Origin: a virus
DNA: 32,861 nt
Direction: 5' to 3' (one strand)
Virus record (IMG/VR): IMGVR_UViG_3300032053_003696
Location: 1 to 32,861 of that record
In this document: one piece after another, positions 1 through 32,861 of the stretch
Position numbering within the stretch: position 1 is the first letter of the stretch
Layout: every line of letters begins with the position of its first letter
Translations under genes and position numbers: made by a program
The notes under the pieces: generated by a model
Told to the model about the DNA's origin: nothing
Seen by the model: only the letters and a program-made list of their open reading frames with translations
Databases searched by the model: none

Positions 1-1376
1 TTTCCGAAGTTCGCGACCATGTTGCTGAAGTCCATCGCCCACCCGGTCATGGTGCCGCCGACATCCTTCGCCATGCCCTTATATTTCACCTGTTGCTCGG
101 AAACCGCCGCAGCCGTGCCGAGCGCCGCAATCGCAAGCGTAAGCGCCACCACCGAGCCAGCCGCGCCGCCGACGCCAGCTAGGACGCCAGCGCCAGCGCC
201 AGCCGCAGCCTCGCCGCCGAGCATGCCGCCGACCATGCCGCCGACATTCATCGCAGCGCCGCCGACCTGCGACGCGACGCCTCCGATAGCAAGAGCCTTC
301 GCCCACCCCTTCGCCTCGCGCATCAGCGCGCCCATGCGGCTGATAATGCCGTCCCAATTCTTGCCGACCCAATCAGCCGCCTTTGCAGCACGAGCGAAGG
401 CTGATTCGATCTTCGCAGCAAAGGATTCGCCCCACGCCGTCAGCTTCCCCCGGATACGGTCTTGGTTATTGATCAGATAAGTGTTCACGCGGTCGAGCGA
501 CCGACCCATCGTGTCGATGACCGGCTTCATCGCGCTCTGAGTGAACTGCTGCCGGATGTCCTTGAACGTGCTCGTGACGCCCGCCCACGACTTGCCGAAT
601 CGCTCGCCAGCCGGAGCGAACTTCCCGAGCGCCGTTTGCAGCTTGGCGATGCGCTGTCCCGCTGAGAGGTTCTTGTTCCACTGTTCGGCGTTCTCAGCGA
701 TCGCCCCGGTGGACTTGAGCACCGAGAACAGCTTGACGTCCACGCCAGCGGTGCCGCGCACCATCATCCCGATGTCCCGTTGCGCTTGCGCCAGGTCCAC
801 GTTCAGCACGGAGCTTGCCGCCACCGTGTCGTTGGTTAGCTTGCGCACCACGTCCATTCCAGCGCCAGCCGCCATGATCGGTCCGACGATCGCCTGGTAG
901 ACGCCGAACAGTTCTTGCGTGGTCGCCACCGACTTGATCGCATCGGCCTGCAGGTCGTTGAACACCTTGTCGGACGTGTTCGCCGCCTGCGACCACGACT
1001 GTTGCCCGTTTGACAGGGCTTGGAAAATGGCTGTGAGGCCGATCTTCGTGCGCTCAATCTCGACGTTGTATTCCAGCGCGCCAGTCGCCAGCGCCTTCAT
1101 CCCGCCGACCACCGAGCGGAGCGCCACATACACCGCGCCCATGCCGAGCAGGTTGCGCATCAGACCGCCGAGTGCGCCCGACGTGCGCGCCACCTCGGGC
1201 CGAGCTTGCCTCATCCCCCTGGTCAGCTTGTCGGTGGCCTTCCCCGAAACCGTTTCCAGTTTCGTGATCTGCTTGCCGACATTCATAATGTCGCGCTGCA
1301 GCCGGAGCGCGTTCCGGCGAGCCTTCATCGTATCGAGCGTCAGCTTCGCTTCGACGTTGTATTGCGATTCGGCCAT
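1..1376 (-). CDS. Tape measure protein, N-terminal part (runs off left edge)
   Basis: An open frame runs without a stop from ATG 1376 to the window edge, giving about 458 residues. The product starts MAESQYNVEAKLTLDT and is rich in Ala, Gly, Gln and Lys with long helical stretches (LQRDIMNVGKQITKLETV, AGQRIAKLQTALGKF). Around residues 340-430 it becomes a hydrophobic Gly/Ala segment (GGVASQVGGAAMNVGGMVGG and onward), the kind of membrane-like segment found inside tape measure proteins. Position directly after the frameshifting chaperone pair is the classic tape-measure slot. The tape measure sets tail length and is ejected with DNA. The start lies 12 bases after the chaperone stop and exactly six bases after a TAGGCT box. 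Identity rests on position and composition, not on a recognised catalytic motif. Confidence 0.85.
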   Translation of the reverse strand, partial: MAESQYNVEAKLTLDTMKARRNALRLQRDIMNVGKQITKLETVSGKATDKLTRGMRQARPEVARTSGALGGLMRNLLGMGAVYVALRSVVGGMKALATGALEYNVEIERTKIGLTAIFQALSNGQQSWSQAANTSDKVFNDLQADAIKSVATTQELFGVYQAIVGPIMAAGAGMDVVRKLTNDTVAASSVLNVDLAQAQRDIGMMVRGTAGVDVKLFSVLKSTGAIAENAEQWNKNLSAGQRIAKLQTALGKFAPAGERFGKSWAGVTSTFKDIRQQFTQSAMKPVIDTMGRSLDRVNTYLINNQDRIRGKLTAWGESFAAKIESAFARAAKAADWVGKNWDGIISRMGALMREAKGWAKALAIGGVASQVGGAAMNVGGMVGGMLGGEAAAGAGAGVLAGVGGAAGSVVALTLAIAALGTAAAVSEQQVKYKGMAKDVGGTMTGWAMDFSNMVANFG

Positions 1377-1392
1377 GCGCGCAGCCTATCAC
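1374..1392 (-). promoter_or_regulatory. -10-like element fused to tape-measure start (19-bp repeat copy 1)
   Basis: On the minus strand the bases read GTGATAGGCTGCGCGCATG, ending in the tape-measure ATG. The same 19 bases recur exactly at 21604-21622, also ending in a start codon. TAGGCT fits a TANNNT -10 box preceded by TG-A (extended -10), with six bases to the ATG, the spacing expected for a leaderless message. The TGA here is also the stop codon of the chaperone fusion. No good -35 box is seen 16-18 bases upstream. Confidence 0.4.
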
Positions 1393-2074
1393 GACCTCGG
1401 TGCGTTTTCCTCAGTCACGAGTTCGTCGATCGCTTCACAGAACTGGCGAAGCCAGTCGGAGTCAGCGCGCAGCATCCATTCGCCCGCCCGACCATAGCGC
1501 GACGCATACGCCAGCATCTTGAACTGCCGCTTGCGCGTAGCCTCCACACCGACGCGACGCCACGCCAGTTGCAGCCCCAGAGTGATCCCGTGAGCGAAGC
1601 CGAAGCTCCGACCTACTTGAGCACTGAGGAGCCGAGTGCTTTTCCCAAGGCACCAGGACTCGCGCTGCCGATCCGACCGTACAACGTGATCACCAGTTGC
1701 CGACCGCCGGGTCCGAGTGCTTCCCAAAGGAACTCGATCTGCTCGCCGAGCACGGGAGCGCCGTTCAGCGTTTCGAGGCTCAGGCGAGCCGTCTTAAACA
1801 CCGCCTCGGCAGGATCGACCACGTCTTCGGTGGCCTTGATTTCCTGAACCGACGAAAGCGCGACCAGCCCAAGCGTGAAGTCGACAGGCTCGCCAGCGCC
1901 GTCAACGAACACGCCCGGAGCGCAGTCCGCTCCGTTGACCGTGAACTCAATGCGGCGACGCGGAATCAGTTCCCGGTTGCCGCCGAACGCCGATGGACCG
2001 GCGATTGTGAGTCGGTCGAACACCCTCTGAAGTAGAGCCGCGTCACGAGTCTGGATTTCGTTTTCTTCTGGCAC
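1389..2074 (-). CDS. Tail assembly chaperone GT-type fusion by -1 frameshift
   Basis: Reading begins at GTG 2074 and, after a -1 slip at 1640-1646, continues in a second frame to the TGA at 1389, giving 145 + 83 = 228 residues. The second-frame extension (LLSAQVGRSFGFAHGITLG, then a basic helical region ending in EELVTEENAPRS-like acidic residues) has no start codon of its own near the slip site, which supports a fusion. In lambda-like and many contractile-tail phages, the long chaperone bridges the tape measure and tube protein during tail assembly and is made in low amounts relative to the short form. Location between tube and tape measure is the family's conserved position. Confidence 0.8.
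1613..2074 (-). CDS. Tail assembly chaperone G-type (short form)
   Basis: The unshifted product is 153 residues from GTG 2074. A clear GGAGG lies six bases upstream of the GTG, which decides the start. It begins MPEENEIQTRDAALLQRV and holds a compact beta-rich region (RRRIEFTVNGADCAPGVFV). It stops shortly after the GGGAAAA heptamer. By position between tail tube and tape measure it is the G-type chaperone that coats the tape measure during tail assembly. The sequence alone has no diagnostic motif; the assignment comes from order plus the frameshift signal. Confidence 0.75.
   Translation of the reverse strand: MPEENEIQTRDAALLQRVFDRLTIAGPSAFGGNRELIPRRRIEFTVNGADCAPGVFVDGAGEPVDFTLGLVALSSVQEIKATEDVVDPAEAVFKTARLSLETLNGAPVLGEQIEFLWEALGPGGRQLVITLYGRIGSASPGALGKALGSSVLK
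1640..1646 (-). other. Programmed -1 ribosomal frameshift site GGGAAAA
   Basis: The zero-frame codons read TTG GGA AAA GCA, so the heptamer G GGA AAA has the X-XXY-YYZ form of a -1 slippery site (lambda uses GGGAAAG at the same place). After slipping the ribosome reads AAA AGC ACT CGG and stays open for 83 more codons. K145 is the last residue decoded in the zero frame. Confidence 0.85.
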
Positions 2075-2102
2075 GATGGACCTCCACGGTTAGCCCCGGC
2101 CA

Positions 2103-2146
2103 CGCACGAGCCGTGAAAGGTGACTAGCTAAGTCACCACTCGTGCG
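2103..2146 (-). terminator. Nested inverted repeat between tail tube and chaperone genes
   Basis: Two perfect nested inverted repeats are visible: outer arms of 8 bases (2103-2110 with 2139-2146, CGCACGAG/CTCGTGCG) and inner arms of 7 bases (2119-2125 with 2131-2137, GGTGACT/AGTCACC) around a five-base loop. On the minus strand the inner stem is followed by TTTC only, so it is a poor intrinsic terminator. It could instead limit read-through from the highly expressed sheath/tube genes, protect their 3' end, or be a protein-binding site. Confidence 0.5.
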
Positions 2147-2164
2147 GTGCCGAGATCGAACGAC

Positions 2165-2599
2165 CTACAGCACGCGCCGGATGCGCTCGCACTCCCACGC
2201 GACCGTGACCTGGACATAGCTCGATCGGTCACTGACGCGGAGCGGCAGCGCGTCAAAGAAAATGTTCTCAAACGTGATGCGCGCCCGCGTTCCGTTTGGG
2301 AAAGCGAAGCTCGCCGTTGCGTTGAACTTGCCGCCAGCCGCGTTTCGGCGCTCGGCTCGGTCTTGGACCTGCTGCGTGAACTTGAAATAGTCCAGTTGCT
2401 CCATGTGCAACTCGCAGCGACCGCTGACGCCTCGGTAAATGTCGTCGCGGCGCTCGACGGTTTCTCCCAGGTAGCCTTCGCGCAGAATCTCAAGCTGTAG
2501 TTCAGCTTCGAAGCTCTGAACATCGGCCAGCCCCTCGGCGTTCCCCTCCGGGGTGACGAAGGATAGCGTGACCTCTTGACCCTTGATTCGTTGCGCCAC
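2165..2599 (-). CDS. Tail tube protein
   Basis: 144 residues from GTG 2599, with GGAGG seven bases upstream. The protein has the layout of contractile-tail tube proteins: an early beta strand (QEVTLSFVTPEG), a central GYLGETVERRDDIYRGVSG stretch, and a C-terminal strand run (FPNGTRARITFENIFFD). It lies directly after the sheath gene, as in most myoviruses, and would form the rigid inner tube through which DNA passes. Homology is judged from overall pattern and order rather than from a catalytic motif. Confidence 0.82.
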   Translation of the reverse strand: MAQRIKGQEVTLSFVTPEGNAEGLADVQSFEAELQLEILREGYLGETVERRDDIYRGVSGRCELHMEQLDYFKFTQQVQDRAERRNAAGGKFNATASFAFPNGTRARITFENIFFDALPLRVSDRSSYVQVTVAWECERIRRVL

Positions 2600-2601
2600 G
2601 A

Positions 2602-5115
2602 TCAGACCTCCGTGCTCAGGACCACGCCCTCACCGATCTCGGTGCGGACCACAATATCATCCATGCTCGACAGCGTGCGAACCCGCGTCTCCAAGTAGTA
2701 GACGCCGAGCGCGAGCACGGCTGGCGTGTTGCCCGCGTTGATCGAATCGTCCACCGAGAACGCTTCGATGCGAGCCAGCGACGGCTGGCCTGCGGATTCC
2801 AGTCCCGCCAGGAACGCTTCCCACACGCCGCGCACGACATCGCGGCGCGCCTGCGAGTTGAGCTTCTTCACATACGGCATGAACAGAATCGCCGCCGTGT
2901 CCTGAATGAAATCGGCCATCTTGCGCCGAGCCATCGTGGTCTTGGACCTGTCGGTGCTGGTCGTCACGCCCGACTGATAGATGCTGCCCGACACGCGGTC
3001 GCGACGGGGAGCGGAGATGCCTGCTCTTTTCCAGGCGATGTACGACTCGATGTCCAGCGTTTCGCCGCCTGCATCGACAGCGAAAAACGACTCGATCAAG
3101 CCGGTCTGCTGACCAGGGTTTTCCTCGGGAGCGAGGATCGCGCAGATGGTCGTCAGCGGCCCGTCGCCACCGACGGTGATGATGCCGTCGTCGGTGAAGC
3201 CGAGCCCGCCAGCGGAGCCGACAGCGGCGATCTCAGGCACCAGCAGCTTCCAGCCCTTCACCGAGTAGAACATGCGGTCGGTCAGGGTCGATTGGAACAC
3301 CGCCAGGTTGATGATCGACTGCGCCACCGAGGTTCCGATGGGATCGCGGGTGATGAACTTGCGCCCGTTCAGACCGCCTGCCGTGGCGTCCAGCGCGTTC
3401 TGTAGACCCTTGCGCACGACGGCATCGGAGCGCCGCGCACAGAGGCTGAAGTTGGCGTCGCGGCTTGGCTGAACCTGCGAAAGCGTCACGTCGAACGCCG
3501 CCGCATACAGCGAGTCAAGTTGCGGCTCGGTCCAAGCTGCGACAAGCGCCGCCGCGTTGTTCACCACCGCTCGGGTGAAGTCGGGCTGATCGACCAGCAC
3601 GACCACCGTGTTCAGCGCCGTGCCGACAGCCGTACCGTCGTCCAGCGCCGGTCGGACCTTGACCGCCCACGGCCCAGGATCAGCCGCCGGGATGTCGAGC
3701 GACTGCATCGTGACCCACTCTGCCCCGCCCACCGTGCGAACCCGCGAGCCCGCCAGGATGACGCCGCCGGAGTGCCCCGTGGACGACACGGTGATGCCCA
3801 AGTCGGCAGCGGCGACGCCCACAGCGAGCGCCATCGCGCCGCTTGCGAGCTTTATGGTGCCGCCTGCGACCGAGTTGTAGAACCGAATCGAGCCGGAGGT
3901 TGTCACCTCGGCCTTGGCGTTGATGCCTGCGAGGCCAGCCGTTCCGTTTACGATCGCCGCGACCTCGCCAGTTGTGACCGCGTTGACGTTGCCCACCGTG
4001 TTCACGCCGGTCGTGGTGCCAGCGCCGAACCCGAGGTCAGCCGCCGCGTCGGGAACGCCGAGCGCAATCGTGAGCGTGGACGCCAGCCCGAGCAGCCCGT
4101 CGGTGGGAGCCGCGAGCCGTAGACGGCCCGATGGAAGCACATAGGCGACCACCTTGCCGACCTGAGCATTGATAACCGCAGCCGCAGCCGCAGCCGTTGC
4201 CGGGGTGCCAGCGAACGTCACCAGCACCGGAGCCGCGCCGTCGAGCGCGATCGAGATGATGTCCGCAGCCGCGATGCCGGGAAGGTTTGTCGCGCCGCCG
4301 TTCACGCGAGCGCGGTCGAGCCACACCGCAGCCACTTGGCCGATCTTTGCAGCCGTACCGGGCACGGTGTCGATGATCTCGATGCCGCCCGCGCTGCCGG
4401 GAACGATGCCGTAAAGATCAACCTCGCCCGCGTTCACGACCGCAGCCGTGTAGCCGAGCGCGAGGTTGATGCGAGCCGCGACCGTCGCCGCCGACACATC
4501 GGTCGCAGCGAACACGACGTTGACCAGGACGCCGCCGTCAACTCGGATGCCGACCGTATCGCCGCTCAGGATGCTGGCGAACGTCTGCCCGATGCCTGCC
4601 AGCGCACGCGGCGCTCCGATGATCGCAGTCGAGCCGGTGGGACCGCCGATATTCGTGGTGAAGAAAAGCTGCTGACCAGCCGCCAGCACATACGGGCCAG
4701 CGTTGCCATCGATGGACGCGACCGGGTCCATCGACACCGAGCCGACCGACGTATCGACGCGAGCGCACATCAGTCTCTGAGCGCGCAACTGGTAGCTTTT
4801 CAGGAACCCGTTGCCGTTCCAAAGCTCCTGAACATGGCGGCGCGAACAAGGATTTTGCGACGGCTCGGAATCGTACTCGTACCCGAGACCGCCGAACTTC
4901 TGCCGGTAGTCGGTGGAGCCGAACACTTCCAGCACGCCCTCATCATCGGTGGTCGCGAACGGACCATCCTCGAACTCGCCCACCAGGACCACAGCGCCCG
5001 AGCCTGCGCCCGTCTGCGGCGGTGGAGGCGCGAGGTCGATGATGACCACGCCTTCGATTTGAGTGATGACCTCTAGGGTTGGTTCAGACGTGTAGCGCCG
5101 CACGAATCCTGACAT
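2602..5115 (-). CDS. Contractile tail sheath protein (large, with inserted repeat domains)
   Basis: 837 residues from ATG 5115, with AGGAGGAA seven bases upstream. The N-terminus (SEPTLEVITQIEGVVIIDL, VVLVGEFEDGPF) and the C-terminal region from about residue 700 (KKLNSQARRDVVRGVWEAFL, then VLALGVYYLETRVRTLSSMD) match the sheath fold, whose terminal strands link subunits during contraction. It is far longer than simple sheaths of about 400-500 residues: residues about 184-262 and 284-365 are two copies of a domain of the form V/I-x-hydrophobic-DG-G/A followed by an alanine-rich helix and GFG or similar, with a more diverged third copy near 378-442. These inserts probably decorate the outside of the tail. 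Confidence 0.88.
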   Translation of the reverse strand: MSGFVRRYTSEPTLEVITQIEGVVIIDLAPPPPQTGAGSGAVVLVGEFEDGPFATTDDEGVLEVFGSTDYRQKFGGLGYEYDSEPSQNPCSRRHVQELWNGNGFLKSYQLRAQRLMCARVDTSVGSVSMDPVASIDGNAGPYVLAAGQQLFFTTNIGGPTGSTAIIGAPRALAGIGQTFASILSGDTVGIRVDGGVLVNVVFAATDVSAATVAARINLALGYTAAVVNAGEVDLYGIVPGSAGGIEIIDTVPGTAAKIGQVAAVWLDRARVNGGATNLPGIAAADIISIALDGAAPVLVTFAGTPATAAAAAAVINAQVGKVVAYVLPSGRLRLAAPTDGLLGLASTLTIALGVPDAAADLGFGAGTTTGVNTVGNVNAVTTGEVAAIVNGTAGLAGINAKAEVTTSGSIRFYNSVAGGTIKLASGAMALAVGVAAADLGITVSSTGHSGGVILAGSRVRTVGGAEWVTMQSLDIPAADPGPWAVKVRPALDDGTAVGTALNTVVVLVDQPDFTRAVVNNAAALVAAWTEPQLDSLYAAAFDVTLSQVQPSRDANFSLCARRSDAVVRKGLQNALDATAGGLNGRKFITRDPIGTSVAQSIINLAVFQSTLTDRMFYSVKGWKLLVPEIAAVGSAGGLGFTDDGIITVGGDGPLTTICAILAPEENPGQQTGLIESFFAVDAGGETLDIESYIAWKRAGISAPRRDRVSGSIYQSGVTTSTDRSKTTMARRKMADFIQDTAAILFMPYVKKLNSQARRDVVRGVWEAFLAGLESAGQPSLARIEAFSVDDSINAGNTPAVLALGVYYLETRVRTLSSMDDIVVRTEIGEGVVLSTEV

Positions 5116-5156
5116 GGATGTTCCTCCTGAAACTCAGACAGACGAATCGCTCGCGA

Positions 5157-5336
5157 CTACGCGCCCTGCGGACCCTGCGCGCCCTGCGCGCCCTGCGCGC
5201 CCTGCGCGCCCTGCGCGCCTTGCGCGCCTTGCGCGCCTTGCGACCCAGTCGCGCCCTGAGCGCCCTGGATTCCCGAGATCACTTCCAGCCGGTCAGCAAT
5301 CCGAGTCAGTTGCTTCTGTAGTTCTTGCGGATCCAT
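5157..5336 (-). CDS. Small collagen-like virion protein (59 residues)
   Basis: ATG 5336 with GGAGG six bases upstream and a TAG at 5159-5157 give 59 residues. Residues 1-22 ([20 protein letters not shown]) form a probable short coiled coil suited to trimerisation; residues 25-59 are about 12 Gly-x-y triplets, mostly Gly-Ala-Gln with one Gly-Ala-Thr. The composition matches the collagen stalk of the large fibre encoded just upstream. It has its own promoter-like sequence at 5357-5385. It may be a decoration fibre or a partner that nucleates the large fibre's triple helix. The apparent long plus-strand frames over this site are only the antisense of the triplet repeat. Confidence 0.75.
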
Positions 5337-5356
5337 GCGCGACCTCCGAGAGCCCC

Positions 5357-5385
5357 TATGTATCAGACCCGCGAAAGCATGTCAC
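5357..5385 (-). promoter_or_regulatory. Promoter for the small collagen-like gene and tail block
   Basis: Minus strand: GTGACA (5385-5380, five of six matches to TTGACA), 17 bases, then TACATA (5362-5357) preceded by TG-A. The box starts immediately after the stop codon of the glycosyltransferase gene and leaves about 20 bases before the ATG at 5336. It shares the TGATA core with the other putative promoters in this window. Confidence 0.5.
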
Positions 5386-6723
5386 TCAGAACAACGACCC
5401 CATTGGGCGATACCCGGAACCAAGCCGAACCATGTGCGCTTCGACATAAGGCAGGTTGTTCGCCTCGTGCCACTCGCTCGGATACCAGTTCACCGATTTC
5501 AGAAGCTGAAACTGACCGGCGAATCGAATGTAGGCCATGAAGCGCGGGTCGCAGTAGTACCGCCACGACAGGTGGTTCCAGAACGAAACATGCGTCGGGT
5601 CACAGTGCGCGCCCGCACCGGCCTTGCCGGTTGGCCCGATAGTGCTCGGCACCGAGATCATCAGGAACCCGCCAGGAGCCAGCACGCGAAACGCCTCGCT
5701 CATCGTATGCACGGGATCGCGTAGGTGCTCCACCGCGTCATACGCCCGAATGATTCCGACGCTCTCATCCGGCAACGCCCATTCCCCGTTGAGATCGCAG
5801 CACACGCCGCCAGCGGCCCCGACCGCCGGGTCAGAGTCCAGCGCCAGGTAGCCAGGTGGGCACCCATGCGCGCCGCATAGGTCAACCGATAGCAGGCTAC
5901 GGTCGCGAGCGAACTTCTCACCGAGCGAGAAAATGTTGCGATTGTAGACGATGGCCGTCGCCTCTTGGATCTCGGCGTTCTTCCTGCTCGTCGTGTTCGA
6001 AGCGTCGCCGCGCACGCGGTAGGCATACAGACACTCGGGGATCTGGTGGAACTTCGCGCCCGAGAGAAACAGCCGCACCATCAGGTCATGGTCGTCGCCG
6101 ACAGCCATGCACTCGTCGTGACCGCCGACAGCGGCATAAGCCGACATCCTCCACGCCCTCAAGTGATCAGGCGACCACTCCACGCGCCGGATGTTCTGGT
6201 GCGTCACTGGTGGCGCGTGTTGCGCCAGCAACTCCATCCCACGGTAAGACACCGGGTACGGATCTTCCCAACCGTAGAGCTTGCCGAACGGGTACTCGCC
6301 CCAACTCGACTCGTGGGAGCCGTCGAGGTTGTCGCGCCAGTAGGCGCAGTCGCTAGAAACGAAGTCAGCGCCAGCATCGAACGCAGCCAGCACACGCTCA
6401 ATCGCACGCGGAAACAGTTCGTCGTCGTCGTCTAGCTCCAGCACATACTCGGTGCCTGCCGCCATCGAGAGCGCCGCCTTGTATTGACCGATTTGACCGC
6501 GCACCGGGAACAGCGCCTGAGAGTAGGGGATCGCCCGCACGCGGTCGTCCGCAAGCAACTCGGGAGGCAGATCCACATTCATCGAAGTGACGGCGATCAG
6601 CCAGCGCCAGTTCTGCACCGTTTGCTTACGCAGCGACCAGTACGCATCCACCAGATATCGAGCCGACGCCGCATGTGTCGGCGTGATGACTGTGATGCGC
6701 GCAGCCGCTTGCTGTTCTTTCAT
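5386..6723 (-). CDS. Glycosyltransferase family 2 - methyltransferase fusion
   Basis: 445 residues from ATG 6723, which overlaps the fibre stop by ATGA. Residues 8-245 are a GT-A fold glycosyltransferase: ITVITPTH at 10-17, an acidic LELDDDDE stretch at 95-102 for nucleotide-sugar and metal binding, and [10 protein letters not shown] at 209-218 in the catalytic-base region. Residues about 275-445 look like a class I SAM methyltransferase of the Methyltransf_11 type, with [10 protein letters not shown] at 328-337 and [16 protein letters not shown] at 345-360. The usual glycine-rich SAM loop is not clear ([11 protein letters not shown] at 281-291 sits in its place). Coupling to the fibre gene suggests that it modifies the fibre, perhaps adding sugars to Gly-Ala-Thr triplets and methylating them; that target is inference. 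Confidence 0.85.
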
Positions 6724-8312
6724 GCGTACTCGTAAATGATCCACACGCCCGCCGTGCCCGCACCGCCTGCGCGGTTTGCGTTGCCTGCGTCGGTAGCGTT
6801 CGCCCCGCCACCGCCTGCACCGTCGCCGGTGCCCGCGTTGCCGACTGCAGAGCTATTGTAGATCGCCTGCCCGCCGCTTCCGAGCGGTGAGCTTCCGCCT
6901 GCGCCGCTGTGCTGCTGGCTCGCTGAGTCGCGTGAGCCTGATTCGCCGGGACCGTTGCCTTGGGTGCTTAGGTTCGCATTGCTCGTGCCGGTGCCAGCGG
7001 ATCCACCTACTGCAAAGGCTGAAAAGGATGCGGCAGCCATCGAGGCACCACCGCCGCCTCCCGCCGCCGTGAGCGTGGCTGAAAGCGCGAGCGTCGATGA
7101 ACCACCAGCCGAGCCCGCGTTGTTTCCCGCAGTGCCACCCGCGCCCGCCGCGCCGTAGGTAGCCGTATATGGCCCCGCTCCGATGCCGGTCTCTCGGTGC
7201 GTGATGTACTGACCAGCGCCGCCGCCACCGCCGACGCCTTGCGTGCCTACGCCTTGTTCGCCACCGCCACCGCCACCGCCACCGCCGATCCCATACACGA
7301 TGATAGATGCGGTGCCAGACGTCGGCGTGTAGTTGCCAGACGTCTTGCGCTGCACTCCGATCAAGCGTCCGGTGGCGCTGCCCTGAGCGCCCTGAGTACC
7401 CTGCGCGCCTTGAACGCCTTGAGTACCCTGTGAACCTTGCGCGCCTTGTGCGCCCTGCGCACCCGTAGCGCCTTGAGCGCCGGTTGCGCCCTGAGCGCCC
7501 TGAGCGCCAGTCGCACCCTGCGCACCCGTAGCGCCTTGGAATCCTTGAGTGCCCTGAGCGCCGGTAGCGCCTTGGAATCCTTGAGTGCCCTGAGCGCCGG
7601 TAGCGCCTTGGAATCCTTGAGTGCCCTGAGCGCCGGTAGCGCCTTGCGAGCCAGTCGCGCCCTGTGCACCAGTCGCACCCTGTGCACCCTGCGCACCGAC
7701 AGCGCCTTGCGCGCCTTGCGCGCCTTGCGACCCGGTTGCGCCGACATCGCCCTGCGGACCTTGAGCGCCGACTACGCCCTGCGCACCCTGCGCACCAGTC
7801 GCGCCTTGTGAGCCGGTTGCGCCTTGCGCGCCGGTTGCACCTTGCGCGCCCTGAGCGCCGGTTGCACCTTGCGCGCCCTGAGCGCCGGTTGCACCTTGCG
7901 CGCCCTGAGCGCCCTGAGCGCCGACGTCACCTTGCGCGCCCGTCGCACCCTGCGCGCCTTGAAAACCCTGAGTGCCCTGATTGCCCTGAGTGCCCTGAAA
8001 ACCCTGAACACCCTGCGCGCCGACCGCGCCCTGAAACCCTTGAGTGCCCTGTGACCCTTGCGCGCCGACAGATCCCTGCGAGCCGACAGCACCTTGAGCG
8101 CCCTGAGCGCCGACAGCGCCCTGCGCGCCGACAGCGCCCTGAAAACCCTGCGCGCCCTGTGCGCCCTGCGCGCCTTGCGCGCCTTGTGGACCGGATGGAA
8201 GTCCCGTTTTGATTCCGCCGCGCCCGCCGTTCAGCGTCGGGTCGTAGAGAATTGTCCCATTGGCGTCGTCAAGGACTTCCGAGAGAAACGGTCTGCCGTT
8301 TGGATCCGGCAT
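6720..8312 (-). CDS. Collagen-like tail fibre with glycine-rich tip domain
   Basis: 530 residues from ATG 8312 (TGATG junction with the previous gene). Residues 1-40 form a non-repetitive attachment segment. Residues 41 to about 312 are roughly 90 uninterrupted Gly-x-y triplets, dominated by Gly-Ala-Gln, Gly-Ala-Thr, Gly-Phe-Gln and Gly-Val-Gln, predicted to form a trimeric collagen-like stalk. Residues 315-530 are a glycine/serine-rich domain with long Gly runs and a C-terminal VWIIYEYA strand, as in phage fibre tips that pack polyglycine helices and bind receptors. Proline is almost absent from the stalk, so stability may depend on glutamine and threonine or on glycosylation by the coupled downstream enzyme. 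Confidence 0.85.
7380..8192 (-). repeat. Collagen-type triplet coding repeat
   Basis: About 810 bases made of nine-base units coding Gly-x-y triplets (GGC GC- CA- pattern on the minus strand). Larger duplicated blocks are also visible, for example three successive copies of the unit coding [12 protein letters not shown] near 7535-7640 and three coding GAQGAQGAT near 7850-7915. Such arrays change length readily by recombination. The long frames on the opposite strand arise only from this repeat. Confidence 0.9.
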
Positions 8313-9088
8313 CAGGGATCCCGCAATATGAACAGGCCGTCGGAGTTGCGCGCAATCGGCAGGTCGTCGGAGTCGCGCATGATGGCGTCAAACGGTATAA
8401 CAACGACGATCCGAATGCCAGTAGCGTCACCCTCGGTGACTATCAGGCGCACGCGAGGATCGAGCGGAACAGCACATCGCAGTTGCAGAACATCGACCTC
8501 GCAACGCACGACGCAAAGCGCACGCCGCTCGCGCCCGTACACTGTTTCGGGCGTGTCGATGCGCTCGTACTCGAGCAGCGTGGCGCGCACGGGAGCGCGG
8601 AAATACCCCGCCTCGCCTTCCAGCAGGACGCCAGCGTATCCCTCGCCAGGGTTGAACAGCGATGGCAAGCGAGCCAGCATCGCTTCCCGAGTTGGATCGT
8701 CGGTCGCCCACAGATCGACCTGAAACGATACGACCGCCTCGCCTGTTTTCCAGACCACAGTGTCGTCGCCGTACACATGCCAAGTGTGCTCAAGCGGTGT
8801 CGGTGTAAGCGCGTGCGCCTCATACGGGATCTCGTCTATCTCGATGATGCTGGCGCTCGGGTAGTCGATGCTGAACTTCGGGTCAGGCCACCAGGGTTCG
8901 ACGCGCTCCAAAGCGAAGTCCTCGTCCGCTACAAGCCCGCCCCCGCGCCGGAACGTCGCGCACCGTAGGAACGTCGCCAGCGCATCGGCCATCGCGTTGC
9001 GCGGGTCCAGGGTGCCGATCCTGGCAATGGGATAGGTGTCTGGTCCGACTACAACGTCGAGCGCGGTGCCTGGTGCGAGATGAGTCAC
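8312..9088 (-). CDS. Tail-associated protein, tandem paralogue B (function unknown)
   Basis: 258 residues from GTG 9088, coupled to the previous gene by GTGA. It is a clear paralogue of the gene at 9085-9726: shared blocks include [41 protein letters not shown] and [15 protein letters not shown] at matching positions. It has about 40 extra C-terminal residues ([20 protein letters not shown]) that the paralogue lacks. It lies between neck proteins and the fibre, so it may be a baseplate or fibre-adaptor component. I do not recognise the family. Confidence 0.65.
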
Positions 9089-9726
9089 GGCTGCACCACC
9101 GTCAGGCGCACCCTCGGATCGAGCGGAACCGCGCACCTTAGCTGCAGCACGTCAATTTCGCATCGCACCGTGCAAGCGAGGTTGCGTTCGCGACCGTACA
9201 CCGACTCGGGCGTGTCCACGCGCCTGTTTCCGACCAGCGTTGCCCTTACGGGAGCGCCGAAATACCTCGGATGCCCCGCCAGTCGGACTCCCACATAGCC
9301 TTCGCCGGGGTTGAACAGGGACGGCACCCGCGCAGCGATAGCTTCCCTGGTCGGGTCGTCGGTACACCAGAAGTCCAGCCGGAACGCGATCACCGCCTCG
9401 CCGGTTTTCCAAACCACCGTGTCGTCGCCGTACACATGCCAAGTGTGCTCAAGCGCCACCGGAACGAAGTTCTGCGGCTCGTAGGGTATTTTCTCGCCAT
9501 CGATAACGCTGGCGCTCGGATACGCGATTCCGCGCTTTGGATCAGGCCACCAGGGTTCGACGCGCTCCAAAGCGAACGGCTCGTCGTTCGCGGTGCCGCC
9601 GCCGCGTCGGAACTGAGCGCACCGCAGGTAAGCGACGAGCACTTCAGCCGCCGCATTGCGCGGGTCGAGTGTCCCGATCGCCGCCAGTGGGAACGTGTCC
9701 GACCCGACGACCGTGCGCAGCGTCAC
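9085..9726 (-). CDS. Tail-associated protein, tandem paralogue A (function unknown)
   Basis: 213 residues from GTG 9726, overlapping the stop of the small basic gene by GTGA. It is about as long as the conserved core of the next gene and shares most of its sequence: TLDPRNA near the N-terminus, the WWPDPK motif, [29 protein letters not shown] and [13 protein letters not shown]. No membrane segment or catalytic motif stands out. Two related copies side by side suggest a hetero-oligomer or two attachment points for fibres. Confidence 0.65.
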   Translation of the reverse strand: MTLRTVVGSDTFPLAAIGTLDPRNAAAEVLVAYLRCAQFRRGGGTANDEPFALERVEPWWPDPKRGIAYPSASVIDGEKIPYEPQNFVPVALEHTWHVYGDDTVVWKTGEAVIAFRLDFWCTDDPTREAIAARVPSLFNPGEGYVGVRLAGHPRYFGAPVRATLVGNRRVDTPESVYGRERNLACTVRCEIDVLQLRCAVPLDPRVRLTVVQP

Positions 9727-9866
9727 GGCTGTTTCGCCAGTCCCTTGACCTTATCGAACGGGACCGGCTTCCCAGGCTTCTTCGCTACAGGCCCAACGGG
9801 GAGAGCCTTTGCGACCGCAGCCTTGGCACCGAACTTCATATCGCCCAGACCCTTAATTTTCGCCAT
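9723..9866 (-). CDS. Small basic lysine-rich protein (47 residues)
   Basis: ATG 9866 lies 11 bases after the preceding stop, with TAGGAG about nine bases upstream. The 47-residue product is rich in Lys, Ala, Gly and Pro (AKALPVGPVAKKPGKPVP) with no hydrophobic core and is probably disordered. Its place between the gp10-like neck protein and the duplicated tail genes, with coupling to the next gene by GTGA, supports it as real. It may bind nucleic acid or act as an assembly linker; function unknown. Confidence 0.6.
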   Translation of the reverse strand: MAKIKGLGDMKFGAKAAVAKALPVGPVAKKPGKPVPFDKVKGLAKQP

Positions 9867-9877
9867 CGCAAACGCTC

Positions 9878-10366
9878 CTACGGCATCGCCTTCAACTCGC
9901 GCTCGATCTCCTCGGGCACGATCTTCAGCCGCAGTTGTATCACAGTCCGGTGCATGTAGCGCCGTGGCTTCGTGCCCACCTTCTTGATTTTCCCACGAAC
10001 GCCCCACGCGATCTTCTTGGCCTCCACTTCGTCGACCTGAAACTTGCGCATGGCCCAATCGATCAGCGGCTGCAGAGGTGGCGTGTGCGGTCGGGTGCCG
10101 TATTCCACCATCGACGCATGCGGAGCGTCCACGACGATCATTGCGCCGAACGGGATGCGGTGAAACGACACGGAGCGTTGCAGGTCGCCTTCATCGACTG
10201 CGGGCGGTGTGCCGGTGGCTGGATTCCGAGTGCCGATATTCTCCACGCACACGCTGACGCCGCGCATCGCCGCGCTCACCAGCCCGCGAATGACGGCCTT
10301 TTCAATCTTGGGCGGTAGCTGCCCGACCACGTTCGCGAAACTCGACAGATCGAGCCTGTAGGCCAT
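9878..10366 (-). CDS. HK97 gp10-like neck / tail completion protein
   Basis: 162 residues from ATG 10366, joined to the previous gene by TGATG. It has the hallmark of gp10-type head-tail joining proteins: an N-terminal helix pair, then ATGTPPAVDEGDLQRSV, the ASMVEYGTRPHTP stretch and a helical LQPLIDWAMRKF segment, ending in a basic helix (MHRTVIQLRLKIVPEE). These proteins sit at the tail terminus or neck and join tail to connector. Position two genes after the connector candidates supports this. Confidence 0.75.
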   Translation of the reverse strand: MAYRLDLSSFANVVGQLPPKIEKAVIRGLVSAAMRGVSVCVENIGTRNPATGTPPAVDEGDLQRSVSFHRIPFGAMIVVDAPHASMVEYGTRPHTPPLQPLIDWAMRKFQVDEVEAKKIAWGVRGKIKKVGTKPRRYMHRTVIQLRLKIVPEEIERELKAMP

Positions 10367-10971
10367 CAGGGAACCCCGCTTCGTAACCTGGCGACTCTGA
10401 CCTCGGTTGGCGACTGCACATCCTCCAGCACCTCGCCAGATCGCGAGCGATCGCCCTGCTGCGAGGTCAGCGGCACGACCCATTCGAACCGGCCCGCGTT
10501 GCGGAACGGAACCGACTTGACCGTGAAGCGCCGACGCTCGGTCGAGCCGTCGCGAGCGTCGATACGCATCTCGATGAAGCCGTCCATGTCGGTCGGGAGC
10601 GGCTGCACATGAAACAACGCTCTGGCGTCGTCCTCGGTATAGCGCGGCGACACTTGGACAAGCCGCACCGAGCCGCGATTGAGGTAGCCGCCGGGAGTCG
10701 CCTCGCCCTCCAGCGATGCCGTGTCGACCAGCTTGGGCGTTGGCAGTAGCTCGCGCTCGCTCACTACGACCGCGTCGCCGCGACCTGAGCTTCCACCCGT
10801 CCACTTCACCACGACGCTGAAAATGCGGTAGGGCCGCAATCCAAAGTCAGTCGCAAGCTGACGCAGCGAATCCACGACGCCGCCAAGCGACTCCACGAGC
10901 GACCTGCCCGGAGCGCGATTAGGATGCAGCGCCGGGTCGCGACCAGGCTGCATCAGGCGCGGATTGCTCAC
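10366..10971 (-). CDS. Head-tail connector region protein, unknown
   Basis: 201 residues from GTG 10971, overlapping the preceding stop by GTGA. The sequence is mixed alpha/beta with a central beta-rich part (YRIFSVVVKWTGGSSGRGDA, VRLVQVSPRYTEDDARALF, FIEMRIDARDGSTERRRF). It stands where head-closure or stopper proteins are coded (between the connector candidate and the gp10-like gene). Its family is not recognised, so the role is by position only. Confidence 0.6.
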   Translation of the reverse strand: MSNPRLMQPGRDPALHPNRAPGRSLVESLGGVVDSLRQLATDFGLRPYRIFSVVVKWTGGSSGRGDAVVVSERELLPTPKLVDTASLEGEATPGGYLNRGSVRLVQVSPRYTEDDARALFHVQPLPTDMDGFIEMRIDARDGSTERRRFTVKSVPFRNAGRFEWVVPLTSQQGDRSRSGEVLEDVQSPTEVRVARLRSGVP

Positions 10972-11375
10972 CTCAGCACCCGAGCGTTAATGCCTCCAGC
11001 TTCACCCGACAACGCCATCATCGAGCGAGGATTCGGAGCGACGCCGAGGTCATCCGACAGCTTATTCCTCCACCAGAAAAGCTCCTGGCGCAGTTGGCGC
11101 GGCTCGTGCGGGTTCAGCTTTAGCTCGCCGATTTCCAGCGCCCGGAAACGCGACCTGGCGTCGGTCAACTGGCACTCGATGGCGTCGCACTCGCAGATAT
11201 CGTTTGCGACCTCGGCCTCGCCGTCGGGCGTCAGCAGCTTGAATGCCTGTTCGACCAGGAACAGCGGCTGCGCGCCAGCGGGGAAGCCGAGTTGGATGCC
11301 GTTACTGAGCATCGACCAGTTCGGATATCCTAGATGGTGGAGCACGCGGCCCTTCTGCTGTTCCGTGAACGCCAT
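10968..11375 (-). CDS. Head completion / connector adaptor candidate
   Basis: 135 residues from ATG 11375 with GGAGG seven bases upstream. It is mainly helical: FLVEQAFKLLTPDGEAEV, then an acidic CECDAIECQLTDARSRF segment and LRQELFWWRNKLSDDLG. Short helical proteins in this slot, two genes after the capsid protein, often act as connector adaptors below the portal. There is no diagnostic motif. Confidence 0.55.
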   Translation of the reverse strand: MAFTEQQKGRVLHHLGYPNWSMLSNGIQLGFPAGAQPLFLVEQAFKLLTPDGEAEVANDICECDAIECQLTDARSRFRALEIGELKLNPHEPRQLRQELFWWRNKLSDDLGVAPNPRSMMALSGEAGGINARVLR

Positions 11376-11378
11376 TGA

Positions 11379-11894
11379 CTAGCCTCCGATGATTCTGGTC
11401 TTCACGAATCCAAGCTGGTCCTCATACGCCTCCACGCGACCGACAAGCGGCTCAAACTCAATGCCCTGCGACCGCACGTCGTCCAGGTTATGAGTCATTG
11501 CCGATATGACCGAGCCGTTCGGCAGCACGGTCCCGTGGCCGGGAACGAAGTAGCGCCCGCCCTTCGTCACGATGTACTCGGCGATCTGCGACTTCCGGCC
11601 CGATGCGGAACGCCGCCCAAGCTCGGCCATAAATTCGGCCTTGCACCAGGACGGGACCACCGGGTCGAGCAGAACCTGCTCGATCTCAGTGTCGCTTGCG
11701 CCAGCCAGCAGCACACGCTGCTCGGCGGTCAATGCGCCAACGACAAGCGGTGTCGTCACCGCGAGATGCTTCTGCGCGATTGCATCCTCCACCGCCGACC
11801 GCACCGCAGCCTTCGATGCGCCCTTCGGAATCTCGAGGCCCAAGGCATCGGCCTGCTCGATCAACTGGTCGCGAGTCATCGTGTCGAGATTCAT
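11379..11894 (-). CDS. Virion-associated protein with SAP/LEM-like N-terminus
   Basis: 171 residues from ATG 11894, chosen because GGAGG lies five bases upstream; a TTG at 11906 in the same frame lacks such a site. Residues about 1-35 (TRDQLIEQADALGLEIPKG) have the helix-turn-helix layout of SAP/Rho-N-like motifs, which often contact nucleic acid. The middle is helical (TAEQRVLLAGASDTEIEQVL) and the C-terminal part is beta-rich (YIVTKGGRYFVPGHGTVL). It directly follows the capsid gene. Function unknown; a capsid-end or head-tail joining role is possible. Confidence 0.6.
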   Translation of the reverse strand: MNLDTMTRDQLIEQADALGLEIPKGASKAAVRSAVEDAIAQKHLAVTTPLVVGALTAEQRVLLAGASDTEIEQVLLDPVVPSWCKAEFMAELGRRSASGRKSQIAEYIVTKGGRYFVPGHGTVLPNGSVISAMTHNLDDVRSQGIEFEPLVGRVEAYEDQLGFVKTRIIGG

Positions 11895-11914
11895 CACACC
11901 CTCCAAAGCACAAC

Positions 11915-11950
11915 GCCCTGACCCGCAGCGTACATGCCGCAGGTCAAGGC
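11915..11950 (-). terminator. Hairpin downstream of major capsid gene
   Basis: Arms of nine bases (11942-11950 and 11915-11923 on the plus strand; GCCTTGACC/GGTCAGGGC on the minus strand, one T-G wobble) enclose an 18-base loop. There is no uridine tract after the stem, only GTTGTGCTTT. It may reduce read-through or protect the capsid message. A TACGCT box lies within its loop. Confidence 0.35.
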
Positions 11951-11955
11951 GTCGA
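11927..11955 (-). promoter_or_regulatory. Possible weak promoter after the capsid gene
   Basis: TCGACG (11955-11950), 17 bases, TACGCT (11932-11927) on the minus strand. The -10 box is the same as at 13461, 16539 and 23315, but the TG-A extension is missing, so this is weaker. It would drive the connector genes. Confidence 0.3.
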
Positions 11956-11972
11956 GTGTTCGTGCCTTAGAA

Positions 11973-13361
11973 CTAACCGTGCTCGATCACGACCGCCCGC
12001 AGGAAGCGAGCGCCGTCGCCCGAGAGGGCGTCGGACGGGATCGGGAAGTCGCCCGACCACGACCACGTCTGCGACACAAGCTGCTGCATGCGGTCCAGCG
12101 GCGAGCGCAGGATGAACCGAATGCGGCGGGTCATAATCGCGACGCCGCCGTTGATGATGCTGAACTGACCGATCTTACCGGTCACTCCCGCCTCGGTGAT
12201 GTACTGCCCCTCGTCGATGTACTTCTCATAGATCGCGCCACCGCCGGTGATGATGGTCCGCAGCACGGGAACGCCCGCCGCGTTGATGATCTCGCCGCCG
12301 ATTTCGGGCGCGAGGACAGCGAATCCAGCGCCGCCGGGATCCGACAACGCTCGCGACGCTTGCGTGCTCTGTGCGTCGGGGTTCTCGGTGTTTCGGTAGA
12401 AGTAGCAGCCGACCGCTTCGCCGATCGCGAGGTCGCGGTAGGGCGCGCCGTCGGGCAACGACTGGTGCAGACGCTGCCAGTGATTGTCTTGGAAGATTTC
12501 GGCCTCAGCCGCCGGGGTCATGTGGACGTGGTAGCGCCCGTCGGGATGCGGAGGCACGTTCTGTGCGCGCAGCCGCGAAACGCCAGCGATGATGTCGTTC
12601 AGGGTGATGATGTTGGCTGCGACAAGCGCATCCACCGTCGCGCCAGCGCCGACGCGCAAGCGACGGCTGCGAGTGGCTGCGAACACGCCGACACGGAGCG
12701 CCAAGCCGCCCACAAGCGCCGCGCCAAGCGACAGCGTGCCGGAGCCGTTGGGCTCGGCTGCGACGTCAGGCACGAAGCCGACGACGGTGTTCGCCGGTTC
12801 TGCGGTCGAGAAACGAATGACGAGCGGATTGACCGCCGACACCGCGCTCAGGCGACCGTTCTGGATCTGTTGGGTGAAGCCGTTCAGCGTTGTGACGTGA
12901 AGCGTGGTCGCAGCCGCGAGCGCCGCCGTCTTCATCATCGCTTCGCCGCCGAGATAGGCGGTGAACAGCGGGTCGCGGGTCAGACGGTTCATCGTCTGCG
13001 CGGAGTTCAGACCGAGTTGCTGCGTGTTACGCAGGAACAGCGACGCGAGCGCGGTGACGCTCGACGGCATGTGCGTGTCGATGGTCTTGGCGAACTGGCG
13101 AGCTTCGGCCTCCCACTGTTCGGTGGCGTAGGTGCTCGGGATCGGATCCTGACCGGGCACGAGCGGAGTCGTGTCGACCGGGATCGCGCCCGCACGGGTG
13201 AAGATCATGCGCTCGCCAAGGTTCGCGGCCCAGACTTCGGGGCGCGCCTCTGCTCGGAAGAGCATGCGAGGAAACAGGTTGTCGTGGAAGACGCGCTCGA
13301 GTGTGCGGTCTTGGAGAAGATTCTGAATTTGCGATGGGATTCCTGCGAGTGCGAGCGACAC
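11973..13361 (-). CDS. Major capsid protein (HK97-fold, N4-gp56/P22-coat-like)
   Basis: 462 residues from GTG 13361, with GGAGG six bases upstream. The N-terminus (LLQDRTLERVFHDNLFPRMLF) and the middle ARQFAKTIDTHMP/NRLTRDPLFTAYLGG helices, followed by the GRYHVHMTPAAEAEIFQDNHWQRLHQ region split around residue 290, are typical of N4 gp56-type coat proteins. Residues about 165-245 form an inserted, glycine-rich beta segment. The gene follows the scaffold gene and has its own strong promoter-like sequence about 95 bases upstream, as expected for the most abundant virion protein. Confidence 0.85.
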   Translation of the reverse strand: MSLALAGIPSQIQNLLQDRTLERVFHDNLFPRMLFRAEARPEVWAANLGERMIFTRAGAIPVDTTPLVPGQDPIPSTYATEQWEAEARQFAKTIDTHMPSSVTALASLFLRNTQQLGLNSAQTMNRLTRDPLFTAYLGGEAMMKTAALAAATTLHVTTLNGFTQQIQNGRLSAVSAVNPLVIRFSTAEPANTVVGFVPDVAAEPNGSGTLSLGAALVGGLALRVGVFAATRSRRLRVGAGATVDALVAANIITLNDIIAGVSRLRAQNVPPHPDGRYHVHMTPAAEAEIFQDNHWQRLHQSLPDGAPYRDLAIGEAVGCYFYRNTENPDAQSTQASRALSDPGGAGFAVLAPEIGGEIINAAGVPVLRTIITGGGAIYEKYIDEGQYITEAGVTGKIGQFSIINGGVAIMTRRIRFILRSPLDRMQQLVSQTWSWSGDFPIPSDALSGDGARFLRAVVIEHG

Positions 13362-13460
13362 GAGACACCTCCGTTGTGGTGGACCTCAAGTGTGCTCTCG
13401 CTGATTGCCGACAGGAACCGCCGTCGTGTGCGTAGCGCGAGTGCCTACTGATTGAGCGCG

Positions 13461-13489
13461 AGCGTATCACCGCGCCGCGTCAGGTTCAA
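13461..13489 (-). promoter_or_regulatory. Promoter for the major capsid gene
   Basis: Minus strand: TTGAAC (13489-13484), exactly 17 bases, TACGCT (13466-13461), preceded by TG-A. It lies in the 124-base gap between scaffold and capsid genes and leaves an untranslated leader of roughly 90 bases ending in a strong GGAGG. The -35 box overlaps the scaffold stop codon. Confidence 0.6.
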
Positions 13490-14187
13490 GTGATGCCGAG
13501 TGCTTCGCGACGCGCCATCCACGTTGCCGCGTCCATCCCGAACGCATCGTTGGTCTGAGGTGGCGCGCCGGGGCGTGGCGGCGCTGGCGGATTGAAGCCT
13601 GGGACGGTCGTGACCGGATCGACCACAGTCGACACCGGGGCGTCCATTCCGAGCGCCGCACGAGTCGCAGGGTGCGATTCCATCCGAGCTTGCAGCCATA
13701 CCTGCACGTCCAACTCTGCGCCGTCTGGCGTTGCCTGAGCGGCTTGCTCGACCAGGAACGTCGCGTAGTCGAGATTCCTGACGCCGAGCGTTGCGCACAC
13801 GCCAGCGACGTGTCGGTCGAACGATGCTCGCTGCGCCCGCTCGTCGGACGCTGCGCGACCGGCCCGCTCCTGCGCAAGCTCCTCTTGAAGCTGTTGCTCG
13901 CGAGTCATTGTGGCCTTGCGGTTTGTTTCCTCGGTGGCTGCGCGATCGGCGTCGCGCTGTTTAAGCGCCTTCAGTTCTTCCTCGCTGCCGAATCCGTGCG
14001 CCCGAAGAAACGAGGTCTTGCTGCGATCCAGCCGGTCGCGCAGTTGCTCCGACGTCAGCGTGATCGAGGTCGGCGGCTCGGGTGCCGGTGGCGCTGGAGG
14101 CGCTGGAGGATCGGCTGGTGCGCCCCCTCCAGTTGGCTCGCCTTCAGGCGCGCGCAGCGGTCCTCGGGATAGGTTGGTGATGAACAT
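13486..14187 (-). CDS. Scaffold protein
   Basis: 233 residues from ATG 14187 with GAGGAA upstream. Layout fits phage scaffolds: a proline-rich, disordered N-terminus (residues 15-40), a long charged helical region (about 50-115, with EELKALKQRDADRAATEET and QLQEELAQERAGRAASDERA) and a Pro-rich tail ending in a short helix that may bind coat protein. It sits directly upstream of the capsid gene. Scaffolds guide procapsid assembly and leave the mature head. No separate prohead protease is visible in the window. Confidence 0.75.
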   Translation of the reverse strand: MFITNLSRGPLRAPEGEPTGGGAPADPPAPPAPPAPEPPTSITLTSEQLRDRLDRSKTSFLRAHGFGSEEELKALKQRDADRAATEETNRKATMTREQQLQEELAQERAGRAASDERAQRASFDRHVAGVCATLGVRNLDYATFLVEQAAQATPDGAELDVQVWLQARMESHPATRAALGMDAPVSTVVDPVTTVPGFNPPAPPRPGAPPQTNDAFGMDAATWMARREALGIT

Positions 14188-14249
14188 GGCTTTTCCTCAT
14201 CCGGCTAAATCCGCAGCCGTGGCGTCAAGGTGTTTACATAAATTGCGAA

Positions 14250-14288
14250 CGCCGCCGCCCACCGGATAGGAGCCGGTGAGCGGCGGCG
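14250..14288 (-). terminator. Strong hairpin between decoration and scaffold genes
   Basis: Sixteen-base arms (plus-strand 14250-14265 and 14273-14288) pair throughout with a single T-G wobble around a seven-base loop. On the minus strand the stem is followed by GTTCGCAATTTATGT, a weak AT-rich stretch and not a true U-tract. It lies in the 121-base gap after the 215-residue virion gene and is probably an intrinsic or partial terminator. Confidence 0.6.
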
Positions 14289-14308
14289 CTCATCTGAAAT
14301 TCTCGCGA

Positions 14309-14956
14309 CTACAGCGCCGACTGCTGCGCGTCGAGCACGCTGCCGATCGGACCCGAAGCGCCGCCGACACCGGGCTGCGCGACGTAGCGAGCCGTGCAAG
14401 CGGTGATCGCGTCCGCAGCGGCGAACACGACGCCAGTGCCGAGCAGGTTGATGGCGCACGAGCCAGCCGCCGGGGTCGCGCCGCGCAGCGTGACCAGGGT
14501 CTTGACGCCCGGAGCGCCGCCAGCGGTCGCCGTGACAGCCAGAAGCTGTTGCGCCTTGCGGCTCTGCAGGAACGTGCCGACGTCGGCTGCGACCGGAAGC
14601 AAGTCCTCGACCACGCCGCCTTCCATCGGGACGTAAACCACCTCTGCGAGCGTGACAGCGTCCGCAGCGAGAAACTGGATGTTGCCAGCGGCATTCACGC
14701 CGCACTCGGTTGTCGCCGGAGTCGCGTCTGCCGACACCGCCGTGAAGCGGCCCGTGACGCCGCCCGCCGTGACCAGGCATTGCAGAATGACCGCCGCCTT
14801 GGCGTCCTCCGGCAGCACCAGGACGTGCGCCACGACCGCAGCCGCGATGCGACGCGGAAGCACCGCGAGCGCGTCACCGATGCGCAGAGAGCGCATGGCG
14901 TCCGAAATCTTGTTGGGATTCGACTCGTTGAGAACGGTGCGGAGTGAGCGAGACAT
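14309..14956 (-). CDS. Head decoration-type virion protein (unknown family)
   Basis: 215 residues from ATG 14956, preferred over the in-frame ATG at 14992 because AAGGA lies nine bases before it. After a helical N-terminus (RTVLNESNPNKISDAMRSLR) the protein is Ala/Gly/Val/Thr-rich with repeated short strands; two related halves are suggested by AVSADATPATTECGVNAAGN and TLRGATPAAGSCAINLLGTG. It would be secreted nowhere (no signal peptide) and has no catalytic motif. Position before scaffold and capsid suggests a capsid-decorating or structural protein. Confidence 0.65.
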   Translation of the reverse strand: MSRSLRTVLNESNPNKISDAMRSLRIGDALAVLPRRIAAAVVAHVLVLPEDAKAAVILQCLVTAGGVTGRFTAVSADATPATTECGVNAAGNIQFLAADAVTLAEVVYVPMEGGVVEDLLPVAADVGTFLQSRKAQQLLAVTATAGGAPGVKTLVTLRGATPAAGSCAINLLGTGVVFAAADAITACTARYVAQPGVGGASGPIGSVLDAQQSAL

Positions 14957-15005
14957 GGCGTTGTTTCCTTTGTCAGATAAAGCGCGGAACACCCGCGCCG
15001 TGCGG

Positions 15006-15731
15006 TCAGGCGGTAGTGCCTGCCGCGAACACTTCGATCTGCGCGGTCCCGCTGATCTGCACCCTTTGAGGTGCCAGCATGGACCCGCGACCGTACTCGA
15101 CCAGATACAGCCCGACGATGTCGATGTCGGCTCCTGCGCCGACCGCCGTGGACGTCACGCCGAAGCCGATCGTCGCTTGGGCCGCGCCGCCGACCGATAC
15201 GCTGCCTTGCACGCCCGTTGCGACGCCTGAAATGGCAAGCTGACCGCTCGTGTCCACCGACCACGGGAGCGCCACCAGGCCCGCCAGGGCGGCTGCAGCG
15301 TTCAGTGCGTTCGCCGTCTGTTGCGCCGTCTTAGCGCCAGCGGTGAACACGCACGACACGAGCGCGCCGCCGTCGATTGTGAACGACGCGATCTCGCCGC
15401 CGACGAACACGATCGGGAACGCCGCGCCGACACCTACGAGGCGAGCTACCGCAGCGCCGGAGCGAATGCGGACCGGGGCGTTTGAACGCACCATCAGCAA
15501 CTCGATGCGATCGAGCGCGTCGACCACCGGAACGTCAATCCACGCCGAGCCAACTGCGCCCGGAGTCTGGATCTGCACCGGCACGTCGCTCGACACGACC
15601 GCCGGATACCACTGATTGCTGCAACGCAGCGTCAGCGATTGCTGCTTCAGCGAGCCGCCGGAGCATGCGTCTGTGCATACGCCGCCGCCGACCGTAATTG
15701 TGCCTGCGAGTTCTACTTGCTGCGCGCTCAT
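15006..15731 (-). CDS. Virion protein sharing a domain with the tail sheath
   Basis: 241 residues from ATG 15731 with TAGGAGG upstream. The N-terminal half is beta-rich (SAQQVELAGTITVGGGV, SLTLRCSNQWYPAVVSSD). Residues about 111-190 (FTIDGGALVSCVFTAG, an Ala-rich helix QQTANALNAAAALAGL, then SGQLAISG and ATIGFGVTS) follow the same pattern as the inserted domains of the tail sheath. A single copy occurs here. It is likely an exposed decoration or head-fibre protein; function not known. Confidence 0.65.
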   Translation of the reverse strand: MSAQQVELAGTITVGGGVCTDACSGGSLKQQSLTLRCSNQWYPAVVSSDVPVQIQTPGAVGSAWIDVPVVDALDRIELLMVRSNAPVRIRSGAAVARLVGVGAAFPIVFVGGEIASFTIDGGALVSCVFTAGAKTAQQTANALNAAAALAGLVALPWSVDTSGQLAISGVATGVQGSVSVGGAAQATIGFGVTSTAVGAGADIDIVGLYLVEYGRGSMLAPQRVQISGTAQIEVFAAGTTA

Positions 15732-15749
15732 CGTCGCCTCCTACTAGGA

Positions 15750-16004
15750 TTAGCGATCGTTGCCTTCGGGAGCCTTGCCAGCGCCGTCAGACGAGCCGGG
15801 AGCGGGAAGCGAATCCTGGTCGCTCTGCGCCACATAGCCGGTCAGAATCATCGGCATGCCACCAGGCACCGCCACGCTCGGCAGATCGTCGCCAAGCGAC
15901 CGACCACCAGGCGCGCCACCCTGAGTGAACTCGGGATTCTGCTCCGGCCCGAGATCGGGACCGCCAGCGTTGTCGGATGAACTCGGGAATGGGAGCTTTG
16001 CCAT
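15750..16004 (-). CDS. Small Gly/Pro/Ser-rich protein (84 residues)
   Basis: 84 residues from ATG 16004. Composition is low complexity and disordered (SSSDNAGGPDLGPEQNPEF, then GGAPGGRSLGDDLPS), without hydrophobic core, membrane segment or known motif. No clear ribosome site precedes it; instead TAACGT lies five bases before the ATG, resembling the -10-to-start spacing seen at other genes here. Within the head gene block, so probably a minor structural or assembly protein. Confidence 0.5.
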   Translation of the reverse strand: MAKLPFPSSSDNAGGPDLGPEQNPEFTQGGAPGGRSLGDDLPSVAVPGGMPMILTGYVAQSDQDSLPAPGSSDGAGKAPEGNDR

Positions 16005-16037
16005 GCCCGACGTTATGTCACGCCGCGCCTCGCACGT

Positions 16038-16403
16038 CTACACCCGGAACGGTTTTCCGTTGCCTTCGATCGCCCGAGCTTCGCCGGGAGCGTCTGGGAG
16101 ACCGCCGCGCATCGAACGACGCTGCTCGGCTTGTTCTTCGTCGTTGCGAATGCCCGCCGAGCTTTGAGGCTGATTGAAATCGTCGCGCCAGCCCGACTGA
16201 GGCCAGCCCTCGCGCTGCATCAGTTCCGTGCGCTCGCCCATTGCGCGCTCGTGCATGCGAGCCGCGACTTCGCCGTCGTCCTGGTCGCCTGGCGCCATCG
16301 ACGCGGCATCCTGCGGGTGTTCGCGCTTCCAATCTGCGAGCACCTTGGCCTCGTCGCCGGGGAGCGAGAACGGCTGAAATACGACGTCGCTTGGTTTGTC
16401 CAT
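16038..16403 (-). CDS. Hydrophilic protein of head block (121 residues)
   Basis: 121 residues from ATG 16403. It is polar and charged (KVLADWKREHPQDAASMAP, MHERAMGERTELMQREGW, IRNDEEQAEQRRSMRGG) and likely largely disordered or helical. The ATG sits six bases after a TAGACC box that is 17 bases from TTCACT, so the message may be leaderless; no Shine-Dalgarno sequence is seen. Function unknown. Confidence 0.55.
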   Translation of the reverse strand: MDKPSDVVFQPFSLPGDEAKVLADWKREHPQDAASMAPGDQDDGEVAARMHERAMGERTELMQREGWPQSGWRDDFNQPQSSAGIRNDEEQAEQRRSMRGGLPDAPGEARAIEGNGKPFRV

Positions 16404-16409
16404 GCGACC

Positions 16410-16438
16410 GGTCTATCACGACCGAGCGCGAAAGTGAA
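16410..16438 (-). promoter_or_regulatory. Promoter immediately before the 121-residue gene
   Basis: Minus strand: TTCACT (16438-16433), 17 bases, TAGACC (16415-16410) with TG-A before it, six bases to ATG 16403. The -35 hexamer is identical to that of the promoter at 16539-16567. Confidence 0.5.
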
Positions 16439-16442
16439 CGCG

Positions 16443-16478
16443 CCCGCACCGCCAGTCAACGAAACGGAACGGTGCGGG
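16443..16478 (-). terminator. Hairpin in the 154-base intergenic region
   Basis: Perfect nine-base arms CCCGCACCG/CGGTGCGGG (16443-16451 and 16470-16478 on the plus strand) with an 18-base loop. There is no U-tract. It lies between two promoter-like sequences and could act as an attenuator. Confidence 0.4.
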
Positions 16479-16538
16479 ACGCGATCTGCGACGGTTCGCC
16501 GTTCCGGGGGACGTAGTAGGCGAGCGCATCACGCCGCG

Positions 16539-16567
16539 AGCGTATCACGTCGCTCGACTACAGTGAA
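16539..16567 (-). promoter_or_regulatory. Promoter overlapping end of the 76-residue gene
   Basis: Minus strand: TTCACT (16567-16562), 17 bases, TACGCT (16544-16539), TG-A before it. A near-copy of the -10 element follows 16 bases on (GTGATACGCTCGC then GTGATGCGCTCGC). It would drive the head genes from 16403 down. Confidence 0.55.
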
Positions 16568-16788
16568 ACCATCAGACCGGCGAACTGCTCGTCGAGCGCG
16601 TCGAAGAATATGCGACCGCTCTCCGGGCCGCGCTCCGCGCCGTCTACCACGACGCTGCGAATCCCACCGAGTTCGCTCCACCCATACACCAGCCCCTTCA
16701 GCGTGACCACGCTGCCGGATAGCTCGTACTCGACCACCGCGTAGCGTTCTTTGTCCGATTTCGGACCCGACATAAGCCTTTTGATCAT
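16558..16788 (-). CDS. Small protein coupled to the MuF-kinase gene (76 residues)
   Basis: 76 residues from ATG 16788, overlapping the stop of the 903-residue gene by ATGA, with GGAG eight bases upstream. A second ATG at 16773 is possible. The sequence is a compact beta-rich fold (YAVVEYELSGSVVTLKGLVY, IRSVVVDGAERGPE, GRIFFDALDEQFAGLMVSL). Its tight coupling to a gene with a predicted effector domain makes it a candidate partner or immunity-like regulator, but it could equally be an ordinary head protein. No family recognised. Confidence 0.6.
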   Translation of the reverse strand: MIKRLMSGPKSDKERYAVVEYELSGSVVTLKGLVYGWSELGGIRSVVVDGAERGPESGRIFFDALDEQFAGLMVSL

Positions 16789-19496
16789 GGTTCGTGCTCC
16801 GGCAAACCGCTCAACAAGTTCAACTCGCGAATTTCTTCACTGGTGAAGCCTCGCTCTCTCGGGGTCTTGCTCATCCAGTCTCTGACGCGGTGAACCTGCG
16901 AGGCCATCGGCCGCAACGCTGTCGCGTTCTTGCGCAACGCAAGTGTGCGGGCCAGCGCGCCGCGCACCGATGATGGTGTGATGCCTGGAAACTGTCGCAG
17001 CGTATCAGCAAGCTGCTTCTGCGTGAACCTCCCAAGCAACTCCGACGAGATATCCTCGTAGAGCGTTTCCGACATCGTGTCGTGGGTCACTAGAAACCGG
17101 CATGGTCCGTGTTCCTCAGTTGGGAAGGTGAGTCCGTTGTCGATTGCGATTGGCGAATACCTCGCCGGTGAGCCTGGGACGCTTTTCCACATCGCGTTGC
17201 CTTGATGCCGATCGTCGTTGCCGGAGATGATGTCCAGCAGCAGCATGCGCTTGCGCGCAGGGTCCGCTCTCCAGGCATCGGTGTCGGGGTCGATCCCGGC
17301 AGCGTTGTCTCGCAGATAGAACATCGTGTCCTGAGTGGACTGCGATCCCGCAGCGAACATCTGCAGCGACCCACGCTTGCCGTCGATCACCACCGAGAAC
17401 GTCGGAGGCACGATGCCGCCCTCGCCCATTAGGCTGTCCACCGCGAACGTCGCAGCCTCGCGCTCGTGGTAGGTGCCGACCTTGATTCCTTTGCGACCCG
17501 CACTAGCCTCGTCGCTCTGGCGCTTCCAGACGCACTTGCGCTCCACGCCCTGCTCGTCACGCACGGTGACGAACTCGCTTCCCATCATTCCCTGACCAGT
17601 GGACTTGCGCGCCGTGATCGTCAGTTTGCCAGCCGCCCACGAATGATCGCCGGTCGCGATGAATGCGGGACCGGGTTGCGCTCGCGCCGCTGCTTCGACG
17701 CGAGACTTCTTCGTTCCTGCGGCAGGAAAACCGAGCTTCTTTGCAAGCGCCTTCATCGCCTTGGCATCGGGACGCCAGTCACGCGGAACCTGCGCCAAAC
17801 CTAGAACCTCCTTTTCGTACAGCATGGCGAATCTCTGAGGATGAAACCTCGCTATCGTCTTCATGTACCGCAGCGCCACGACGGCACCCTCTGCGTCCTT
17901 TGGCATCCTCTCAAACTCACGCAGCGCCCGTTCCACATGCGGAGCATTTTGTCCCATGTATGCACGTCGCTCATCTGCCGCACGGGCGCTGCGCCGCACA
18001 CCAGCGTCCTGCACCAGTCTGGCAGCCGCGATGCGCTGACGTTCGACGAGTTCGCGATTATGCCGCTTGTCCATCGACGAGCGCGCACGTCGAACGCGCT
18101 CCCGATCGCGCTCGTCGTGCTCGTCGCGCAAGGCTTTCCGCCGATCAGCAGCCGCAGCCCGTTCCGCCGCAGCCGCAGCCCGTTCCGCCCGCTCGGCATC
18201 CGCAGCCCGCACGGCTTCGGCACGAAACGCGATCATCACGTTCTCTTGCTCTTGCGCCTGCGCCTTGGCGCGCACCTCCGCGAGCTTCTTCTCTAGCTTT
18301 TCTTTCGCAGCCAACTTTCGCGCCGCTTGCGCCGCCTGCCGCGCCGCCGTTGACATCGCCTCTGCGCCCTCCTGCGCCGCGATTTCAGAACGCTTTGTCT
18401 GCAGCAGCGAATGAACCTTGCCCCACTTCTCCGATGCGCCAGCCTCGTGCTGCGCTTCAGCCTGCTCGGTCAACTGCTCGACCATCAGCCGTCGAGCCTG
18501 TCCAGCGGGTTGTCGCGCCAATTGCGCCTGCGCGATCTGCTCAGGTGGCACCGGCTCCGTGTATGGCGTGTCGGCCCACGACAGCCGCCAGGGAACGATC
18601 GTCTCGCGGTCGTTGGGTCGAGCCGGTGGCCGGAGGTACTGCCGACCAGCGCCATCCATGAACAGGTCGTTCAGCCCGCGAACCTGCCCATGCACGAACA
18701 TCGAGTCCGGTGCCGTCCGGTTGTCGAGGACGGCGAGGATCTTCTTTCCCATGTCGGGAAACTCCTTCGCCTGCTCGTGCATCGCTTGGAGCGCGCCTTC
18801 GTTCTGAGCGTGCGCCGTTTCGGTGCGAATGAGGCGCTTCGCCCAATACCGCTTCCGAACGAACAGACCTTCGGGAATGTCCTCCTCCTTCAGCCGTACC
18901 ACCCTGCCGGTCGCAGGGTCGACGCGAGCGCGCAGCGACACCGCTGGACCCTTCGGCCCGCCGTGGCCCACCAGGGCGTCCACAAGCTGCCCATTCGTCG
19001 CGCCTGCAGCCATGCCGCGCATCATAATCTGCCTGAACTCACCGATCATCGCCGCGCCATAGCGGTCGACCGACGTGGCGTGCTGCGCGAGCAGAGGCTG
19101 AAATCCAGCCGTCACCGCGCCGCCCATCTGACCCGCCTGTCGCAGCCGGAGCGGGATCGCTATGCCGGTGAAACCGACGTTCAACTGATTGAGCAGCACG
19201 CCCGCGTTCGCCGCCGATTGCTGATACGCAGCGACAGCGTGCTGATGAGTCAGTCCCGCCATGCGCGACTTGACGTACTCGGTGACGACAGCGATCTGCG
19301 CGCCATACGCTTGCGCCTGCGCCCCGCCGAACGTGGACTGCACGCCGTTCGCCTGCGCCACGACGTTGAGCCGCGCTTTCAGGTCTACGTCAGCGCCTTG
19401 CAGCATCCTGAGCAGCGACGGGGCGTTCGCGCCAGCGTCGATGAGCTTCTGCGCCCTGCCGAGCGACACCACGAGCGCATCATCTGGACTGCCCAT
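16785..19496 (-). CDS. MuF-type head protein fused to a PI3/4-kinase-like domain
   Basis: 903 residues from ATG 19496 (GAGGA seven bases upstream; portal gene ends three bases before). Residues about 215-310 are the Mu gpF head-morphogenesis region: RYWAKRLIRTETAHAQNEGA, LAVLDNRTAPDS and FVHGQVRGLN. Residues 375-510 are a long Ala/Arg/Glu-rich helical linker. Residues about 574-606 resemble a SAP motif (KALAKKLGFPAAGTKKSRVE). Residues about 615-800 carry a PI3/4-kinase-like core: CVWKRQ with K658, HEREAATFAVDSLMG (678-690), the catalytic loop NDDRHQGN at 760-767 (D762, H764, N767) and metal-binding IAIDNG (D786). MuF proteins are minor head proteins beside the portal, some injected with DNA and some carrying C-terminal toxin domains. 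A kinase delivered to the host is inferred. Confidence 0.85.
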   Translation of the reverse strand: MGSPDDALVVSLGRAQKLIDAGANAPSLLRMLQGADVDLKARLNVVAQANGVQSTFGGAQAQAYGAQIAVVTEYVKSRMAGLTHQHAVAAYQQSAANAGVLLNQLNVGFTGIAIPLRLRQAGQMGGAVTAGFQPLLAQHATSVDRYGAAMIGEFRQIMMRGMAAGATNGQLVDALVGHGGPKGPAVSLRARVDPATGRVVRLKEEDIPEGLFVRKRYWAKRLIRTETAHAQNEGALQAMHEQAKEFPDMGKKILAVLDNRTAPDSMFVHGQVRGLNDLFMDGAGRQYLRPPARPNDRETIVPWRLSWADTPYTEPVPPEQIAQAQLARQPAGQARRLMVEQLTEQAEAQHEAGASEKWGKVHSLLQTKRSEIAAQEGAEAMSTAARQAAQAARKLAAKEKLEKKLAEVRAKAQAQEQENVMIAFRAEAVRAADAERAERAAAAAERAAAADRRKALRDEHDERDRERVRRARSSMDKRHNRELVERQRIAAARLVQDAGVRRSARAADERRAYMGQNAPHVERALREFERMPKDAEGAVVALRYMKTIARFHPQRFAMLYEKEVLGLAQVPRDWRPDAKAMKALAKKLGFPAAGTKKSRVEAAARAQPGPAFIATGDHSWAAGKLTITARKSTGQGMMGSEFVTVRDEQGVERKCVWKRQSDEASAGRKGIKVGTYHEREAATFAVDSLMGEGGIVPPTFSVVIDGKRGSLQMFAAGSQSTQDTMFYLRDNAAGIDPDTDAWRADPARKRMLLLDIISGNDDRHQGNAMWKSVPGSPARYSPIAIDNGLTFPTEEHGPCRFLVTHDTMSETLYEDISSELLGRFTQKQLADTLRQFPGITPSSVRGALARTLALRKNATALRPMASQVHRVRDWMSKTPRERGFTSEEIRELNLLSGLPEHEP

Positions 19497-19499
19497 CGG

Positions 19500-21176
19500 C
19501 TAGTCCTCGCCGTCATTTTGCCGCTCTCCGTTGAACCCGGAACCGTTGCCAGCGCCGCCCTCGCTGTCGTCGTCCTCGTCCTCGTCCTTTTCGTCGCCTC
19601 CGCTCATCCTCATTGCCTGAGCCGCGAACGCGATGTCGGTCGCCTTGTCGTTGTCCAGCGCCTCGAGTTCTTCGTTGACGTCGGCGATTCCGAACAGCGG
19701 CGCGATGTTCTCGACCGCCGTGCGACGCGAGATGATGGACTTGCTGCCCGACGCAGCGACCAGCGCATCGACCGCCGACTTCGTGTCGGCCCACGAGTTC
19801 GGAAAATACGGAGGCCAGTTGATTGTGACCGCTTCCAGGTTGCCCGGAACGCGCTTCACCATCTGGTCGTTCTCGACCCTTGGATCGAGCGTGACAGCCG
19901 GGAGGCGCTGCAATCGCTGCCCATCTGGCGTGATGACGATTTCGCCCGGTGCGCGCCCGCCAATCATCTTCGCCGCTCGCAGCATGTCGCGCATCATCAC
20001 GCACAGAGCGTGGCCATACTGCTCTCGCAGCCTGTCGGCCTCGTTGATCATCGGCAGATAGAGCACGCGCAACGCAGCCGCCGACGCAGCCTTACCCGCC
20101 ATCGAAGGATCGCCGAGGACCACTCCGGCGGTGTCGAGCGCCTGTTGCTTATGTTCTGCCAGCAGCAGAAGCGCCGCCTTGAGCGAGTCGCCTCTGAGTT
20201 CTAGGTACTGAGCGCCGCCCTTCGAATAGATGGCGTTGTCGGAACCTTTCCTGACCGAGCCACCGTTCATCTGCGGGTCATCGTGGATCACCAGCGTCGG
20301 ATCCACGTTCGCGACGGTGCCTTTCCCGGTGGCCGACAGCAACGTGTTCATCTCGTCACAGCGGTCGGTCTGACCCTCGTAGTCAGAGTCGCCGTCCACG
20401 CCATCGGCGTCGGGTCGGTTCTGAATCCAGTACACCGGGCAAAACCCGAGGCCATGCTCAACTCGCACGCTCGGGAGCTTGGCCCATGCGCCAGGAACGC
20501 GAGCGATCTCCTCGCTGATCGGCTCCCACACGACCTCCTCGGTTTCGTCCCAATATCGAGCGAAGTAGACCAGCGCCTCGCGTGATCGACCCGTGATGCT
20601 GTCGTACACTGTTCGCTTGTACGAGTAGGCTTCAAGCGCCGCTGCCGGTCGGTACAGATAGCGATCGGCCCACCGGAGCACGGTGACGTGTTTCGCGTTG
20701 TGAACCGAGATCCGTGGCTTGCCGTCCACAAAACCGAAGCTGAGACACGACGCACCCTGAGAGCCGCCTTTGGTTCTGGCTTCTTGGATCTTGACGTTGA
20801 GCCTCGCTTCGCGGGCGAGTTCCCGAACGTAGTCCTGCGCGTTTTCGTCGCCTTCGACTACCAGTTGAGGGAACCGTTCGGCACCAAAAACCATCGACGT
20901 CAAGCGGTCCACAATCAGCCGTGGCAGATCGTATCGCGCCGTCGGTCGCCGGAGCCTGAGCGGAACGTACCAGCCGACATCCAGGTCGGATTCGCCGCCT
21001 ACTCCCCGCCGCTTGCCGTCCCATGTATATCTGCGGTCGTCATACTGCGTGCAGCGGTAGTACGCCTCCAGCTTGTCGAGCCGCTGAAAACGATCCGAGC
21101 AGCACAAAGCCGCCAGGTCCACCGAGGCGAGCGCCGGATACAGCGTTTCGCCAGCTTGCAGGACGTTCAAGGCCAC
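19500..21176 (-). CDS. Portal protein
   Basis: 558 residues from GTG 21176, chosen over an out-of-frame ATG because GGAGG lies six bases before it. Features of phage portal proteins: N-terminal YYRCTQYDDRRY region, a wing-like middle with RPTARYDLPRLIVDRLTSMV, the LLLLAEHKQQALDTAGVV helix and the stem-helix part LPMINEADRLREQYGHAL. The C-terminal 40 residues are very acidic (DEKDEDEDDDSEGG). The portal is the dodecameric DNA channel at one head vertex and binds terminase; its position between terminase and the MuF gene is the standard order. Confidence 0.87.
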   Translation of the reverse strand: MALNVLQAGETLYPALASVDLAALCCSDRFQRLDKLEAYYRCTQYDDRRYTWDGKRRGVGGESDLDVGWYVPLRLRRPTARYDLPRLIVDRLTSMVFGAERFPQLVVEGDENAQDYVRELAREARLNVKIQEARTKGGSQGASCLSFGFVDGKPRISVHNAKHVTVLRWADRYLYRPAAALEAYSYKRTVYDSITGRSREALVYFARYWDETEEVVWEPISEEIARVPGAWAKLPSVRVEHGLGFCPVYWIQNRPDADGVDGDSDYEGQTDRCDEMNTLLSATGKGTVANVDPTLVIHDDPQMNGGSVRKGSDNAIYSKGGAQYLELRGDSLKAALLLLAEHKQQALDTAGVVLGDPSMAGKAASAAALRVLYLPMINEADRLREQYGHALCVMMRDMLRAAKMIGGRAPGEIVITPDGQRLQRLPAVTLDPRVENDQMVKRVPGNLEAVTINWPPYFPNSWADTKSAVDALVAASGSKSIISRRTAVENIAPLFGIADVNEELEALDNDKATDIAFAAQAMRMSGGDEKDEDEDDDSEGGAGNGSGFNGERQNDGED

Positions 21177-21189
21177 TCATCGCCTCCGA

Positions 21190-21606
21190 TCAGGCGACAG
21201 CGACCAGAAGCGTCGACGCCGCAGCCGGAGCCGTGGTGACGCGCACATACGCGATTCCAGGTCCGGGCATGTTCAGCGTGAACTCGCGCAGCGTGCCGAC
21301 GGTAAACACGATCGGCGCGGTCGTCGCCTGGTAGAACCGGCGAGCCGCGCTTTGTCCAGGCTCGGGCAAAGTGTCGAGCGCCGCACCGGGATCTTCGGGC
21401 TCGTCCTGCGTCCACACCTCGATCGCGATCGCCTGGGCGGCGGTTCCTTCAGCGCCGATCAGCAGCCGCCGAGGCGGCGCGTCGGTATTGCGCAGCGACA
21501 GCGGGATTCGCATGGTCGCCACGTCGGGCACGAGTTCAGGATTCGTCCTCGGGTCCGCATCAGCGGCGGCACCCGCGCCCAGAGATCGTCGCATTTCGAA
21601 GCGCAT
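21190..21606 (-). CDS. Small virion protein between terminase and portal (138 residues)
   Basis: 138 residues from ATG 21606. The N-terminal 30 residues are polar and the rest is beta-rich: RIPLSLRNTDAPPRRLLIG, AIAIEVWTQDEPED and FTVGTLREFTLNMPGPGIAY, a jelly-roll or Ig-like impression. No Shine-Dalgarno sequence precedes the ATG; it ends the exact 19-base repeat shared with the tape-measure start, with TAGGCT six bases before. It is probably a capsid-associated protein. Family not recognised. Confidence 0.6.
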   Translation of the reverse strand: MRFEMRRSLGAGAAADADPRTNPELVPDVATMRIPLSLRNTDAPPRRLLIGAEGTAAQAIAIEVWTQDEPEDPGAALDTLPEPGQSAARRFYQATTAPIVFTVGTLREFTLNMPGPGIAYVRVTTAPAAASTLLVAVA

Positions 21607-21622
21607 GCGCGCAGCCTATCAC
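21604..21622 (-). promoter_or_regulatory. -10-like element fused to a start codon (19-bp repeat copy 2)
   Basis: GTGATAGGCTGCGCGCATG on the minus strand, identical to 1374-1392 and likewise ending in a start codon. Unlike copy 1, its TGA is not a stop codon here (terminase ends at 21639), so the match is not forced by shared coding. No -35 box is seen. Confidence 0.45.
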
Positions 21623-21638
21623 CGACAGCCCTGCGATT

Positions 21639-23141
21639 CTAGCGACTCTGCAAGTCGAGCCGCGTTCTTTTCGGAGCCGCGAATCTGCGAAGTGCTTCGC
21701 GAGCCAGCCACGATGCCATCAGGCGGTCGCCCGTGTGAGCGCCGGGGCTGTAGTACAGCATCTCGCGAATCCAAGCCCGAGCTTCTGGCGGCACCGCTTC
21801 CCCGGTTGCGCCGGATGGCAAAACCCATTGCATGCCGCGCATCTCGACCGCCAGGGATTCGACGCCCCATTCCTCGTCCCACTTGTTCGCACCAGTGTGG
21901 AACGCAGCGACCGGCACCTGTTGGCTCGCAAGCTGAGTGATGAACGCCTGAGCCGCGTTGCTCTCGACATAGATCACCGATGAGTACCGCCGATAATGCG
22001 ACACGATCCGATCGAGGATTTCGGGAGCCTGCCACCGACCGGCTTCGATGTTGACCACCAGGCGGCGCGCATCGTCGCGGAGCGCAAGCGTGAACAGCAC
22101 GGTCAGCGCATCGGAGTCACCGAGCCCGATGCCGAGATCGACGCCGGTGAAGCACGGCAACGACCGGACGCCGCCCTGAGCCTTTGGCGCTTCGGCGTAG
22201 AACGTCAGACCCTTTCCTAGCTGAGTCATGCGGTCGATCCAGACCTGCTTGAAGCGCGCCGACGCATCGAGCCGCACCCGGCAGAGGTACTTGCGCTGAA
22301 ACACCGATTCCAGAGTGTTCGCTGCGCGCTCGACCAGGCGCGCCACCGACCACACCTCGGGCCATAGCGGCTTCCAGTCGGTCGGGTCTGCGTCGGGATT
22401 CGCGACTGCCGAATACCGCAGCGCCTTGAAGCCAGGTCGCGTCGCCAGCGCGCCGAGCAGATCGTCCTGGTGCCACGGCGTTCCGATGCAGAAAACGCAC
22501 CCGCCGTCGGTGAGCCTCGTGAGAACCGACGTGTCGAACCATTCGACCAGCTTCGTTCGCTGCTCCTCGGTCCTGGTGTTCTCAAAGTCCAGCACGTCGT
22601 CCAGCACGATCATGTCGAGCCGCGAACCGACCACTTGACCGAACACGCCGAGCGCCTGGACCGACGGATCCTTGGCTCGCGTCTTTCGTTGAACGGTGAT
22701 CGCTGAACTATGCCACGGGTCTTCTTCGTGGTCGGACGGTACGAGGCTCGGGAATACGGCACGCACCGCCGCGTTGCGCTCGATGTGACTCCGAACCTGG
22801 CGCAGCACCTTTTCGGCCTGGGACGACGTGTTACTGATCAAGCCGATTCGGAGCGCCGGGTTATTCCCGAGCGCGAAAAGGAGCCGCGCCACGATCTGCT
22901 GCGTCTTGCCGTGCTCGACCGGGGCGATCAGGACCGCGAGTCTGTTGGCATCGAAGTGCGCCTGCCACGCCCGGTGAAACGGAGCGTTGGTAATCCGTCG
23001 CCCGGTTGCCTCGTCGGTGAGCGCAAACTCGGTGAACGCCGACACCGATGCCCGAGCTTCGCCGATCTGCGCCTTACGCAGCGCCCGCAGCGCCTTGAGC
23101 GGGGCAATCCCGCCTACGCCACCAGCAGCCGCGTCAGCCAT
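21639..23141 (-). CDS. Terminase large subunit
   Basis: 500 residues from ATG 23141, overlapping the preceding zinc-ribbon gene by 28 bases. Residues 72-80 (IAPVEHGKT) are a variant Walker A, MIVLDD at 177-182 is Walker B, and FCIGTPWHQDDL at 217-228 fits the coupling motif region. The C-terminal RNase H-like nuclease has D335 (GVDLGIG), E393 (YVESNAA) and D472 (TGDRLMAS). The enzyme translocates DNA into the procapsid through the portal and cuts it. Length is normal for the family and all catalytic residues appear present. Confidence 0.93.
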   Translation of the reverse strand: MADAAAGGVGGIAPLKALRALRKAQIGEARASVSAFTEFALTDEATGRRITNAPFHRAWQAHFDANRLAVLIAPVEHGKTQQIVARLLFALGNNPALRIGLISNTSSQAEKVLRQVRSHIERNAAVRAVFPSLVPSDHEEDPWHSSAITVQRKTRAKDPSVQALGVFGQVVGSRLDMIVLDDVLDFENTRTEEQRTKLVEWFDTSVLTRLTDGGCVFCIGTPWHQDDLLGALATRPGFKALRYSAVANPDADPTDWKPLWPEVWSVARLVERAANTLESVFQRKYLCRVRLDASARFKQVWIDRMTQLGKGLTFYAEAPKAQGGVRSLPCFTGVDLGIGLGDSDALTVLFTLALRDDARRLVVNIEAGRWQAPEILDRIVSHYRRYSSVIYVESNAAQAFITQLASQQVPVAAFHTGANKWDEEWGVESLAVEMRGMQWVLPSGATGEAVPPEARAWIREMLYYSPGAHTGDRLMASWLAREALRRFAAPKRTRLDLQSR

Positions 23142-23308
23142 GCAGCAGGCACCCGCACGCCCCTAAACTCAGCCGCATAGCAGCCGCAGATCGCGCAGTA
23201 CCCGCGAGCCGCGTCGACCGCGTTGCACGATTCAGCCCCGCACCGCTCGCAGAGGTACACCGCCAGCGGCTCGTCGGCCTTTTCCTTGGCTGTAGCGTCG
23301 CGCTCCAT
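23114..23308 (-). CDS. Small zinc-ribbon protein before the terminase (64 residues)
   Basis: 64 residues from ATG 23308. It carries two CxxC pairs, CERC at 20-23 and CAIC at 38-41, plus extra cysteines, a zinc-ribbon pattern, and a hydrophobic C-terminus (VPAAWLTRLLVA). It overlaps the terminase start by 28 bases. The ATG is six bases after TACGCT of the promoter at 23315-23342, so it is the first gene of the packaging transcript. Function unknown; small zinc ribbons can act in transcription or nucleic-acid binding. Confidence 0.65.
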   Translation of the reverse strand: MERDATAKEKADEPLAVYLCERCGAESCNAVDAARGYCAICGCYAAEFRGVRVPAAWLTRLLVA

Positions 23309-23314
23309 TCCTGC

Positions 23315-23342
23315 AGCGTATCACGCCGGATGCCGCCGTCAA
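23315..23342 (-). promoter_or_regulatory. Promoter for the packaging block
   Basis: Minus strand: TTGACG (23342-23337), 16 bases, TACGCT (23320-23315) preceded by TG-A, then six bases to ATG 23308. The -35 box is the promoter-proximal copy of a TTGACG repeat array. This is the best promoter match in the window and marks the switch from accessory to packaging genes. Confidence 0.65.
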
Positions 23343-23424
23343 AACGTAGCCTGCCAGCGTCAAGTCGCCACCTGCCGTCAAACCACGGCTTGCCGCCGTC
23401 AAAGCTCGACCTGACGCCCGTCAC
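23337..23424 (-). repeat. Array of TTGACG-containing repeats (operator-like)
   Basis: Five TTGACG or GTGACG cores lie on the minus strand at 23424-23419, 23402-23397, 23381-23376, 23363-23358 and 23342-23337, spaced 22, 21, 18 and 21 bases apart; three carry the longer TTTGACGGC. The spacing of about two helical turns puts the copies on one face of DNA. The array fills the 112-base gap before the packaging promoter, suggesting binding by a regulator; the promoter-proximal copy also serves as the -35 box. Confidence 0.6.
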
Positions 23425-23912
23425 TCAGGCTCGTCCCACGAAAGCGCCCAGGACAGGTCGCGCACCAGCACCCGATCGGCATCAAACCAGCCCTGCGCCA
23501 GTTCGGCCAGCAGTTCCTCGTCAAAGTCCCGGCACGAGTAGGCGTCCACCACGGCGATTCGCCGGAGAGGCCAAGTGTGGATGGCGACGTGCGACGTGGA
23601 CAGCACCACCGACCCTACAAGCGCCGGAGCGACCTCGGCCAGCCCCGCGAGCCAGGAAACCGCCAACTGCCGCACAGAACCGCGCACAACGCGCACAACG
23701 CCGAATCCTTCGGCGGTCACGCCGCCTTCGTCCTCGAAAGGCACCGCGCCGAGCGCCTGGACCTGCAGAGGCACGTCAATCACCCGCGCCTCGGTCAGTT
23801 CGCGCATCCCAAGCCGTTCCACCGCCAGCCCGAGAAACGCATGCACCCGGTCTGGGTTGCCGAGCTTGATCGCGTTTCCTCGCACCAGAACTTTGACGTG
23901 CTTACCGTCCAT
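23421..23912 (-). CDS. speD: S-adenosylmethionine decarboxylase-like (SpeD family) protein
   Basis: 163 residues from ATG 23912; AGGGTGG lies five bases upstream, so upstream GTG codons at 23921 and 23918 are less likely. The core STSHVAIHTWP (residues 105-115) matches the (S)ESHxxIHTWPE motif of bacterial SpeD, followed by IAVVDAYSC with C127. S107 corresponds to the serine that becomes the pyruvoyl cofactor, H112 and C127 to active-site residues. The glutamate before that serine is threonine (T106) and the glutamate after WP is leucine. About 45 extra residues (47-95) precede the motif. SpeD makes decarboxylated SAM for spermidine synthesis; some relatives act on ornithine or arginine. The substitutions may mean altered substrate or lost self-processing. 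Confidence 0.75.
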   Translation of the reverse strand: MDGKHVKVLVRGNAIKLGNPDRVHAFLGLAVERLGMRELTEARVIDVPLQVQALGAVPFEDEGGVTAEGFGVVRVVRGSVRQLAVSWLAGLAEVAPALVGSVVLSTSHVAIHTWPLRRIAVVDAYSCRDFDEELLAELAQGWFDADRVLVRDLSWALSWDEPE

Positions 23913-23930
23913 CGACACCACCCTTTTCAG

Positions 23931-24101
23931 CTACTTCATCACGAAGTTGGGTTGAACGTCCACGCGCTCGCCAAGGTGCCTCGCGTGGACTCGCAGCAGC
24001 TTGTCGCCGCATTTCGGGCACACCGCCAAAGCGACGCCGCGAGCGCCGCACCACAAGTAAATCAGCAGGCACCGAGTGCAGCGACCTTTGTGCTCGCGCA
24101 T
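23931..24101 (-). CDS. Zinc-ribbon protein (56 residues)
   Basis: 56 residues from ATG 24101, five bases after the previous stop; a GTG at 24122 in frame is an alternative. Two CxxC knuckles, CTRC at 8-11 and CPKC about 28-31, define a zinc ribbon. The gene is in the accessory operon directly upstream of the SpeD-like gene. Function unknown. Confidence 0.6.
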   Translation of the reverse strand: MREHKGRCTRCLLIYLWCGARGVALAVCPKCGDKLLRVHARHLGERVDVQPNFVMK

Positions 24102-24106
24102 ATTGG

Positions 24107-24655
24107 TCAAATTCCCGCCCACCTTCGGCGCTCCGGCGGTGTGGTAAGCCGCCGCAACTCCGCTCGGATGAGTCGGTCAGACGTTAGCAGCCGACCGACT
24201 CGGTCTCGCTCGCTTTGCAGTTCGGCCCGCAGCGTTGCGATCACCGCCGTCGCATCTGCAAACTCGACGCCCATCTGTTGCAAGTCCATCAGCGCATCGT
24301 CAAGCTCGGCCCTGACGTTGTCGGTGGCCCGTTCCTGCCCGAGCAACGCAGCGCCGAGCCGCCGGATCTCGGCCTCCGGGTCGTCCTCGTCGCCCACCAG
24401 TTGCTTGAGCGCGTTGGCGAAGTCCGGTTGCGTCCAGCCTTTGTCGCGCAGCCGTTGGACCTCGCGCTCGGCCATCTCGGCCATCTCGACCAGCGGAACC
24501 GGCGGCTCGACAGGTGCCTTGACGCTTTGGACCGAGCAGCAAACCGAGCACTCGTAGCCGAGCCGCCCTCGCGCCGTGGCCTGAGCGCCGAGGCATCGGT
24601 GCATCGTGGACGCCGCGCACCGAGCGCAATCGAGCTTTGGGTACAGATTGATCAT
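24107..24655 (-). CDS. Cysteine-rich N-terminus plus coiled-coil protein (182 residues)
   Basis: ATG 24655 is chosen because it overlaps the stop of a 32-residue gene by ATGA. Residues 10-13 (CARC) and 36-40 (CSVCC) form a probable zinc site. From about residue 60 the protein is helical with heptad character (EMAEMAEREVQRLRDKGW, VRAELDDALMDLQQMG, ATLRAELQSERDRVGRLL) and ends basic. It may be a zinc-anchored coiled-coil scaffold. No family recognised. Confidence 0.6.
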   Translation of the reverse strand: MINLYPKLDCARCAASTMHRCLGAQATARGRLGYECSVCCSVQSVKAPVEPPVPLVEMAEMAEREVQRLRDKGWTQPDFANALKQLVGDEDDPEAEIRRLGAALLGQERATDNVRAELDDALMDLQQMGVEFADATAVIATLRAELQSERDRVGRLLTSDRLIRAELRRLTTPPERRRWAGI

Positions 24656-24750
24656 GGTGCCGACCCGCCTGTCGCAGCCAGCGCCAGAACCACCAGGAAC
24701 GCCGCGCACGCCGCGAGTTCGACCAGGCACCACACCGCCCGCCGGATCAC
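24652..24750 (-). CDS. Membrane microprotein (32 residues)
   Basis: GTG 24750 overlaps the preceding stop by GTGA, and its TGA (24654-24652) overlaps the next ATG by ATGA. The product starts VIRRAVWCLVELAACAAF and continues as a hydrophobic helix through LVVLALAATGG, with two arginines at the cytoplasmic end. Perfect coupling on both sides and a clean single transmembrane segment make it likely to be real although very short. Such proteins can be membrane-targeting regulators, superinfection-exclusion peptides or holin helpers; function unknown. Confidence 0.6.
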   Translation of the reverse strand: MIRRAVWCLVELAACAAFLVVLALAATGGSAP

Positions 24751-25490
24751 GCTTCACCGCCCGGAGCGCCGGTCAAAGTCGAGGCATCGAGCGCCAAGTC
24801 CCACGGGCAAAGCGACGACATGAGTCCGCTGACCTTCAACATGGAAGCGCCATAAAGCATCCGCTCGACGTTCGACTTCGGTGCCACGCTGACATCGATT
24901 CCAAACTCCGACGCCGCCACATAGCAGGTCGCCTTGATCGCCTTCGCGATCAGAACCTCAAACTCGGTCTCGTGGTCCTGTCCGCACGCGCACGATCCGA
25001 CCGCCGACGCCTCCAGCATCAGCATGGTCGCTTGGACCGCAGAGTTCGCCTGTTTCGACCAGTCGGGAATCACCAGCGCCCGCAGGCGCAGCGCGTGACG
25101 CTTGTGGGCTATCGGATTCGCCGGATGCGACGGGAAGTTCGGAGGCCATACGTCGCCCCGCTTGGCCCACATTTCCGACGACCAGCCGATCACGCTATCC
25201 GACAGCGTTCGCCAGCAGACGATCGACTGCTCCGGCTTCTTGTCTTCGCCGTAGCAGCCTTCCAGGGCGTTCCAAACCGCGAACCAGCGCACCGAGCGCG
25301 GGACACGAGCGAACGCCGCGACCATGTTCGCATCCATCGGGTGCAGCGCGCCGCTGTCCCATGCCTCAGCCACACCACCGAGGTCGTGCGCGTCGGACTC
25401 AAAACTGATCGCGTCCTCGGCGGATACGCCAGCCCCGATCAGCATGGCCTGCAAACCGTCGTCCTTGATCACTTGTCGTACACTTCGCAT
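24747..25490 (-). CDS. Unknown protein (247 residues)
   Basis: Start taken at ATG 25490; a TTG at 25496 in frame is closer to the GGGAAGG site (five versus eleven bases), so a start two residues earlier is possible. The sequence is mixed helical with tryptophans (WDSGALHPMDANMVAAF, VRWFAVWNALEGCYGEDKK), a CACGQDH cysteine/histidine cluster and a helical C-terminus. An 80-base gap before it is the only break in the accessory operon. I do not recognise the family. Confidence 0.6.
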   Translation of the reverse strand: MRSVRQVIKDDGLQAMLIGAGVSAEDAISFESDAHDLGGVAEAWDSGALHPMDANMVAAFARVPRSVRWFAVWNALEGCYGEDKKPEQSIVCWRTLSDSVIGWSSEMWAKRGDVWPPNFPSHPANPIAHKRHALRLRALVIPDWSKQANSAVQATMLMLEASAVGSCACGQDHETEFEVLIAKAIKATCYVAASEFGIDVSVAPKSNVERMLYGASMLKVSGLMSSLCPWDLALDASTLTGAPGGEA

Positions 25491-25578
25491 TTTCAATTCA
25501 GCCTTCCCGTCGGCACATTACCGACAACGCACCTTCGCATGCACGGCTTCCAGCGGTCAACAAACCATGCGCCAGAAG

Positions 25579-25878
25579 CTACTGAGCGCCGCTTGTAGCC
25601 GCCGCGACGCGCAGCAGGTTATGGCGCATCGCTCGCTTGCAAAGCGCCTTCCAGGCACGCCGAGAGCGTGGCGTGTCCTGGTGTCGGTGCTGCTGCAAGC
25701 CAGCGATGATGAGCCGGGTCGCCGGAGTTCGCACGCGCTCCCAGACGATTTCCATGTTGGGAGCGCCAGCGGCGACCTTGGCCTTGGCGGCTTGGATTCG
25801 GCGGTCCTCGGCTTCCAGCTTCGCCGCAAGCGCACGAATCTGAGCCAGGGTCGGAGCCGGTTGCTTGAACGCTTCCAT
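25579..25878 (-). CDS. Small helical protein (99 residues)
   Basis: 99 residues from ATG 25878, joined to the preceding gene by TGATG. It has an N-terminal helix (LAQIRALAAKLEAEDRRIQA) and a strongly basic C-terminal half (HQDTPRSRRAWKALCKRAM), suggesting nucleic-acid contact. It precedes the 80-base gap. Function unknown. Confidence 0.55.
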   Translation of the reverse strand: MEAFKQPAPTLAQIRALAAKLEAEDRRIQAAKAKVAAGAPNMEIVWERVRTPATRLIIAGLQQHRHQDTPRSRRAWKALCKRAMRHNLLRVAAATSGAQ

Positions 25879-26207
25879 CAGGCGTCCCACTCCGCGAGCA
25901 CGCGGTCGGTGCGTTGTAGCGCCGCGAAAATCGCTTCCGACGCCCGTTCTCCGACCTCGGAACGCACGACGTCCGATAGCTCCTGCAGCGCCAGAATCGG
26001 CTGATCGAGTCCAGCTACGTCGGCAAGGTGCCAGCGAAGCGCGACGCACGCCGCCCGGAGCGCCGATGCCTCGGCTTTGAGAAAATGCCCATCGCCGGGA
26101 AAGTCGCCTTTCGCCAGCTTGGATTCCCGATAGTCGGCCATGCGCTCAAGCTGCGCGAGCTTCCCCGAAACTCGCTCGATGACTGGTCGTTCGTTTTCAC
26201 TTGTCAT
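25878..26207 (-). CDS. Unknown helical protein after TerS candidate (109 residues)
   Basis: 109 residues from ATG 26207, one base after the preceding stop. All-helical appearance: ERVSGKLAQLERMADYRE, FLKAEASALRAACVALRW, SDVVRSEVGERASEAIF. Coupled at its end to the next gene by TGATG. No known motif; may be a DNA-binding or regulatory helper. Confidence 0.55.
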   Translation of the reverse strand: MTSENERPVIERVSGKLAQLERMADYRESKLAKGDFPGDGHFLKAEASALRAACVALRWHLADVAGLDQPILALQELSDVVRSEVGERASEAIFAALQRTDRVLAEWDA

Positions 26208-26208
26208 G

Positions 26209-26766
26209 TCAGTGCCTCGTCAAAGGAAAGACGAACCCCGGAGCTTCGGTCGCTGCTCCTGCGCCGTTTGTCGGTGTCGGTGATTCCTCCGGCCAGCAGC
26301 CGTGCGCCAGGTAGTATTGAATCTCGGCTGGCGGTCGCCCCGCCGCGTCGCGGTCCCAATCGGATTCTATGTCGGCATCGCTTCTGGCGTCGCTCACATC
26401 CACCTTGATCGCCCGATTGTAGCCTTCCACGTCTGCGATGGCCTTGAGCACGCCGAGGCCGACCGCCAGCTTGCCATCGAGCCACGCTCGCTCATACAGG
26501 CGCGCCAGCGACCGGATATGGCCTTGCCGCCGCCTTGCGATCCCGGTGCTCATCGCCTCGTCCACCGCCGCCTCAGCCTCGGCCAGCAGCCGCTTCGCAG
26601 CGTTCTGGCTCATCGAGTATTGCTGGCGCAGCAGCGCCGTGATTCGCCTCGGCAGAACCAAGCGCAGCATGGCCTCGTCGGCCAGCGCCAGCGCCTCGCC
26701 GCGCTCGTAAGCCGAGAGCGACGCATAGGACCGTGACTTCAGCTTGTCCTTTGTATCATCCGACAT
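26209..26766 (-). CDS. Terminase small subunit candidate
   Basis: 185 residues from ATG 26766, overlapping the previous gene by 11 bases. Residues about 35-70 form a helix-turn-helix-like region (RRITALLRQQYSMSQNAAKR), followed by a long helical pair (RRRQGHIRSLARLYERAWLD, KLAVGLGVLKAIADVEGYN) and a polar tail. This layout, DNA-binding N-terminus then oligomerising helices, is that of phage TerS proteins that select the packaging site. It is about 3 kb from the large subunit, separated by accessory genes. Another DNA-binding role cannot be ruled out. Confidence 0.55.
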   Translation of the reverse strand: MSDDTKDKLKSRSYASLSAYERGEALALADEAMLRLVLPRRITALLRQQYSMSQNAAKRLLAEAEAAVDEAMSTGIARRRQGHIRSLARLYERAWLDGKLAVGLGVLKAIADVEGYNRAIKVDVSDARSDADIESDWDRDAAGRPPAEIQYYLAHGCWPEESPTPTNGAGAATEAPGFVFPLTRH

Positions 26767-26941
26767 ACGAAACCTCTTTGAGCCTGAGCGCGTTGACCGG
26801 CACTTCGAATGCTATTGCGCATCCCTGGCACGACCAAACGTCGGGCTTCTGTGGATCGCACGGCTGACGCCGGGACGATCGAGCGGTTTTCCTGGTGCCG
26901 CAAACCGGGCACGGGTGGGCGTTGGAATACTGGATCAGCAT
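26756..26941 (-). CDS. Zinc-ribbon protein (61 residues)
   Basis: 61 residues from ATG 26941, one base after the preceding stop (TAACATG). CPVC at 11-14 and CQGC about 38-41, with another cysteine at 28, give a treble-clef or zinc-ribbon pattern. The C-terminus ends in VPVNALRLKEVSYVG. It overlaps the TerS candidate by 11 bases. Function unknown. Confidence 0.6.
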   Translation of the reverse strand: MLIQYSNAHPCPVCGTRKTARSSRRQPCDPQKPDVWSCQGCAIAFEVPVNALRLKEVSYVG

Positions 26942-26942
26942 G

Positions 26943-27212
26943 TTATCGACGCCTTCGGTGAGCCGCAGCGTTTGGGCATGTGGCGAAGTGCGACGTGTAT
27001 CTGTCGCCGCTCTCCGGTGTTACCCGGAGCGAGGAAACGTGGAGCGCCCGCATCGGCTCGTCGTAGCTTTCCTGGTCCTCGGGCATTCCCTCGGGAGCGC
27101 GGAGCACCATCACGCCAGCCGTGTCGGGCATGGCGTCGAGCGGGATCGCCTTTCCGTTGACCGTGACGGCCCAGAATATCAACGCATGGCAGGACTTGCA
27201 TGGAACGCTCAT
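26943..27212 (-). CDS. Zinc-binding protein (89 residues)
   Basis: 89 residues from ATG 27212, overlapping the preceding stop by ATGA. It starts MSVPCKSCHALIFWAVTVN; the CxxC at 5-8 pairs with a C-terminal HFATCPNAAAH, a pattern (CxxC, GKAIPLDAMPD, then H-x3-C-x4-H) that I have seen in small actinobacterial and phage proteins of unknown function. Likely a structural zinc site. Role unknown. Confidence 0.6.
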   Translation of the reverse strand: MSVPCKSCHALIFWAVTVNGKAIPLDAMPDTAGVMVLRAPEGMPEDQESYDEPMRALHVSSLRVTPESGDRYTSHFATCPNAAAHRRRR

Positions 27213-27574
27213 CTCCGCGCCTTTGACAGCATTGACGGTGCCTTGTGTACTGGTCCCCCGGTGCCGTCGCCCCACAAGGAAGCCTTCTCTTTCTTCCCCG
27301 TGATGGCTCGCAGGGCGTTGCGAGCAATGATCCCCGGCTTCTCCGTGTGGTAATGGTCGGTCCACGGCCCAGGTTCATCACAGTCATCAGGACAGCGTTG
27401 ATCGCGGATCGCTACAAGCGCAGCCATCGCGACCGCAAGCTGGCTTGCAATACGCGCCGGGTTCATGTCCTCCGCGCCTTTCGCAGCGTCCTGTTCGCGC
27501 TGCTTCGTTTGACGGGCATCGTGGAACACCGCGTCCATGAACCCGCTCACCTCGGATGGCTCGCGCTCGTTCAT
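27209..27574 (-). CDS. Unknown protein (121 residues)
   Basis: 121 residues from ATG 27574, coupled by ATGA on both sides. N-terminal acidic/helical part (REPSEVSGFMDAVFHDAR), a central helix (RIASQLAVAMAALVAIRDQ) and a CPDDC motif at about 61-65. No family is recognised. Confidence 0.55.
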   Translation of the reverse strand: MNEREPSEVSGFMDAVFHDARQTKQREQDAAKGAEDMNPARIASQLAVAMAALVAIRDQRCPDDCDEPGPWTDHYHTEKPGIIARNALRAITGKKEKASLWGDGTGGPVHKAPSMLSKARR

Positions 27575-28068
27575 GCGCCCACCGTGATCCAGCGCATCAG
27601 CGCCTTCGCCTGAGCGCCGTGCAGGTCGCCGCGAGTCTCCTCGACGTTCCGGTTCGGCAGTTCTGCGTGGTCGTGGAAATGGTCGTGGCACTTCCGGCAA
27701 AGCGGAACCACCGAAAAGTCACTCGCTTTCTGACCGACACCTCGCGAGCCGTAGTGATGAGGATCACTCGGACCTGGATTCGCGCAGCCTGCACACGGCA
27801 TCGCCCGAATGAACGCGAGATACTTTTCAGACCGCGCCGGTCCTCGATCTGGCGCTCGATGTTCCTGCACGAGCTTGCGCACGCGCACCCTGCGAATGTG
27901 CGGCGAGCGCAGCCGGTGAACCACCAGCCAGTCGGTCTTCTTCAACCGAATGGCGTAGTCAGCGAGGCCGACGCCCTCCACCGTTCCAACGTGCCACCGA
28001 CTGTCGGTTACTCCGGCATGCGTGCCGATTCGACATTCAACCTCGTCGCCGATGCTAAACAGCTTCAT
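27571..28068 (-). CDS. HNH nuclease-like protein with SH3-like N-terminal domain
   Basis: 165 residues from ATG 28068, overlapping the previous gene by 14 bases. Residues 1-65 resemble an SH3/KOW barrel (FSIGDEVECRIGTHAGV, WHVGTVEGVGLADYAIRLKK). Residues 80-135 form an HNH-type metal site: CAGC at 92-95, DPHHYG with H104 and H105, and PLCRKCHDHFH at 123-132. This resembles Ref/DUF968-type phage nucleases. HNH proteins near terminase genes assist DNA cleavage in packaging in some phages; a recombination role is the alternative. Confidence 0.7.
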   Translation of the reverse strand: MKLFSIGDEVECRIGTHAGVTDSRWHVGTVEGVGLADYAIRLKKTDWLVVHRLRSPHIRRVRVRKLVQEHRAPDRGPARSEKYLAFIRAMPCAGCANPGPSDPHHYGSRGVGQKASDFSVVPLCRKCHDHFHDHAELPNRNVEETRGDLHGAQAKALMRWITVGA

Positions 28069-28438
28069 TCGTTTCGCCTTTCCGCGCCTCGTGGTGCGCA
28101 ATGAACACTAGCACGCTGTCGACACTTAGAGCGCCAAGAAACACGCGCCGCTGCCAGCACACCGCCCGCAATCGCGTTTTCAGACGTGTGAAAACGAACG
28201 CGCAATGTGCGCAAGCCACTTCGCCATCCCGCAGGTCGAGTCCTATCTCGCAGCCGCAGCCGCATCGGTTCGGTCTGTGAACAAGCGCCGCCGCGTATCC
28301 GCACCCTGGACACGGGACAATGACTCGGCGTTTCTGGGCGTCGAGAATCTGATCGCGTAACAGATTCACCGCACGCTTCCGCTCGTCGTGGTCAACGACC
28401 GGAGCCGGAGCCGGAGCCGCTTTGGGTGCGCGCTTCAT
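28055..28438 (-). CDS. Zinc-ribbon protein (127 residues)
   Basis: 127 residues from ATG 28438, ATGA overlap with the gene before. After a Pro/Ala-rich N-terminus it shows CPGC (43-46), a CGCGC cluster near 58-62 and CAHC near 76-79: two CxxC knuckles with extra cysteines, so probably one or two zinc ribbons. The C-terminal half is helical (LKTRLRAVCWQRRVFLGAL). Role unknown, likely nucleic-acid or protein binding. Confidence 0.6.
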   Translation of the reverse strand: MKRAPKAAPAPAPVVDHDERKRAVNLLRDQILDAQKRRVIVPCPGCGYAAALVHRPNRCGCGCEIGLDLRDGEVACAHCAFVFTRLKTRLRAVCWQRRVFLGALSVDSVLVFIAHHEARKGETNEAV

Positions 28439-28719
28439 CGCTTCACCGGGTTGAACTCGATGGCCTGCTCCAACATCTCGTTGTCCACTCCGGGCTTCCC
28501 GTGGAGCGCCGCGTATACCGCCGACTCACCCGCCATCGACGCGAGGTCGACATAGGCTGCGACGGCTTCCTCGGCTCCCAGAAAAAACGACTCGAGTTCG
28601 TCTACGAGCGCCGCTCGGTCGCCCGGATCGATTTCATCGACAGGAACCCGGAAGCGAGCGCGACATGCCGAGTCATGCAGCAGCCTTGTGATCGCGTTCT
28701 TCAGGTCTGACTTTTCCAT
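28435..28719 (-). CDS. Unknown acidic helical protein (94 residues)
   Basis: ATG 28719 has GGAGG four bases upstream, which fixes the start; the gene overlaps its upstream neighbour by 19 bases. The product is acidic and helical (EIDPGDRAALVDELESFFL, EEAVAAYVDLASMAGES). Small acidic phage proteins sometimes mimic DNA or bind host enzymes, but nothing here proves that. Function unknown. Confidence 0.55.
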   Translation of the reverse strand: MEKSDLKNAITRLLHDSACRARFRVPVDEIDPGDRAALVDELESFFLGAEEAVAAYVDLASMAGESAVYAALHGKPGVDNEMLEQAIEFNPVKR

Positions 28720-28982
28720 TGAACCTCCACCTTCGGAGCGAACCCACAGCGGTCTCGCACGACACGCCGCACGCGGTCGCGCACGTCGGCCCGCACGATC
28801 AGGTGTACCAGCCCAACGCCGAGCCACGCCCACCGAGAGATCGGAACAGCCACGTCGAGCGTGCCATTGTGACGCAGCGCGACGCTGGCATCGCTTGGCA
28901 GCACCAGCCGTGCCACGCCGAGCGCAACGCGCCAGCGTGCCTGATCCAGCCTGCGAGGCAACGACCACGGATCGTAAGTCAT
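28701..28982 (-). CDS. Unknown basic protein with hydrophobic segment (93 residues)
   Basis: 93 residues from ATG 28982, ATGA overlap with the previous gene. Basic overall with a partly hydrophobic stretch (ISRWAWLGVGLVHLIVRAD) that is too short and charged-flanked to be a sure membrane helix. Follows a cell-wall-hydrolase-like gene by one gene; a lysis role is only a possibility. Confidence 0.5.
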   Translation of the reverse strand: MTYDPWSLPRRLDQARWRVALGVARLVLPSDASVALRHNGTLDVAVPISRWAWLGVGLVHLIVRADVRDRVRRVVRDRCGFAPKVEVQWKSQT

Positions 28983-29179
28983 GCCCAGAGTCCACCTCTG
29001 ACCGCCGACGCGAGCCGCGCAGCGACCGCCGACATGCGTTCCGTTAAGCGCCACCGCTTCGCCGGGACGTGACGAAGCGCCCGCAGGCTCTTTCCAGGCA
29101 TCGAAAACGGAACCGACTCGATATCGCGCATCGCTTCGATGGACCGCCTGCACAACGCTTCACGCTCGTTCTGAGTCAT
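28979..29179 (-). CDS. Unknown small protein (66 residues)
   Basis: 66 residues from ATG 29179, coupled by ATGA at both ends. Helical and basic (NEREALCRRSIEAMRDIES, RLTERMSAVAARLASAVRG). Only coupling and composition support it; function unknown. Confidence 0.5.
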   Translation of the reverse strand: MTQNEREALCRRSIEAMRDIESVPFSMPGKSLRALRHVPAKRWRLTERMSAVAARLASAVRGGLWA

Positions 29180-29634
29180 CGCTTCGGTTCCCTCAAAAAC
29201 ACGTTCACCGTGCGTCCACAATAGACACGCTGGTATCCTTTTCTCAAAGCACGACGCAGCGCCTTCGGGTTCTGACGTTGCGGCGCTCGCCAGCCGGTCG
29301 CCGTGGGACACGGGTGCCGCGCTGCGCCACGCAGCACCATGCGCGCCCGCGCCGCGAGCTTCAGGCACTTGTCCTCCGGCCATTCCTTGCGCTCCGACCA
29401 TCCCTGCGGTCGAGTGCAGTCGGATCCGAGCGCCAGCAGCCACGGGTGGTGATCTGTCGCGTGCGACCACTTGTCGATTTCAACACGCACGACCTCCTGC
29501 AACGTGACGCCGCGCCGCTCCGACTTGGCGACCAGGATGGAGCCGATCGCGACGTGGTCCGGTGCCGACTCCCACCTTGCCTCGCCCCAAAAAACGCGCA
29601 TCAGCAGCGCGACCAGAACCGGGGTCGGCGTCAC
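29176..29634 (-). CDS. Cell-wall hydrolase-like protein (SleB-type candidate)
   Basis: 152 residues from ATG 29634, ATGA overlap. Residues 5-50 (VFWGEARWESAPDHVAIGSI, then LVAKSERRGVTLQEVV) resemble the start of SleB-type lytic transglycosylases, which carry a GEARGE motif with the catalytic Glu. The middle contains KWSHATDHHPWLLAL and the end is basic. No signal peptide or clear membrane segment precedes it and no obvious holin is adjacent. It could be an endolysin, but the match covers only the N-terminal motif. Confidence 0.45.
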   Translation of the reverse strand: MTPTPVLVALLMRVFWGEARWESAPDHVAIGSILVAKSERRGVTLQEVVRVEIDKWSHATDHHPWLLALGSDCTRPQGWSERKEWPEDKCLKLAARARMVLRGAARHPCPTATGWRAPQRQNPKALRRALRKGYQRVYCGRTVNVFLREPKR

Positions 29635-29828
29635 GGCACGCCACCCGAGCGCCGATGGGCCTCCTGCTCCTCAGCGCGAACACGCCGCGAGAGTTCGGTG
29701 TAGACGTCAGGCTCGCGCTGGTACGCCAGCGACACCAATTGCGAATCCGCATGGGTCGAGCGACCGCGCACGCTTCGACGAATCGCCTGCTCGACTGCTT
29801 CCCAATCGGTCTTCTTTGGAGCGTTCAT
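29631..29828 (-). CDS. Unknown small protein (65 residues)
   Basis: 65 residues from ATG 29828, overlapping both neighbours by ATGA. Charged helical sequence (WEAVEQAIRRSVRGRSTHA, REPDVYTELSRRVRAEEQ). No motif recognised; supported by coupling only. Confidence 0.5.
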   Translation of the reverse strand: MNAPKKTDWEAVEQAIRRSVRGRSTHADSQLVSLAYQREPDVYTELSRRVRAEEQEAHRRSGGVP

Positions 29829-30154
29829 AATTCCTCGGCCTTGGTTTTCGCCTTCGGTCGGTATTCGACCTGCTTCCGCTGCACGCCGCTCATATAACCT
29901 CGCCCATTAAGTAGCTGCAAGATGAGCGTCATCGTTGCCACCTTGCCGACGCGCACGAGGTCGATGGCGTAGTCGGCACCGAGTCGGTGATCGACCAGGG
30001 TCGGGTTCTCGGCGATCAGTTGGGCGCGCCGCGCTCGCGCTTTGCGAAGCGAGGAAAACCATTCGTCGAAGTCCTTGCCGTCGCTGTCGTTTTCGCCAGG
30101 TGCGATGTGCAGCCTGTAAACGACCCACCAGCCGTCACCAGGACGCTCGTTCAT
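29825..30154 (-). CDS. Unknown protein (109 residues)
   Basis: 109 residues from ATG 30154, chosen for its ATGA overlap with the zinc-ribbon gene. Starts with a WWVVYRLHIAPGENDSD strand, then a basic helix (SSLRKARARRAQLIAENP), a YAIDLVRVGKVATMTLILQL segment and a lysine-rich tail. Possibly a small nucleic-acid-binding protein; family unknown. Confidence 0.55.
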   Translation of the reverse strand: MNERPGDGWWVVYRLHIAPGENDSDGKDFDEWFSSLRKARARRAQLIAENPTLVDHRLGADYAIDLVRVGKVATMTLILQLLNGRGYMSGVQRKQVEYRPKAKTKAEEL

Positions 30155-30396
30155 GGCAGGTCCACCGACTGCGCGAACTGCGCGCCGCATTGTCTGCACC
30201 GGAAGTGATGCAGCGTGCCGAGCACGCCAAGCGACTCGCCATCGCCACCGCACACGCCGCAAAGCCGCAACTGCAGCCCATACTCCAATTCGTCGTCGGG
30301 AAGCTCTGCCTTGGCCTCGGCATCTGTATCGGTGTCGAGCCTCGGGTCCGTTACTAACGGACTGCGCCGCAACGTCATCTTCAATGCTTTGTTCAT
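30151..30396 (-). CDS. Zinc-ribbon protein (81 residues)
   Basis: 81 residues from ATG 30396 (ATGA overlap with the resolvase stop); longer in-frame starts at 30432 and 30414 would overlap further and are not needed. CGVC at 46-49 and CRQC at 67-70 form a zinc ribbon after an acidic segment (TDPRLDTDTDAEAKAELPDD). Coupled to the RuvC-like gene, perhaps as its partner; unproven. Confidence 0.6.
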   Translation of the reverse strand: MNKALKMTLRRSPLVTDPRLDTDTDAEAKAELPDDELEYGLQLRLCGVCGGDGESLGVLGTLHHFRCRQCGAQFAQSVDLP

Positions 30397-30971
30397 GCGC
30401 TCACCTTTGCCCATAGATCCGACACGACCCACTCGGATATCCCGAGCGCGTCGGCCATTCCTTCTTGCACCGGGCGGATCGCATCGATGAATGCCGAGCG
30501 ATGCGCCACGCCCGATTGCCGCGCATAGCGCATCGCCAGCGCCTTCCCGTTCTCGCGACCGACTCCAGCGCCGAGCTTACCCATGCGACGCCGGAGCGCC
30601 GCCTGCCACGTTGACGGAGCGACCCATAGAACCACCGTCGATTCGCCACGAGCCGATCGCACGCCAGCGGCATGCGCCACGACCGACGCCGCCGAGCGCG
30701 CAAGCCGGAGCGACGTCATCACGTTCGTCGACAGGTACTGAGCCTCGACCACATAAAGTCCGACAGCGTCAAGCGCATCAGCGTTCAGGGCGAGCAACGG
30801 AGGCGGGAACAGGTGGTAGAGCCGCATGAAGCCGACCGGCGACGCGGAGCCGCGCACCACCGCCGCGCCGAACTTGCCAGGGTCGATCGCAGCGAACGGC
30901 TGCTCGTGCAGCTTGCACAAGTCGACCGAATCCATCTTTCCGGGTCGGTATTCGATTGACGTGTAGCTCAT
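30393..30971 (-). CDS. RuvC-like Holliday-junction resolvase
   Basis: 192 residues from ATG 30971, ATGA overlap. RNase H-fold signs: FAAIDPGKFGAAVV with D30 on the first strand, LYVVEAQYLSTN with E76, a conserved helix (VMTSLRLARSAASVVAHAAG), and QEGMADALGI with D174 (E170 nearby). These match the acidic triad of RuvC-type nucleases, which cut four-way junctions. In phages such enzymes resolve branched replication or recombination DNA before packaging. Position near replication genes fits. Length is typical. Confidence 0.75.
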   Translation of the reverse strand: MSYTSIEYRPGKMDSVDLCKLHEQPFAAIDPGKFGAAVVRGSASPVGFMRLYHLFPPPLLALNADALDAVGLYVVEAQYLSTNVMTSLRLARSAASVVAHAAGVRSARGESTVVLWVAPSTWQAALRRRMGKLGAGVGRENGKALAMRYARQSGVAHRSAFIDAIRPVQEGMADALGISEWVVSDLWAKVSA

Positions 30972-31345
30972 TGGATCTGCTTTCCAGTGATCAGCCGAAT
31001 GTCGATCACGACCTGGCTCGACTCAGCCACCGACACGCTCATCGAGTGGACTCGCACGTCGGGGTTGAACGCCGCGTCGCGCTTTACCTCCTCCGGCGCA
31101 ACGGTAGACGACGACATCAGCCGTTGACGCACGGCATCGCGCACGAGCTTTCCGAGGTCGCCGCCGTCGCGGTTCATCATGTAACGAACCAACGACACGA
31201 GCTTGGGAACGTCGTTGACCGCAGCGCATAGGACGTAAGCACGCGCCATCGCCGGGTCCGCTTCGCCTTCCCGCGCCATCGCAGCGCGTTCCTCGACTTC
31301 AACCAGCCACGATTCATCGAGCAAGCGCCCTTCGTGGATCACCAT
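30968..31345 (-). CDS. Unknown protein (125 residues)
   Basis: 125 residues from ATG 31345, overlapping the preceding gene by seven bases. Upstream in-frame codons run through another gene and were not used. Acidic N-terminus (DESWLVEVEERAAMAREGE), a helical middle (AYVLCAAVNDVPKLVSLVRY) and a C-terminal strand pair (VHSMSVSVAESSQVVIDIRL). Function unknown. Confidence 0.55.
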   Translation of the reverse strand: MVIHEGRLLDESWLVEVEERAAMAREGEADPAMARAYVLCAAVNDVPKLVSLVRYMMNRDGGDLGKLVRDAVRQRLMSSSTVAPEEVKRDAAFNPDVRVHSMSVSVAESSQVVIDIRLITGKQIQ

Positions 31346-31932
31346 CGCAGCGCCTCTTGCTCGCGCTCGGGATCCGTCCACGCCGGAGTCGGTCCCGATG
31401 GCGCGACCGGAATGCCACCGCGACGCCGACGCATCGACCGCAGATGCGTCGGAAGCACGCCAAGCGCCTGCGACCGCCAGATACACCAGTCGCGCAATTG
31501 CCACCAGACCAAGCCGGTCGGAACCTCGGACTGCCGCACGCGCCACACTTCCACAGCGTGACTCCAAAGCGCATCGGCCTGCTCCCGATCGCCGGAGTCG
31601 GTGAGCGTAAGCGCAGCGTCGAGCAGCGTGCAAAGCCTCTTGCTGTTCTGCGCTTCAACCACCCACACCGCATATCGCCACGCCCCAAAGTAGGTCAGTT
31701 GCCGCCGACGATCAGCGCCGACCTTTTCGCCGGATTCCATGTCGGACGCAGCGTCAATCAACTCGTCGTCCGACAGCGCGATCGCCGCCGGTCGAGCCGG
31801 AAGCTGCTCCGGCAGGATCTCGCGATGATACTGGCAGGTCTGCAACGCCAGCAGGCGCAGCCCATCAGCGTCAAGCCGTTCTCCAAGCAGGTGTAAAAGC
31901 GACGAGGCGTGCGTTGGCGCGATTATAGTCAT
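31339..31932 (-). CDS. Unknown protein overlapping the replication gene (197 residues)
   Basis: 197 residues from ATG 31932 with AGAGG about ten bases upstream. It overlaps the end of the replication gene by 62 bases, the largest overlap here, and no later in-frame start looks better. The middle is tryptophan-rich and helical (YFGAWRYAVWVVEAQN, ALWSHAVEVWRVRQSEV, LVWWQLRDWCIWRSQAL) and the end is basic. Not a family I recognise. Confidence 0.55.
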   Translation of the reverse strand: MTIIAPTHASSLLHLLGERLDADGLRLLALQTCQYHREILPEQLPARPAAIALSDDELIDAASDMESGEKVGADRRRQLTYFGAWRYAVWVVEAQNSKRLCTLLDAALTLTDSGDREQADALWSHAVEVWRVRQSEVPTGLVWWQLRDWCIWRSQALGVLPTHLRSMRRRRGGIPVAPSGPTPAWTDPEREQEALRW

Positions 31933-32467
31933 CGGTGCGGCCCTCTTTCAGCGCGGACGAAGCCTCGCGCTGCAGCTTGCGAAGCTCGGGATTGTCATCG
32001 GCCTCTGGCGCACCATGCGCGTCGGCCATCGCGAGAAACTTTTCGACCTGCTCGCCGGAGCGACAGATCAGCGTCAGGTCGTTGTAGGCGGTCTTTCGGT
32101 CGTTCTGACCGCAATGCCATTCCGACGCCGAGCACGCCGCGATTGCGCGCCGGATCTGCCCGACGGTGTATCCTTCTGCCAGCCGAGCCAGGACAGCGCG
32201 CCGCCTACCAGCGGTGAACTTCGCCTTGGGAAGCGTCATCTTCTGCTGCCAGAAACCGAATAGCCCGCGCAGCGCGTTCTCGTGCGTCGCTTCAAGCGGA
32301 GCCGTAGGTGCCTTGAGCACGGCGTCGCCTTCGATGTCCCGCGCCAGCCGCCTCAGCCCGTGTATGAGCCGAGCGTCGGTCAGGTCGCCGGATAGGTAGG
32401 CGTGGAGCGCCTTCGCCAGCCTCGCGCCGACAGCGCGGGTCTTTGGGCATGTTTCGTCGATGGGCAT
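31871..32467 (-). CDS. Phage replication protein (replisome organiser-like) candidate
   Basis: 198 residues from ATG 32467. Residues about 70-145 fit the C-terminal domain of phage replication initiators: a FWQQKMTLPKAKFTAGRRRA start, then ARLAEGYTVGQIRRAIAACS and a YNDLTLICRSGEQVEKFLAM helix, the block that in homologues reads as a TLF...FEKYL motif and contacts DnaB-type helicases. The N-terminal half is helical and unassigned. Adjacent SSB-like gene supports a replication role. No ribosome site is clear. Confidence 0.6.
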   Translation of the reverse strand: MPIDETCPKTRAVGARLAKALHAYLSGDLTDARLIHGLRRLARDIEGDAVLKAPTAPLEATHENALRGLFGFWQQKMTLPKAKFTAGRRRAVLARLAEGYTVGQIRRAIAACSASEWHCGQNDRKTAYNDLTLICRSGEQVEKFLAMADAHGAPEADDNPELRKLQREASSALKEGRTDDYNRANARLVAFTPAWRTA

Positions 32468-32514
32468 GTTTAGTGGCGTCCCGTGGATCTGGCCGGGACC
32501 ACGCCAGTCACGAT

Positions 32515-32861
32515 TCAGAACGGAATGTCGTCGTCACCGAACGTCGAACCAGGGCTGAACTGCGGTTCGGAACGCTTGCCCTTCACCGCATCGCCTGGTT
32601 CATGTCCAGGGTCGGTCGGGTCGCGACTTTCCCACCCGCGAGACTTGTGATTTTCCTCCCACTCCTCGCAGGCGGCATCCTCGTCGGCGGTGTAGTCGCG
32701 GGTATAGGCGAAGCGGTCGATTTCGACGTTGACGTAGGTTCCGTTTCGGCGGGTCAGAAGCGTGGCCTTGAAAGCCTTGCCTCGGAATGCCTCGGCGATG
32801 TCCTTGTCAGAGTCGAGGTCGATCTCGGTGTCGCGTCCGACGTTCTCCATCCACAGTTCCA
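32515..32861 (-). CDS. Single-strand DNA-binding-like protein (partial, start beyond right edge)
   Basis: The frame is open to the right edge (residues ELW precede the first ATG at 32850), so the true start lies outside. The visible part has strands typical of an OB-like or phage SSB protein (KAFKATLLTRRNGTYVNVEI), a charged linker and the C-terminal DDDIPF, the tail by which bacterial SSBs bind partner proteins. It would coat single-stranded DNA in replication or recombination and may recruit host SSB partners. Family assignment rests mainly on the tail and position. Confidence 0.65.
   Translation of the reverse strand, partial: ELWMENVGRDTEIDLDSDKDIAEAFRGKAFKATLLTRRNGTYVNVEIDRFAYTRDYTADEDAACEEWEENHKSRGWESRDPTDPGHEPGDAVKGKRSEPQFSPGSTFGDDDIPF

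What the first reader, a model, noticed from the sequence alone, without database searches (positions are those of the whole stretch)
5386..8312. Fibre and its likely modifying enzyme form a coupled pair
A fibre with about 90 collagen triplets, many Gly-Ala-Thr, is followed with ATGA overlap by a glycosyltransferase-methyltransferase fusion. Threonine at the y position of collagen-like triplets is the site of O-glycosylation in spore BclA. The stalk has almost no proline, so glycan may be what stabilises it or shields it. A phage that glycosylates and O-methylates its own collagen fibre would be a compact new modification system.
Basis: inference. Interest (0 to 1): 0.75.

Follow-up and report, generated by a model that had tools for sequence, protein, structure and literature searches.

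The report
Enzyme family tied to bacterial collagens
A phage gene pair, a collagen-like tail fibre and a fused sugar-transfer/methyl-transfer enzyme, turns out to belong to a widespread, apparently undescribed enzyme family that sits beside collagen-like genes of the Gly-X-Gln type in unrelated phages and bacteria, which points to a dedicated way of chemically decorating microbial collagens.

Summary
The fibre (6720-8312, minus) has 91 uninterrupted Gly-X-Y triplets and a glycine-rich tip. It overlaps by ATGA with a 445-aa glycosyltransferase-2/class I methyltransferase fusion (GT-MT). Of 114 GT-MT clusters (80% identity), 54 have a collagen-like ORF within 1 kb, against 116 of 1116 other genes in the same loci (p = 2e-20). 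In unselected genome samples, 12/13 Streptomyces and 12/12 Micromonospora GT-MT loci lie near a collagen-like gene, against 0/36 random 20-kb stretches of the same genera. A GT-only relative sits between two collagen genes, one BclB-related, on a Peribacillus plasmid.
The threonine-acceptor idea is not supported. Linked stalks are Gly-X-Gln (Y: Gln 61%, Thr 16%); six have no Y-threonine. The family was found in 7/50 Gln-stalk viral contigs and 0/50 Thr-stalk contigs (p = 0.012).
Best reading: a dedicated collagen-stalk-modifying enzyme, predicted to add a sugar that its fused domain may methylate. Activity, sugar and acceptor are inferred, not shown. No paper describing this family was found in the open-access library searched.

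The parts
6720..8312 (-). collagen-like tail fibre gene, 530 aa
   Evidence: Pfam Collagen 3.5e-24, Gly_rich_2 4.4e-7; PHROG tail fibre matches
7374..8192 (-). collagen-like stalk: 91 Gly-X-Y triplets, Y = Gln 71%, Thr 18%, Pro 0
6744..7337 (-). glycine-rich C-terminal domain (Gly_rich_2), likely receptor-facing tip
   Evidence: Pfam PF21722 aa 326-523; role as tip is inference
5386..6723 (-). glycosyltransferase-methyltransferase fusion (GT-MT), 445 aa, ATG start at 6723
   Evidence: AlphaFold2 pLDDT 93.7
6720..6723 (-). ATGA stop/start overlap of fibre and GT-MT
5914..6723 (-). GT-A glycosyltransferase domain (aa 1-270)
   Evidence: Pfam PF00535; Foldseek chondroitin polymerase E 1.9e-12; VIA-align Z 22.5
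6421..6432 (-). DXD-type metal/nucleotide-sugar motif D98-D101; D98, D100, D101 invariant in 63 homologues
5389..5901 (-). class I SAM methyltransferase domain (aa 275-445)
   Evidence: Pfam PF08241 above cut-off; D296, E332, P376 invariant
5590..5601 (-). DPTH motif (aa 375-378) of the MT domain, near-invariant
   Evidence: an intein-like insert sits at this motif in L227
5157..5336 (-). mini collagen-like ORF, 59 aa, with GGAGG ribosome site upstream; possible second substrate
   Evidence: sequence; Pfam Collagen 3.5e-7

Best explanation
The enzyme is a dedicated modifier of the collagen-like fibre encoded with it. Translated by coupling from the fibre mRNA, the GT-A domain would transfer a sugar from a host nucleotide sugar to residues of the Gly-X-Gln stalk (probably before the triple helix forms), and the fused class I methyltransferase would methylate that sugar (less likely the protein itself). 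The product is a decorated low-proline stalk, which could be stabilised, hydrated or shielded. Shown: domain make-up, conserved catalytic-type residues, and conserved genomic pairing with Gly-X-Gln collagens in phages and bacteria. Inferred: activity, order of the two steps, identity of sugar and acceptor, and benefit to the virion.
For: ATGA overlap. Both domains above Pfam cut-offs. GT-A fold modelled at pLDDT 93.7 with invariant DXD-type aspartates and D211. 54 of 114 GT-MT clusters within 1 kb of a collagen ORF against 116 of 1116 other genes in the same loci, p 2.4e-20; 26 clusters within 30 bp on the same strand, in either gene order. Unselected genomes: Streptomyces 12/13, Micromonospora 12/12, one newly drawn Bacteroidota genome with a collagen ORF just upstream; random stretches 0/36. 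GT-only phage relatives 0/13. The pairing recurs in the major branches of the GT-MT tree, including six bacterial phyla. In ten linked proteins scanned, the shared Pfam domain is the collagen stalk; the other domains found (Kelch, CBM_5_12, none) vary. GT-only relative between two collagen genes, one BclB-related, on a Peribacillus plasmid.
Against: No biochemical data. A clade of large-phage homologues keeps the gene in a nucleotide-metabolism region with no collagen nearby; its three longest records do carry collagen elsewhere, but four of its 33-48 kb contigs show none. Most Gly-X-Gln stalks in viral contigs lack the enzyme (43 of 50, many of them fragments), so the modification is not needed for such stalks. 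The MT domain's acceptor class cannot be told by homology.
Confidence: 0.62

Rival explanations
1. The enzyme glycosylates Y-position threonines of the stalk, as in BclA, with methylation of the sugar.
For: 16 GAT and 8 GTQ triplets in the window stalk; Thr is the second most frequent Y residue in linked stalks, 16%; glycosylation of BclA is documented (PMC8968730).
Against: Six linked stalks have no Y-Thr, among them phage L038 (92 triplets) and Mucilaginibacter L141 (118 triplets); Y-Thr is not significantly higher in linked than in unlinked Gln stalks (p 0.09); 0/50 Gly-X-Thr viral contigs carry the family.
Confidence: 0.25
2. The enzyme modifies the tip or another part of the fibre rather than the stalk, to vary host recognition.
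For: The tip is the receptor-facing part in phage fibres (general knowledge); the gene lies in a fibre cassette.
Against: Domains other than the collagen repeat vary among ten linked proteins scanned, several with none recognised, and bacterial linked proteins are not phage fibres; only the stalk is shared.
Confidence: 0.15
3. It is a host-surface (LPS or capsule) modifying enzyme for superinfection exclusion, lying near fibres by chance within a host-interaction island.
For: Phage glycosyltransferases are often read this way (PMC7029224); the nearest PDB folds are polysaccharide glycosyltransferases.
Against: Does not explain the same pairing in Streptomyces and Micromonospora chromosomes, next to collagen proteins that look exported, nor the restriction to Gln-type stalks.
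Confidence: 0.08

Closest known systems
BclA/BclB exosporium collagen glycosylation (Bacillus)
   Same: Collagen-like stalk glycosylated in bacteria; a GT-only relative of this family lies between a BclB-related gene and a Gly-X-Gln collagen gene in Peribacillus; O-methylated sugars on BclA are known (own knowledge).
   Different: BclA repeats are GPT-rich with sugars on Thr and separate GT and MT genes (own knowledge); here a GT-MT fusion and a GAQ stalk with no GPT triplet.
Mimivirus L230 bifunctional collagen lysyl hydroxylase/glycosyltransferase
   Same: A virus-encoded bifunctional enzyme with a GT domain that modifies the virus's own collagen (cited in PMC8968730).
   Different: L230 hydroxylates and glycosylates Lys; the window stalk has no Lys and the second domain here is a methyltransferase.
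Phage-encoded virion glycosyltransferases of mycobacteriophages (Che8 group)
   Same: A phage GT proposed to modify its own virion proteins (PMC11256854); a Che8 GT is a structural match.
   Different: Proposed substrate is capsid protein; not linked to collagen stalks; no MT fusion noted.
EPclA/EPclB prophage collagen fibres of E. coli O157:H7
   Same: Phage tail-associated collagen stalks (PMC3368898).
   Different: Pro- and charge-rich triplets (GPK, GPQ, GER); recombinant protein stable and unglycosylated; no partner enzyme reported.

Membership tests
GT2 / GT-A glycosyltransferase | Pfam Glycos_transf_2 match above cut-off | tested here: met
   37.8 bits against 23.3
GT2 / GT-A glycosyltransferase | GT-A fold with DXD motif and acidic catalytic-base region | tested here: met
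   Foldseek E 1.9e-12, VIA-align Z 22.5 to chondroitin polymerase; D98, D100, D101 and D211 invariant
GT2 / GT-A glycosyltransferase | Sugar transfer activity | not testable with these tools
   needs biochemistry
Class I SAM methyltransferase (type 11) | Pfam Methyltransf_11 match above cut-off | tested here: met
   28.5 bits against 21.2
Class I SAM methyltransferase (type 11) | SAM-binding loop and acidic residue after strand 2 | tested here: met
   D281-L-(G/C)-G region largely conserved, D296 invariant in 63 homologues
Collagen-like protein | Long uninterrupted Gly-X-Y run | tested here: met
   91 triplets; PF01391 84.8 bits
Collagen-like protein | Triple helix formed | not testable with these tools
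   needs CD or melting
BclA-type exosporium glycoprotein system | GPT-rich repeat with Thr acceptor | tested here: not met
   No GPT; GAQ 39, GAT 16 of 91
Mimivirus L230-type collagen modifier | Lysyl hydroxylase domain and Lys in the stalk | tested here: not met
   No hydroxylase domain; no Lys at X or Y

The most novel reading that the evidence does not exclude
The family recognises G-(small)-Q triplets and modifies the glutamine side chain itself (a Gln-linked sugar, or methylated glutamine), a collagen modification for which I know no precedent; Gln would play the part that hydroxyproline or hydroxylysine plays in animal collagens.
Probability: 0.13. Interest if true: 0.88.

Novelty: new variant of a known kind. 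Interest (0 to 1): 0.72.

Why it matters
Post-translational modification of prokaryotic collagens is known in only a few cases. A single fused enzyme family that accompanies Gly-X-Gln collagens in phage virions, actinobacteria and other phyla would give a compact, genetically encoded way to decorate recombinant low-proline collagens. It would also explain a class of phage fibre-linked glycosyltransferases usually annotated as host LPS modifiers, and it gives a clear, testable prediction (a modified stalk) in cultivable hosts such as Streptomyces and Micromonospora and in the isolated phage S-CRM01.

Tried and rejected
Counting PF01391 matches genome-wide in Streptomyces: too noisy in GC-rich DNA and it missed the known neighbouring collagens, so it was replaced by reading the loci themselves. 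PhoH-anchored control for large T4-like phages: returned mostly fragments, so the base rate of collagen in large phages remains unmeasured; the 8/8 presence of collagen in contigs of 130 kb or more carrying a non-adjacent GT-MT is therefore weak evidence. Separate fold of the MT domain: service not available; sequence search gave only generic type 11 methyltransferases. Bacteroidota and Pseudomonadota samples showed the gene is rare there (one and zero new genomes). Nine paper searches found no report of the pairing; subscription journals and bioRxiv are not covered. Pfam on other window ORFs gave no sugar-nucleotide gene among those scanned. PDB folds not listed are not excluded by the Foldseek-ranked comparison.

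Full report
Observation. The window is a 32.9-kb virus record with a myovirus-type structural region on the minus strand: terminase, portal, head, sheath-like and tape-measure genes. The fibre at 6720-8312 has 91 uninterrupted Gly-X-Y triplets at aa 41-313 (39 GAQ, 16 GAT, 8 GTQ; two prolines, both at X) and a Gly_rich_2 C-terminal domain. Its stop overlaps the ATG of the next gene as ATGA. That gene encodes 445 aa: a GT2 domain and a type 11 methyltransferase domain, both above Pfam's cut-offs. After it comes a 59-aa mini-collagen ORF, then the sheath-like gene.

The enzyme. S-CRM01, a cultured Synechococcus phage, carries a full-length homologue at 33% identity and also collagen-like genes elsewhere in its genome. 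Iterated alignments gave 238 full-length GT-MT loci from viral contigs and bacterial genomes. Among 63 diverse members D98, D100, D101, D211, H187, D296 and E332 are invariant. AlphaFold2 gives a confident two-domain model (pLDDT 93.7, pTM 0.93). The GT part matches chondroitin polymerase, SpsA, WrtF, the putative GT GalT1 (CgT) and polypeptide GalNAc-transferases. Best viral matches include a Che8 glycosyltransferase. The MT part matches only generic class I methyltransferases.

If homologues lay consistently in phages without collagen fibres the idea would fall. They do not: collagen-like ORFs lie beside the gene in divergent phages and bacteria. At 80% identity there are 114 clusters; 54 have a collagen-like ORF (12 or more triplets) within 1 kb and 69 within 7 kb, against 0 of 13 loci of a related GT without the MT domain. 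Other genes in the same loci are within 1 kb of a collagen ORF in 116 of 1116 cases (p 2.4e-20); 26 clusters are within 30 bp on the same strand, 12 with the collagen first and 14 with the enzyme first. The relatives were chosen by similarity to the enzyme, not by neighbours.

Unselected genomes. In 150 Streptomyces genomes 13 have the gene; 12 of 13 loci hold a collagen ORF of 15 or more triplets within about 6 kb, against 0 of 20 random 20-kb stretches of the same genomes (p 4e-8). In 61 Micromonospora genomes 11 have it, in 12 loci, and 12 of 12 have a collagen ORF within about 1 kb upstream, against 0 of 16 random stretches. One Bacteroidota genome drawn afresh also has a collagen ORF ending just before the gene. 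The linked proteins of a Micromonospora, an acidimicrobial MAG and a Halothiobacillaceae MAG begin with a signal-like segment, so they look exported and are not phage fibres. On the tree the pairing appears in the main branches and in Pseudomonadota, Bacteroidota, Actinomycetota, Chloroflexota, Planctomycetota and Myxococcota.

Which collagens. Linked stalks are Gly-X-Gln: mean Y = Gln 61%, Thr 16%; six of 54 have no Y-Thr. Published tables give Thr as the main Y residue of bacterial collagens (31.6-48.3%; PMC8968730). Viral contigs picked by six consecutive Gly-X-Gln triplets carry the family in 7 of 50 (four fusions, three GT-only), those picked by six Gly-X-Thr in 0 of 50 (p 0.012). Compared with unlinked Gln stalks, linked ones have Ala, Ser or Asn at X and lack Ile; Y-Thr does not differ significantly; a base-composition effect is not excluded. 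In ten linked proteins scanned the shared domain is the collagen repeat, with Kelch, CBM_5_12 or no recognised domain beside it. A GT-only relative lies between a BclB-related gene (167 triplets) and a collagen gene with Gln at 256 of 286 Y positions on a Peribacillus plasmid, which ties the family to spore-surface-type collagens.

Limits. A clade of large phages keeps the gene among nucleotide-metabolism genes. Every contig of 130 kb or more with a non-adjacent GT-MT has collagen elsewhere (8 of 8), but collagen may be common in such phages, and among four GT-only control contigs one had several matches and one had a single weak match. Many Gln stalks have no such enzyme in their contig. No activity was measured. 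No paper on this pairing was found in nine searches of the open-access library.

Mechanism. Most likely the GT domain adds one sugar per accepted site on the nascent stalk and the fused MT caps that sugar. This is inference from domain order, the lack of recognised membrane or export parts, and the exclusive link to the stalk. Threonine, serine, asparagine or glutamine could be the acceptor; the conserved presence of Gln with small X residues points to a G-(A/S/N)-Q recognition element, whether or not Gln itself is modified. Gln at Y may also be conserved only because it suits a triple helix without hydroxyproline.

Membership. It is a GT2/GT-A enzyme and a class I methyltransferase by tested features. 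It is not a BclA-type or L230-type system by defining features, though it may work like them. I file it as a new variant of the known kind 'enzymes that glycosylate microbial or viral collagens'.

Noticed in passing
L227:7001-9298 (IMGVR_UViG_3300028840_003924): The GT-MT gene carries a large in-frame insert with intein-like features (weak LAGLIDADG_3 match) within the conserved QDPTH/FWN motif of the methyltransferase domain, suggesting that motif is functionally critical.
   Followed up: partly
window 5157-5336 (-): A 59-aa mini collagen-like ORF with a good ribosome site sits between GT-MT and the sheath-like gene: a short N-terminal segment followed by about 12 GAQ-type triplets.
   Followed up: partly
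window 8312-9136 and 9085-9726 (-): Two tandem genes of no Pfam or PHROG match, 70% identical over 210 aa, lie directly upstream of the fibre: a duplication.
   Followed up: partly
L448:6511-7287, L465:3934-4749, L481:9225-10019, L390:1847-3700: GT-only relatives without the methyltransferase domain in viral loci that also hold Gly-X-Gln collagen fibres; in L448 and L465 they lie next to the fibre gene, so glycosylation may be the core function and methylation an addition.
   Followed up: partly
L616 (NZ_CP133765.1 63422-80144): Peribacillus plasmid cluster with two giant Gly-X-Gln collagen genes, a GT relative, other GTs, galU and a UDP-sugar dehydrogenase: looks like a collagen glycosylation island.
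   Followed up: partly
L198, L206, L207, L208, L210 (around 5.5-8.3 kb): In a clade of large phages the GT-MT lies upstream of a ribonucleotide-reductase-like gene, after a conserved ~110-125-aa ORF and, in several, a ~359-aa ORF of unknown role; no collagen nearby.
   Followed up: no
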